Source of the DNA: Siphonodentalium dalli
Lineage: Eukaryota; Mollusca; Scaphopoda; Gadilida; Siphonodentaliidae
Assembly: GCA_032622095.1 (NCBI GenBank)
Contig: CP136067.1
Location: 42,637,549 to 42,701,548, forward strand
DNA length: 64,000 bases
Reading direction: 5' to 3'
Position numbers and translations under genes: made by a program. The notes beneath the pieces are model-generated. The model saw only the letters and a program-made list of their open reading frames with translations. It was not told the origin of the DNA and ran no database searches. Of this stretch, positions 1 to 64,000 are shown one piece after another; position 1 is the first letter of the stretch; each line of letters begins with the position of its first letter.

Positions 1-779
1 ATGCGAATCCAGTTAAATCGAACCCTGGTAGAACACAGCGAGGCCTCAATTTGCACTCAATGGTTGCAAATCAGTTTGGGAGTGTGCTATGTTTCTTGCA
101 TATGAATTGCAGATATTCAAATGAATCAATACATTTTTTATAACTCATATAATATGGACAATAAATATACATTAGGCTGTGATGAATACATGCTGAATGG
201 TAGTTATTAATAACCATTGATTTATGATCATGGTCATGGCTGGAGGGTCTCCATTGGGGGTATCCAACTTAGAATTCACCCCCATTCCTTGCATACCAAA
301 ATTTCAAACTCTGGGAAACTTATATATTCAGTAATCTAAGGTTGAAGTCGATGAAATTTGATTGCTAATTTCTCTAATGTTTGCCCTGCTCACTAGAAAA
401 TATAGACAGCTACATAATTTCAGTGAAATTGCCAAAGGCATATTGATTTAATTTTTGAAACTTTTATTGATATATCTGGCATCAGTGTTTTTTTAGGGCT
501 TCAGAAACATATCTAAGCACTGTTGGGGATAATCTGACATTTATATTCATTTTCTACTGAGGCTAGAATCTGGGACAATGTAAGAAATGTCAACAACATA
601 ATACATAAGAGACTAAGGATGGGAGATAAAACTTATGAATCGAGATGTGCAATGCTAGGTACATGTATCATATTTGGCCGTAAAGTATCGTGTGTCACAA
701 AATTTGTCAATACTGTTTTTAACAGTGAGCAATATCAGCTTCTAGTCTGCTCGCATTGTGCAATGTTGCATCAAGTCAT

Positions 780-2085
780 TTTTAGCTCAACTTTTTGAGC
801 TATTGCCTTGGGTTGGTGTCCGACGTGCATCTGTCCGTCCGTCAATAATTTCCTTTGGCTCACCCTACAGGCTGCATCCCTCATCCAAACATCACCAACT
901 TTCATATGGATCTTCGGGGTGACCTAGATGGGAGCCATCGATTTTTTTCTGAAATTCGTTAAAATTTAATCCATCGGCTCACCCTGCAGCCCGCATTTAT
1001 TGGAGAAATGTTTTGAAAATTTACAGGCATGTTTAAGATCACGTCTAGATGGGAGCCATCGAATTTGAACAATTTTCGATGAAAAACATTGCCACCGGCA
1101 GCCATCTTGAATTTTACTCTTTGCAGGACTAAATCGTTCGGAACACCCTGCAGACCATATCCCTCATCCGATCATCACTAAACTTTATATGGATCTTCAT
1201 GGTGACTTCTAGATGGGAGGAGCCACATCCCTCATCCAGTCGTCACCAAACTTCATATGGATCCGATTATTGCCAAAATTTGTTATAAAACATGGCTGCC
1301 AGCAGTCATCTTTGATTTAAAATTTTGAATCTACCTGCAAACCCTGCAGTCGACATAAATTTCGACTCAGTATATCATATAATTCATCTGAGTCGAACAG
1401 GACTGGCCGGAATTCTATTTCCAGACTTGGGGATATACCAGGGAATTCCTTGTTTTGATTGGAAGCGGTACCAGAAAGCGCTGGCCCCGATTGGCTAACC
1501 GATAACAGCTGCGCGTGTCCCGTAAAAATAGCTCAGGTGTCGTCTGTATACGGCGAATGCAATAGTCGTTTAACTCGGTCATGTGGCACTGATTTAAAGT
1601 TAGTTTTAATAGTCGTATTAATTTTGACCAGCTGCTTTATTAAAGAAAAACACTTTTGACAAATGGCATGATTCTGATCGGCGGCGAAATAACCGATGCC
1701 TCTATTCAGTGTTCTGTACTAGTAAATCTCTGCCTCTCGTAACATTCCAATACAACCGCATAAATTATTCCTTATTTGGAATGTCTGTGACATCAGTATG
1801 ACGTCACGAAATTGGGGGAAGCCCATTGTCCTGGAAATGGGTTTTTACATGAATTCGTGTCGACGTAATATTATAATTATTACGGAGATGTTTACGTCGA
1901 CTGCAAACCCTGCAGCCCACATTTATTGGTGAAATGTTGGAAATGAAAATGATTTCATCTACACAATACAAGACCTTTACTTTAATTTTTTTACTTCTCT
2001 TATTCTTTATCATTCCATTGACTGTTCAGCAAAAACTAAACCCCTTCCCAAGTTAAGCTACGGTGTCATTGACACTCATTATCGC
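780..2085. repeat. Old dispersed repeat (interrupted)
   Basis: It contains AACTTCATATGGATCTTCGG, CTAGATGGGAGCCATC and AACATGGC..GCCAGCAGCCATC motifs, ending CAAGTTAAGCTACGGTGTCA. Related copies lie at 9104-9960, 16511-17010 and 53541-54215. Heavily diverged, no open frame; no TIRs identified. Confidence 0.6.
1350..1900. mobile_element. TIR element with 15 bp direct repeats
   Basis: CTGCAAACCCTGCAG occurs at 1335-1349 and 1901-1915, directly flanking inverted ends TCGACATAAAT / TCGACGTAAAC. It interrupts an older dispersed repeat whose halves continue on each side. 551 bp, interior locally GC-richer than the surroundings, no recognisable coding region. Confidence 0.55.
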
Positions 2086-2366
2086 AGTACTCAGTATTTC
2101 AGAATAGAAATGATTAAATGGTCAACTATCAGCAGTTGTTTCTCAACAATTGCAATTGAAATATACAATGTACATGTATATCAGCTACGGTAAGAGTCCA
2201 GGCAACTATCATTCCACAGCCCATGTGCATTCACTGTTTCCATCTAGGATACGGAATCAGAAACCGCCTAGTCATTTCCACATGTATTTACTGAAAAAGA
2301 AGCTAATTGCAACATAAATATTCATACCAGGAACCATGTCCTAGTATCAGGATACATCACAGCACA

Positions 2367-2583
2367 TACAGTAATGCTCTAATTAATCGACCTCTTAACC
2401 AAAGCAGAATTATGGGTAACTTTTCAGGATTTAGTCGGAAATATGGCTTGTTGCCATTCATCGGAAAGCTCTCCCCGAGAGCTTTCCGATGAATGGCAAC
2501 AAGCCATATTTCCGACTAAATCCTGAAAAGTTACCCATAATTCTGCTTTGGTTAAGAGGTCGATTAATTAGAGCATTACTGTA
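2367..2583. mobile_element. Pal-TA palindromic MITE
   Basis: 217 bp, TA at both ends then CAGTAATGC. The arms (AATTATGGGTAACTTTTCAG, TCGGAAATATGGCTTGTTGC) are almost perfect complements over ~105 bp each, leaving a tiny loop at CTCTCCCCGAGAG. The TA duplication suggests a Tc1/mariner-type origin (inferred). Confidence 0.85.
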
Positions 2584-2651
2584 CTGTATCCCACATCTCT
2601 AATAAAGACATAGCAGCAGATATTCTTATCTCTGTCAGTGCTCAACAAGTA

Positions 2652-3046
2652 CATGCCTGTATTTGTCATTTGCAGAATGAGGGTGAATTTAGTGATGCTG
2701 GATAGCATCACCAAATTCACCCTCTGGCGACCTCATCTGCTTAGGCATCATCTACTGGGAAGCATCTATCTATAGTCTCAAATGAACATTGTTCCTTTCT
2801 GGGAAATTGTTATATCGCCTAATTTTCAGAAGATAAAATGCAAAATCGATGTGACAATAATGGGTAACATCAACTTCAACTGGGGAAATTCAATCTGATC
2901 ATAAGTCTCCCATAGCAGTTGAGGCCTAAGCAGAATGAGATTCCCAGAGTGTGAATTTTGTAATGCTAGCCCTCTTGTGTGTGGTAATGTCACTAAATTC
3001 ACCCTCTGAGGACCTCATTCTGCAAATGACACTATTTGCAGGCTTG
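2652..3046. mobile_element. hAT-D MITE, long form
   Basis: 395 bp form with the ~150 bp middle segment (TATGGGAGAC..., GGGGAAATTCAATCTGATC). The ends are degraded (CATGCCTG, GGCTTG). Confidence 0.7.
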
Positions 3047-3710
3047 AATAAGTAGTCTCATTTGACATTTTTTACACTTTTACTAATATGTCTTGGTCGA
3101 GAATGAATATGAAACTCAGAATATTTTGGGGCATAGGTATTAAATCTTCAATTTTCAATGATTATGAACATTATATTTTTCAAAACTTACAAAACTCAAA
3201 TAATGACTTGTGAAATTTACCTGAATTTTTTTTTAAAACTCATACAATTCCTAATCTTTGAAATGTGGAAGACTGGATTTTTTTTCTAAGACACAAAATA
3301 GAACCTATAGGTTCACATTTATGATGTTGATAGCATAGGCCCATGGGGAAAAATCTACCAAATATGTGAGTACTACATATAAAATGTACTATCTTAGCTG
3401 ATATGCTTATAGTATAGTACTATTGGTTTATTTGGTAAATTTGTCCATGGCCTGTGGTTGAAATATAATTCTTCTATTTCATCATTTACATTTGCACTCT
3501 CACATTTTTGTAGCATTTAATTCATCTATTGATTGTAAGAAAATAATTTGTTTTAATTTATTAATGCGTTTGACGTTCCTTTTTCATTTTTGTTAGAGGA
3601 CTACCGGATTGTAGTGTTTTCTGATGCTGTACATTAAGCCGTATCTGAAGAACAAGATGGAAATTTCTCAAATTTATTTTGTTCTCGGGGTTGTTTATTT
3701 GGTTAACCAT
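3047..3710. other. AT-rich intron sequence, nothing recognised
   Basis: Within the long Sbf intron upstream of exon A. The stretches 1-779, 2086-2366 and 4861-5431 are similar: AT-rich, no sustained coding frame. The first ~40 bases (AAATCGAACCCTGG) resemble a reversed Pol III B box, possibly the edge of a SINE. Confidence 0.5.
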
Positions 3711-4162
3711 TTAAAGATGCATAATCTGAATTAACTCTTGCAAATTACTATTTCCTTGGCTTCAGGGGCCAAAAATATTTGATTCGTGTCAAGGAACCCA
3801 CCCATCAAAGTTCAGAGTGATCAGATATCGATTTTTGAAATCTATTATTTTCACTACTGGTAATTTTTAGTGGACCAGTAGAAGGTCGACGAGAGGACGG
3901 TCTTGGACAAAATTACGGATGAAGATGGATAGCTCTAAAATCAAGTGGCTTTTTTGTGTCAGATATTTGACAAACAGGACAAAATTTTGATGAACAAAAT
4001 TTTGATAAATAACAGGTTTTGGGTTATTTTATATTATAGTTGACTGGTTAGCATTATATTTGGGCAATTAATTGATTCTGATAACTGGAGTGGCATTTAA
4101 AAAAATGTTGTTGTTGGAATTTGATGATATTGGGACCATCGAATTGGATTGAGTACCTTTAA
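3711..4162 (+). mobile_element. Ttaa-6 element
   Basis: About 452 bp, TTAAAGATGCATAATC at the left and GATTGAGTACCTTTAA at the right. It contains AAAATATTTGATTCG and GAACCCACCCATCAAAG motifs shared with the copies at 34607, 36739 and 60845. Confidence 0.65.
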
Positions 4163-4213
4163 ATATAGCACTGTTATAAAAATATTAATTGCCATAGATG
4201 CTCAGGTTTTGGC

Positions 4214-4613
4214 TTAACCCTTTACCCAACAAACCGGCCAAAACCGGCCAAATAAAGCTTCAACAGCCTAAAATATCTTCGGTCTGTCTCAATAGAACCA
4301 TACAAATATGGATATCATTGGAACCGGCTCATTGACCACATTGTGATGGTTACAGTTATGCCCTGTGCCAATGCATTCTCTTATATATGCGAGTCGACCA
4401 TAGGTCGCCTCGCATATATAAGAGAATGCATTGGCCTAAAAAAAATCTTTTTTTAACACTTTTTACCATTTTTTCTTACATTCTTTAACAATTTTATAAT
4501 TTTTAATGTGTTAAGCCAATGCATTCTCTTATATATGCGAGGCGACCTATGGTCGACTCGCATATATAAGAGAATGCATTGGCACAGGGCCCTTCTGTTG
4601 GGTAAAGGGTTAA
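4214..4613 (+). mobile_element. Ttaa-1 double-hairpin MITE, copy 1 (reference copy)
   Basis: 400 bp with perfect 18 bp ends TTAACCCTTTACCCAACA, the TTAA being the presumed target duplication (piggyBac-like, inferred). It holds two 67 bp hairpins, at 4368-4434 and 4516-4582. Each has 26 bp arms (CCAATGCATTCTCTTATATA...) plus an inner 5 bp stem around a 3-base loop. Hairpin 2 is the exact reverse complement of hairpin 1. No coding capacity. Its right TTAA is shared with the next element. Confidence 0.85.
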
Positions 4614-4860
4614 CTCTTCCATGACTGTAGCTTCATGAATTTTTCCGAAAACCCTGTGAACGATGCATTCTCTTATATATTTGAGTCTCCAATAGGGAGC
4701 CTCACATATATAAAAGACTACATTGGCCTAACAGTATTTACCTTGACCTAGAAACCCAGTGCATTCTCTTATATATGCGAAGCTCCCTATGTGAGATACG
4801 TAGTTCGTATATATAAGAGAATGCACTGGCACATGATTTTTAATGCTGCATCACCATGAT
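4610..4860. mobile_element. Ttaa-2 hairpin MITE, degraded copy
   Basis: It starts at the TTAA that also ends the Ttaa-1 copy (TTAACTCTTCCATGACTG). Two hairpins of the CATTCTCTTATATAT type follow, with GGGAGCC/GGCTCCC centres. The right end has decayed (GCATCACCATGATTTG). Confidence 0.6.
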
Positions 4861-5431
4861 TTGTTTATGCTACCAGATATTCGTAATTTTGCAGTTGGTT
4901 GCATGAACTGGGTTTTTTTTCCTCAGCAGATATAGGGGTAACATTCCCCCAACCCTCACTGATACCTTCTATATTAAGTTCAACAAACAGCCCTAGGCCA
5001 TTTGTTGAACTTTATCCGTGTACGTCAGTGAGTATTTACTCATCCGATGGTTTAAACTATATTTTTAAAATAATTTGGCTCACAGTGCAAACTTGATTTA
5101 GATTATCCATTTTAATATGAATAATATAGAAACATCTTGTTGATTATGTTACTGGCTATGTGTATACATCAGATAACCTACTTGAGTCAGTCAGTCCTGA
5201 CTAACACAGAATTCCCAGATTTTCCTCTTTCTTTTGATTTTTAACTCAGATTAGTTAGACTAACTATTGTAATGTATTTTACTAGTAATTAAGGAATTTC
5301 AATTCATGTTTCTAACAAATATTTGTTTATGTTGTTGAGAAGTTTGTTAATCAGTAACTCTCAATTTTTAGTTTGAATACTGTTGAATAAGCAGTTTTTT
5401 GGTTACATGGATCTCATTGTTTTATCATGGC

Positions 5432-6151
5432 TAGTGATGTGCAGTTTTGATATTTCATTTCGGTTTTGGTTTGGTTTTTGTAGATAAACCAGGTTTTGGT
5501 TTTGGTTTCGGTTTTAGTCAATATATGAATGCATAGCACCAATGATATCGATATAGATTGGAAAATGCCTTGACATAATATTTCCAGCCATTTTCCAGTC
5601 ATTTCCTTATGCTATGTAGCATTATGTGCCATTATCGCCCATATGATACCCAATAAGTCATGTCTGAGTCCAACCCAGCTGAAGTTAAAGTGATATGAAA
5701 CACTCCGGTCGGGTGATCAAATATAAATGGGGAATAATCTTGCTCAAGGTAGTTATTTTTACGAATATTAATCAAAATTTACAGCACACATCGTCATTCT
5801 TATATATTAATTAAATGCAATGACTATTGATGGAAAAATCATTTGCATTAGTTTATCGCTGATTGTTGCATCCCAAATCGAGATGTAAATATTTACAATT
5901 AAGCTTAGTTCAGACGATGATTTATATGGAGTGGTATGATCGATTTCTTTGAGTTTTTCGGTGATATTAGTAGAATGTTACATTCCCACAGTTGGCATAG
6001 TGCCAGGGTACTAACTTGTCAGTTCTACGCACCCGATCAAGTCCTTAATATGTCTTTAAATAACCATTTAATTAATACATGGTCCATTGCAGTTTGGTTT
6101 TAAAATGAAACTGAAATAAAACCGAGAAACCAAAAAAAACGCACATCACTA
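5432..6151. mobile_element. hAT-like element interrupted by Ttaa-5
   Basis: Perfect 11 bp ends TAGTGATGTGC, with inner GGTTTTGGTTT / complement blocks (CGGTTTTGGTTTGG and AAACTGAAATAAAACCGAG). A clean 8 bp duplication was not found. The Ttaa-5 copy at 5685-6059 sits inside. Confidence 0.6.
5685..6059 (+). mobile_element. Ttaa-5 element
   Basis: 375 bp, beginning TTAAAGTGATATGAAACACT and ending ATATGTCTTTAA. The interior has no long hairpin and no coding region. It lies inside a hAT-like element (5432-6151). Confidence 0.75.
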
Positions 6152-7170
6152 TTATTATAAATCAGGGTTATTGTTAATTTAGTTGCTAGGTCATATCATG
6201 ACATCAGTTCATTATTAACTGACATACGATCTGCATATACAGGAGATGCCACCTCTGGTCTGCACACAGTATAGGCAATGTCACTAGGGCAAAACGCATG
6301 CTGTCCTCTCACTCTCACTTCAATATCTGAACTTTTCTACTTGAAAATTAAAAGCTGAAACAAACCAAATGGATGTACTGGTAAATATATCATATAGGTA
6401 CCTACTTGTCGAATCATTACAATAAACATGACTCATTTGAAACTCAAGAGTTATGTGTACGAGATTCATTAGTAGGGAACATTTAGCCCAATGAGTACAC
6501 AAAATATCAGTCTACAGGCTTTATATACTCCAAAACAAAGTCATATAAATTTTCCTGCTGTTTTAAATGTTTCGCACTGAAGTGCACAACATTTTACCGA
6601 CATTTTGTGGACTTACACGATATTAATATATTTTACAAACGAACAGTCACATCTTGCCCTTATCAAGCTTACAAAATATTGAAAACAGTTTGTGTAATTC
6701 TGTACCTTAAGTTTGGACAGTCCCACTAGAACCAAATAATTATTCGCGCAATGGTGTGCTTTGGTTCTCCGATTATTTTATCAACACAAATGTCTAAATG
6801 CAATCAGACAACAACACACATTGCAAAACACATCAGTCAAGTCAAACGCTAGAGTTCTAATTTGCTGAGTTGCATGCGAAAATCGTCATCAAGTCTACTG
6901 CTCTAAATCTCTGTTCTGCCAAAAGTTTTTAGTGAGTGAATTTTTCTGAAAATACAGAGGATATTTGACTTTGGTAGGATCTGGTTCGGATAAGTTTGGT
7001 ACTTCCTGTTGATGATGGACATGCCACTTTTTCTATGACTATGGAGTGGTATGGTCGATTTGCTTGAGATTTTCGGTGATGTTATTAGAATGCTACATTC
7101 CTCCAGTTGACATAGTGCCTGAATACAAACTTATCCGTTTCACGCACCCGAACAAGTCCAATATATGTCT

Positions 7171-7900
7171 TTAAAGTGATGAAAACTCTCCGCTGAGCCT
7201 TTCAGAACGGAATAACAAAGAATCATTCCAAATTAAGATAATTTCATTTATTACATTCCTATTTGTGATTTACCTTGATATCTCGAGTGATTACAAACAA
7301 TAAATTCACTAGTGAATTATGTCACTTTAATTAGCGATTTATGTGTTCATACGCGCTATAAAAATTTATGCTTCATGGGCATAATGTCTGTATTATTCTG
7401 ATTTCTGGTAAATCAGATGTTTATAGTGGAATATAATAAAAAGAATAATCACTTGATTGAACTGGTGACGTGAAATAATTCATTTGAGGCAGGGACTATT
7501 TTGTAAAAACACTCAAGCACAATGCACTCTTGTGTTTGTACAACGTCCCTGTCTCCCATGAATTATTTGACATCACCAGTTCAATAAAGTGATTATTCTC
7601 TATAAATTTGATATCAAAATAGGTAGAAAAAGCGACATTGTTGTGAATGAATTACATACAGTGACTATTGTTAGTAGAATCATTCCCGTAATGTTTATGG
7701 CCAATAATTCATCCCGAATAAAGTAGTAAATATTTACATTTGTGTGTAGTTCCAACATTGTGCTCTCCGAAATGGTACTGTCACTTTGGTTGGAATTTTT
7801 TATAATTTTAGTTGATTGCTACATTCTTCAAATGGAGATAGTGTTTTGATACTAACATATCGGTTTTATTCACTGAAGTAAGTCCATAATATGTTTTTAA
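7171..7900 (+). mobile_element. Long Ttaa-5-like element with internal foldback
   Basis: It begins TTAAAGTGATGAAAACTCTC and ends ATATGTTTTTAA, about 730 bp. At 7440-7602 there is an imperfect ~55 bp stem (AATAATCACTTGATTGAACT and its complement). A Ttaa-5 right fragment (7034-7174) abuts it on the left, sharing the TTAA at 7171. Its right TTAA is shared with Ttaa-1 copy 2. Confidence 0.6.
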
Positions 7901-8296
7901 CCCTTTACCCAACAAACCGGCCAAAACCGGCCAAATAAAGCTTCAACAGCCTAAAATATCTTCGGTCTGTCTCAATAGAACTATACAAATATGGATATCA
8001 TTGGAACCGGCTCCTTGACCACATTGTGATAGTTACAGTTATGCCCTGTGCCAATGCATTCTCTTATATATGCGAGTCGACCATAGGTCGCCTCGCATAT
8101 ATAAGAGAATGCATTGGCCTAAAAAAAATCTTTTTTTAACACTTTTTACCATTTTTTCTTACATTCTTTAACAATTTTATAATTTTTAATGTGTTAAGCC
8201 AATGCATTCTCTTATATATGCGAGGCGACCTATGGTCGACTCGCATATATAAGAGAATGCATTGGCACAGGGCCGTTCTGTTGGGTAAAGGGTTAA
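7897..8296 (+). mobile_element. Ttaa-1 double-hairpin MITE, copy 2
   Basis: Full length at 400 bp, with both 18 bp ends and both 67 bp hairpins. Its left TTAA is at the same time the right TTAA of an older Ttaa-5-like element (ATATGTTTTTAA). Confidence 0.85.
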
Positions 8297-8330
8297 GTTG
8301 TTGGAAGAGCCTTTCCTTCTTTTCCATTAT

Positions 8331-8730
8331 TTAACCCTTTACCCAACAAAACGGCCAAAACCGGCCAAATAAAGCTTCAACAGCCTAAAATATCTTCGGT
8401 CTGTCTCAATAGAACTATACAAATATGGATATCATTGGAACCGGCTCCTTGACCACATTGTGATAGTTACAGTTATGCCCTGTGCCAATGCATTCTCTTA
8501 TATATGCGAGTCGACCATAGGTCGCCTCGCATATATAAGAGAATGCATTGGCCTAAAAAAAATCTTTTTTTAACACTTTTTACCATTTTTTCTTACATTC
8601 TTTAACAATTTTATAATTTTTAATGTGTTAAGCCAATGCATTCTCTTATATATGCGAGGCGACCTATGGTCGACTCGCATATATAAGAGAATGCATTGGC
8701 ACAGGGCCCTTCTGTTGGGTAAAGGGATAA
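8331..8730 (+). mobile_element. Ttaa-1 double-hairpin MITE, copy 3
   Basis: Full length, same orientation as copy 2 and only 34 bp from it, nearly identical in sequence. The right TTAA has mutated to ATAA. It ends 92 bp before Sbf exon A. Confidence 0.85.
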
Positions 8731-8822
8731 AGAATAAGATGTCCTATAAAATGGCCAGGTTTATGTAAAGTCTCCCTTCAATGGTCAGATTCTTATTTTT
8801 GACAAATCTTTGTTTATTTTAG

Positions 8823-8989
8823 CCTTGTCAAGAATTGGTAGCTTGAAGGATAAATCACGGTTTATGACAAATACATACAATCCTCATCTGGATGGCGGGT
8901 CCGACTCCCGCGGGGACCTGATCAACAGTTCTGTGCAAAGGCTTCAGAAAGTCTCACTGTACGTTCTAGGGGATAAATCACAATTGAAG
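8823..8989 (+). CDS. Sbf: Sbf exon A: phosphatase domain, middle part
   Basis: The acceptor TTTATTTTAG is at 8813-8822 and the donor GTATGA starts at 8990. The exon starts in phase (two bases complete a codon split with an upstream exon outside the window) and ends on a full codon. It encodes residues 1-56 of the visible protein, including [10 protein letters not shown] and [12 protein letters not shown]. Both are typical of the stretch of the SBF myotubularin domain before the active-site loop. The hairpin element ending at 8730 lies only 92 bp upstream. Confidence 0.92.
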
Positions 8990-11900
8990 GTATGAAAACA
9001 CTAGTACTTTGGTTTGAGCAGTGTGAGTTACCCGAATTGATGGCAAAGGATTCTGACCCAATTTATCATTGATACATTAAATAGAACCATGGTGAAAGTC
9101 AGCCTGTTTTATCCCCCACCTGAAATTTTTTCGGTGGGGGATATAGGAATGGGTTCCGTCCATCTGTGCATCTGAACGCCTCTCCCAAAAAGTTGTATGC
9201 TGTTATTTCGACCAATTATCAATGGATTTAAAAGATTTTTGGTATATGAGTTCACAAAGGGAATATCTGAAACGAGTTCGCAAACTAGGCCCAAAATTTG
9301 TTTCTTGGATTTCAAATTTTAATCCATTGCTGCACATTGCAGCCCACATTTATTGGAGAATTGTTTTTAAAATTTACAGGCATGTTTTAGATCACCTCTA
9401 GATAGGAGCTATAAAATTTTAACGATTTTCTATGAAAAACATGGCCGCCAGCAGCCATCTTTGATTTTACTCTTTGCTTGATTAAATCCTTTGGCACAAC
9501 CTAAAGACCACATCCCTCATCCGATCGTCACCAAACTTAATATGGATCTTTTGGGTGACCAATAGATGGGAACCATAAACGTCCGTCATATTTCATTGAA
9601 AAACATGGCCGCCAATGTCCATCTTGGATTTTGCTCTTTGCTCTTTACTCTCTGACTAAATCCCCCAAGAGGCCAACATCATCCGATCATCACCAAACTT
9701 CAAATGGATCTTCGGGGGTACCTCTAGATGGGAGCCATCTCAAATTTTTCTCTTTATGTTAGTATTACGGCATCCTTTGGCACTCTCTACAGCCAAACTA
9801 TTTCATCCGATTAATCCCAAACTGTTTATGCATCTTCAGTTACTTAAGCATATAAACTGTCCGAATTCCCTATCGCTCTATGGACTGTAATATATGGCAT
9901 GATCCCATTTTCAAGTTCAGCTACATTGTCATTGATCTTTCATTTTATACATTCCTAAAGAATAAATGGCCCTTCCCAAGACATTTTAAAATGACCCCAA
10001 AAAATACTGAGAATGGCACAGTGATGCTCTGATACAGCTTGAACCCTTCTTTTAGACTAGTATGCTACCGTCAGGGAAGGATCCAGGGCTCTTTTGATAC
10101 CTGTTACAGGTTTGGGCGCCCAAACTCTGGTGGCCTAAATGTCCCTAAATTGCAAGTGGATAGTTTTATTAAAGCTGAATTTTCTATATTTTGAAGGAAA
10201 TCTTCTATTATAATTCAACAACATGCAATGCAAATCATAAATATACAGTTGATATAGAGCCTTTATTTGCTTAATCAATTTTCCAGTGAGAACTATTTTA
10301 ACCCTTTAATGACTGGGGCTTCTTGAAATTTTGCAAAAATCCTGTGCCAATGCATTCTCTTATATAAATGAGAGTCTCCCATCTAAGGAGCCTTGCATAT
10401 ATAAGATAATACATTGGCCTTTATCTTGACCTTGTAAGCCAGTGCATTTATGCGGGATCTTTAATGTTGCACATAAGGGAGGGGGTGACCTACTCCCATC
10501 TCAGGCCTACGGCCCTTGGGATATGCCTTTGGCATATCATGGTACCAAAACAGGTGTCCCCAAAAAATCGCTGGATCCATCCCTGGCTACCGTAGTACAT
10601 GATTCTCCTCTGTTTTTGATTATTTAATGACTAATAATTGTAGTGTAGTTGAGGTTGAAGATTCTCCAAAATATGATTCTAATCCTTTTCTGAATGTGAC
10701 TTATCCAATGCATAATTGTTGTAGGGTATTAAGGTGGAAGCATTCCCGAAGTGTGATTTTATTCCGGTCGATTATTACGAGGTCCGGCATGTGAAGGCGA
10801 GCTTTAAGAAAATGATGCGAGCATGTGTACCTAGCGCGCCACCCATCAACAATGACTGCATGTTTCACAAGGCTATAGAAGATTCCAACTGGCTCCAACA
10901 GGTGAGGTTTTATATAATGTTTAGAAATCCTGAAAATAGGGTGCTGGACATTTGCAGAATGAGGTCCAGAGGGTTAATTTAGTGACGATGCCCCACACTG
11001 CCGTCTAGCATAATTAAATTAACCTTCTGTGGACCTCATTCTGCTTTGGCCTCTTCTCTGGAAAGTATCTTTATTATCAAGTTCTCTAGTTTCTTTAGAA
11101 ACATCTTTAGGAAGTTTATTTTACTTTTTAGTTGAGTTTCTCTATATCCCCAAATTGGCAGAGGACACAATGCATAATCGGAGTGTCCATTGGGTGCACA
11201 TCCCAATCTTCACTATCTGGGAAATTAAACTGAGTTGAGTCTAGATACCCAGAGAATGAATTTGGTGAGGTAGCGTCAGAGCTGATATTCAGTCATGATC
11301 TGAGTTTCCTGTGTCTTCACTTGTTCTAAACTGTGCCTCTCCTGTAGAACATTTTACTGAAATAATATAATAAATTTTTCTCCGTAACATCAGGGGTACA
11401 TGGAGTTTGGTACTTGTGTGTCGATTTTGAACCCCAAAACATTCAAAAAGAGACATCAAGGTATCAAATCTCCATTTATACCATGATCAATATTAAATGT
11501 CATTGTGAAAAAAAGTTGTTAATTGTCACTGTAGGTATAAAGGCACTTTGTTGGTATAAACATTTCCCTTACATTTTAACCCTTTACCCAACAAACCGGC
11601 CAAAACCGGCCAAATAAAGCTTCAACAGCCTAAAATATCTTCGGTCTGTCTCAATAGAACCATACAAATATGGATATCATTGGAACCGGCTCCTTGACCA
11701 CATTGTGATAGTTACAGTTATGCCCTGTGCCAATGCATTCTCTTATATATGCGAGTCGACCATAGGTCGCCTCGCATATATAAGAGAATGCATTGGCCTA
11801 AAAAAAATCTTTTTTTAACACTTTTTACCATTTTTTCTTACATTCTTTAACAATTTTATAATTTGTAATGTGTTAAGCCAATGCATTCTCTTATATATGC

Positions 11901-14900
11901 GAGGCGACCTATGGTCGACTCGCATATATAAGAGAATGCATTGGCACAGGGCCCTTCTGTTGGGTAAAGGGTTAAAGTGATGTGAAACACTCCCGTAGGG
12001 TGATCCAATAGAAATGGAGAATAATCGTGCTCAAAGTTGTTCTTTTTACGGATATTAATCCAAATTGCCAACACACATCGTTATTCTGATATATTAATTA
12101 AATGCCCTGACTTTGGATGGCGAAATCATTTGTGTTAGTTTGTTGACAATTGTTGCGTCCCGAATTCAGATGTAAATATTTACAATTGACCGTTGTTTTG
12201 ACGACGTTTTCTCTTGAATGGTATGGTCGATTTCTTTGAAATTTTCGACGATGTTGGTAGAATGCTACATTCTCCACTCCAGGTTGGCATAACGCCTGAA
12301 TACCAACTTATCAGCTTCACGAACTCGAACAAGTCCATAATATGGCTTTAATAAACAGGACGTTAGTTATACTTTCATAAATCTGTGCTATTATGTGACA
12401 TCTGTTGTTATATTATGTGACAAATTTTTTTTTTTATTATAAATTTCAATAGCTTTTTTATACACTTTCACAATTCCCTCAGGTTTCATATCCCTTTGTC
12501 AGGTAACAGTACTAATGTACTTAGTTGCTGCGCGGTCCACGGAGGGTTGAAGTGTTGACAAATTTCTTTGATGTTTTTAGTTCTAACATTTTACCATTAT
12601 TCTTATCTGAAGAACATGGTATAAACAAAATACACACGTAGTGTTTCTGAATACCAAATGTACACCTCTCTTCGGATTGATGATTTATCTCACTCGCTAA
12701 ACACTCATGGTGTAAATTTTGTATTCAGAAACACTATGTGTGTATCCTATATGTACCCTGCTATGTTGCCAGAGATAACAATTTTGTCACCACAATAGTG
12801 GGCCTATTACCTCAAGTTTGGTTGATGTTCATCAGATTCTCACATTAATTAATTCACTTCAAAAGAAGAATTCAGTAACCAACTTATGAACTGGACCAGA
12901 CGCTGATGTGACGTCAAACACACCGCGCTGGAATAACGTCACAGTTTGTCGAAACTGCTTGTGCAATTGTCATTCATGTATGATTCATAAATCATGATTT
13001 GTTTCAAACATTTCACAAATGAGGCCATAAATAAACAATAAATTATTCAAACATCCATTATTTCTAGAATTTGTGGGAAAAAATAAAAATCCTCCCACCC
13101 TCATCCATATTCAAGGCTTGAAATAGTGTGTCTGTCATTTGCAGAATGAGGTCCCCAGAGGGTGAATTTAGTGATGCTACCCCGCATAGCGGGCTAGCAT
13201 CACCAAATTCACCTCTGGGGACCTCATTCTGCTTACACCTCAGCAGAATGAGGTTCCCAGAGGGTGAATTTGGTGATGCTAGCCTGCTATGCGGGGTAGC
13301 ATCACTAAATTCACACTCTGGGAACCTCATTCTGCAAATGACAGGCTCACTATTTCAAGGCTTGTCCATATTCCCATATATAACTGATTGAGGACACAGA
13401 TTTTTATTTTTAATGGCTTTGATTTATCAGATCCAGAACATTATGCAGCTGGCCGGAGCTGTTGTAGACTTGATTGATGTCCAAGGATCATCAGTGATGG
13501 TTTGTCTGGAGGACGGCTGGGACGTTACTACTCAGGTAATAATTGCCTTCATATTATCATACTACAAATGTTCGAAAAATAAATTTTTCACTCCAATTGA
13601 AATTCGAGATTGTCAGAGTTAAAGTGATGTGAAACACATTGCTAGGGTGATTAAATAGAAATGGAGCCTAATCTTGCTCCAAGTAGTTATTTTTAGAAAT
13701 ATTATATCCAAATTGACAACACACATCATCATCAGCCATTATTCTTATATATTAATTAAATGCAGTGACTCTTGATGGTGAAATCATTTTCGTTAGTTTA
13801 TCGCCAACAGTTGCGTCCTGAATCGAGAAGTAAACATTTACAATTGAGCATGTGTTCGGACATATGTTTTCTATGGAGTGGTACAGTCGATTTGCTTGAT
13901 ATTTTCGGCGATGTTAGTAGAATGCTACATTCCTACAGTTGACATAATGCCTGAATATAAACAGTTTCAAGCGCCCGAACAAGTCCATGTCTTTAACAAA
14001 TCACTCCTTTTTTGGTATTTAGAGGTCTAGTTCGAGCCAGGAAATAGTGTGTTTAACATTGCAGAATGAGGTTCCGGGTAGCATGACAAAATTCACCCTC
14101 TGGGGACCTCATTCTGCAAATGTCAGACACACTATATCCAGGCCTGATTTTGAATGTAAACCTTAAATTAAACTTATAAAGGATCCCCACTCTACACCAA
14201 AGCCAACAGGAGCTCAGTATCAAGTATGTCAAATCTACTGCACATGCGTTCGGTTTGTATCACTTTCCGCGTTTGGATTTCGGAGGTAAAAATTAATGTA
14301 TTCGTTCACTTATAGAAAAGCTGTCTGATGCTAAGGAATAGAGAGGTTCTGGTTTTCAGATTTAAATTTTAGTGAGAATGCACTTTGATGAATTGTTGAC
14401 CAGACAGTCTTTTCGTTATGGAGAGGGATTTGGTTTATAGAGGGTCCGGTTAACCCTTTACCCAACAGAAGGGCCCTGTGCCAATGCATTCTCTTATATA
14501 TGCGAGTCGACCATAGGTCGCCTCGCATATATAAGAGAAAGCATTGGCTTAACACATTAAAAATTATAAAATTGTTAAAGAATGTAAGAAAAAATGGTAA
14601 AAAGTGTTTAAAACAGATTTTTTTTAGGCCAATGCATTCTCTTATATATGCGAGGCGACCTATGGTCGACTCGCATATATAAGAGAATGCATTGGCACAG
14701 GGCATAACTGTAACTATCACAATGTGGTCAAGGAGCCGGTTCCAATGATATCCATATTTGTATGGTTTTATTGAGACAGACCCAAGATAATTTAGGCTGT
14801 TGGAGCTTTATTTGGCCGGTTTGTTGGGTAAAGGGTCAAGAGAGGTTTTTACTCAACTATAATCGACAGTGCTACATGTCAATTGTGCTTTCTTATGATG

Positions 14901-17146
14901 GGATGCTTATTAGTACCAAGCCTGCTAATAATGTGTCTGTCATATGCAGAATGAGGTCTAAAGAGGGTGAATTTAGTGATGCTATCCCTAACAGCGGGCT
15001 AGCATCACCAAATTCACCCTCTGGGAACCTCATTCTGCTTAGGCCTCAACTTCTATTGGAGACCAAAGCAGAATGAGCTCCCCAGAGGGTGAATTTGGTG
15101 ATGCTAGCTCACTGTGTGGGATAGCATCACTAAATTCACCCTCTTGGGGACCTCATTCTGCATATGACAGACACACCATATGCAGGCTTGATTAGTACCT
15201 ACCTTTATCTTCGCATGATATCAATAGAAGCGGCCTTGGGTTATAAAGAACTGACTTTTTACAATTTTACTGTTGTGTAATTTACAGATATAAAAGTTTT
15301 ATTGTATTGGCCCTGGTTAGGCGCACATATTTTACATCAATAGTTACAGTTATGCCCTGTGCCAATGCATTCTCTTATATTGCGAGTCGACCATAGGTCG
15401 CCTCGCATATATAAGAGAATGCATTGGCCTAAAAAAAATCTTTTTTTAACACTTTTTACCATTTTTTCTTACATTCTTTAACAATTTTATAATTTTTAAT
15501 GTGTTAAGCCAATGCATTCTCTTATATATGCGAGGCGACCTATGGTCGACTCGCATATATAAGAGAATGCATTGGCACAGGGCCCTTCTGTTTGGTAAAG
15601 GGTTAACATACCTGAATGGCATTGGGTCAGGAGTATCTGAGTTGTCTCAAGAAGTGATAAACTATATATATATATATCCTGCAGATTGTGTCAACAGCAC
15701 AGATTATGCTGGATCCATACTACCGAACGATAGAAGGATTCAAGGCGTTGGTGGAGAAGGAATGGCTGTCGTTTGGACATCGATTCACACATCGGAGTAA
15801 CCAGACTTCAGCTAATCAGGCGAGCGGGTTCGCGGCAATATTCCTACAGTTTCTCGACATTGTTCATCAGGTTAGATTTATGAAATACACACATTTTCTA
15901 ATCTACTGTAATGCCATAAATAATCGACTCCTTAACCACAGCAGAATTATGGGAAATTTTTCCGAATTTAGTCGGAAATATGGCTTGTTGCCATTCATTG
16001 GAAACCTCTCAGTGAGAGCTTTCCGATGAATGGCAACAAGCCGATTTTCCGACTAAATCCTGAAAAATTACACATAATTCTGCTGTGGTTAAGGAGTCGA
16101 TTATTTAGGGCATTACTGTATCTTAGTCTACCATGAAAACCTGGGATCAGACCTGTTAACTGTTAGGGCCTAATCTCTTGCACTCTCGGATAGGAATGAT
16201 AATCTCCCTGCTTGTACTGATTTAGTAAGTCTTTCCTTTTGACCATAAGACAGACTGTCAATGCCTCAGGTAAATTTGGCTATCATGACCTTGTGACAAT
16301 TAAAACCTCTGATTAATCTGGGGATATAACAGACATTGACACCCAGCAGGAGCACGATAATAAAATAACAGTCACCTATTGAAATGAAACACTTCAATAA
16401 ATTCAATAGCCCTTCCATGACTGGAGCTATACCTACCATTCCAGAGCTAATGTATTATGAAACCACCTCAATGTTTATTGGATTGCTGAATTCCAAACAA
16501 TGCACAATTTTAGCTCAACTTGTAAAAGTCAAGTTTGAGGTATTGCCATGTGCTGGCATCCGTCCGTGCATCAACAATTTCCTTTAGCACATCCTCCAAG
16601 CCACATCTCTCATCTGATCATCATTAAACTTCATATGGATCTTCGGAGAGCCAATAATTTTTTCCGAAATTCGTTAAAAATAACATGCCCGCTAACAGAC
16701 ATCTTGGATTTCAAATTCGAATCCATCTGCACACCCTAAAATTTACAGGCGTGTTCAGGATCACCTCTAGATGTGAGCTTTCTGATTTGAAAATTTTTCT
16801 ATGAAATCTTGGATTTTGCTCTTTGAATGACTAAATACTTCAGCACGCCCTACAGATAACATTTTTCATAAATTGATCCCAAACTTTACATGGCTCTTCC
16901 AGTCGACATATTATTTAAACATTTAAACTTTTGGCATTCCTTATTGCTCCATTGACTGCAATGTATGACACTATTCTCTCTCCAAGTTGAGCTACAGGGT
17001 CATTGACACTTTAATTTGACATTAAAATGTTATAACCCATTTTAATCTATTAGTGATCTAAAGTAAACCAAAAGTAGTTTTTATGTTTACCCATACCATA
17101 GTGTGGTAAACATAGTGTCGTCCGGATTGACCATTCATCGTCCGTC

Positions 17147-17177
<31 letters not shown>

Positions 17178-20100
17178 AGACCCTTTACGCATGGTGCGAT
17201 AACTCAAATATTTTCTATCTGATCGGAACCAAATTTTGTATGTGAATTTCTCAGCACAAAAGACAGCTCTAATTCGAATATGGGTTTGATCCGACTATTT
17301 TTAACTGAGTTATGGCCCTTTTTCGAAAATATATTCACTCTTAAAAAATTTTTTTTTAGATTGAATTCCTTGCTCAATTAAAAAAAAAAAAAAAAATTTA
17401 AGTTAACCAAATTTGAAAAACTAACACCATTATAACTCTGCCAAGGGTACCCCGAGTCACCACACCAAATTTGTTTAAATCGGTCCAAAATCTTGTGTTA
17501 TGTTCTGGTAAATTTGTTTGGAGCGACATTAAATCCAATTCACCAATTCCATCCCATGCCTTTGAACTACTTAGCTATTGATAAGGCTATATTATTTTCT
17601 GATGTCTCTTATGCCAATGTGCAGATAATCTGATAAAGAAAGCTATGGTATATCTAATTTAAAATAAAGATTCAACAATACACATCACATGATATTAACA
17701 GTAGACTTGAACATCTTTGCTGCCTTGCACAGCTGAAGATATCACTCTACAGATGGTCTGAGGTCATTATAAATGTTATTGGTTTAATAGACATAAACAT
17801 AAACAATTCCTGCACACATGATATGTTGACAGCTCTGCTATATTATTGATATTAATGGGTATGCAGTGAGGTGGCTTATCTTGATCTATATTGTTGGTAT
17901 AATTTGATACCTTATCATTGTAAACTTAAATTGGACTCTCTTAACCCAAGTATTCCATGTCCAGGTCACCTTTCACATTTAACCCGAGGCTGTTATGGTG
18001 CAGCATTACAGATCCTGTACCAGTACATTCTCTTATATAAATGCGAGTGATGTCCCTTGTTGGTAATGGATACTATTAGGGCAGCCTTTTATCAACCTTG
18101 TTTGTATTTGAATGTTAAATACTCTTTGAAACTTTAGATTTCTTTAACTTTATGAAAATGCTCAAGGTCTTTTGATTTATTATATCTCTTGGAAAATATT
18201 AATCAATCTCCCAGATATTGGCTGTATGATGTGCTGTAGAGTCCAGTAGCCCAGTGGTTAGAGTGTCGGACTTGTAATGGTGTTAATGCACTGGCATGAG
18301 TTCACGCCTGCCTGTGGACTATCATCTCCACAACAGTGGCTTGGTCAGATTAAGAGATGTGAGTGTTGATGAGCCGCACGCTGTTTAAATCTCGTGCCAG
18401 ATTGTGACCCTTGGGCAAGGTCACTTGTACTGTGCTCACTTATTGTACCTTGACAAGAAATAGGGACAGGGTTGTTGGGTAAGCTGCTCTACTGAAGTGC
18501 CTGTAAAATGGCAGCACTAGACTCGGCATTACTCAACAGCTGGCATAATAAAGTGAAGCACTTAGGGTCCGCTGGTATAGGAGATAAGCACTATATAATC
18601 ACCATTATAGTAAATAATTTTTTGAGGTTAACAGGTCTGTCTAGCAATGGATTAGTCTTGGATTTGACAAATGATCATTCATGGTCTGGAAAGTGTTTAA
18701 ATTGCCAAAAATGGCCTTGAATATCCTTATTTTTTAGCGATATATTCACCGCTCAATGAATGTATAATGGAAGATTTTAACAAGAATCTAGTAATTATTT
18801 AAAATTGGCCTTATTAACCTTTCTTTACTAAATAAGATTCTCCCATTAGTTATAAAAGTATACATTGGAATGGTTTATTCTTCATCTGGAGGGATGTTCA
18901 TGATTTATGAGTTGACGACAGACAGAAAAAAATGCAGAAGGATTCCTATTAATTGGTGGATAATTAAGCTTAGACAATAAGTTTAACAAGTGGCCTATGG
19001 CGTTGGTTGAACTTATTATATGCATATTTCCCAAGGGAACTACTCATAATAATTATTTTTTTTAAGAAAGGGTTAAATAAATTGATTTTTGTTCTGTTTC
19101 AGATCCACAAACAGTTCCCTCTTTCATTTGAATTCAACGACTTCTTCCTGAAGTTCCTGGCTTACCATTCAGTGTCGTGCCGATTTCGGACGTTCATGCT
19201 CGACTGTGAGTACGACCGCTTCGAGGCCGGCTGGTTGATTGATGAGAAACGTTTCACACAGATAGACCCTGAGGATGAGATTGGATTCTCTGCGAAAGCA
19301 CAGCATAACTCACAACATGGACTGTCACTGTGGGATTATGTAGATAAATACCACAGAAAGATGCCCATATTCTATAACTTCAATTTCAGTACAATTGACC
19401 AAGAAGCTGTAAGTATAAAATATATAGAGGATCTCCAACCTCCATAGAGGATCTCCAGTTATGTTGGGATATAATATTTTATGAAACGAGTTTGATCAAT
19501 TTGATTTACAACGAGTCGTAGACGAGTTGTGAATCAAATTTATCAAACGAGTTTCATAAAATCTTATATCCCAACATATCGAGTTGAAGATCTTGTATAT
19601 CACATGAAAAAAACTAGAGCATTATGCCTTTTTAACAAATCAAAATCCTTAACAGAAGCTTAAAAATGCACTCATTTCCATTGTTGGCTGAGACACTTCA
19701 CAACCGTATACGACAGTATTGCGCGCTCGAGCTGCCGACGGAAAAATAGTCCCACCATTTGCCTCTTTGTTTTTGTAATTATATTGGTTAATTAAGTTGG
19801 ACAATAATTTAACTTTAATGAACAAAGCAATCATTTTGCATTGTCTGGTGTTGTTGCCATGTGCGGCTTTACAAAATAGTATTAATCTGCCTCATTTAAT
19901 GTAAAGTCATTTGTTGGCACTCTGCCAAGTTGGCGGGAGACTGTGCTTATTCGCAACTAGTGAAAGATAAGAAAATATCTAATGGCTTTTGTAATGATAT
20001 ATTAGGGTTTCATGTGATATAGTTAACTCCGGCAACATCGGATGTACATGGGGATTGATACCTTGATGTCGATTTTGAACCTACCCCCCCCCCCCCATCA

Positions 20101-23100
20101 TGGGGTTAAAAAAGAGACATCTAGGTATCATATATCCAAGCCTTCAAATAGTGTGTCATTTGCAGATTGAGGTCCCCAGAGGGTGTATTTGATGATGCTA
20201 CTCCACATGATAGGCTAGATTCACCAAATTTACCCTCTGGGAACCTCATTCTTCTCAGACCTCAACTGTTATGGGACACCTAAGATCAGATTGAAGTTCC
20301 CCAGTTGAAGTTGGTGATGTTAACCTATGAATCACCTCAAATAGGAATTTTTATCTTCTGCAAATTAGGGGATATAGAAACTTCCCAGAAGGGAAAAAGT
20401 AACTAAAAACAATGTTAATTTGAGACTATAGATACTTCCCAGAAGATGAAGCCTAAGCAGAATGAGGTCCATAGAGGGTGAATTTGGTGATGCTAGTCCA
20501 CTGTGAAGGATAGCATCACTAAATTCATCCTCTGGGGACCTCATTCTGCAAATAACAGACACACTATTTGCTGTGCACGAGATAACAATTTTACACCCAC
20601 AACTATGTTTTGTAGGTACTGTGATCATACTGGAATCTTTCAACCCACACTAACCTGTCATCCACATGATTTGTAGGTGCTGCGGCCACACTTAACCTGT
20701 CAACTACCTTATTTTAGTAACCTGTCATACACATGTTTGGTAGGCACTGGGGCTGTACTCTAATCTGCCAACTCATATGATGTTCTTTAGGTGCTGCGGC
20801 CGTACTTAACCTGTCTTCCACATGAGTTGTAGGTGCTACAGCCATACTTAACCTGTCTTCCACATGGTTTGTAGGTGCTACACCCATACTTAACCTGTCT
20901 TCCACATGATTTGTAGGTGCTACACCCATACTTAACTTGTCTTCCACATGATTTGTAGGTGCTACACCCATACTTAACTTGTCTTCCACATGATTTGTAG
21001 GTGCTACAGCCATACTTAACATGTCTTCCACATGGTTTGTAGGTGCTACACCCATACTTAACTTGTCTTCCACATGATTTGTAGGTGCTGTGACCGTACT
21101 TAACCTGTCTTCCACATGAGTTGTAGGTGCTACAGCCATACTTAACATGTCTTCCACATGGTTTGTAGGTGCTACACCCATACTTAACTTGTCTTCCACA
21201 TGATTTGTAGGTGCTGTGACCGTACTTAACCTGTCAACCCACATGATTTAGTAACCTGTCATCCACATGATTTAGTAACTTGTCCTCCACATGTTTGGTA
21301 GGCTGTACTCTAATCTGCTAACACGTATGATTTTCTGTAGGTGCTACAGCCATACTTAACTTGTCATCCACATTATTTGTAGGTGCTGCGGCCGTAATTA
21401 ACCTGTCATCCACATGCTTTGGTAACCTGTCCTCCACATGATTTGCAGGTGCTACGGCCATACTCTAGCTTGTCAAACCTGGAAATCTGGGACTATTACC
21501 TCACTGAGGACTTAGCTAATGGTCCGTCATATGACTTCGAAATCATCACCATTTGTAGGTGCTATGGCCATACTTAACCTGTCAACCCACATGTTTTAGA
21601 AACCAGTCATCCACATGTTTTGTAGGTACTGTAGTCATACTCTAACCCATGTCATCCACATGTTTTGTACATGTTTTGTAGGTGCTGCGCCGTAATTAAC
21701 CAAACAACCCATATGTTTTAGTAACCTGTCATCCACATATTTTGTAGGAAATGCAGCCATACTTAACATATAAACCCAGATGTTTTTGTAATCAATCATC
21801 CACATGATTTGTAGGTGCTGTGGCCACACTTAACATGTCAACTCACTTGTTTCAGTAACCTGTCATCCACATGTAGGTACTACAGCCATTACTGTAACCC
21901 AGGGACCAGCCTAGGGTCAAAATATAGGGAGAAGTGACTTCTCCCTCTTGGAAAAATAAGGAGAAGTGGGGGCTTGCCAGGGAGAAGTGGAGCGTTAGTG
22001 CGACTATTTGTCGCCAGTAACTATTCATTAGAACTGATTGTTTTAGCTGTTATTATTGTCCACAATAGATTTTCTACATGGGTGAGGATAAACTGGAAGT
22101 GTTAAGCTGAGCAGTAGATCATCCAGTCACCAATTCTTCAGGGAGATTAAAAATTTAACTAAAATTTTTTTTTTTTTTTAAATTTTTTTTTATTTAGGGA
22201 GACATCCACTTCTCCCTGACGTCATTTCAGGGCGACTTACGGCCACACAGGGCGACTATTTCGCCCACGTCGCCCCCTAGGCTGGTCCCTGCTCTAACCT
22301 GTCATCCATATGTTTTGTTGGTACTGCAGCCATACTTAATCTATGCTTTGGTAACCTGTCCTCCACATGATTTGTAGGTGCTACGACCATACTCTAACCT
22401 GTCAAACCTAGACATCTGGGACTATTACCTCACTGAGGACTTAGCTCACGGTCCGTCATATGACTTCGAAATCGTCACCAAAGAACTGAAGCAGAACGAG
22501 GCACAAGAAGCAATAGAAGGTGTCAGCTATAGAAGAAAAGGCATCAATGGTTGCTATGACAACATAATGTTCCAGGAACCGGACACATTTACATTGCAGT
22601 TCCAAGTGAGTACTGACACATATGTACAGTCATAGCTCTATAATTAAAGGCCCACTTAATTTGTGAACCCCCAGATCACATTATATAAAATAAATACCAT
22701 TTTGTATACCATTTGAAAGAGGAAGCTCCAAAACATTGTATTATCAATTTATCAACTTGTCCGGTGTAATAAACTGAACATGTGGTTTTCGATGAGATAC
22801 CGACGTGTTGTCTGTGCTCAGGTTTCATTTCGACTGTACCGCAAAGTCTATTATTTTTATTGGAAGGGAATACCTCTATATCTTAGTTTTAATTCTATTG
22901 CATTCTGGGCAGCGAAACGAGGGAAATATTTCTATGATTTCAGCTACTTTCTATTACTCTATGGGCACCTTTTGAGACACAGACATTCCAAATGGTGATG
23001 AATTATAGTATTTTAATCATAATTTATGTTATAGATTGTTATTAAAACCATATAATTAAAAAAAATTAAATCGGCCTTTAAAAGATGAGGTGATTACAGA

Positions 23101-26100
23101 ATATTCCATGTGATTAAAATGAAACTAAATGAAATTATTTCCTATAGACTTCGCCATAGGTTTCACTTGTTCCAGCCATATATATTCACAGTTGAGTTTT
23201 TGGGAATGCGGAAAGCGCTCTTTTAGTTTTTTCGAAGCTCAATATCCAGATACTGATATCAAACCGAATCTTACTAAAAGTTTAGAATTAGACCGCTATT
23301 ATTTGTTTTTTCCCATTCCCTACCAAATATAGAAAGTTTGAGTACTGTAGATAGATTTTCATGTTAATATGTAATTTATTTCCCAATTTATAATATTAAT
23401 TATTCAGTTCCTTATAGAAAATGAACATTTTTACAAGAATAACATCAATTTTATAAAGTCGAAGTTTACAATAATCTTTGGCTGAACAATAAAATGAAAT
23501 TTTATTCTAAATAAGGCTAATAAAAGTTTTCCATAGGAGGATCTTTCTTTAGTAGGTAAGGAGTGGGCAACAAACAATTGTTTTATTTTGGCCTTAGCTC
23601 TTTCATGACTGGAGCTTCCTCAAATTTAGCGAAAACCTTGTGGCAATGCATTCTCTTATATATGCGAGTCATATATAAGACAATACATTGGTCTAACAAT
23701 ATTTACCTTGACCTTGTAAGCAAGCTTCATCCTCTTATATATGCAAGGCTCCCTATGAGAGACTCGCATATATAAGAGAATGCACTGGAACATGATCTTT
23801 AATGCTGCACCATTACAGCTCACGTCATGAAAGGGTTTAATACGGACATATTGTGAAGCATTCTCTAAATTTTTTCAGGAGACGCTGAAGTTAGAGACAG
23901 ATTTGGGTCACCTGCCACTAAAATGGAAATCTATGTGGGACAGATTGGAATCTCCGAATCGTGAAACGCTGAAAAGACAGATATCATTTAACACTCAGTT
24001 AGTGCGATCGCATGGACGATCGATTCATAAACGTTCGACACTCGAGATTCTAGTGAGAGGAAAGCTGTTGGGTGAAACTGTTAAAATGTTCAGTCAGCCT
24101 CACAGATTTGAGAAGCATAATTACACAACTCCAGCCTACTGTGATTATTGTAATAATATTCTCTGGGGATTAATTAAAACAGGTAACACTAATTAACTTA
24201 ATAATTAAAATTAAAAATAATTTGCCTACCAAACAGATTTGAGAAGGACTCCATTAACCCTTTACCCAACAGAAGGGCCCTGTGCCAATGCATTCTCTTA
24301 TATATGCGAGTCGACCATAGGTCGCCTCGCATATATAAGAGAATGCATTGGTTTAACACATTAAAAATTATAAAATTGTTAAAGAATGTAAGAAAAAATG
24401 GTAGAAAGTGTTAAAAAAAGATTTTTTTTAGGCCAATGCATTCTCTTATATATGCGAGGCGACCTATGGTCGACTCGCATATTTAAGAGAATGCATTGGC
24501 ACAGGGCATAACTGTAACTATCACAATGTGGTCAAGGAGCCGATTCCAATGATATCCATATTTGTATGGTTCTATTGAGACAGACCGAAGATATTTTAGG
24601 CTGTTGAAGTTTTATTTGGCCGGTTTTGGCCGTTTTTTTGGGTAAAGGGTTAATTTACAGTCAACCTCGCTTGAGAAATCTGATGATACGACCCCAGCCT
24701 ACAATAACGAATATTGTAATAGTATTCGCTGGGGGTTAATTTAAAAGTTATTATTGTTACTACCTACGGCATCATGCTTTATTGATTTACAAAGTTATAG
24801 TGATCACTCAGTTTCTTTGAAAAGCCGACGAAAATCCTATATCGGAATTATGTCTCTAGACATGTCCATAATATTTCATTTCTTCGGAGATGCGGCATTC
24901 CCAATATGATGTAATAAACCATTTCCATATTTAGAAATAGTTATAAATACAACTAGATGCGAAAGAATAATCAGTTAGGAATATTGTTGACTGATAAAAA
25001 AAAACTCAAAAGGTGATGTCTCCTATATTGCGATGAGTACTAGTAGAATGAATTATGGATATATCGCCCTGAATTCAGTTTTCCAACAATAGTTGAGTTT
25101 GACACTTCGTGGAAAAATTGTCAACACGTCATTGACCTCTGATCTCTGACATGATCTGCTATGCCATAAACCAATGAAATCGCGCGCACTCTCCAATGAA
25201 ATGGAGGGAATCTCTTCAATATAGAACCTAATTTTAATAGAGACTTCCAGAGACGTAATTCCGATATAGGATTTATGTCGGCTTTTCAAAGAGACTGGGG
25301 ATCGCTGAACTTCAACACTGAACCATATAAAAAAAATTCAATTTTAATGCTACTTGTTAACGATATTGATTTTATACCTACCCGAAGTAATCAGTCATAG
25401 TGGATAGGGTAGATCTGTAACATCTTTATTGGTTTATGATATTTGAGCTATTCGAATCGACGGTGTTGACTCCAAAGAATAGGTTTCAATAATGTCAAGT
25501 AAATGGCTTTTCTGCCAAAAACAATCATATTAATAATTGTCATTGAAATTTCTTTGGTTTCTCTGGTTCAATTATAATTGAGTTTTAGGGACCGCCCAAC
25601 TTGGATCCCAGCATGGATGTAATAATTCTGTAATTTAAAATTTAAACATCTTTTTAACAAGTTCTAGTAGTGACTTTCTCGCTCTTGTCATTAATTGGGC
25701 CAAAATATTAAGTTTGTTCAAGTTGTTTAATATTCTTGTGGAACATAGAGTCTGACCTTTAAAGGGACCCAAGGCACCCTCTGTGTTAATGTGCAAAAAA
25801 TATAAAGGTCTGTAAAAACATCACCACCAAGAAGGACATGGAGAAATAGATAAACTTTGTTCTTATATTCATTATGGAAAGTTCTCCAATATCTAAGTTT
25901 TGCATGTTGAAACCATTGTTATGTAACAAAACTGTTACAGTGATTTGTCAATAAACATAACTAGTCATGTAGTAAGGTCAAATATTTTAGTCTGCATATG
26001 ATTTTCAGAATATTTTTCAATACTTTTATCTTTTCTAATGTTTGCTGTCAAGTTTTGATTAAACTTGGTATCTTATTGGACTAATTTGACTTTTATCGAT

Positions 26101-29100
26101 AATTCCACAAAGTCAATCAAATCTTGGGTATTTTGGTACAAAATTCTAGAATTTGTTCTCAATTGTAAAAGAAATAACTTTTTAAGTCCAAAAAGTTTAA
26201 AAGTTTTTTTATTCTTTATTTATCATACACCATAAATCTTATTTTCTTCTCATAGGAATGCACTGTTCAGATTGTGGTTACAACTGCCATGAGAAATGTA
26301 TGCCGCTTGTGCCGAAGAATTGTTCCAAGTTGAAGCCAGTGACGGATTCCAGTACTAGCAGTACCAACCTGTCAAAGGCTGCTTCTGCTGAGACGAGCTC
26401 AACAAAGGGTGGTGGTGAGTCTGATTAACTGATTGAACGCCAGCCTCCCGTGTGGATTACATCGCCCGTCGCACATATGTCTCAAGGTCCAAAGACCAGA
26501 CTCATTCCCCTCACCAATGATCTTTTTCAAAATATACATATAATCAATCACAGTCTATCTCCAAAACTCCTGCTGGCATGCCTGTAATAGTGTATCTGTT
26601 ATTTGCAGAATGAGGTCCCCAGAGGATGAATTTAGTAATCCTATCCCGCAAAACCGGCTAGCATCACCAAATTCACCCTCTGGGAACATCATTCTGCTTA
26701 AGCCTCAACTGTTATGGGAGACCTAAGATCAGATTGACGTTCCCCAGTTGAAGTTGGTGATGTTCACCCATTAGTCACCGATTATGCATTTTATCTTCTG
26801 CAAATTAGGGGATATAGAAACTTCCCAGAAGGGAAAAAGTAACTAAAACAATATTAATTTGAGACATAGATACCTCCCAGAAGATGATGCCTATGCAGAA
26901 TGAGGTCCTTGAGGGTGAATTTAATGCTAGCATGCTGTGCAGGATAAATTCACCCTATGGGGACCTCATTCTGCAAATGATAGACAGACTATTTGCAGGC
27001 TTGTCTACTGGTAAGCAATGGCAGAGGTTAAACCAAATGAATACTTCTGAAAGCCGGTCAACTGAGCACAGTGTGTTACCACTTACCCCTTCAAATCAAA
27101 AGTGCAGCAAACTACAGCATATTATTGGTGTGCTGTCAAATTACCGCATTCTGCAATGTAGAAACACATAGTGTTGCACTGACATCAAACAATGCTGGCC
27201 GCCTGTATTATAATGTGCAATAATACTGAACAGGTAGTAGGAATTCATACCAGTTAATATTAACAGCAGTCCATAACCATAACATCCATTGAGAATGAAA
27301 GCAACTCCCAACCCAATATGGAGCTGAAGAATAATAGTTTTGTTGTCCCGTCTGGAGCCCAGGCACAATCATGAATCACGGTCACCGCCTCAGTTTAGTG
27401 TCTCCCAAATAGCCTAATTTATCCCCATTTCCCATCCATATAAGTGATACCCCTGGCAGTGAATAAATTGTTATGCTACTTATACTGTTGTTACCATACT
27501 ATTTTTATCATTCATAGGAGGTACACTAACGAGTACGTCAGTTATATTTGACCACCATTCTGGGGAACATCGGACACATGAGGGATATCTTTTCAAACGA
27601 GGAGCTCTTCTCAAAGGTTGGAAACAGCGGTGGTTTGTTCTGGACTCCATGAAGCATCAGGTATTATTATGTTAAAGGCGCATAATGCCTTCACATTGGG
27701 TATATGTGAGAGATCCTGTCTCTTTTAACCCTTCCATGACTGGATCTTCCTGAAATTTTGCGAATAACCATGTGCCAATGCATTATCTTATATATGCGAG
27801 TCTCCCATAGGGAGCCTCGCATATATAAGAGAATACATTGGCCTAACAATACTTGCCTTGACCTTGTAAGCCAGTGCATTTTCTCTTATATATGCAAGAC
27901 TCCCTAGGAGAGACTTGCATATATAAGATAATGCACTGGCACAGGATCTTTAATACTGCACCAGCGCAGCTCCCACCATGAAAGGGTTAAAAATCCGATG
28001 TTAATCTTTCAGATTTGGTCTCTAGCATTCCTATTCAGATCCCATTTCTATGATCGAAGTGGCATTCCCAAGGTGATGTAACAATTCGCATCCAAATATG
28101 GAGTGCAAACTATCGTGGTAATCTTTTGCGAGAATCGTATTATTTATTAACCCTTTACCCAACAGAAGGGCCCTGTGCCAATGCATTCTCTTATATATGC
28201 GAGTCGACCATAGGTCGCCTCGCATATATAAGAGAATGCATTGGCTTAACACATTAAAAATTATAAAATTGTTAAAGAATGTAAGAAAAAAATGGTAAAA
28301 AGTGTTAAAAAAAGATTTTTTTTAGGCCAATGCATTCTCTTATATATGCGAGGCGACCTATGGTCGACTCGCATATATAAGAGAATGCATTGGCACAGGG
28401 CTAACTGTAACTATCACAATGTGGTCAAGGAGCCGGTTCCAATGATATCCATATTTGTATGGTTCTATTGAGACAGACTGAAGATATTTTAGGCTGTTGA
28501 AGCTTTATTTGGCCGGTTTTGGCCGGTTTGTTGGGTAAAGGGTTAAACAACACAATGTTAAAAAGTATTTAGTAATAAATATCATTGGCTAATATAATCT
28601 CAAAGATAATGTTTCCTAGTTTTTTATTGTTATTTTATTGCATTCGGATATGCATTAACCCTTTATCCAACAAACCGGCCAAAACCGCCCAAATGAAGCT
28701 TCAACAGCCTAAAATATCTTCGGTCTGTCTCAATAGAACCATACAAATATGGATATCATTGGAACCGGCTCATTGACCACATTGTGATGGTTATAGTTAT
28801 ACCCTGTGCCAATGCATTCTCTTATATATGCGAGTCGACCATAGGTCGCCTCGCATATATAAGAGAATGCATTGGCCTAAAAAAATTCTTTTTTTAACAC
28901 TTTTTACCATTTTTTCTTACATTCTTTAACAATTTTATAATTTTTAATGTGTTAAGCCAATGCATTCTCTTATATATGCGAGGCGACCTATGGTCGACTC
29001 GCATATATAAGAGAATGCATTGGCACAGGGCCCTTCTGTTGGGTAAAGGGTTAACAGTCTGTGTTCTATATTATAAAATATTCCGTATCATGCTATGTGT

Positions 29101-31596
29101 GGGAAAATTGTCAACACGTCATTTACCTCTAATGTCAGAATTTATATATAACAATCATGAAGCTGTGTTTGTAATTGTTGATGGCTGTTTAAAGAGACTG
29201 GATCCTGCCTGGCAATGAGCTGTTACATCATTAACCAATGAAATTGCGCATAGTAACCAATGGACCAATGGTTATGGCAATCCCATTAATAGATTATAAA
29301 CGTACCCTGTTTCATTGTAATCCAATCTAGCAAGGAATTTGCAAAAAAAACTGTATAAAAAATATCATTTAGTCATTTTCATGACATGAATCGAGATTTT
29401 CATTTTGCCGTTGTCACCGTGCACAAATCATCGGGTTTGTTCATTGCGTTACTCGGAATACGGCTCCGTAACAATTTCCTGTTTCCCTACTCCGTTCTGC
29501 ACCGATGAAATTTTACTGTGCTACATTCAGATTTGATGCACGCTGAAGCAGCCGATGAACGGTAACTATAGACAACAACGCGCAGGTGTGCTCATTTCGC
29601 TACTCCGTTCTGCGCGATGAAATTTTACCGTGCTACATTCAGATTTGATGCATGCTAAACCGGCCGATGTCAGTGAATCGAAAACTAAAGTTAGCTGCTC
29701 TCGGCCAATCAGAATGCTTGTTTTTAGTGACAAATACTCAATGAATTACAATAGATTATAAACTAGCCTATAAGTACGCCACTGTGTGAAAATAATTGAC
29801 ATTCATTATAAAACCAATGAGATTATTGCCTCTTTCATAAAAAGCAAAATATCTTAATTTATAACAAGAACCCTAAATATACACTGAGCACCTATTAAAA
29901 AGATAAATAATTAATTTAAACTTTCTGTTAATTGATTAATACAGAGGAAGTGTAGTGAGTGTAGCTCAGAGTAATTATGCCCCGTCATTCATTTCATTGC
30001 CCAGGTCAAGATTAGTGCCCATTCCAGCCCAGTGTACTGAATGGAATGGAAACATCCCTTGGAAGGACTGATTAGAACCACCAGGGGGTGATTCCATTCA
30101 TTACGCTGGGCTACAATGGGTAAATTACCCTGGGCAAAAGTGAATGGAATGAATTTTGGTACCTAAAAACAGCACAGTTACATAATTTTGTATTGAGGAA
30201 ATTTGACAAAACTCACATTGGGCGTGTTAAACAGACGAAGACTTAAGTAAATGAGCAAAAATATCTGATATTCACAATGAAACTAACAAGAATTTTGACT
30301 TTTATCGAACAAGCAAAATACCTAATTTTAGAACAACCTTGACACCAACTAACTAAAACTTTGGATAAATAAATTTAACTGTCATTCAATTGAATTATAT
30401 ATATCGGAATTATGTATTACATATTTATGACAATTTATTAAAAATAGAAGTCATTTAAATGATTACATAAATATTTTCCATGTGCTTTCTCAGTTGACGA
30501 CCGATCCTCATGGGGAAAGTGACATCACATAACAATACGCTCGAAATTGAAATTACATCACCTCGGCCATAGGTGTAGCGAGCATAGCCCGGCGTATTTA
30601 TGCCCAGTCATTCCATTCATTGCCCATTGTAATTTCATTACCAATTGTAGCCAAGCGTAACTAATGGAATCGCCCCCTGCTTTTACTGTATTCCATATAG
30701 CATTCTCCTGAATGATGAAAATCCTTCCATTTCAGCTGAGGTATTATGACACAAGTGATGACACAAATTGTAAGGGACATGTAGACCTTGCAGAGGTAGA
30801 GTCTCTTACTCTTTTGAAGAATGTACAGGGTGCACCGAAGAAATCTGATGAGAACGCCTTCTTCGAGGTATATTCTTATTGATAGGGACATTACAAAATT
30901 TTAATGTTCTCATAGTATCTTGACCTTTCCCCATCGCACATTTCCTCACTTTCACAAGCAGACATTTCCTCACTCAGTCATATACCCACCGGACATTTCC
31001 CACCCAGCTCATACTAATAAGAAGCAATATGTGAAGAGTCAGCACTAAATTAAAGATAAGATACAGTATATCTATTGTCGTGAATAACCAAAAGTTTTGA
31101 CAGAGTTATGGCCCTTTGATTGTCATTTTGCCATTAGCAGCCACGAAAAGTTGTCCGGGGTTTATTTCGAATCACTTATCGACAGATTTGAAAGATTTTG
31201 GAAACTAGGCCCGGCCATATATTTTCACCAAAGTTACTACCCTTTAATTGTAATTTTTTGGCATTTTAAGCCCGAACTAAAACAGATATTAACCAATCTC
31301 ATATCAAATATGAACTGTTTTCCATTATTTTGAAGCATATTTTGAAAATGCCCATCCCCAACTTTGTCCACCTAGGCAGGGGATATCACCGTCAGTGACT
31401 GATTGTTACAGTTGATACATTGGTTAAGAAACCATTATATGCATAGCTCTCAGTTAGATGGGTGTGGAATGAACATTTATACATTTCTGTCATTTTCTTG
31501 CAGTTGAGGACTCTGAGAAGATACTACCACTTTCTGGCACCGGACGGCAAGACGGCACAGGAGTGGATTGAAAAAGTTCAGAGCTGTATAACATAG
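8823..31596 (+). CDS. Sbf: Sbf (MTMR5/MTMR13 homologue), C-terminal part, 11 exons
   Basis: Joined exons 8823-8989, 10725-10901, 13431-13535, 15685-15870, 19103-19408, 22378-22605, 23879-24182, 26256-26414, 27518-27660, 30736-30867 and 31504-31596 read as one open frame of about 666 residues ending in TAG. All introns are GT-AG and phases agree. The product follows vertebrate SBF1/SBF2 in order: end of the myotubularin-like phosphatase domain with a dead active site, SID-like helical region, C1 zinc finger, PH domain. Known for the family: a catalytically inactive phosphatase that partners active myotubularins and carries an N-terminal DENN Rab-exchange module, acting at endosomal membranes. 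The DENN, GRAM and first phosphatase exons must lie left of position 1. Family proteins are about 1,850-2,000 residues, so roughly the last third is here. Whether it is orthologous to SBF1, SBF2 or both cannot be decided. Confidence 0.93.
9104..9960. repeat. Old dispersed repeat copy, intron A-B
   Basis: Shares AAACATGGCCGCCAGCAGCC and CTAGATGGGAGCCATC with the 780 copy, ending CAAGTTCAGCTACATTGTCA. Fills most of the first half of the intron. Confidence 0.6.
10298..10475. mobile_element. Ttaa-2 element, partial
   Basis: The left end TTAACCCTTTAATGACTGG and first hairpin are present. The second hairpin is deleted (CAGTGCATTTATGCGGGATC) and the right end is missing. Confidence 0.55.
10725..10901 (+). 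CDS. Sbf: Sbf exon B: phosphatase domain
   Basis: The acceptor GTTGTAG ends at 10724 and the donor GTGAGG starts at 10902. The exon has 59 codons, phase 0 at both ends (residues 57-115). The peptide starts [10 protein letters not shown], contains [19 protein letters not shown] and ends EDSNWLQQ, matching the SBF/myotubularin segment before the P-loop (compare the EVRQVRASFK-type motif in SBF1). A hAT-D type repeat starts about 40 bp after the donor. Confidence 0.93.
10941..11275. mobile_element. hAT-D related MITE
   Basis: Left inverted pair GCAGAATGAGGTCCAGAGGG / complement, and a partial right half. The ends are not preserved. Confidence 0.55.
11576..11975 (+). mobile_element. Ttaa-1 double-hairpin MITE, copy 4
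   Basis: Full length. The right TTAA (11972-11975) is also the left TTAA of the Ttaa-5 element that follows, so one of the two inserted into the other's target duplication. Confidence 0.85.
11972..12351 (+). mobile_element. Ttaa-5 element
   Basis: 380 bp, TTAAAGTGATGTGAAACACT to TATGGCTTTAA. It shares its left TTAA with Ttaa-1 copy 4. Confidence 0.8.
12352..13103. other. Intron B-C filler
   Basis: AT-rich. It contains an inverted pair around 12625-12760 (ACACACGTAGTGTTTCTGAA and complement, ~20 bp arms). No coding signal. Confidence 0.4.
13112..13364. mobile_element. hAT-D MITE with clean 8 bp duplication
   Basis: 253 bp, inverted ends CAAGGCTTGAAATAGTGTG, inner repeats GCAGAATGAGGT..CCCAGAGGGTGAATTT. 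The duplication TCCATATT is perfect at 13104-13111 and 13365-13372. It ends 66 bp before Sbf exon C. Confidence 0.85.
13431..13535 (+). CDS. Sbf: Sbf exon C: inactive P-loop of the phosphatase domain
   Basis: The acceptor TTATCAG ends at 13430 and the donor GTAATA starts at 13536. The exon has 35 codons, phase 0/0 (residues 116-150). The active-site loop reads [12 protein letters not shown]. Active myotubularins have HCSDGWDRT here. The nucleophilic Cys is Leu (codon 13506-13508) and the phosphate-binding Arg is Val (codon 13524-13526), while the DGWD core is kept. This is the hallmark of the MTMR5/MTMR13 pseudophosphatases and shows that the product cannot use the usual cysteine mechanism. 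Confidence 0.95.
13619..13996 (+). mobile_element. Ttaa-5 element
   Basis: 378 bp, TTAA at both ends, located 83 bp after the Sbf exon C donor. Confidence 0.8.
14033..14145. mobile_element. hAT-D MITE, internal deletion
   Basis: Only the two outer arms remain (GCAGAATGAGGTTCC... and GGGGACCTCATTCTGC). Confidence 0.6.
14450..14839 (-). mobile_element. Ttaa-1 double-hairpin MITE, copy 5, reversed
   Basis: About 390 bp in opposite orientation to copies 1-4. The right end is TCAA instead of TTAA. It lies in the intron between Sbf exons C and D, together with a forward copy at 15341, so the pre-mRNA carries complementary copies. Confidence 0.8.
14917..15190. mobile_element. hAT-D MITE with clean 8 bp duplication
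   Basis: 274 bp, ends CAAGCCTG / CAGGCTTG. The duplication ATTAGTAC is perfect at 14909-14916 and 15191-15198. Confidence 0.85.
15341..15606 (+). mobile_element. Ttaa-1 element, left-truncated copy
   Basis: It starts inside the left arm (ATAGTTACAGTTATGCCC). It has both hairpins and the right end TTTGGTAAAGGGTTAA. It ends 78 bp before Sbf exon D. Confidence 0.75.
15685..15870 (+). CDS. Sbf: Sbf exon D: end of phosphatase domain, start of SID region
   Basis: The acceptor TATCCTGCAG ends at 15684 after a short (TA)n tract, and the donor GTTAGA starts at 15871. The exon has 62 codons, phase 0/0 (residues 151-212). The peptide carries [20 protein letters not shown] then FGHRFTHR, the near-invariant myotubularin block after the P-loop, which in SBF proteins overlaps the SET-interacting domain (SID). 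It ends [11 protein letters not shown] Pal-TA palindrome starts 33 bp downstream of the donor. Confidence 0.95.
15904..16120. mobile_element. Pal-TA palindromic MITE
   Basis: Same palindrome, 33 bp after the Sbf exon D donor. A few arm mismatches (TTTTTCCGAATTTAG). Confidence 0.85.
16511..17010. repeat. Old dispersed repeat copy, intron D-E
   Basis: Begins TAGCTCAACTTGTAAAAGTC, has CTTCATATGGATCTTCGG and ends CCAAGTTGAGCTACAGGGTC. Confidence 0.6.
17086..18047 (+). repeat. Block paralogous to 51084-52649 (inverted)
   Basis: Starts GTTTACCCATACCATAGTG and includes a (GTCT)n run at ~17147-17175. It continues through AGATTCAACAATACACATCA and ends in a half Ttaa-2 element (GATCCTGTACCAGTACATTC). 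The other copy is inside the 2.9 kb hAT-like element, in reverse, with two extra Ttaa-5 insertions. Confidence 0.8.
18236..18615 (+). mobile_element. tRNA-derived SINE
   Basis: The head AGTAGCCCAGTGGTTAGAGT resembles a Pol III A box region, and GAGTTCACGCC about 55 bp later a B box. GTGACCCTTGGGCAAGGTCA and the tail AGATAAGCACTATATAATCA are typical of metazoan SINEs. It is not a tRNA gene: no acceptor-stem pairing was seen. Confidence 0.6.
18814..19052. mobile_element. Ttaa-4 short element
   Basis: It starts TTAACCTTTCTTTACTAAAT and contains GTTATAAAAGTATACATTGG, GAAGGATTCCTATT and GGGAACTACTCAT. The last end (GAGTATTTAG...GGGTTAA) is missing. It lies just before Sbf exon E. Confidence 0.55.
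19103..19408 (+). CDS. Sbf: Sbf exon E: C-terminal myotubularin/SID segment
   Basis: The acceptor TCTGTTTCAG ends at 19102 and the donor GTAAGT starts at 19409. The exon has 102 codons, phase 0/0 (residues 213-314). It encodes [20 protein letters not shown], then [15 protein letters not shown], then [20 protein letters not shown]. The last part is the SBF form of the S(V)W-x-Y-V motif that closes myotubularin domains. It is the longest exon in the window. A short Ttaa-4 repeat ends about 50 bp before the acceptor, and a ~126 bp foldback starts 47 bp after the donor. Confidence 0.95.
19455..19585. repeat. Foldback after Sbf exon E
   Basis: The arms TATGTTGGGATATAATATTT... and their complement pair over ~55 bp with a ~20 bp loop (ACAACGAGTCGTAGACGAG). 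It starts 47 bp after the exon E donor. The rest of 19586-20136 has no recognised feature except a ~14 base C run at 20083-20096. Confidence 0.65.
20137..20571. mobile_element. hAT-D MITE, long form
   Basis: It starts CAAGCCTTCAAATAGTGTG and has the full middle segment (GGGGATATAGAAACTTCCC). The right end was lost after ACACTATTTG, where array-related sequence follows. Confidence 0.75.
21449..21550 (+). pseudogene. Truncated duplicate of Sbf exon F
   Basis: 102 bp preceded by an acceptor-like ATTTGCAG encodes 34 codons that match the first 34 of exon F, with 8 base changes. The four amino-acid changes are mild (Asn-Ser, Asp-Glu, His-Asn, Val-Ile) and there is no stop within it. It then runs straight back into array sequence (ATTTGTAGGTGC), so the last 42 codons and the true donor are missing. 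Using the GTAGGT just after it as a donor would give 106 bp and a frameshift. Confidence 0.85.
21900..22291. mobile_element. hAT-like MITE inside the exon F array
   Basis: A perfect 17 bp TIR CAGGGACCAGCCTAGGG lies at both ends. The flanking 8 bp duplication CTGTAACC / CTCTAACC has 7 of 8 bases matching. The interior is 392 bp long in total with GGGAGAAGTG repeats and long A/T runs, and no coding region. Confidence 0.8.
22378..22605 (+). CDS. Sbf: Sbf exon F: domain-end motif and acidic linker
   Basis: The acceptor TGATTTGTAG ends at 22377 and the donor GTGAGT starts at 22606. The exon has 76 codons, phase 0/0 (residues 315-390). The start [17 protein letters not shown] matches the conserved LRPYSN-x-S-N-L-x-x-W motif of SBF proteins. 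The remainder is an acidic, poorly conserved linker. The acceptor and first ten or so codons are copied many times in the tandem array just upstream (20.6-22.4 kb), and 34 codons are copied once at 21449-21550. This copy is chosen as the real exon because only it continues to a good donor with matching phase. Confidence 0.94.
22644..23081. mobile_element. Ttaa-7 element after Sbf exon F
   Basis: 438 bp with ends TTAAAGGCCCACTTAATTT and inverted TTAAAGGCCGATTTAATTT. It starts 38 bp after the exon F donor. A related reversed fragment covers about 39290-39440 (GAGCTTCCTCTTTCAAATGG shared). Confidence 0.6.
23594..23840. mobile_element. Ttaa-2 hairpin MITE
   Basis: Ends TTAGCTCTTTCATGACTGG and CGTCATGAAAGGGTTTAA. 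The first hairpin is shortened. It ends 38 bp before Sbf exon G, so it makes up nearly all of the local acceptor-side intron sequence. Confidence 0.7.
23879..24182 (+). CDS. Sbf: Sbf exon G: helical linker and first half of C1 zinc finger
   Basis: The acceptor TTTTTTCAG ends at 23878 and the donor GTAACA starts at 24183. The exon has 101 codons plus one base (residues 391-491). [10 protein letters not shown] followed by [10 protein letters not shown] matches the coiled-coil-like LETELG...W-K-x-x-WDR block of SBF1/2. From residue 465 a C1 domain begins: His465, Cys478 and Cys481 are zinc ligands at H-x12-C-x2-C spacing. Vertebrate SBF1/2 lack a recognisable C1 here, while insect Sbf is known to have one. 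Confidence 0.94.
24254..24653 (-). mobile_element. Ttaa-1 double-hairpin MITE, reversed, intron G-H
   Basis: Full length at 400 bp with TTAA at both ends. It starts 71 bp after the Sbf exon G donor. Confidence 0.85.
24809..25297. mobile_element. Inverted-repeat element in intron G-H
   Basis: The ends CAGTTTCTTTGAAAAGCCGA and, inverted, CAGTCTCTTTGAAAAGCCGA continue for ~45 bp (CCTATATCGGAATTA). The flanks match only partly (GTGATCACT / GGGATCGCT). A piece of its interior (AAATTGTCAACACGTCATT) also occurs at 29104-29125. Confidence 0.6.
25298..26255. other. Intron G-H, unrepeated AT-rich part
   Basis: No hairpin element or coding frame recognised. It ends in a pyrimidine-rich acceptor region before exon H. 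Confidence 0.5.
26256..26414 (+). CDS. Sbf: Sbf exon H: second half of C1 zinc finger
   Basis: The acceptor CTTCTCATAG ends at 26255 and the donor GTGAGT starts at 26415. Phase is 1 at both ends (residues 492-545 with split glycines). It supplies the rest of the zinc ligands: with exon G the pattern is H-x12-C-x2-C-x13-C-x2-C-x4-H-x2-C-x7-C, complete. A serine/threonine-rich linker ([20 protein letters not shown]) follows and is probably disordered. The intron before it (24183-26255) holds a Ttaa-1 hairpin element and an inverted-repeat element. Confidence 0.94.
26577..27003. mobile_element. hAT-D MITE, long form, intron H-I
   Basis: 427 bp with left CATGCCTGTAATAGTG and right CTATTTGCAGGCTTG; the middle segment is present. 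Confidence 0.75.
27518..27660 (+). CDS. Sbf: Sbf exon I: start of PH domain
   Basis: The acceptor TTCATAG ends at 27517 and the donor GTATTA starts at 27661. It enters in phase 1 and leaves in phase 0 (residues 545-592). The motif [20 protein letters not shown] followed by VLD is the first two strands of a PH domain. The basic K-x(n)-K-x-R pattern in the beta1-beta2 loop is often used for phosphoinositide binding. A Ttaa-2 element starts 64 bp after the donor. Confidence 0.94.
27725..27990. mobile_element. Ttaa-2 hairpin MITE (reference copy)
   Basis: 266 bp with ends TTAACCCTTCCATGACTGG and CCACCATGAAAGGGTTAA. The two hairpins have arms like those of Ttaa-1 (GCATTCTCTTATATATGCGA) but TCTCCCATAGGGAGCC-type centres. 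A conserved spacer ATTTACCTTGACCTTGTAAG separates them. Confidence 0.8.
28147..28546 (-). mobile_element. Ttaa-1 double-hairpin MITE, reversed, intron I-J
   Basis: Full length with both ends intact. It forms an inverted pair with the forward copy 108 bp downstream; folded transcript would form a ~400 bp duplex. Confidence 0.85.
28655..29054 (+). mobile_element. Ttaa-1 double-hairpin MITE, forward, intron I-J
   Basis: Full length at 400 bp, with ends TTAACCCTTTATCCAACA and TGTTGGGTAAAGGGTTAA. It is the partner of the reversed copy at 28147-28546. Confidence 0.85.
29489..29672 (+). repeat. Two-copy tandem duplication, ~112 bp period
   Basis: CTACTCCGTTCTGC...GATGAAATTTTAC...GCTACATTCAGATTTGATGC occurs at 29489-29560 and again at 29601-29672. 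It lies in intron I-J with no coding signal. Confidence 0.6.
29673..30735. other. Intron I-J, right part
   Basis: It contains a degenerate inverted/direct repeat of GTGTAGC-G-G---AGC...ATTATGCCC--TCATTC around 29953-30010, 30080-30150 and 30565-30680. It looks like an old foldback element. No coding signal. Confidence 0.4.
30736..30867 (+). CDS. Sbf: Sbf exon J: middle of PH domain
   Basis: The acceptor CCATTTCAG ends at 30735 and the donor GTATAT starts at 30868. The exon has 44 codons, phase 0/0 (residues 593-636). [20 protein letters not shown] matches the SBF1 PH-domain strand LRYYD...CKG-x-IDLAEVE almost position by position. It ends KSDENAFFE. Confidence 0.94.
31504..31596 (+). CDS. 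Sbf: Sbf exon K: PH domain C-terminal helix and stop
   Basis: The acceptor TTTCTTGCAG ends at 31503. Thirty codons (residues 637-666) run to TAG at 31594-31596. [20 protein letters not shown] followed by [10 protein letters not shown] gives the last PH strand and the amphipathic helix with its invariant Trp. The protein ends within a few residues of where SBF1 ends, so this is the natural C-terminus. Confidence 0.95.
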   Translation: MRTLRRYYHFLAPDGKTAQEWIEKVQSCIT

Positions 31597-31797
31597 TTAG
31601 AATTAGAATTATAATGACTCAGCATAATTCCTTGCCAGGTTAACTTGTTAATGTATTATGTCATCCAAAGAGCACAAGCTATCCAATTTTCTCAGTGTAC
31701 TGGATTGAATATGTGTAGTATTCTGTTTGAACACCCTGTTGTTTGCAGAGACTATATTAAGTGGAATATAGTTTCCAAAATTCGTCTGTCTAATATC

Positions 31798-31803
31798 ATT
31801 AAA
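31798..31803 (+). promoter_or_regulatory. Possible poly(A) signal (ATTAAA) for Sbf
   Basis: ATTAAA lies 201 bp after the Sbf stop and is followed by a T-rich run. It is the common variant of AATAAA. I did not see AATAAA in the first ~1.4 kb of downstream sequence. The match is short and could be chance in AT-rich DNA. Confidence 0.25.
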
Positions 31804-32302
31804 AAGGGTATTTTTCTGGCACTTCCTAAATTTTTGTTGCATGAATAATATTTAATGCTCTTAGAAAATATCAACGCACACTTTTCTAGTAATTTTAACA
31901 ACACTAGTAATTAGGTAACCGAGAACCTACCTAACTCTGGTCTGCAGAAAGCAAAACATAAATGTGAAAATCCTATCTTTATTATCAAATATTGGGATGT
32001 CTTTAGGACCTCTTCGTTGGATTTATAAGACAGTGAAGGCTCTTCTGTGTGCTGAGATGTTGTGCATCTGTCCATCCATATTTTCAGACTTTTGAGTAAG
32101 AATCCATGTTGGCTAGCATGTGATTTTCCATCTGACTGATATGTTCAAACTCATAATCCTGTATATGTTAGATTGTGTGTGATTTGTTCACCTTACTGAT
32201 ACGAGCTTCTGCCATAGAATTCAGCTCTCTGCAACGTCCAGACTCGTGCATGAGAATATATTGGTTAGCATGTGCTCCTTCACCTTATTTATCAACTTAA
32301 GC

Positions 32303-32517
32303 TACAGTAATGCCCTAAATAATCGAATCCTTAACCACAGCAGAATTATGGGTAATTTTTCAGGATTTAGTCGGAAATATGGCTTGTTGCCATTCATCGG
32401 AAAGCTCTCAGTGAGAGCTTTCCTATGAATGGCAACAAGCCATATTTCCGACTAAATCCTGAAAAATTACCCATAATTCTGCTATTTAAGGAGTCGATTA
32501 TTTAGGGCATTACTGTA
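32303..32517. mobile_element. Pal-TA palindromic MITE
   Basis: Same palindrome, 707 bp after the Sbf stop, possibly within the 3' UTR. Confidence 0.85.
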
Positions 32518-32788
32518 CATCCGATCAGCATAGTCACATTTGAATCTCCCAGCCAGCTTGTTGACATTTCATTTTTTTGTGATTCAACGCACTTGTTTTT
32601 AACATTTTTCACCACATGCCATGAATTTACATATTGTACATGCTTGTAAATAGGATCCCGTTGAGTGATATAACATTTATAATGTGACTGAGTAGATCTC
32701 TCTCAGGATGCCATTTTGTCATATTTATTGTTTCGTTTTCTAGCAGTCGCAGCGCATGCACATATTCTTGTGATAGTTTTATTTAATA

Positions 32789-33033
32789 TTAACCCTTTGA
32801 GTGCCAGGTCGATTTTTGTATCAACCCATATACCCTGTGCCAATGCATTCTCTTATATATGCGAGTCGACCATAGGTCGCCTCGCATATATAAGAGAATG
32901 CATTGGCTTAACAATTTTTTTTTTTTTTTTTTTTTTTTTTATACAATTTTAATATATTTTATTATATTCTCTAACAGACTTATTGTGTAGGTTTAGGGCC
33001 GATAATATCGGCCCCTGGCGCTCAAAAGGTTAA
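32789..33033. mobile_element. Ttaa-3 element carrying the Ttaa-1 hairpin
   Basis: 245 bp with ends TTAACCCTTTGAGTGCCAGG and, inverted, TTAACCTTTTGAGCGCCAGG. These differ from Ttaa-1 after the first ten bases. Inside is one 67 bp hairpin (32848-32914 region) identical to Ttaa-1 hairpin 1, followed by a ~24 base T run. It is the only copy of this family here. Confidence 0.7.
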
Positions 33034-34158
33034 ATGCACGCATGGCCTTCTCAGTGCGTACATATAAAAAATCACGAATGTCTGTAAAACAACTATCATC
33101 AACAAGTGCATGTAAAAACTTTTCAACTTTGTACTTATTTTTATTATTAATAATTTTCCAATAACGAACTATAACTACATTAACGATGTAGTCCAATAAG
33201 GCCAAAAAAAAAAGTGTTTTGGTTCTCGGGCAATTTTTTTTCTTCAAATCAATGAGGGAGGGAGGGTTTTATTTTTATTTTTTATTTTTTCTGCGCATAG
33301 TAAGCATGGACAAAGATACCTTCCACTGTCTAGTAATAACCAGAAAGGTAGAGGGAACTGTTATGCATATAAACTCATTTAGTCTTATATAAAAACGACA
33401 TTGTACTACCAGTGTATGACTGGGATTACCTAACAATATATAATGCCCCTGACATTAACTACTGTTATTGTTGTCTAAAAAAAAATAAAAAAAATCGTAA
33501 GTTTTTTTGTCATAACATCAGGCATTGCAATAAAAAGGCCTAATGCGGCCCTTTTTATTCAATGCGGCGGGGCCTGAGAACCAAAACTTTTTTGTTTTTG
33601 CCTAACGAACTATAACTACATTAACGATGTAGTCCAAATAGGACAATAAAATACTCAAGTCCAACAGTGAATGTTGGAGAAGTACATAGCATTGAAAACT
33701 ACCATGAAAATCAGATTTAAAGTGAAATATTTTAATTACCAGTTTAATCAGCTATGTTTGTTGACAATTCACTGTAACAGTAATGTTTACATGATAGTGG
33801 ATACAACATGCGAAGCATCTTATTTGGATAATTATTTATAGTCACAATATTAGCAAACTAGATCCATTTTCCTATGTTCCTCTTGGGGCTGATGGATTTA
33901 CAGACTTTTATAATATCTCATATACCCACTGAGAAGGCTGTGTGTCCCTTTAACATGGCATTATCTATGCACATAAATTATAGATGGATACATGTGGCAT
34001 AATTCATTAGCATCACATTCTAATAAATAGCACAAAGTAGAAAAGATAAAGAAAAAAAGAAAGATGAAGCTCTGCTTCTAATACAATGCATGCCACCCTA
34101 AAAGATGCATTCAGGGCTCCAGACCTCCAGTTACAACAACAACACAATCAAATCTCAT
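33034..34158. other. Intergenic, low-copy repeat remnants
   Basis: CGAACTATAACTACATTAAC occurs twice (33163 and 33606), with GGTTCTCGGG / CTGAGAACC flanks. 33713-33960 resembles 43480-43690 (TGTAACAGTAATGTTTACAT). No gene. Confidence 0.45.
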
Positions 34159-34548
34159 TTAACCCTTTACCCAACAGAACGGCCCTGTGCCAATGCATTC
34201 TCTTATATATGCGAGTCGACCATAGGTCGCCTCGCATATATAAGAGAATGCATTGGCTTAACACATTAAAAATTATAAAATTGTTAAAGAATGTAAGAAA
34301 AAATGGTAAAAAAATATTTTTTTTAGGCCAATGCATTCTCTTATATATGCGAGGCGACCTATGGTCGACTCGCATATATAAGAGAATGCATTGGCACATG
34401 GCATAACTGTAACCATCACAATGTGGTCAATGAGCCGGTTCCAATGATATCCATATTTGTATGGTTTTATTGAGACAGACCCAAGATAATTTAGGCTGTT
34501 GCAGCTTTATTTGGCCGTTTTTGGCCGGTTTGTTGGGTAAAGGGTTAA
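34159..34548 (-). mobile_element. Ttaa-1 double-hairpin MITE, reversed
   Basis: 390 bp, TTAA at both ends, both hairpins intact. The spacer between hairpins is about 10 bp shorter than in copy 1. Confidence 0.85.
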
Positions 34549-34606
34549 CATTGTTTTCTGCTTTGAAAAAAATGTTGGAAAACTAATTATGACATATAAA
34601 TACAAA

Positions 34607-35680
34607 TTAAAGATGCATAATCCGAATTAACGCCTTTCCTTGGCTTCGGGGTAAAAATATTTGATTCAAGTCGAGGAACCCACCCATCAAAGCTCAGGGA
34701 GAACACGGGCTCGGACCAAATTGTGGATGAAGATGGATAACTCTAAAATCAAGTGGCTTTTTTGTGTCAGTGTGTCAGATATTTGACAAACCGGCAAAAT
34801 TTTGTTGACCAAAATGTTAATAAAACAGAGACGACACAACGACAGAATTTATCCCTCAGAGTCACTCGAAACTGATTCGATATTAAACACGTGCATCAGT
34901 GTTTATATAACTAAAGCAGAACCGATGCAAGATCCTACGTCATTAACACGTGCAAGCTCTTTCGCTAAAATAAAGCGCTCACAGTGATACATGAATGTCA
35001 ATTTCCATAATCACGAATAATTCACAACAGTAATGGGTTTGTGACTTTCTTATGAGTTCTGGTTTAGGTCATACTTACGACATACTTACGACAGACTTAC
35101 GACATACTTACGACATACATAAACTTATCATGCATCAAAGCAATCCTTAACCCTTTACCCAACAGAAGGGCCCTATGCCAATGCATTCTCTTATATATGC
35201 GAGTCGACCATAGGTCGCCTCGCATATATAAGAGAATGCATTGGCTTAACACATTAAAAATTAGAAAATTGTTAAAGAATGTAAGAAAAAATGGTAAAAA
35301 GTGTTAAAAAAAGATATTGTTTAGGCCAATGCATTCTCTTATATATGCGAGGCGACCTATGGTCGACTCGCATATATAAGAGAATGCATTGGCACAGGGT
35401 ATAACTGTAATCATCACAATGTGGTCAATGAACCGGTTCCAATGATATCCATATTTGTATGGTTTTATTGAGACAGACCCAAGATATTTTAGGCTGTTGA
35501 AGCTTTATTTGGCCGGTTTTGGCCGGTTTGTTGGGTAAAGGGTTAATTGAAGTTCCGTGGCCAGTCTGATAAAGGACCTATATTTCGGAAGCGGCTTAAT
35601 ATGGACAGTACAAGGTCACAGCCTTTTTGTGGGCTCCGAATTATAGTTGACTGTGGTTAGTATTGTTTTTGGGCAATTGA
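34607..35680 (+). mobile_element. Ttaa-6 element interrupted by Ttaa-1
   Basis: The left end TTAAAGATGCATAATC and the body match the 3711 copy, interrupted at 35147-35546. The right part (ATAGTTGACTGTGGTTAG) resembles 4035-4070. The right end was not found. A short direct repeat of TTACGACATAC (about 4-5 units) occupies 35083-35120. Confidence 0.5.
35147..35546 (-). mobile_element. Ttaa-1 double-hairpin MITE, reversed, inside a Ttaa-6 element
   Basis: Full length. Sequence on either side (34607-35146 and 35547-35680) matches the older Ttaa-6 repeat, so this is a nested insertion. Confidence 0.8.
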
Positions 35681-36738
35681 AATAAATGCATAGAAAATTA
35701 AAATCAAACAAAACACTGTCTTTCTATTGACACTTTTTGTTCGAAAAACTTGTTATTTCATGTGCTATAATCTAAATAAACAGTAAAATAGGTTATTTAA
35801 AAATTAGCATGGAACCCTGAATGCTGCTTTTAAATTATTATCATGTCGCCTGAGAAAGAACTAACAAAATTGAAACAAAATTATTAACTTTTCATGACGG
35901 GAGCTGCGCTGGTGCAGCATTAAAGCTCCAGTTATAAATGGGTTATAGTAACTTTCATCTTCTGACATATTTTTACCATGAACTGTTCATAATATTTTAT
36001 ATGCTTACTTATCTGCATGGTGGGTATTGTTAATAATCCTCGCATAGCCGAAAATAATCTTGAGAGAGATGGTGAACATGTATGTGATATGGTTTCTCTG
36101 TGTCCTTGTTTTTATCTGTGTTAGCGTACATGCTTCATAGCCTCTAATGTATGTGTGTTTGCTTCAACTGTAATCTATAGTAGAGCTCAGCCCTTTGTGT
36201 TATAGAGCTATATTTATAAATGTGATTTACTGAGCGAGAGACGAGAAAGAAATCTATAGAGATGGGGAGGGAGAAGCGAAGAGAGAATGTGTGAGTGATA
36301 TTTAAATGTGATTTGTGGAGTGAAAAGAAAATGAAAAGAGAGATTTTGTTTGTGCATGATTTGAATCTTAGCTATATGTGTTGGGGAATCCAGAGTTTTT
36401 CATGTGAATAGGAAACTAAAAAAATTCTGATAACGAATATGTAGCTCAAATGATTGCTTTTTTTCCCTCTTACCATCCAGACATATTAGGAATGTTAACC
36501 TGTTATGAATTTTTATATTTGAGTACTTGGAAAAATTAAAATAATTATTGACCAGTTGCTGGCTGTGCAAGCCCTATCAGGTAGAGTTCAGTCTGGCCGG
36601 AAAATTCATTTGGCCATTTCTGAATTTTTTGGAGGTTTTTTCGAGAAACTTCATCGAAATTGAAAAACCAAAATATGGGATCGTCGAGAAAACTGAAACT
36701 AAAACCACAATATAAAGAAAATGGACAAAATTAACTGA
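35681..36738. other. Intergenic, no gene seen
   Basis: AT-rich with a purine-rich stretch near 36235-36350 (GAGCGAGAGACGAGAAAGAA). A short Ttaa-2 fragment (GGAGCTGCGCTGGTGCAGCA) lies near 35900. Confidence 0.4.
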
Positions 36739-36890
36739 TTAAAGGTACTCAATCTGATCAGAGGGTCCTATATTACTATTTCTTTGGCTTTGGGGGTAAA
36801 AAATTTTGATTCGAGTCAAGGAACTGAAGTTCAGAATCAAAGTTCAGAATGATTAGATATCGATTTTTGAAATCTATTAATAATTTAATA
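36739..36890. mobile_element. Ttaa-6 element, partial
   Basis: It starts TTAAAGGTACTCAATC followed by TTTCTTTGGCTTTGGGGGTA-like sequence. It is cut off at ~36890 by the right half of a hAT-D element. Confidence 0.55.
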
Positions 36891-36904
36891 GATCTGTCCC
36901 AATA

Positions 36905-36999
36905 GTTAGCCGAACCACCGCTATGTGGGATAGCATCACTAAATTCACCCTCTGGGGACCTCATTCTGCAAATGACAGACACGCTATTTGCAGGCTTGG
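36905..36999. mobile_element. hAT-D MITE, right half only
   Basis: It runs from GGGATAGCATCACTAAATTC to GCTATTTGCAGGCTTG, joined on the left to a Ttaa-6 fragment. Confidence 0.6.
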
Positions 37000-37306
37000 G
37001 GTTGAAACAAATAAATGATTCCCCAACCCAGACCAAAGCAACTTGAGATGAGTGTATGAGCGGTGCTTGCCTATTCTGTGATGTAAATATATTTTGTATA
37101 GAAAGCCTTGAGTGCAATAACTTATTTTTGTTTGTTGCTACCCTCGCTTGTGTAGACCAATTTATTTGTTGTTTCATCTTAAAAGGATATGTTCAACAAT
37201 CTAAACCTAAGTCATGCTGTTTCTTACTCGCGCAATAATCTAATATTTATAGTTCAAGGTCAATTGTGAGGATAGGTGATGAGAAATGTATTGACAGGTA
37301 TGAATG

Positions 37307-37521
37307 TAAAGTAATGCCCTAAATAATCGACTCCTTAACCACAGCATAATTATGGGTAACTTTTCAGGATTTAGTCGGAAATATGGCTTGTTGCCATTCA
37401 ACGGAAAGCTTTCACAGAGCTTTCCGATGAATGGCAACAATCCATGTTTCCGACTAAATCCTGAAAAGTTACCCATAATTCTGCTGTGGTTAAGGAGTCG
37501 ATTATTTAGGGCATTACTGTA
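37307..37521. mobile_element. Pal-TA palindromic MITE
   Basis: Same palindrome. The left terminus is AAAGTAATGCCC rather than ACAGTAATGCCC. Confidence 0.85.
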
Positions 37522-37991
37522 TTACTGCAACTTGAATCCTTCTTAAGCTGGCACACCACTGTAGAGAGAGAGTCCCTTTTTCCGGCTAAAATTATGTGAA
37601 GAAAATATAAATCAATGGTATATCCTATATATTAGATCGTAGTATGTAAAATAATTAGTTCGTGCCAAGAACAGCCATTTTGATGATGCAAAATTTGTCA
37701 TGATTTGAAGAGGAAATTGTTGATGAAAATGCCATACATTTTTCTCACCTGTCAGTCGTGGAAGTTATTGACCTGGAAGTGATATTGTATCATTTTCTTT
37801 CGCATTATTCTCATTGGTATTAATCTCATTTATATAATTTCTGTCTGTCTTAAATTTTAGACTTGAACCTAAAGAAACTCCCAATTCACTGCGGAGCATA
37901 CTTTTTAACTGATACCTTACTCGTATTTAAATTCACGCATTACTATTTTCGCTGTTTTGATTTCAAAGGTGACAAAGATATTTCCGTAATT

Positions 37992-38236
37992 TTAACCCTT
38001 TCATGACAGGAGCTGCGCTGGTGCAGTATTAAAGTTTCTGTGCCAGTGCATTCTCTTATATATGTGAGTCTCACACAGGGAGCCTCGCATATATTAGAGA
38101 ATGCACTGGCTTACCATGTCAATGTAAATATTGTTAGGCCAATGTATTCTCATATATATGCAAGACTCCATATGGGAGACTCACATATATAAGATAATGC
38201 ATTGGCACAGGGTTTTCGCAGTTATGAAAGGGTTAA
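37992..38236. mobile_element. Ttaa-2 hairpin MITE
   Basis: TTAA at both ends, opposite orientation to the 27725 copy, two hairpins. 234 bp separate it from the next copy. Confidence 0.8.
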
Positions 38237-38470
38237 TAAGTATTGTATCTGATGTCAGTTTTAAGTCGATTTGGAGACAAGCTCTTCCATGCTCATTCAG
38301 GCTGGTATATGTGTAGTTCTTACAAGCGTTGTGATATAGAAGATTTTACCAAATTTTACCATGATTTATCGTTTGAACAATGTTGAGATTGACTGCATGC
38401 ACGCAAATATAATGGTCAATTCAGTTAAATAACAACACACCTTTCGAGGTGTTATAATATATATAACTCA

Positions 38471-38732
38471 CTAACCCTTTCATGACTGGAGCTTCCTGAA
38501 ATTTTGCAAAAAAACCTTTGCCATTGCATTCTCTTATATATGCAAGTCTCCCAGAGGGAGCCTCGCATATATAAGATAATACATTGGCCTAACAATAATT
38601 ACCTTGACCTTGTAAGCCAGTACATTCTCTAATATATGTGAGGCTCCCTATGGGAGACTCATATATATGAGAATGCACTGGCACAGAATCTTTAATGCTG
38701 CACCAGCGCAGCTCCTGCCATGAAAGGGTTAA
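38471..38732. mobile_element. Ttaa-2 hairpin MITE
   Basis: The left end is CTAACCCTTTCATGACTGG (TTAA mutated), the right end CATGAAAGGGTTAA. Two hairpins. Confidence 0.8.
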
Positions 38733-39192
38733 TACCATAACCCTCTTATTATCCCTGTGGATTCGGTAAACTTGGAAGTCGTACTATTTTTCACTCAGTT
38801 TTAAATTCACGCACTGATGGGTGCCAAAAAATAGTGCTGCGCCCATTTTAAATATGTGTAAGGTACATGTAAGTAGCGCTACCACTTTCTGTAATGATGA
38901 TCATAAAGCATAAATCTGTTGCTCAAGATAAAATGTCCATTTTAGTGCTAAATAAGACTGTCTCTTAACCCTTTGATAGCTCAATATTCGCTGGTGAATA
39001 ATGAGTTGGTTATATAAAATAATAAATATAAAAATCAAACTTATCAATGTGGAGTTTGATCTCTGAGCCTATATATTATATAAGGTATAATAGTTATTGT
39101 CTGAAATTTGCTACTTTATAGCAGAGAACAAGATAAAAGATGTCTGCTCAGAATCCCAGAATACAACAGAATTCAAACTAAAAATGTAATTT

Positions 39193-39248
39193 CAATGGAA
39201 GGGGAATAACTATATCTTAAGATATAGAGTTATTCCCCTTCCATTGAA
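39193..39248. repeat. Perfect-type palindrome with 25 bp arms
   Basis: CAATGGAAGGGGAATAACTA followed by its complement, centred on CTTAAG-like TCTTAAGA. It is part of a larger AT-rich repeat remnant related to Ttaa-7. Confidence 0.7.
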
Positions 39249-39791
39249 AATATTGAAACTTGAGAACGGAGCACCACATCGGTATCTCAACAAAAACAAC
39301 ATTTTCACAGTTTATTACACAGAATAAGTTGATAATACAATGTTTTGGAGCTTCCTCTTTCAAATGGTATATAATATGGCATATATTTTATGTAAAATTA
39401 TCTGGGGGTTCGAAAATTAAGTGGGCCATTAATTAAATGCCCACATAATGTTTAAAGTGATATGGAACACTCCGCTGGTGTGTTCAAAAGAAGCTAAAGT
39501 GAGCAATTTTCAATACTTTTCGGCCACTGATGTTCTGGTGGTAAATATCTATATTTGTTTCAATTTTATGACACACAGCATCATTAAAACTGTATACAAA
39601 TGGTTCTATTTAAGAAATGAATATAGTTTGAGTATGTTATATATATTGAAGTGTATAGCTTTGTGGCCGTGGGACACATTTTGTAAGCCACGGTTCACAA
39701 TAAATCTGTTCCAATGGCCACAGCAACATACCCCTCAATAAAATACAATCAAACTCTAATCATTTCTTATATATCTATAGCTTTTTCCATA

Positions 39792-40181
39792 TTAACCCTT
39801 TACCCAACAAAACGGCCAAAACCGGCCAAATAAAGCTTCAACAGCCTAAAATATCTTCGGTCTGTCTCAATAGAACCGTACAAATATGGATATCATTGGA
39901 ACCGGCTCCTTGACCACATTGTGATAGTTACAGTTATGCCCTGTGCCAATGCATTCTCTTATATATGCGAGTCGACCATAGGTCGCCTCGCATATATAAG
40001 AGAATGCATTGGCCTAAAAAAAATCTTTTTTTACCATTTTTTGTTACATTCTTTAACAATTTTATAATTTTTAATGTGTTAAGCCAATGCATTCTCTTAT
40101 ATATGCGAGTCGACCTATGGTCGACTCGCATATATAAGAGAATGCATTGGCACAGGGCCCTTCTGTTGGGTAAAGGGTTAA
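39792..40181 (+). mobile_element. Ttaa-1 double-hairpin MITE, forward
   Basis: TTAA at both ends, both hairpins present. The second hairpin centre is altered (GCGAGTCGACCTATGGTCGACTCGC), making it a perfect palindrome. Confidence 0.85.
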
Positions 40182-41467
40182 TTTCTACAAACTCAGCTGA
40201 ATGTTTTTTTTTTAATTTGTCTGCAGTTTTGATATTATACTATGCCGCACTGTAAGTTAGCCCAATATTCTATCTGTGGATTATCTGGCCGCACACTCAA
40301 AAAACATGCCTAATTATTCTATCTATCAAATTGAATCATATAGGCCAACAAGGGAGGTCTGTTTGTATTATGGTGTGTTTTCTTGGGATATTAAATGCAT
40401 GACTCATTTGGCAGTTGACCAATCACCAAACAGGATTTTGTATAACTCATTCAGTCTATGTAAATATATAGAAATACTTGGGGACACAAACATTATGCAT
40501 GCCATTAATGATGGTGCATAGCGCTCTTAATAGCATAATCATTGTATTATCAAACCACCACCTGTTTTGTCTGCACATGTATAACCTAGATATTTTAAAA
40601 ATTGTTCTCAATTTAATTGTTTAACCATAATTATCAGTCCCACATGGTATTGTGTCATCAATAATATCATCTTGTTCATGTGGTATTACGGTCATTGAAA
40701 AACTGTTATCTGCTCAAAATTACCGTTGATTCTACTCAATGTTCAGCCCTCGAAATTTGGAAAAATGTCCCAGATTCCACATGTTGCATTTCCCACGGCA
40801 TTGCTTATTGCCATGGCCAATTTCGAGGACTGCAATGTTTAATCCTTTCTATACTGAATAGATTCTCCCACCAAGTTATAAAAAACATACATTGGAGGCG
40901 ACTGGAGCGAAGTTCTCGCCTTCCAGTAGGCGATTTGCCCTCGGATGTCCGTGAGGTGAAAACAAAGTTGCCTTCCAAATAGGACAAAATTGGCTTGGGA
41001 TTTACTGCAAGTTTCCTGGTGGAAATTTGACTTGTTTTGCAACAAAATATATAATCTTAAAACTGTTCAAACGAGGCATTTTTAATTATGTGTTGTATTT
41101 TGTGCACTGTATCCACATATTCTAATCAAATTGAGTGCTTTTGGAAATGGCAAAATGCACTTTGCAACGAAGTGCTACTAGTGGTTTATTATATGCTTGT
41201 TTAAAAAAAAAAAACAGGACGTATTAAGTAATTGGTCTGTACATCTATCCATTCCCTGTTGGTTTCTGGATGATAACTTTGGATAGTCTCAACTAAATGG
41301 AATGAAATTTGGTATGTGGGTTTACTAGCACAAAATACAGGTCAAGTTCAAATTTGGGTTCTGCCCACCAATTTTTACCGGAGTTATGATCCTTTGTTGG
41401 AATTACCACAGGAGTATTTTGCCACGTCCTAGCGATGCTCTTGATGAACTTATTATCTGAACATTTC
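40182..41467. other. Intergenic, small inverted-repeat remnant
   Basis: At about 40746-40833, CAGCCCTCGAAATTTGG is paired with CCAATTTCGAGGACTG, ~90 bp, a possible tiny MITE. Nearby 40845-40900 is a Ttaa-4 fragment. No gene recognised. Confidence 0.4.
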
Positions 41468-41857
41468 TTAACCCTTTACCCAACAAAACGGCCCTGTGCC
41501 AATGCATTCTCTTATATATGCGAGTCGACCATAGGTCGCCTCGCATATATACGAGAATGCATTGGATTAACACATTAAAAATTATAAAATTGTTAAAGAA
41601 TGTAAGAAAAAATGGTAAAAAAAGATTTTTTTTAGTCCAATGCATTCTCTTATATATGCGAGGCGACCTATGGTCGACTCGCATATATAAGAGAATGCAT
41701 TGGCACAGGGCATAACTGTAACTATCACAATGTGGTCAAGGAGCCGGTTCAAATGATATCCATATTTGTATGGTTCTATTGAGACAGACCGAAGATATTT
41801 TAGGCTGTTGAAGCTTTATTTGGCCGGTTTTGGCCGGTTTGTTGGGTTAAGGGAACT
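41468..41857 (-). mobile_element. Ttaa-1 double-hairpin MITE, reversed, damaged right end
   Basis: The left end and hairpins are intact. The right end reads TTGGGTTAAGGGAAC and passes directly into the last ~40 bp of a Ttaa-4 element (ACTACTCATCAATGAGTATT), so the right junction was lost or recombined. Confidence 0.7.
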
Positions 41858-41920
41858 ACTCATCAATGAGTATTTAGTATAGACAGGGTTAATATAAATG
41901 CAAATATTAAATTAGTTTAC

Positions 41921-42178
41921 TTAACTCTTCCATGAACTGCGCTGGTGCAGCATTAAATACCCTGTGCCAGTGCATTGACTTATATATGCAAGTCTCCCAC
42001 AGGGAGCCTCGCATATATTAGAGAATGCACTGGCTTACCAGGTCAAGGTAAATAGCGTTATGCCAATGCATTCTTTTATATATGCGAGGCTCTCTATGGG
42101 AGACTCGCATATACAAGAAAATGCATTGGCACAGTGTTTTCACAAAATTTCAGGAAGCTCAAGTCATGGAGGGGTTAA
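41921..42178. mobile_element. Ttaa-2 hairpin MITE
   Basis: TTAA at both ends, reversed relative to the 27725 copy, two hairpins. It starts 29 bp after a Ttaa-4 right end. Confidence 0.8.
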
Positions 42179-42628
42179 GGAATAATTTTTTTCTCCATAT
42201 ATGATCACACTGTGTAAATGAGAAGGTTCCGGATCACAAACATGTAACTCACAAAGTTTTGCGATTCATATAAATTTGATTTGGCACCCATGCATTCATA
42301 CTTTGTATTCATCTCGGGTAATAACGATTATTCCTAATTATGTCAGTGAAATATATTAATCTGAAGAAAAAAATACAATTGGACTTGGAAAATATCGTTA
42401 ATTATTTGGAACTTTATCGCCACGGCATCCTGACATATCAAAATTCCTATACTCTATGTCCACTTTCATCTTAAAGTCTTTTTCGAACTTGAGACCCAAT
42501 TACTGTATTAATTAATGTGATGTAATTATTCAAAGGATGAATGTTTTAGTTAATCAATATTTAGCTGCTGGTTATAAGGCATGTCTGTCTAAATCATAAT
42601 TAATTGTTGATTATCTAACAGTCATTAA

Positions 42629-42888
42629 TTAAGCCTTTCATGATGGTAGCTGTGCGGGTGTAGCACTAATGATCATGTGCCAGTTCATTCTCTTATATAT
42701 GCGAGTCTCCCATTGGGAGCCTTGAATATATAAGAATGCAGCGGCTTACAAGATCAAGGTAAATACTGTTAGGCCATTGTATTCTCTTAATATGTGTGGC
42801 TCCAGATGGGAGACTCACTTATATAAGAGAATGCATTGGCACAGGGTTTTCACAAAATTTTAGGAAGCTCCAGTCATGGAAGTGTTAA
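42629..42888. mobile_element. Ttaa-2 hairpin MITE
   Basis: Left end TTAAGCCTTTCATGATGG, right end CATGGAAGTGTTAA. The hairpins have diverged with small deletions. Confidence 0.75.
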
Positions 42889-43699
42889 CTACATTATAAT
42901 ATGCTATACTTTCTCAATAATAAAAATTCTCAGTGTTTCAACCACAGAGATCCAAACCTGCCTTAATTTTCACTGCTTTATTAACTTTGATGCTTTGCAG
43001 ATAGTAAATCAGAGTTTAATACGCACATTTCATATTTTCTGTATGACTGATTCAGTTGCGATCACGCTTCCCTGTCGCCATAACAACAGCTCAAGTAATC
43101 TCGCTCTATTTTGATAATATTTCTTAGTTTATTTATTTTAGTTCTCAGTATTATGTGAGTTTTATGTGGATTTTTTAATGTCTTGTCATTTTCTGTAAAT
43201 ACCTGTTAAAACTTGAACTTATTTAAATGATTTCTCAGTCTGATTGAAGTAGACTCACTGTATCTCGTACAGAGCCCAACGTGGATAGAACCGTGCTCTG
43301 CTGTATGCATTCTGCTCCAGTCTGTGGGGATTTCTATGCTTGGCATAAGGTATGATTCAAGCACAAATTCAATATATCCCATATGCCCAATAAAATACAA
43401 ATGTCCAATCAAAATGAAATGGTAGACATTGGAAAAGGTCAAAGTTTTGAAAAATATTTTTCAAAAAAATGGATTCAAACTGAAATATTTTAAATAATGG
43501 TACGATCATCAATGTTTGTTGACTTTTAAATAATGGTACGATCAGCAATGTTTTTTGATAAATTGCTGTAACAGTAATGTTTACTTAACAGATGTTTCAA
43601 CATGCGAATTATCATTAATGTTGGATAATAACTGATAGTGAAATATGAATATCGATCTATTTACCTACTTTCTTCCCAATGGAAAGGCCGTAGGTCCAT

Positions 43700-43961
43700 T
43701 TAACCCTTTCATGGCGGAGTAGCGCTGGTGCAGCAATAAATATCCTGTGTCAGTGCACTCTCTTATAGATACGAGACACACAAAGGGAGCCTCGCTTATA
43801 TAAGAGTATGCACTGGCTTACACGGTCAACGTAAATATTGTTAGGCCAAAATATTCTCTTAAATATGCGAGGCTCCCTATGGGAGACTCGCATATATAAG
43901 AGAATGCATTGGTACAGGGTTTTCGCAAAATTTCAGGAAGCTCCAGTAATGGAAGGGTTAA
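43700..43961. mobile_element. Ttaa-2 hairpin MITE
   Basis: TTAA at both ends, reversed orientation, two hairpins, many point changes. Confidence 0.75.
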
Positions 43962-44109
43962 ACCATTATTTACTAAATAATAATTAACAAGTATTTCCCT
44001 TTGGGGAATATTCAGATAATAAGTTTAACTAACGGCCATAGCCATTTGTTGAACTTCTGATCTGAACATTTCCCAGCATTCAGTAGGAATCCTTCTGCAC
44101 TTTATATAG

Positions 44110-44326
44110 TACAGTAATGCTCTAAATAATTGACTCCTTAAGTACTGCATAATTATGGATAATTTTTCAGGATTTAGTCGGAAATATGGCTTGTTGCCAT
44201 TCATCGGAAAGCTCTCGGTGAGAGCTTTGCGATGAATGGCAACAAACCATATTTCCGACTAAATCCTGAAAAATTACCCATAATTCTGCTGTAGTTAAGG
44301 AGTCAATTATTTAGAGCATTACTGTA
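44110..44326. mobile_element. Pal-TA palindromic MITE
   Basis: Full palindrome, 373 bp before another copy. Confidence 0.85.
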
Positions 44327-44698
44327 TATTGAGTCTGTGCTTTGGTCAGACAGCTATCTTCTTACGTAAATGATTTCTATCTTATGTGTTCACAATTCAG
44401 TTAGTCTTCTGCGTTACATCCTTTTCCCTCCTAAGTCATATTCATATAAACAAGTCGTATTCATTCATATGACCAAAATACTATACAAAAATATATATTT
44501 CATGATCAAAAAAGACATTTTTTAAATTACTGCATGTCTACTGTCAGAAATCTTAATTTGGAAACAAAAGTTCTCTTTTTTTTGTTGGTAGGCGTAACCC
44601 CAAAGACTTGGTTATATTTAGTCCAAGTTTCCTTCGATGTAAACTAACTAGTGAAATCTGTTGGGATAATTCTGTTTATGTCAATGCCCATAGTAATA

Positions 44699-44914
44699 AC
44701 AGTAATGCCCTAAATAATCGACTCCTTAACCACAGCAGAATTATGGGTACTTTTTCAGGATTTAGTCGGAAATATGGCTTGTTGCCATTCATCGGAAAGC
44801 TCTCACTGAGAGCTTTCCGATGAATGTCAACAAGCCATATTTCCGGCTAAATCCTGAAAAATTACCCATAATTCTGCTGTGGTTAAGGAATTGATTATTT
44901 AGGGCATTACTGTA
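44699..44914. mobile_element. Pal-TA palindromic MITE
   Basis: Full palindrome. The left TA is not clean (ATAACAGTAATGCC). Confidence 0.85.
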
Positions 44915-45515
44915 TGTATAGGAATTTCTATATCGGGAGGGGGTGGGGGCATTATCCCAACTGATTTCACTAACAGTTTTACTTCGAAAGAAACTTGTAC
45001 CAGGTCATATTGAATCTACATCAAGTCAGCTTATGAATGAGTATATTAATACTAACTTTGTCTCATTTCAGATGGAAAACCTCTTTGAAAACATTGTTAA
45101 TTACTATCATTGTCAATTTATCAGCTATGTAATTCAAGTTCTTCATGACACATTATGTATCTTATGTATATTTCTTGCCTTTTGCTTCTCATATCTCAAA
45201 TAACTCCCAATATTTTCTTGGATCAGACCACACAGAGTTAAACTTTTGTTTCCCAGACACGCCCACATGCTTCCACCACATATGAATTTAATTTTATACT
45301 TTCCTGAATTTTTATTTCAACTTTTGAAAATATTTTTTGAACAGGCAATTGTTTTCAATCTTTGAATTAGTGATTTTACAAAAGTTTTGTGTAAATTTTT
45401 CAGCAATTATGCTTGATATAATATGTTCTTGAACATTACTATTATTTTGCTATGAGTTCTCTGGAGGGGTTGATATCATTCTTACAATATGCTTTCTCTT
45501 TTACGGCCTGCCCAA

Positions 45516-45778
45516 TTAACCCTTTCATGACTGGAGCTTCCTGAAATTTTGCGAAAACCCTGTGTCAATGCATTCTCTTATATATGTGAGTCTCCCTTAA
45601 GGAGCCTCGCATATATAAGAGAATACATTGGCCTAACAATATTTACCTTGATCTTGTAAGCCAGTGCATTCTCTTATATATGCAAGGCTCCCTATGGGAG
45701 ACTCGCATATATTGGAGAATGCACTAGCACATGATATTTAATGCTGTACCAGCACAGCTCCCATCATGAAAGGGTTAA
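45516..45778. mobile_element. Ttaa-2 hairpin MITE
   Basis: Ends TTAACCCTTTCATGACTGG and ATCATGAAAGGGTTAA, well preserved. Confidence 0.8.
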
Positions 45779-46126
45779 CTTTTTTTGTTGAGAAATGAAA
45801 TCTTTACTGTGTGGCCTAAACCAATGAATTAATCTCAGATGATTTCATCTACTCCTGACTCGTATTCATAGGGCAAAATAGAATTGTTTACATTATAAAT
45901 ATCCCCCAACAAGGACACAGAAACCTGGTCTTTATAGATTTGTTTGAATCTTAATTTTCACTAAAGTGGTCTGTATGAAAACTAATACAAACAAAAGCAC
46001 TGTTAACAGAAGCCAGACAATCTGAATTATACAACCCTCAAGCTATACAATTACAACAACAAATTGATGTCAAGAATCCTGTTAAGGAGAGTAAAAAAAA
46101 TGAACCGCTAGAAAAATACTCCTAAA

Positions 46127-46342
46127 TACAGTAATGCTCTAAATAATCGACTCCTTAACCACAGCAGAATTATGGGTAACTTTTCAGGATTTAGTCGGAA
46201 CTATGGCTTGTTGCCATTCATCGGAAAGCTCTCAGTGAGAGCTTTCCGATGAATAGCAACAAGCCATTTTCCGTTTAAATCCTGTAAAGTTACCCATAAT
46301 TCTGCTGTGGTTAAGGAGTCGATTATTTAGAGCATTACTGTA
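46127..46342. mobile_element. Pal-TA palindromic MITE
   Basis: Full palindrome with TA at both ends and small arm mismatches. Confidence 0.85.
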
Positions 46343-46856
46343 GGTATCAATCTATTTTGATCTCCATAATGCAACAGAAATGAGCATCTTGATTTTTAAT
46401 GTGAGGCTTGAATATTTTTTGTTGCTTTTAATCAGATTGTTTGGCAAAATATAAATCAATAACATGTACTAAAATGAACCAAGTTATAAACTATTGATTT
46501 TGCATATTTATTTCAGCTAAATGTTTTAATTGATCACTGTTTATCAAGTATAATTTTCATCAGTTTAAATGCTAATTTTCAATATTGAGAACATCCATTT
46601 AATCAGCACTTTTTTGCAAGGCTAAATAACTATATAGACTAATACTTAACACAAAAAATTGCGTGTTTCAGGTGATGTGAATTGACAAGTTTTACATGTG
46701 ACGTCTTGATGTGGGGTACAATCAAATCTCTAGTTAATTAAGCTGTTTGTCTTTAAGTAATGTTAAATGTTTCAAACTGAGGCTAAATGTCACATTATTT
46801 ATGCAAAATATTTGTTGGAACATTCGAATATTGAATATCTTGAATATGTTGGATCA

Positions 46857-47068
46857 TTAACCCTTTCCATACCAAATGGATTCTCCCACTCAGTTATAAA
46901 AGTATACATAGGAATGGTCTATCATTCATTTGGAGGGGTGGTCAAGAAAAATAAGCATATGACAGACATGAAAATGATAATACAAGAGTAGAAGGATTCC
47001 TAATATTTAGTGGTTTGTTGTACTTATTATCTGCACATTTCCTAAGGGAACTCCTCATCAGTGAGTAT
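46857..47068. mobile_element. Ttaa-4 short element, right end interrupted
   Basis: Left end TTAACCCTTTCCATACCAAA. The body is complete up to CAGTGAGTATT, where a Ttaa-2 copy begins. Confidence 0.7.
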
Positions 47069-47331
47069 TTAACCCTTTCATGACTGGAGTTTCCTGAATT
47101 TTTGCGAAAACCCTGTGCCAATGCATTCTCTTATATATGTGAGTTGCCCATAGGGCGCCTCGTATATATAAGAGATTGCATTGGCCAAACAATATTTAAG
47201 TTGATCATGTAAGCCAGTGCATTCTTGCTTATACGCGAGGCTCCCTTTGGGAGACTCTCATATATAAGAGAATGCACTGGTACAGGATCATTAATGCTGC
47301 ATCAGCGCAGATCCCATTATGAAAGGGTTAA
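47069..47331. mobile_element. Ttaa-2 hairpin MITE nested in a Ttaa-4 element
   Basis: TTAA at both ends. The Ttaa-4 sequence on the left (46857-47068) stops inside its GAGTATTTAG motif exactly where this element begins, which suggests insertion there. Confidence 0.75.
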
Positions 47332-47596
47332 TACAAATTATTGGTTGGAACATACTACCAGTTTGATATTTATAAAACTTTTATTACAGGTCGGCTATAG
47401 GAAATCATCAAAATTTGTCGTATTTATGTCATGAACAATTTCTCAAAATCATTGAACATTGGTTCCCAATGTGGAATACATGTGTACTGCATGTAGTTTC
47501 ACACAAGAGCAGCATGTAAAACTTGTCACTTGAAATCCACTTGAATGTTCAATGAAGAGTATATATAATATTCACTCCTCAATAGTCCTCATTGAA

Positions 47597-47746
47597 CAAG
47601 CCTTGAAATAGTGTGCCTGTCATTTGCAGAATGAGGTCCCCAGAGGGTGAATTTGGTGATGCTAGCCCACTATGTGGGGTAGCATCACTAAATTCACCCT
47701 CTGGGGACCTCATTCTGCAAATGACAGACACCCTATTTCAAGGCTT
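47597..47746. mobile_element. hAT-D MITE, short form
   Basis: 150 bp, near-perfect palindrome. The flanking direct repeat CCTCATTGAA is present on both sides. Confidence 0.8.
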
Positions 47747-48710
47747 CCTCATTGAACACGAATGACAATTACCTCAGTTTGTTAATCGTTAGTTGTTTTG
47801 ATGGAATTTTTTGGTGATTTTTGCTTGTTTATTCATTTAGATTTTATTGTAGGCTTTGTTTTTTGTCAGAGGGATATTTTATTGTCAGCTTTATATTATG
47901 ATTAATAGTTGGTGCGGCTTTTGAGTTTATGCAAATTTTTAAACCTGATATCCATGTTTGTCACCGCTTCATTAGAAAAGGCCACTCAAAAGTCATTCTC
48001 CATTTCTCATCTTCACAGCATGCCATCCGAAAAATAATTTAACACTTTCATTGCTGAATGGATTCTCTTATTTAGTTATAAATAGGAATGGTCTATTATT
48101 TGACGATTATTTTACTAATATGCGTGCAGAGGACATGATTCCCATTCATTCATTTGTTATTTTAACAGTGCCAAGTAAACTACTTGTATCGAATATCCAG
48201 TAGTCAATGTGTGAACAAATAGATGTATAACTCTTTGAGGACTGGTTACTGTCTGACAACTGGTCCACTTGGGAAATGTTCAAATTATCAGTCGAACAAG
48301 CAGCCCTAGGACCATTCCAATGTGTACTATGTATTATAACTGAAAAAAGAATATGTTAATTGATCAAGATAAATTTGGAGAAACTTTTCGTTGATAGTTC
48401 AGAACGATTGGTGCTTTATCTGTAAAATATAAAAAGATAATTTATATATAATTTTGATCCCAGTTTCCTAGGAGTTTGTCAAACAACCCGACAAATAGCG
48501 TTATAATGAAGAAAGATGCTGTGATTAATTAAGTTCTGAGACATTGACTTGTAGTGGCCTTGTAGCAGGGTAGATCACTCGCAAACATACAAAACACATT
48601 TTCTATGTTATGCCATTTTGTAAAGTTTTGTCACTGTTAACGAACTAAAAACCAATAAAATATACATGATACAACTACATTCCATCCCATTAAAGACAGA
48701 GGTTGATTAG
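47747..48710. other. Intergenic, no gene seen
   Basis: AT-rich with Ttaa-4-like fragments near 48040-48110 and 48235-48330. The similar gene-free stretches 42889-43699, 44915-45515, 45779-46126 and 46343-46856 also show nothing but AT-rich sequence. Confidence 0.4.
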
Positions 48711-48962
48711 GGCAAATAGTGAGGTCCTCGGAGGGTGATTTTAGTTATGCTATCCCGCAGTGGGCTAGCATCACCAAATTCACCCTCTGAGAACCTCATT
48801 CTGCTTAGGCATCAACTGCTATGGGATCATATTGAATTTCCCCAGTTGAAGTTGGTGATGTTCACCAATTAGTCATCTCGGTTATGCATTTTATCTTCTG
48901 CAATTTAGGGGATATAGAAACTTCCCAGAAGGGGAAAAAAGTAACTAAAAACAATGTTAATA

Positions 48963-50384
48963 AGTCCTGTCACTGAGTCGCTGCCAAATTGGATCCATCC
49001 AATTCCCGTTCCGCAGTTTAAGTGCTACATGTCCAAGTTCCATATATGGAGCTTTTGAATATTCATGAATATATGGAATGCACCTCCAGAACTTTGACCT
49101 GTAACCTGTAACACTTAAAACGCGTAACGGGTAGGGACCTGCGAATATTCGAGATTCGATTCGATGTCGATATCGGGCACCCGATTCGAGATAGACACCG
49201 AATCTGTCCGCTGATTCGGATATTTTCGAATTGGTGTTACTTTGGTTTAGTCTCCTTTTTTGCGTCTAAATAACACATCCCAAATGACCTGAACTCGCAT
49301 AAATTGAAGTACAAGGTTGCCAAGTTAGCCAACGTAGGTAATTTTGAATGTTTGCCGTTCAGAATAGACATGCAGTATGCAAATTAGGCCTATATGCTTC
49401 GATAGCAACCTGTGACGGTGATCAAATGCCGCATAAATTTGTATATATGTAAATTTTTCTACACGGTGCGTGATCGCTAGATGCGGAACTCAATTCATTA
49501 CCTTATATTTAGACCTTTAGATATCCAATTCAGATTATATGAATAAAATTCAATGTCAGCCGCCGTTATGAGCAACAAAACATAGATTGGAATGAACAGA
49601 AACAGTGAGACCATAGAACAATTAGTCTATTGCGTTCTTAAATGGACGTCATCATGTGCGACAAGTTATCTGTGACACTGCCGGCAAAATTCCTATAAAT
49701 TTCCTACATTCAGTTTCTATTTCTCGGAAATCGAGCGAGTAGCACCAAGTTTCGATCCAATGAATCTTGTTGATAACATTTAACACTTATGTGTCTGTTT
49801 TCTGGGACCCCCTTCGTGAAGACAACTACTGTGAATATGTGATGTAGGTGTTTGATCTATTGTGGGGTGAACAGTTTAACAGATATATGAACGGTGTACC
49901 CATGTCCACTTGTGTCAAATCTTTATTATCTTTATTAAATAATGTAGACAAGTGACTTCCATATCATTGGGTTTGTGATGCGTTGATTGAACTGTCTTTA
50001 AGTGTCTTACTGTCACTTCTTGTGTCATGTTCGCCATGATACAGCTAAACAATGCAACATATCCCAAACCCTCCACGAGACGGAGAGTGACTTGCCTATG
50101 TCATGGTTTTTCTAAAAAAAAAACCACAAATTCCAACGGATGTTTAAGGAGAATAACACTGTTATATAGTATCTAGTGAATTTTGCAGTTTTTTTTGTCA
50201 TGAGACACCGAAATACACACTGGTAAACAGTGTCAACCACCAGCTGATTCGATTCGATGTCGATATCAGGAAGGAGATTCAATATCGAGATTCAATTCGA
50301 TGCAAAATCCCCCGATACGCAGATCCCTTGTAACGGGGGCTGGATGAATTCAATATGGCTGCGACTTACTGATCTCGCTTATTT
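48963..50384. mobile_element. Unclassified TIR element, itself interrupted
   Basis: Inserted into hAT-D. Imperfect inverted ends around GTCACTGAGTCGCTGCCAAA and TCAGTAAGTCGCAGCCATAT (reverse). The target duplication is unclear (TTA or TTAA). Its centre is interrupted by the hAT-like element at 49132. Confidence 0.5.
49132..50329. mobile_element. hAT-like element, 1.2 kb
   Basis: A perfect 8 bp duplication GTAACGGG lies at 49124-49131 and 50330-50337. Inverted ends TAGGGACCTGCGAAT / AAGGGATCTGCGTAT are followed by repeated ATTCGATTCGATGTCGATAT near both ends. No coding region. Confidence 0.8.
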
Positions 50385-51159
50385 GAAACTATAGATACTT
50401 CCCAGAAGATGAGGCCTAAGCAGAATGAGGTCCCCAGTGGGTAGTGATGAGCCGATTGTCAAATAGAGCCTTGCGCTGATTGCCGATTATTTGAGATAAC
50501 AATTGGCCGATTCCGATTATTGTAATAATTATACCAAAATATGTTATATGTGTTATATACTACTTCGATTTGGAAGCAACAACATCAGTAATATACCAGT
50601 ATACATAAGTATACGGTATATATAAGTATACTGTTGGGTAAGTATAAAGGTAGGTATGGGTGGACTTGTGAACGAATTCCTGTGTCCTGACAACCAATAC
50701 ACATGTTATATTATGCTCAATTTACTGTAGATTTCTGTCTTTAAGTCACTACTTGTTGACCAGTATTTCCCCTCAAAATGTGCTTGCGAATTATACAACT
50801 AAGTCCATAGGGGGTCTGAATTCTGGCTACAATCACAGACACAGGTGAGTTTTGGCATTCGTCGCGATGACAACTCAGAAGAGTGCATGACATCAAAACA
50901 GGAACAAAATGTTTAATTACAAATAAAAACGAGAGGCCGATCACGATCGGCAGATGTTAACCCATCCCTTGGCAATAGTAAATTACTATGATCGGAATCA
51001 TAAATGAGAGTTTTGGTGTTGAATTATAGAGTATACTGTTATGTACTATTATAGACAAATGTACATAACACAAATTATTGGAATTTATGGGTCACTCGCA
51101 TTTATATAAGAGAATGCACTGGCACAGGATCTGTAATGCTGCACCACCACAGCCTTGGG

Positions 51160-51532
51160 TTAAAGACATATTATGGACTTGTTCGAGTTCGTGAAACTGA
51201 TAAGTTAGTATTCAGGCTTTATGCCAACCTGGAGAATGTAGCATTCTACTAACATCGCCGAAAATTTCAAAGAAATCGACCATACCACTCAATAGAAAAC
51301 ATCGTCAAAACTATGCTCAATTGTAAATATTTACATCTATTCGGGACGCAACAATCGGCGACAAACAAACACAAATGATTTCGCCACCCAGAGCCAGTGC
51401 ATTTAATTAATATATCCGAATGACGGTGTGTGTTGGCAATTTCGATTAATATTCGTAAAAAGAACAACTTTGAGCAAGATTATTCTCCATTTCTATTGGA
51501 TCACCCTACCGGAGTGTTTCACATCACTTTAA
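51160..51532 (-). mobile_element. Ttaa-5 element, reversed, with known empty site
   Basis: 373 bp with TTAA at both ends. The flanks GGGTTAA...TTAAATGTG correspond to an uninterrupted GGGTTAAATGTG (reverse complement) at about 17965-17976 in the paralogous copy of this region. Confidence 0.85.
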
Positions 51533-51808
51533 ATGTGACCTGGACATGGAATACTTGGGTTAAGAGAGTCCAATTTAAGTTTACAATGATAATGTATCAA
51601 ATTCTACCAACAATATAGATCAAGATAAACCACCTCACTGCTGACCCATTAATATCAATTACATAGCAGAGCTGTCAACAAATCACAGGAATTGTTTATG
51701 TTGAAAGCTGGCATCTCTATTAAACCAATAACATTTATAATGACCTCAGTCCATCTGTAGAGTGATATCTTCAGCTGTGCAAGGCAGCAAAGATGTTCAA
51801 GTCTACTG

Positions 51809-52099
51809 TTAAAGACATAACATCACCGAAAATCTCAAGCAAATCGACTGTACCACTCCATAGAAACATTGTCTGAACTACACTAAATTGTAAATATTTA
51901 CTACTCGAATCGGGACGCTTCTATCGGCGATAAACTAACGAAAACGTTTCGCCATCGGCAGTCACTGCATTTAATTAATATATAAGAATGACTGTGTGTG
52001 TTGTCAATTTAGATATATTTGTAAAAAATAACTACTCTGAACAATATTATTCTCCATTTCTATTTGATCACCATACCGGAGTGTTTCACATCACTTTGA
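51809..52099 (-). mobile_element. Ttaa-5 element, reversed, second known empty site
   Basis: About 290 bp, slightly shortened. The flanks CTACTGTTAA...TTGATATCATG correspond to uninterrupted CTACTGTTAATATCATG (reverse complement) at about 17689-17705. The right TTAA has become TTGA. Confidence 0.8.
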
Positions 52100-53540
52100 T
52101 ATCATGTGATGTGTATTGCTGAATCTTTATTTTAAATTAGATACCACAGCTTTCTTTATCAGATTATCTGCACATTGGCATAAGAGACATCAGAAAATAA
52201 TATAGCCTTATCAATAGCTAAGTAGTCCAAAGGCATGGGATGGAATTGGTGAATTTGTTTTAATGTCGCTCCAAACAAATTTACCAGTACATAACACAAG
52301 ATTTTGGACCAGCTTTAAACAAATTTGGTGTGGTGAGTCGCGGTACCCTTGGCAGAGTTATAATGGTGTTAGTTTTTCAAATTTTTTTAACTTTGAGTGA
52401 ATATTTTTTTGAAAAAGGGCCACAACTCAGTTAAGAATAGTCGGATTAAACCCATATTCGAACTCGATCTGTTTTTTGTGCTGAGAAATTCATATACAAA
52501 ATTTGGTTCCGATCAGATATAAAATATTTGAGTTATCGCACCATGTGTAAAGTGTCTACGGAACGACAGACGGACGGATGCACGCACGACGAGTGGTCAA
52601 TCTGGACAACGACACCATGTTTACCATACTATGGTATGGGTAAACATAACAATTAAAATATTAATAATTGTTACCAGTGTATTTATCCCTATCCAATTAA
52701 TAAAATACAAGAATTCAACAGGAGACCTCCGTCTGAGGAAGGGATTTTGATGTTATACCACATTATCCTGAACTCAACTGTAGAGACAATACCAAGGAAA
52801 CCATGCGAGGGCATGACGCAACACTTGTTTACTGTCTACAGGTTTTTTTTTATGTCGGCTTATAGATAAGAGGTCATTGAGGTCACTGGCTGACCTGATA
52901 TCAGTTTGAATACTGGTGATTAGTGGTCACTACATTGTTGTAGTTGTTAATTGGTGAACAATGGGGATGTTGTAAACACTAAACTATATAATGGGTCTCG
53001 TCGGGCTATTTTACATAATTATTTCAATTCATTCGATATATAATAACTGAAGCGTGGTGAATGCAGTCAACGGCGTAATTATGTGTCAGGTGACATGTAC
53101 TTTCGGGGGTTTACACCCGTTAGGCAGGACCTGGCTGTATATCATCAAATTTGTGTTTGGTTACACTTTCCCCATGTTTACTGGTCATTTATTCAACAAA
53201 ACATCGTTATATTTAACACAGTTTACTGAAGAAAAACAAGATTATTATTTAGACAATCAGAAATGCCGATGTTGAAATCCGAGTACTGATTGTCATCCGA
53301 TGGGCCACAATCGGCCGATTCCGATTGTCGTTTCCGATCATCGGCTCATCACTACCAGTGGGTAAATTTGGTGATGCCAGCTCACTGTGCTGGACCTCCC
53401 TAACTTAGGCTCTCCCAAAAATCCAGGTGCCCATTTCACGTCTAGTTACCACGAAGCAGGCACAGTACGAGTGGCCTTGCTCAAGGGTCACAACATGGGC
53501 ACAAGATTTTGCACGTTAACTAGTTATCGTAAAAAAACTT

Positions 53541-54215
53541 CATATGGATCCTCGGGGTGAATTCTATATGGGAGCTTACCATTTTTTCCAAATTCTATTG
53601 GAGTTCGCATTGGAAGCCATCGGCACCCCATAATTATAAAAAAAAATGTAGAACATGGCTGTTCCGATCGTCATGAAACTTCATATGGATTTTTTGGGTG
53701 AATACTAGATGGGAGCAATCAAATTTTTCAAAATTTGTTAAAAAACATGGCCTCTTGGATTTTACTCCGCATAACTAAATCCTTCGACACACCCTACAGG
53801 CCATGTCCGTCATTCGATCATTCATAACCAAAGTTCATCTTCGGGGAGCCATCAATTATTTTCCGAAATTTGTTAAAATACATGGCCGCCTGTGGCCATC
53901 TTTGATTTCAAATTGAATCCTTTGCATTACATATATACTTACTGAAACCCCAAACTTCATATAGAGTAATGCCCTAATTAATCGACTGCTTAACCACAGC
54001 AGAATTATGGGTAACTTTCCCCGAGAGCTTTCCGACTAAATCCTGAAAAGTTACCCATAATTCTGCTGTGGTTAAGCAGTCGATTAATTAGGGCATTACT
54101 GTATCTCATCATGTTGACATCTAGTATTACTTAGACATTCTAACTTTCTGAATTCCTTATCGCTGCATTAACTAACATTTGACATCAGTCCTTGTCCAAG
54201 TTGAGCTTCAGTGTC
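53541..54215. repeat. Old dispersed repeat copy, intergenic
   Basis: CTTCATATGGATCCTCGGGG to CCAAGTTGAGCTTCAGTGTC, interrupted by the short Pal-TA copy at 53962. The preceding 53394-53540 holds a reversed SINE-like fragment (CTTGCTCAAGGGTCACAAC). Confidence 0.55.
53962..54103. mobile_element. Pal-TA MITE, short derivative
   Basis: 142 bp: both outer arms are present but the middle is deleted (GGGTAACTTTCCCCGAGAGC then TTTCCGAC). Confidence 0.8.
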
Positions 54216-54491
54216 ATTAAATTAAACCTGGGGCATTTTGGAATATCTTTTTAATTCCCGGCTGTTAGTTGGCAAACCAAATGGAACTGAAGTATTGTGA
54301 CACATTTACTCCACTGCAGTAGCCACCCTCACAATGGACACCCCAGGGGCTGTCAGTAAGGCGCATAGTTCAATTACCAATAAGGGCAGATTTGTGATCC
54401 AAGTAAAGGAGGATAGATTAATTCATGTATCTGGGCAAATTTATTAGTTGCTTGCCTGGGGTAAGTTTTACATGCTGTGGATTGATTGAAA

Positions 54492-54690
54492 TTAACCTTT
54501 TCAATACTAAATGGATTCTCCCAATCAGTCAAAAGTATACATTGGAATGGTCTATTATTCATCTGGAGGGGTTTTCAGAAAAACAAGCCGACAATAGATA
54601 AATCGAGTGCAGAAGGATTCCTATTTATCATCTGAACATTTCCAAAGGGATAACTACTCATCACTGAGTATTTAGTATACAAAGGGTTAA
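54492..54690. mobile_element. Ttaa-4 short element (reference copy)
   Basis: 199 bp with ends TTAACCTTTTCAATACTAAA and AGTATACAAAGGGTTAA. It has TTAA at both ends but no long hairpins. Confidence 0.7.
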
Positions 54691-54695
54691 TCCCC

Positions 54696-54911
54696 TACAG
54701 TAATGCTCTAAATAGTCGACTCCTTTACCACAGCAGAATTATGGGTAATTTTTCAGGATTTAGTTGGAAATATGGCTTGTTGCGATTCATCGGAAAGCTC
54801 TAGTGAGAGCTTTCCGATGAATGGCAACAAGCCATATTTCCGACTAAATCCTGAAAAATTACCTATAATTCTGCTGTGGTTAATGAGTCGATTATTTATG
54901 GCATTACTGTA
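54696..54911. mobile_element. Pal-TA palindromic MITE
   Basis: Full palindrome, 5 bp after a Ttaa-4 element. Confidence 0.85.
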
Positions 54912-55924
54912 TGTGACCGTTCCTTCACCATTAAAATGACGTGATAATGCCTAGTGGCTGAAACAACAAACCTCGAACAACCCAGACCTCCATCTGTATG
55001 GTTATAAATAAAGCAACAAGTCATAGTTTATGTATTTATAAATAAATAAAAATAAATGAAAAATATGCAATGAAATGATGGTTGTCGATCATAATATTTA
55101 ATACTAAATACAATGAAATGGCAATGTCACTGAAATTACTTTTACAGTGACACAAAAATGTGCGAATGCAGATGGAATGGAATGGAATGTTCCACTTGGT
55201 GGTTATAATATTTATGAAGTTTGAAAAAATGTGTATATTTTATCCAACTAAAAATGAACAGTAACAAACAAATACTCATCAGCCATTTTTTCTTGGAGGA
55301 CACTGGGGGAATTAAAATATTCCAACTTATATATTTGACTGAACAGTTGAGTGAGGTTTCATGATAATCAGATGAGGAATGCAGTGAACAACAGCATAAT
55401 ATCCGAAATCATGGTGGCTAGGTAGCATCTCATAACACATATTCGCAATTCAGAAGACGGTGTAATACATTTATAATCGTAAGTTGTGTTTTTCTCAAAC
55501 AAAAGTCATTGTGGGATAGACCTGTCCAGTTCGCCTTCACATGCCCATAATTTAACTGAGATGGGAAAGGTTCTAATATACCTTAAAATAGTTCAATATT
55601 GAATCAATGATTACAGTGACCATGAACCTTTTGACAAGAGGGACAAGTGCGAATTTTAGCACCTATGAATTAAAAATTGCGAGTGCATACAGGCGCGAGA
55701 GCTATTGCTCCCGTTTCCTGGGAAGGACTGATATAATGTAATAAAATAAACATTCCTTTCATAATTCCTAATGAGGATCATAGGGTTCTAGCCGACATGC
55801 TCACTGACATTATGAAAAGATGGACGATGCTAAGAATGCTAAGCACACCTCAACATTGGCTCTTTAAACCTAACCCTGGACTCCTCAATTATTTAGGGCG
55901 TTACTTTATGTTATAAAGTCAGTC
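54912..55924. other. Intergenic, no gene seen
   Basis: AT-rich, includes AAATAAATAAAAATAAATGA near 55040. No element ends recognised. TTLL1 3' UTR could extend into it. Confidence 0.4.
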
Positions 55925-56868
55925 ATTTGAGATAAGAACTTGACAACTCTCTCATTTCCATGGTAACCATGTTATATAAAGTCCTATTAGATATCATAAC
56001 TTGACCTAGATCGTGCCATGGATCTCTACTATGGCTTCGACCGTAGAGATCATGTTCCATCAGTTTGAAACCTGGGAATGTTTTGACAGGGAATTTCATA
56101 ACATTGAAAAAATTAACACAGGTAATATATTTCATAATTAAATTACAACCAGTTCGTTAATAATGTATTTCACAGTAGGTGAAGGTCCCAGCTCAAGATT
56201 ACATGAGTTAGGAAACTAAAAACTCATGTAACATTGTGAGCTGATTTTGCGATAAATATGAATTGATTACCTGAGGGAAAACTTTATGATCGTAATCTGT
56301 GTAATCTCGAGTTGCACCTTCCCGTAATGTGAAACACATTATAAAGAAACAGGTATTCACTAAGAAATAAATTACCTGTGTTATTTTTTTTATGTTATAT
56401 AGTTTCCCATCAGTTCTTCAAAAAGTTTGTAGGTTTTGAACTGGTGGAATATGATCTCTACAGGTACTAGGTGTAGGCATTGTGTAGAGATTCATTACAT
56501 GACCTGAACTTGACCACTCTCTCATTTCCATGGGAACCATATTATTTAATCTGTCAATTGAGATCAGACCTGAGGACACTCTTATTTCCATGGAAACCAT
56601 GTTATATAGTTTGACATAATGCGAGCCATGTTCTATATATTGCTATTTGAGATCAGAACTTGAGGACGCTCTCATTTCCATGGTAACCATATTAAGTGAT
56701 ATGCGTTTTGAGACAGAACTTGTTCACTCTCTCGTTTCATGTGAACCATGTTATATATAGTGCTATATGTGATCAGAATTTGAGGATCAGAGGATGATCT
56801 CATTTCCATGGTAACCTTATTAGGTAGTGATATGCATTTTGAGTCAGAACTTTAGCACTCTCATTTCC
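55925..56868 (-). repeat. Degenerate tandem repeat in the TTLL1 3' UTR
   Basis: Units of roughly 50-100 bp recur at about 55935, 56505, 56565, 56655, 56725, 56790 and 56850. On the - strand the core reads GGTTACCATGGAAATGAGAG, followed by CAAGTTCTGATCTCAAA-like sequence. The core overlaps in sequence the final codons of TTLL1 (ACATGGAAATGAGA at the stop). With the Mutator-like element removed, the stop region would be the first unit of the array. 56135-56400 is non-repeat sequence between units. Confidence 0.6.
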
Positions 56869-58235
56869 TAGTCCAAGTCTTCTCGTACTAAAACTAGCTA
56901 AGATTTTGGGATGGAGAGATGCTAGTGTTTAGTCCGAGACCGCGCGCATAGCCTTCTTATGACACGAGTTACGCCCAGGATCTGTGGCGGGAATCTGTGG
57001 TGTATTTTACTCGATTTACCTAACAAAGCAATACATGATGCTATATACGTCGGAAAGAGTGACATCTTATGGTCAGAATGGTGTATAATAATCTAACTTT
57101 AATGTTAAATTACACATAGAATATTCCGGTTGATTGCCACAAACATCGTTGTTTTTTCTGTTTGTTTACTTAACTGAAAGCCGAACTCAGGTTCCGAAGA
57201 ACTTCGGCATTGTCCGGTGTTTGTTCTGAGTATTCTAGTTTCCGTTTCTATATATAGCGCGGGGTTTTCCGAACAAATTAGAGAAAACCGATCGCCGCAA
57301 AGTCCAGTTTCCAATGTGCTTTGAGAACAATTCCCGCACTAAAAACTTAATGACATAATGGAGGATCAGAAAGGTAGTTTTGTTGACAATTTTCGCAAGC
57401 AACTTGTCAAAATTGGAGCAAATTAGAACTCTTGTGTCTGACTTGCCATGTGTGTGATTTTCATCCATGTGCATTTTGACTTTTGTGTTGATAAAATAAT
57501 CGGAGAACCGAATCACACAGTTTCTAAATATAGTTCTTCCGTTTTAGTGGGACTTTTCAAACTTAAGGTTAAAAATTTATACAAATTTTGTTTGATTTTT
57601 TGTGTGCTTAACAAGAGCAGTATATTGCTCTGTTCGCTTAGTATATATCTTAATTTCGCTGAAGTCCACCAAATGTGGGAAATGTAGCACCATATTATTT
57701 ATTCTAATGTTCGTTGTGTTTACACTGTTTTAAACTTTGAGAGGGTTGTAATTCCCCGTAATTTATTTAATGTATTACATTTATATCTTCAATGTTTAAT
57801 TAATCTATTTATTTTTTATTTATTGACACACATAATTACGATTACAATGGAGAATTCATCGTAATTTGCGTTGTCAGTCGAAAATCTACGGAATATTTTC
57901 AACGGAAAATGCCGAACACAGTTCGCAAGGTCAACTGAGTTCGCATACTTTTAAAAATTTGTAAACATTGCGGTAAATGTCTCTTTTCGCATTAAATTAC
58001 CGCTTTCAATTCACAACTGATGTGGGGTTCAGATCAAATAGCATGTCTTCTGCGGAAAATATCTTTTATTGTCGCAATTGTGATATTTTATTTCATATAA
58101 TTGTGGTTTTATTTGAGCGGGTCATTAACGCTTAACTCGTGTCATAAGAAGGCTATGCGCGCGTTCTCGGACTAAACACTAGCATCTCTCCATCCCAAAA
58201 TCTTAGCTAGTTTTAGTACGAGAAGACTTGGACTA
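56869..58235. mobile_element. Mutator-like (long-TIR) element in the TTLL1 3' end
   Basis: The terminal inverted repeats are about 103 bp long with one mismatch (outer end TAGTCCAAGTCTTCTCGTAC), at 56869-56971 and 58133-58235. The flanking 10 bp duplication TCTCATTTCC is perfect at 56859-56868 and 58236-58245. Long TIRs with a 9-11 bp duplication are typical of Mutator-like elements; the superfamily is inferred. The 1.16 kb interior has no convincing coding region, so it is non-autonomous. Near-identical TIRs suggest recent insertion. Confidence 0.8.
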
Positions 58236-58237
58236 TC

Positions 58238-58355
58238 TCATTTCCATGTTGCCAATGATCTCTTATCTCTTCTTGCAGCAAGTGAGCCAGCACCACCTGT
58301 ACGACCTTTGACATCTGCTGCTATCTGATCATTCTGTGCTAGTTCCTCATCATAC
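58238..58355 (-). CDS. TTLL1: TTLL1 last exon: C-terminal tail and stop
   Basis: Read on the - strand, the acceptor AATTTAACAG ends at 58356. One base completes Leu, then 38 codons and TGA at 58240-58238. It starts YDEELAQNDQIAADVKGRTG and ends RSLATWK. YDEELAQ and the TWK end are TTLL1 signatures, while the middle is a variable Gly/Ala/Arg-rich tail. The 10 bp at 58236-58245, which span TGG-AAA-TGA, are repeated at 56859-56868 on the far side of a 1.37 kb inserted element. The insertion therefore left the reading frame and stop intact. Confidence 0.93.
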
Positions 58356-61300
58356 CTGTTAAATTTAAGATATATGGGAGTCACATAATAACAATAACTG
58401 AACATTTCCCCATCGCACATTCCATATATTGCATATAACAAGAATTATGGACAAGTTAAGTCAGCACTGTTCGCGCTGTCGGTGGCCAATGGCCACTTTT
58501 TATCGAAAGTGGCCACAAAAAATTTCATTTGGCCAAACTTTTTTTCACCACAAATGGAGACAGAAATCTAATTCAAAAAGCACTGAATAGATCGACGAAG
58601 TTAGGCAACGAAATATTGCTGGTTTTGGACACGTGGTTTTCGTATTTCAGATACATCATACGATGACAACCCAAATTTATTCTGTAAGGGAAGTGTTGAT
58701 TGAATGGTGATGGGTGTACAAAGGCAATTACTAATCATCAAAAAACTTAATCTCTAAGCTGGTTATTTCATATATTGTTGATTAGGTGGTCTGTAAGATG
58801 AAATACGTAAATACATTGTTCCATAATTCGATGCACCAGCGATAGCATGTCAGTTACGTAATGTGTGGTAAACTTCCTCCCGTCTTGTAACAACAAAGTT
58901 TTCTGGGCTTCACACCATAAAGGTTATTAATACAACAATAGGTATTCAACAGTTATCACTTCACGATAATAAGCAGAAGAACTGTTATATAATTAGATGG
59001 CGAACATGGTGTCAGCGACACGAGTCGGAGAGTTATATATTTAAAAAATATAATTTAGTCATCAATTGTGAGCCCAGAAAATGAGGATTTAATTTGGCCA
59101 AAGTTTTTTTTTTAATTTGGCCACATTTTTTTATTTGCCCACTTTTTGGCCAGAAGATTTTTCAGTCGAGCACGAACACTAAGTCAGGGTTCTATTTCTG
59201 TTTATAGCGGCATTGATTAACCCTTTCTATAATAAACGGTTTATCCCAGTCAGTTATAAAAGTATATATTGCAACTTGCAAGGGTCTATCTGGAGAGGTG
59301 TGCAGGCAACAAAAGTAGACGGCAGACAGAAAAATAGATAATACAAGAGCAGAAGGAATCATATTCATTGGTGAACTACTCATCAATGAGTATTTAGTGT
59401 AGAAAGGGTTAATGTGACAATTGATTAATCCTTGGAATAGTCTGATAATTGAGAATTAATTGCATTGTTATTTAATTCGGCAATTGCTGCCAAATATCTA
59501 AGGTAACAAAATTTCTTCACTTCAACTGAATAGATACTAGCAGAACCAATAACCTATAAAATATCTTCTTTCTATTTAGAATAAACATGTCTTATGCATC
59601 CCAAAATCAACTATATAGTTGAATTCAACTATATTAGTAAAAATATAGATATTGCCGCTACTTGGATTTACCACATGGTGGTTTGCACTCCAAAATATAA
59701 AATATACCTTATATTATTTGCTTTTGAATTTTTCCCGGTATCAAAATAGGTCAATAAATATCTGAACTACATTTCTATGAACATTATATGTCCCAAAAAG
59801 ACACATTGAAGTCAAAAAAATTTTGAACATGATAATTGGGTGCCGATGATATGTCACAACATTTGCATTCATGGCAATTCTGGAATCGGAAATGGAATAA
59901 AGAGCGACTTCCAGAAAGGTATATTGCGTTATCTTAGCATGAAACAATTTTAAAACTTCATGCACTGTTTTTTCTTTGTTTTAATTATCAATTCTATGTA
60001 GTACGATAAACATTTCAGAGCAAAGAAAGCTGAAGATGTTCTTCCCATTGTCTGCTTATGAAATTTTTACGCAACCGCTAATTAAAAAATTCGCACCGAC
60101 ACAAACGAAATGATCTAAAATTTATCGAAAAATATGATAAACAAAACATGTTATATCCATAAATTTGTTCGGAAATCTTTCATGTAGGTAAGCCTGAGTT
60201 TAGTGTGCCTGTCATTTGCAGAATGAGGTCCCCAGAGGGTGAATTTAGTGATGCTATACCGCATAGCGGGCTAGTATCACTAAATTCAACCTCTGGGGAC
60301 CTCACTCTGCTTTGGCTTCATCTTTTCTGGAAAGATTCTTATTATCAAATTTCTGTAGAAACCTCTTTTCAAAGATTCTATTTCTTTTTTTATTTTATTT
60401 CTCTATATCCCCAAATTGGCCGATGACAATATTCACCATTTGGGAACTTTATTCTGAGTCTATGTCTCCCATAGAAGATGAGGCCATGCAGAATGAGGTC
60501 CCCAGAGGGTGAATTTGGTGATACTAACCCGCTATGCAGGATATAGCGTCACTAAATTCACCCTCTGAGGACCTCATTCTGCAAATGACAGACACACTAT
60601 AATCAGGCTTGCACGTAGGTATGTTTTGTATATATAATTGTGGGGTTCGAACGAGCCATGTCCTTTTTTAGCTATAATTAGGATGTTCTAGAACTGATAA
60701 AATAATAACAAAGCAATATATGAATATCATAGGTAGGTAGTCCACTCACAATAGTTCAAAGTTTCCAAGGTTTTCTTTAGCTGCAATTTTGTTCCATCGC
60801 ACACTGAAAAAGTAAGAACATTCCCTTAGTTTTTATGCTTCTATTTAAAGGTACTCAATCCGATAAAACTCCTCTCAATTACTATTTCAATGGCTTCGGG
60901 GGTCAAAAATATTTGATTCGAGTCGAGGAAGTCACCCATCAAAGCTCAGATTTGTTAGATATCGATTTTAGAAATCTATTATTTTTCATTATCGGGAATA
61001 CTATCTGGCCCAGAACTCAGTCAAAATTGCGTTAAAATTACCACTTGATTTTAGAGTTATCCATCCTTGTCTGTTTGAATAGATATGGAGTACACATCCA
61101 GAGCAGATTACGGCAGTTATTAGTACTCATCTCGAGTTCATAACAAATTTCAAAAATCAATATCTAATAACTCTGAGCTTTGTTTGATGGGTTCCTCGAC
61201 TCGAATCAAATATTTGTTACCCCCAAAGCCAAAGAAATAGTAATATAGGACCCTCTGATCGGATTGTTGTTGTTGGAATCTGTTGAGATGGGGACCCTCT

Positions 61301-63104
61301 TTACGGATTGAGTACCTTTAACATACATACCATCACAAATGTATTCTGGAGAGATCAGTGCATCAAAGAATGGTGTCCTATCTAGAGTACATGTAAGCTG
61401 AAAAGGCTGATGCTTCATAATTTGTGTAAAGAAATATGTATTTTTCTCAGATTGCATTTTTGACAAAAGAATTATTGATTCACGTGCTGCATAAAGTGTT
61501 GATATTTGAAGGTCAGTCTTACATTGATTGTAATCTCGATCTTTGTAGCAATCAAGAAAAGCATATATTAGTTACTACTATGCTGTGTTCTAAATAGCTC
61601 TGTGTCAATATAAATCCAGTATGACGCCACAGCACACACATAGCTTTACCAATGACAGATATCGCCTGTATAATTACGATCCGATGCTTCAAACTGGCAG
61701 TATTTTTAGTAATATGACAAATCTGCGACAATAGACATTCCAACACTCGCCCGAATGGCTACATCACTTTACTGATACTATGTAGTGATTGGTTGAGACT
61801 GACGTAATGCTTGTTTGTGGTATTAGGGACCCCCCCCCCCCAAATACTCCAGGCGCAGTACAGCGTGATAGCTGTTGAGCCTGTGTTTTAACCAGAACTG
61901 GGATGATGTTAAAAATGGTTGAACCTGTCCTAGGTGCTGAAGTATACACACAATGGGAAATTGGAACATGAACAGGACATAACCAAAATGTTTATAAAGT
62001 GAAATGAAAAAACAATAATGAAAAAAATCAGCAGTTCGAACCTGTATTTGAACTTGACCTGTATTTTGGGTTGACAAACACACATGCCAAATTTGGTTCC
62101 CATCCAGCAAGAAAAGCTAAACTTATTATCTTGAAATTTGAAAAAGAGTCAAATCACTAAAAAATTGCCTGGAAGCGTCATTCGGGATGAACAGTATGGA
62201 GAATGTAATGGGGAAGGCACACATGTGAATTTCATAACAGTTGGATATATAGTTCCTCAGTTATCACATGTAGTCCACTATACCCCTCCCTCTTCTGATC
62301 TTTTCATGAGAACATAAACTAGACCCACCATGGCATTTCCACTGGATGTATGACTTTAACATTTCATGACTGGTGCTTCCAGAATTTTTGCGAAAACCCT
62401 GTGCCAATGCATTCTCTTATATATGTGAGTCGCCCATAGGGTGCCTCATATATATAAGAGAATGCATTGGCCTAACAATATTTACCTTTGATCTTGTAAG
62501 CCAGTGCAATCTCTTATATATGCAAGGTTCCCTATGGGAGACTCGCATATATAAGAGAATGCACTGGCACATGGTCTTTAATGCTGCACCAGCGCAGCTC
62601 CCATCATAAAAGGGTTAAAGGCATATTATGGACTTGTTCGGGTGCATGAAATTGATAAGTTAGTACTCAGGCGCTATGTAAACTTGGGGAATGTAGCATT
62701 CTACTATCGTTGCCATAAATTTCAAAGAAATCGACCATACCACTCCATAGAAAACATTGTCTGATCTATGCCCAATTGTAAATATTTACATCTCGTTTCG
62801 GGATTCGGCGATAATCTAACACAAATGATTTTGCCATCGAGAGTCATTGCATTTAATTAATATACAAGAATGACGGTGTGTATCATTAATTGGGAAAAAT
62901 ATTCGTAACATATAACTACTTTGAGCAAGATTATTCTCAATTTCTATTTGATCACCCTACCAGAGTGTTTCACATCACTTTAATAATAACTTACTCAGGC
63001 ATCTCCCCAGGAGGAATGACGATGTTGATGACATCTGTGATCAGCTTAAATTTCATAATCCTGTCACTAGATGTTGTACTTGTTAGGGACGGAGATGCAT
63101 TGAC
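58238..63104 (-). CDS. TTLL1: TTLL1 (tubulin polyglutamylase), C-terminal part, 3 exons
   Basis: Joined - strand exons 63104-62995, 60803-60750 and 58355-58238 give one frame of 93 codons plus stop, with phases 0-2-2. The peptide contains VNASPSLTSTTSSDRIMKFK, then RWNKIAAKENLGNFELLYDE, and ends SLATWK. It follows vertebrate TTLL1 closely (NASPSLTSST..., K-x-WNK...LGN-[YF]-E-x-LYDEELAQ..., TTWK end). Known role: ATP-grasp catalytic subunit of the tubulin polyglutamylase complex that adds glutamate chains to tubulin in cilia and neurons. Upstream exons are beyond position 64000. The gene converges on Sbf. Its introns and the base just after the stop codon are packed with inserted elements. Confidence 0.92.
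58465..59179. mobile_element. hAT-like element, 715 bp, in the last TTLL1 intron
   Basis: It is flanked by a perfect 8 bp duplication TAAGTCAG (58457-58464 and 59180-59187). The termini are imperfect inverted repeats around TGTTCGYGCTC, with GGCCA-rich subterminal repeats on both sides (ATTTGGCCA and TGGCCAC motifs). No coding region. The 8 bp duplication points to the hAT superfamily (inferred). Confidence 0.7.
59217..59412. mobile_element. Ttaa-4 short element
   Basis: 196 bp with ends TTAACCCTTTCTATAATAAA and AGTGTAGAAAGGGTTAA. Confidence 0.7.
59413..60180. other. TTLL1 last intron, unrepeated part
   Basis: AT-rich, no element or coding frame recognised. The segment 61541-62355 in the preceding intron is similar, with a C10-like run at 61830-61840. 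Confidence 0.4.
60189..60611. mobile_element. hAT-D MITE, long form, in TTLL1 3' region
   Basis: 423 bp. Flanking CATGTAGG / CACGTAGG (7 of 8 bases). It lies 138 bp beyond TTLL1 exon Y in the last intron. Confidence 0.75.
60750..60803 (-). CDS. TTLL1: TTLL1 exon Y: short 54 bp exon
   Basis: Read on the - strand, the acceptor CTTTTTCAG ends at 60804 and the donor GTGAGT starts at 60749. One base completes Asp split from the previous exon, then 17 codons VRWNKIAAKENLGNFEL, then two bases of a split Leu. It matches the TTLL1 segment C-K-WNK-x-P-x-KE-x-LGN-[YF]-E. A palindromic Ttaa-6 element lies 41 bp upstream of the acceptor. Confidence 0.92.
60845..61321. mobile_element. Ttaa-6 element, palindromic form, next to TTLL1 exon Y
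   Basis: 477 bp with perfect 16 bp ends TTAAAGGTACTCAATC. The two halves are long inverted repeats of each other (CTTCGGGGGTCAAAAATATT versus its complement near 61200-61230). It lies 41 bp upstream of the exon Y acceptor. Confidence 0.75.
61331..61540 (-). other. Possible coding exon of unknown gene inside a TTLL1 intron
   Basis: On the - strand, a 210 bp open segment is bounded by a weak acceptor (TGCTACAAAG, ending at 61541) and a good donor (GTATGT, from 61330). Phase is 1 at both ends. The translation has a protein-like composition (for example LYAARESIILLSKMQSEKNT and FQLTCTLDRTPFFDALISPE, with three Cys). It cannot splice in frame between the flanking TTLL1 exons, which use phase 2. 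I do not recognise it. It could be a nested gene, a transposon gene remnant or a chance open frame. Confidence 0.25.
62356..62618. mobile_element. Ttaa-2 hairpin MITE
   Basis: TTAA at both ends. Its right TTAA (62615-62618) is also the left TTAA of the Ttaa-5 element next to TTLL1 exon X. Confidence 0.75.
62615..62983 (-). mobile_element. Ttaa-5 element beside the TTLL1 exon X donor
   Basis: 369 bp, TTAA at both ends. On the TTLL1 strand its first base is 11 bp after the start of the intron (GTAAGTTATTA then TTAA), so almost nothing of the original donor-side intron remains. Confidence 0.8.
62995..63104 (-). CDS. TTLL1: TTLL1 exon X: NASPSL ATP-grasp end
   Basis: Read on the - strand, the acceptor GATATTCCAG ends at 63105 and the donor GTAAGT starts at 62994. 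It has 36 codons plus two bases. It begins VNASPSLTS: the Asn of (E)VNASPSL coordinates metal-ATP in the TTL ATP-grasp fold, and the preceding Glu must be in the next exon out. It continues SSDRIMKFKLITDVINIVIP and ends MP(D). A Ttaa-5 element ends 11 bp beyond the donor GT. Confidence 0.93.
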
Positions 63105-63219
63105 CTGGAATATCAAAAACATCCAATGAAAATAGAATATAAATGTATTTATGGGTTCCATGCAAATATTTACAAAATTTACTTAGCTTTTTATTTTAAT
63201 AGAAGCTATAGTATAAATT

Positions 63220-63609
63220 AACCAATCCTGACTGTCGCTTCCTTAAATTTTGAGAAAAACCCTGTGCCAATGCATTCTCTTATAAATGCGAGTCTCCCAA
63301 GGTCAAGGTAAATATTGTTAGGCCAATGTATTCTCTTATATATGTGAGGCTTCCTATGGGAGACTCACATATATTATAGAATGCATTGGCAAAAGGTTTT
63401 CGTCAAATTTCAGGAAGCTCCAATCATGGAAGGGAGCCTCACATATATAAGAGAAAATATTGGCCTAACAATAGTAACCTTGACCTTGTAAGCTGGTGCA
63501 TTCCCTCATACATGCGAGGCTCACATAGGGAGCCTCGGATATATAAAAGAATGCACTGGCATATTGTCTTTAATGCTGCACCAGCGCTACTTCCATTACG
63601 AAAGGGTTA
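63220..63609. mobile_element. Two overlapping, rearranged Ttaa-2 copies
   Basis: From ~63220 there is a left end and part of a copy (first hairpin deleted), ending in CCAATCATGGAAGGG. From there it passes directly into hairpin and spacer of a second copy in the opposite order, finishing ATTACGAAAGGGTTA. This looks like recombination between two copies. Confidence 0.55.
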
Positions 63610-63685
63610 TTGTGTTTAGAATGAGAAGTGCATGTACTACCATGATATTGATTGGGTAAAAATCATGATGGAGCCCATCCCAAAG

Positions 63686-63902
63686 TACAGTAATGCCCTA
63701 AGTAATCGACCCCTTAACCACAGCAGAATTATGGGTAACTTTTCAGGATTTAGTCGGAAATATGGCTTGTTGCCATTCATCAGAAAGCTCTCGCCGAGAG
63801 CTCTCCGATGAATGGCAACAAGCCATATTTCCGACTAAATCCTGAAAAGTTACCCATAATTCTGCTGTGGTTAAGGGGGCGATTAATTAGGGCATTACTG
63901 TA
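63686..63902. mobile_element. Pal-TA palindromic MITE
   Basis: Full palindrome, very well preserved. It lies in the TTLL1 intron upstream of exon X. Confidence 0.85.
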
Positions 63903-64000
63903 ATTTCTTTGTATACTGTCTAGACAGAAATCCTCAAGTGGCCGAAGTATATATTTTTACTCGTAAAAAAAATGATTTAAAACCACTACATGGCTTTAAC

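Follow-up and report, generated by a model that had tools for sequence, protein, structure and literature searches.

In an SBF/MTMR5/13-type gene, the intron upstream of exon F ends in a 42-bp minisatellite whose units match the very intron-exon junction that they precede, placing about 30 acceptor-like copies ahead of the true 3' splice site. The gene lies in a 64,000-nucleotide stretch of animal DNA (GC 36.5%), the whole of which was analysed and is referred to here as the window. The sequence relations between array, junction and exon can be read directly from the alignments, as can a transposon-like insertion nested within the array; as to function, we infer that the array is most likely near-neutral. 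We consider it probable that the array is a 'mirage', largely near-neutral in its effects, and that the true acceptor is chosen by exon definition.

The + strand of the window carries the 3' half of the gene, in which eight exons, from D to K, were placed (Table 1). An AG precedes all eight exons, a GT follows each of the seven that have a donor, and the joined exons form a single open frame that runs to a stop. Pfam analysis of the joined D-K protein found, from first to last, Myotub-related (6.8e-42, residues 1-101, which lie ahead of exon F), C1 (8e-18) and PH (4e-14), and this domain order is the reason for presuming the gene to be SBF. phmmer aligned the start of exon F with VLYPVASLSHLELW / VLYPVASLSHLELWVNYY of MTMR1 (PDB 5c16); the aligned part is the second of the match's segments, which at 8.1 bits is not significant alone but follows collinearly on the first (100.9 bits). 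For the exon F protein (75 aa), neither genome_contigs (41 pattern matches) nor viral_contigs (5), collections that are not expected to contain this animal, yielded a confirmed relative, and phages gave none; PDB gave only an unrelated match (E 0.67).

Table 1. Positions in the window of the gene's exons, the junction-derived array and associated repeats (a slash within a motif marks the splice border)
Feature	Position	Strand	Description
Exon D	15685-15870	+	Continuous frame
Exon E	19103-19408	+	Phase 0 end GAAGCT/GTAAGT; donor of the array-bearing intron
Intron E-F	19409-22377	+	2969 nt; final ~1.77 kb is array, insertion counted in
Junction-derived minisatellite, whole span	20605-22377	+	392 bp of the span is transposon-like insertion
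Array, upstream part	20605-21899	+	Includes eleven 42-bp-register acceptors (20790-21210) and the repeated 126-bp block
138-bp copy of the real junction (22343-22480)	21414-21551	+	129/138 identical (93.5%); 35 nt intron end plus 103 nt exon F
Nested transposon-like insertion	21900-22291	.	392 bp; perfect 17-bp terminal inverted repeats CAGGGACCAGCCTAGGG
Array end and true exon F acceptor	22292-22377	+	Last units; TTTGTAG at 22371-22377
Exon F	22378-22605	+	228 nt; begins and ends in phase 0; likely origin of the exon sequence in the array; first 26 nt in unit
Exon G	23879-24182	+	Continuous frame; C1-domain exon
Degenerate partial copies of exon G 3' end	24233-24745	+	Two pieces split by a MITE; second border duplication in the gene
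Exon H	26256-26414	+	Continuous frame
Exon I	27518-27660	+	Continuous frame
Exon J	30736-30867	+	Continuous frame
Exon K	31504-31596	+	Continuous frame to stop

Tandem Repeats Finder reported 20788-21249 as a repeat of period 42 with 11.0 copies, 90% matches and 0% indels. With up to two mismatches allowed, TTTGTAGGTGCTRC occurs 22 times in the window, always on the + strand and between 20609 and 22384, the true site among them, compared with a mean of 0.71 and a maximum of 3 in 100 shuffles. When the true exon F junction was compared with the units by BLAST, identities were mostly 76-91% and E values went down to 5e-15. These results bear out the central description in an earlier note on this DNA, i.e. 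a 42-bp tandem array with junction content, and refine several of its details. The perfect 42-bp register that it described was recovered, with eleven acceptors in register rather than ten units. The unit does join the intron end to the exon start, of which it takes in 26 nt, or about 8.7 codons rather than about ten. The array was also found where it had been placed, at 20608-22377, apart from the stretch 21900-22291, where an element bounded by 17-bp inverted repeats has inserted. The count of about 30 decoy acceptors was a fair one: by eye, we chose 30 among the 77 AGs besides the true one in 20600-22377, made up of 24 junction-type decoys (some degenerate) and six shorter ones (TTTAG/TAACC-like) and spread over 20615-21876.

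The founding segment is ∼43 nt long, i.e. 17 nt of intron end and 26 nt of exon start, and a change from TACTCTAACC to TACTTAACC in the amplified units reduces it to 42 nt. The 24-bp units (TTTAG/TAACCTGTCATCCACATGA) resemble 42-bp units that have been shortened by an internal deletion. The block at 20988-21113 is repeated at 21114-21239 with 123 of 126 positions identical, which suggests a recent expansion in the single haplotype analysed, and at the corresponding lag of three units (126 bp) the units depart weakly from a random order (permutation 0.046). Most units differ from each other, some of those in register (e.g. 20904 and 20946) being identical, and the array directly abuts exon F at 22377/22378.

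One copy, absent from the earlier note, extends much further into the exon. This 138-bp copy has a single difference from the real junction in its 35 nt of intron and eight differences in its 103 nt of exon F; the latter fall in seven codons, of which three are changed silently and four by replacement. The copy does not include the exon F donor, stops abruptly in a unit, and reaches a stop after 42 codons. When the nested insertion is removed, 20900-21551 can be aligned with 21552-22480 from end to end with gaps, as would be expected had a larger block, reaching 103 nt into exon F, been duplicated, although repeats align with repeats in any case. The nested insertion itself is flanked by CTGTAACC/CTCTAACC, probably an 8-bp target duplication in which one position differs, and we take the element to be hAT-like. 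It sits inside a unit, and the array is therefore older than the insertion.

Since exon F shares a continuous frame with its neighbors and its start aligns, weakly but collinearly, with MTMR1, the array most likely derives from an exon start that was coding long before; the polarity from exon to array is well supported. The array would have begun when a ∼43-nt segment across the 3' splice junction of exon F was duplicated in tandem, and loss of 1 nt would have given the 42-nt unit. Expansion would then have been stepwise, involving single units, the three-unit 126-bp block, and a larger block that took 103 nt of exon F upstream, with unequal exchange or replication slippage as the presumed engine.

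The acceptor signals were scored with a rough general matrix that was not fitted to this species. On this scale the true exon F acceptor scores 2.13, seventh of the gene's eight acceptors. Scores at least as high were obtained for 14 of the 24 junction decoys, for none of the six short decoys, and for 18 of the 77 AGs overall (four of the 18 being inside the insertion or at its edge); the best unit-derived acceptor was 21448, the CAG of the exon copy, at 4.04 on the same rough matrix. A branch-like motif, defined as YTNAY 15-45 nt upstream with no AG between, accompanies 20 of the 30 decoys (15/24 junction-type and 5/6 short), the baseline being 52/334 for other YAGs in 15.9-20.5 and 22.7-31.4 kb, exons included. 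In the register units the motif is TTAAC, 23 nt upstream, and comes from former exon sequence (TCTAAC); in the register units 20832 and 21126 the motif is present but an AG intervenes. Only five of the eight true acceptors (E, F, H, I and K) pass this test, so the motif is not a strict requirement. The decoys thus look competent as acceptors, which tells against the near-neutral reading: more than half of the junction-type ones equal or exceed the true site in score, and a branch-like motif accompanies two thirds of all decoys. Folded as RNA, the register array was no more stable than shuffled sequence, 94 of 100 shuffles folding at least as well.

When exon E was joined to a decoy, a stop was met before exon G in 30/30 cases. 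However, the same was true of all 77 AGs besides the true one in 20600-22377, and a stop after a decoy is therefore not a special property. It had been proposed that most decoys are followed by an in-frame stop, CATACTTAA. This did not hold: the unit's own CATACTTAA provides the first in-frame stop for 0/24 junction decoys. A variant, CGTAATTAA, at the same place is the first stop once, for 21681, and for decoys 20743 and 21448 the first stop is a TAA at the CATACTTAA place in the following unit. For 10 of the 24 the first stop is instead the TAG of a following acceptor, which is in frame because 42 nt is 14 codons; for the remainder it is another TGA, TAA or TAG. Nor is truncation before the C1-PH part, which had been given as the result of mis-splicing, the sole outcome. 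Because exon F (228 nt) begins and ends in phase 0, a transcript that skips it stays in frame through to the C1/PH part, and mis-splicing need not truncate the protein before that part.

Nonsense-mediated decay is expected to remove mRNA with an early stop. If the array is the near-neutral mirage that we favor, the spliceosome would define exon F (228 nt) from its own donor and pair this donor with the nearest acceptor; use of a decoy would instead make exons of 729-1990 nt, which would be disfavored relative to 228 nt, and the occasional transcript in which a decoy was used would acquire an early stop and pass to nonsense-mediated decay. According to the available part of PMC9225289, splicing in large introns favors those sites that lie nearest to each other across the exon. 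Exon definition of this kind would explain how the last acceptor can prevail, and we infer that it extends to the present gene.

The same properties could be read as regulation, with competing acceptors sending part of the transcripts to nonsense-mediated decay and array length setting the dose of SBF. The branch-like motifs, the exon copy acceptor scoring above the real one and the premature stop in every decoy product are what this reading would predict, and so is the behavior of the acceptor core, which is invariant in the ten register units compared (0/11 variable columns vs 10/31 in the rest of the unit; Fisher p=0.041, uncorrected, with neither columns nor units independent). This low variation could hint at selection. 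However, the difference is nominal and is partly expected from recent homogenisation, the premature stop follows from any AG of the stretch, and amphioxus mirages are said, in the accessible text of PMC3087553 and PMC3902484, not to disturb splicing. We therefore regard regulatory decoys as unlikely. In its strongest form this idea would make the ∼30 self-amplified 3' splice sites a length-tunable splicing brake, in which a longer array gives more nonsense-mediated decay and so sets SBF dose, most sites having a branch-like motif of their own that derives from coding sequence of the exon, and many of them being closed by the in-frame TAG of the next unit; we think this quite improbable.

The array might alternatively be at an early stage of intron or exon gain, with the 103-nt exon F copy or the units becoming alternative exons. 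Duplicated AG/GT junctions are a proposed substrate for such gains (PMC3087553, and potato RdRp in the part of PMC4974935 at hand). However, the exon copy has no donor and runs into its stop after 42 codons, and as donors the 21 GT sites of the units score from -1.56 to 1.16 compared with 0.35 to 6.23 for the gene's seven donors on a rough general matrix, the ranges overlapping in that the unit site 21448 (1.16) is above true donors I and J. From none of the 77 AGs does an open frame run through to exon G and, on the same rough matrix, the unit donors are mostly weak. We consider intron or exon gain in progress very unlikely. Recursive splicing at the AG/GT sites was also considered and rejected, the unit donor scores being mostly low on that rough matrix.

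A different origin for the array, i.e. a dispersed satellite or transposon that landed beside exon F and either matches it by chance or donated its acceptor, deserves consideration in a window where transposon-like repeats are abundant and one lies inside the array itself. A profile of ten units (nhmmer, 64 kb) gave nothing with E below 0.4 outside 20605-22403; the five weak matches outside the array (E 0.48 to 5.6), which might be taken as dispersed copies, are at chance level. The true junction had no BLAST match in the 64 kb with E at or below 0.1 beyond the array and exon F. When the whole array region was compared with the window by BLAST (E up to 1e-3), only two outside matches were found (E 5e-5 and 2e-4), and both stem from T/A-rich sequence inside the nested insertion and neither from the units. 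Moreover, the match between unit and gene spans both the intron end and the coding start, and in one copy it takes in 103 nt of exon. We therefore reject a dispersed satellite within the 64 kb and consider such an origin highly improbable. The earlier assertion that the gene amplified its own junction, rather than acquiring a foreign satellite, stands within this range: amplification of the gene's own intron-exon junction is supported, in the 64 kb, by the lack of significant unit copies outside the array, by the exon-bearing copy, and by an exon F that is in frame and MTMR1-collinear. Beyond the window, an exact unit 30-mer had no matches in viral_contigs, a collection not expected to contain this animal. 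A degenerate unit 21-mer was found in two contigs, where the unit profile scored 20 bits (E 8e-6, a value inflated because the contigs were picked by the same pattern), with a second weak profile match (E 0.15) 47 bp away; no tandem array was seen by eye in 901 bases of one of the two, and the matches in both were taken as chance.

Finally, tandem repeats are error-prone in assembly and a globin mirage was apparently aberrantly assembled in a draft genome (PMC3087553), so the unit number here may be wrong, but repeats that were mis-joined or over-expanded are scarcely probable given that most units are mutually different, that 11 acceptors are in exact register with 0% indels, and that one unit contains a transposon-like insertion with a probable target duplication.

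Fifteen exon borders of the gene (eight acceptors and seven donors) were searched for nearby copies and, besides the exon F acceptor, one more had such a copy, namely the 3' end of exon G. Its longer match, at 24709-24745 (37 nt, 86%, E 1.6e-7), falls 3 nt short of the end of the exon and hence does not include the exon G donor; the second is a weak match of 14 nt, exact, at 24233-24246, on the far side of a TTAA-flanked MITE. On the intron side of the exon G donor border, 24 nt match the minus strand at 23409-23386 (E 0.003). The MITE (∼24254-24653) belongs to a ∼400-bp family with TTAACCCTTTACCC ends, presumably piggyBac-MITE-like, that is found in at least 12 other places (e.g. 28146, 35138, 8730, 11975 and 40182); among the matches listed, at least 12 further copies have 93-98% identity over 268 bp or more, and the family is apparently young. 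Elsewhere in the window there is a 60-bp tandem repeat at 56619-56784 (2.8 copies) and a 36-bp unit repeated twice at 43488-43558 (94%). A 177-aa minus-strand ORF in the array was rejected as coding, since a stop-free 42-bp unit keeps the frame in two minus frames; its Pfam matches (PDE8, E 0.00086; Ant-IIb, E 0.047) were below the curated cut-offs and were rejected as chance. No tRNA was found in the window (bacterial settings), and no Rfam family reached the gathering score.

Mirages have been described in amphioxus in Adh3 and the globins BflGb6 and BflGb9 (PMC3087553), to which the available text of PMC3902484 adds troponin C and PGBD5; the statements on Adh3 and troponin C rest on these two citing papers, in the parts accessible. 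In BflGb6 the repeat contains the intron 3' end and the exon 5' part, with six and three units in two haplotypes (PMC3087553), and somatic instability is cited for Adh3 (PMC3087553). Units are 10-72 bp long in Adh3 and 150-160 bp in the globins, and many copies have AG/GT signals and evolve in concert within a cluster, as described in the portions of PMC3087553 and PMC3902484 available. The Adh3 data and globin RT-PCR suggested no interference with regular splicing (PMC3087553).

The present array likewise consists of minisatellite tandem repeats, with a unit that spans a boundary of its own host gene and a location at that boundary, and in these portions of the amphioxus reports the repeats are also minisatellite-like tandem copies across an intron-exon boundary. 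It differs from them in its 42-bp unit and ∼30 acceptor-like copies (compared with six and three in BflGb6), in the branch-like motif for 20 of the 30, in the nested transposon-like insertion and in its SBF-type gene. In potato RdRp, a duplication across an intron end and exon start also carries a putative branch site, tract and acceptor; there, as far as the excerpt of PMC4974935 goes, tandem duplication made a new intron in the transcript, whereas here there is a long array that gives no indication of a new intron. In genes of human segmental duplications, variable tandem repeats at boundaries may similarly cause novel introns via cryptic splice sites; in the available text of PMC2812944 these are repeats within exons of recent paralogues, not an intronic array of acceptors.

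The array thus offers a natural competition assay for 3' splice-site choice, with ∼30 related acceptors in one intron, some of them predicted to be stronger than the true one, and a readable history of possible mirage formation, from 43-nt founder through 1-nt loss and block expansions to an exon-bearing duplication. If the host is not a lancelet, mirages extend beyond the cephalochordates, the only group so named in the accessible parts of PMC3087553 and PMC3902484. The array is a further case of the known mirage kind, with a copy number above that of the globin cases in PMC3087553.
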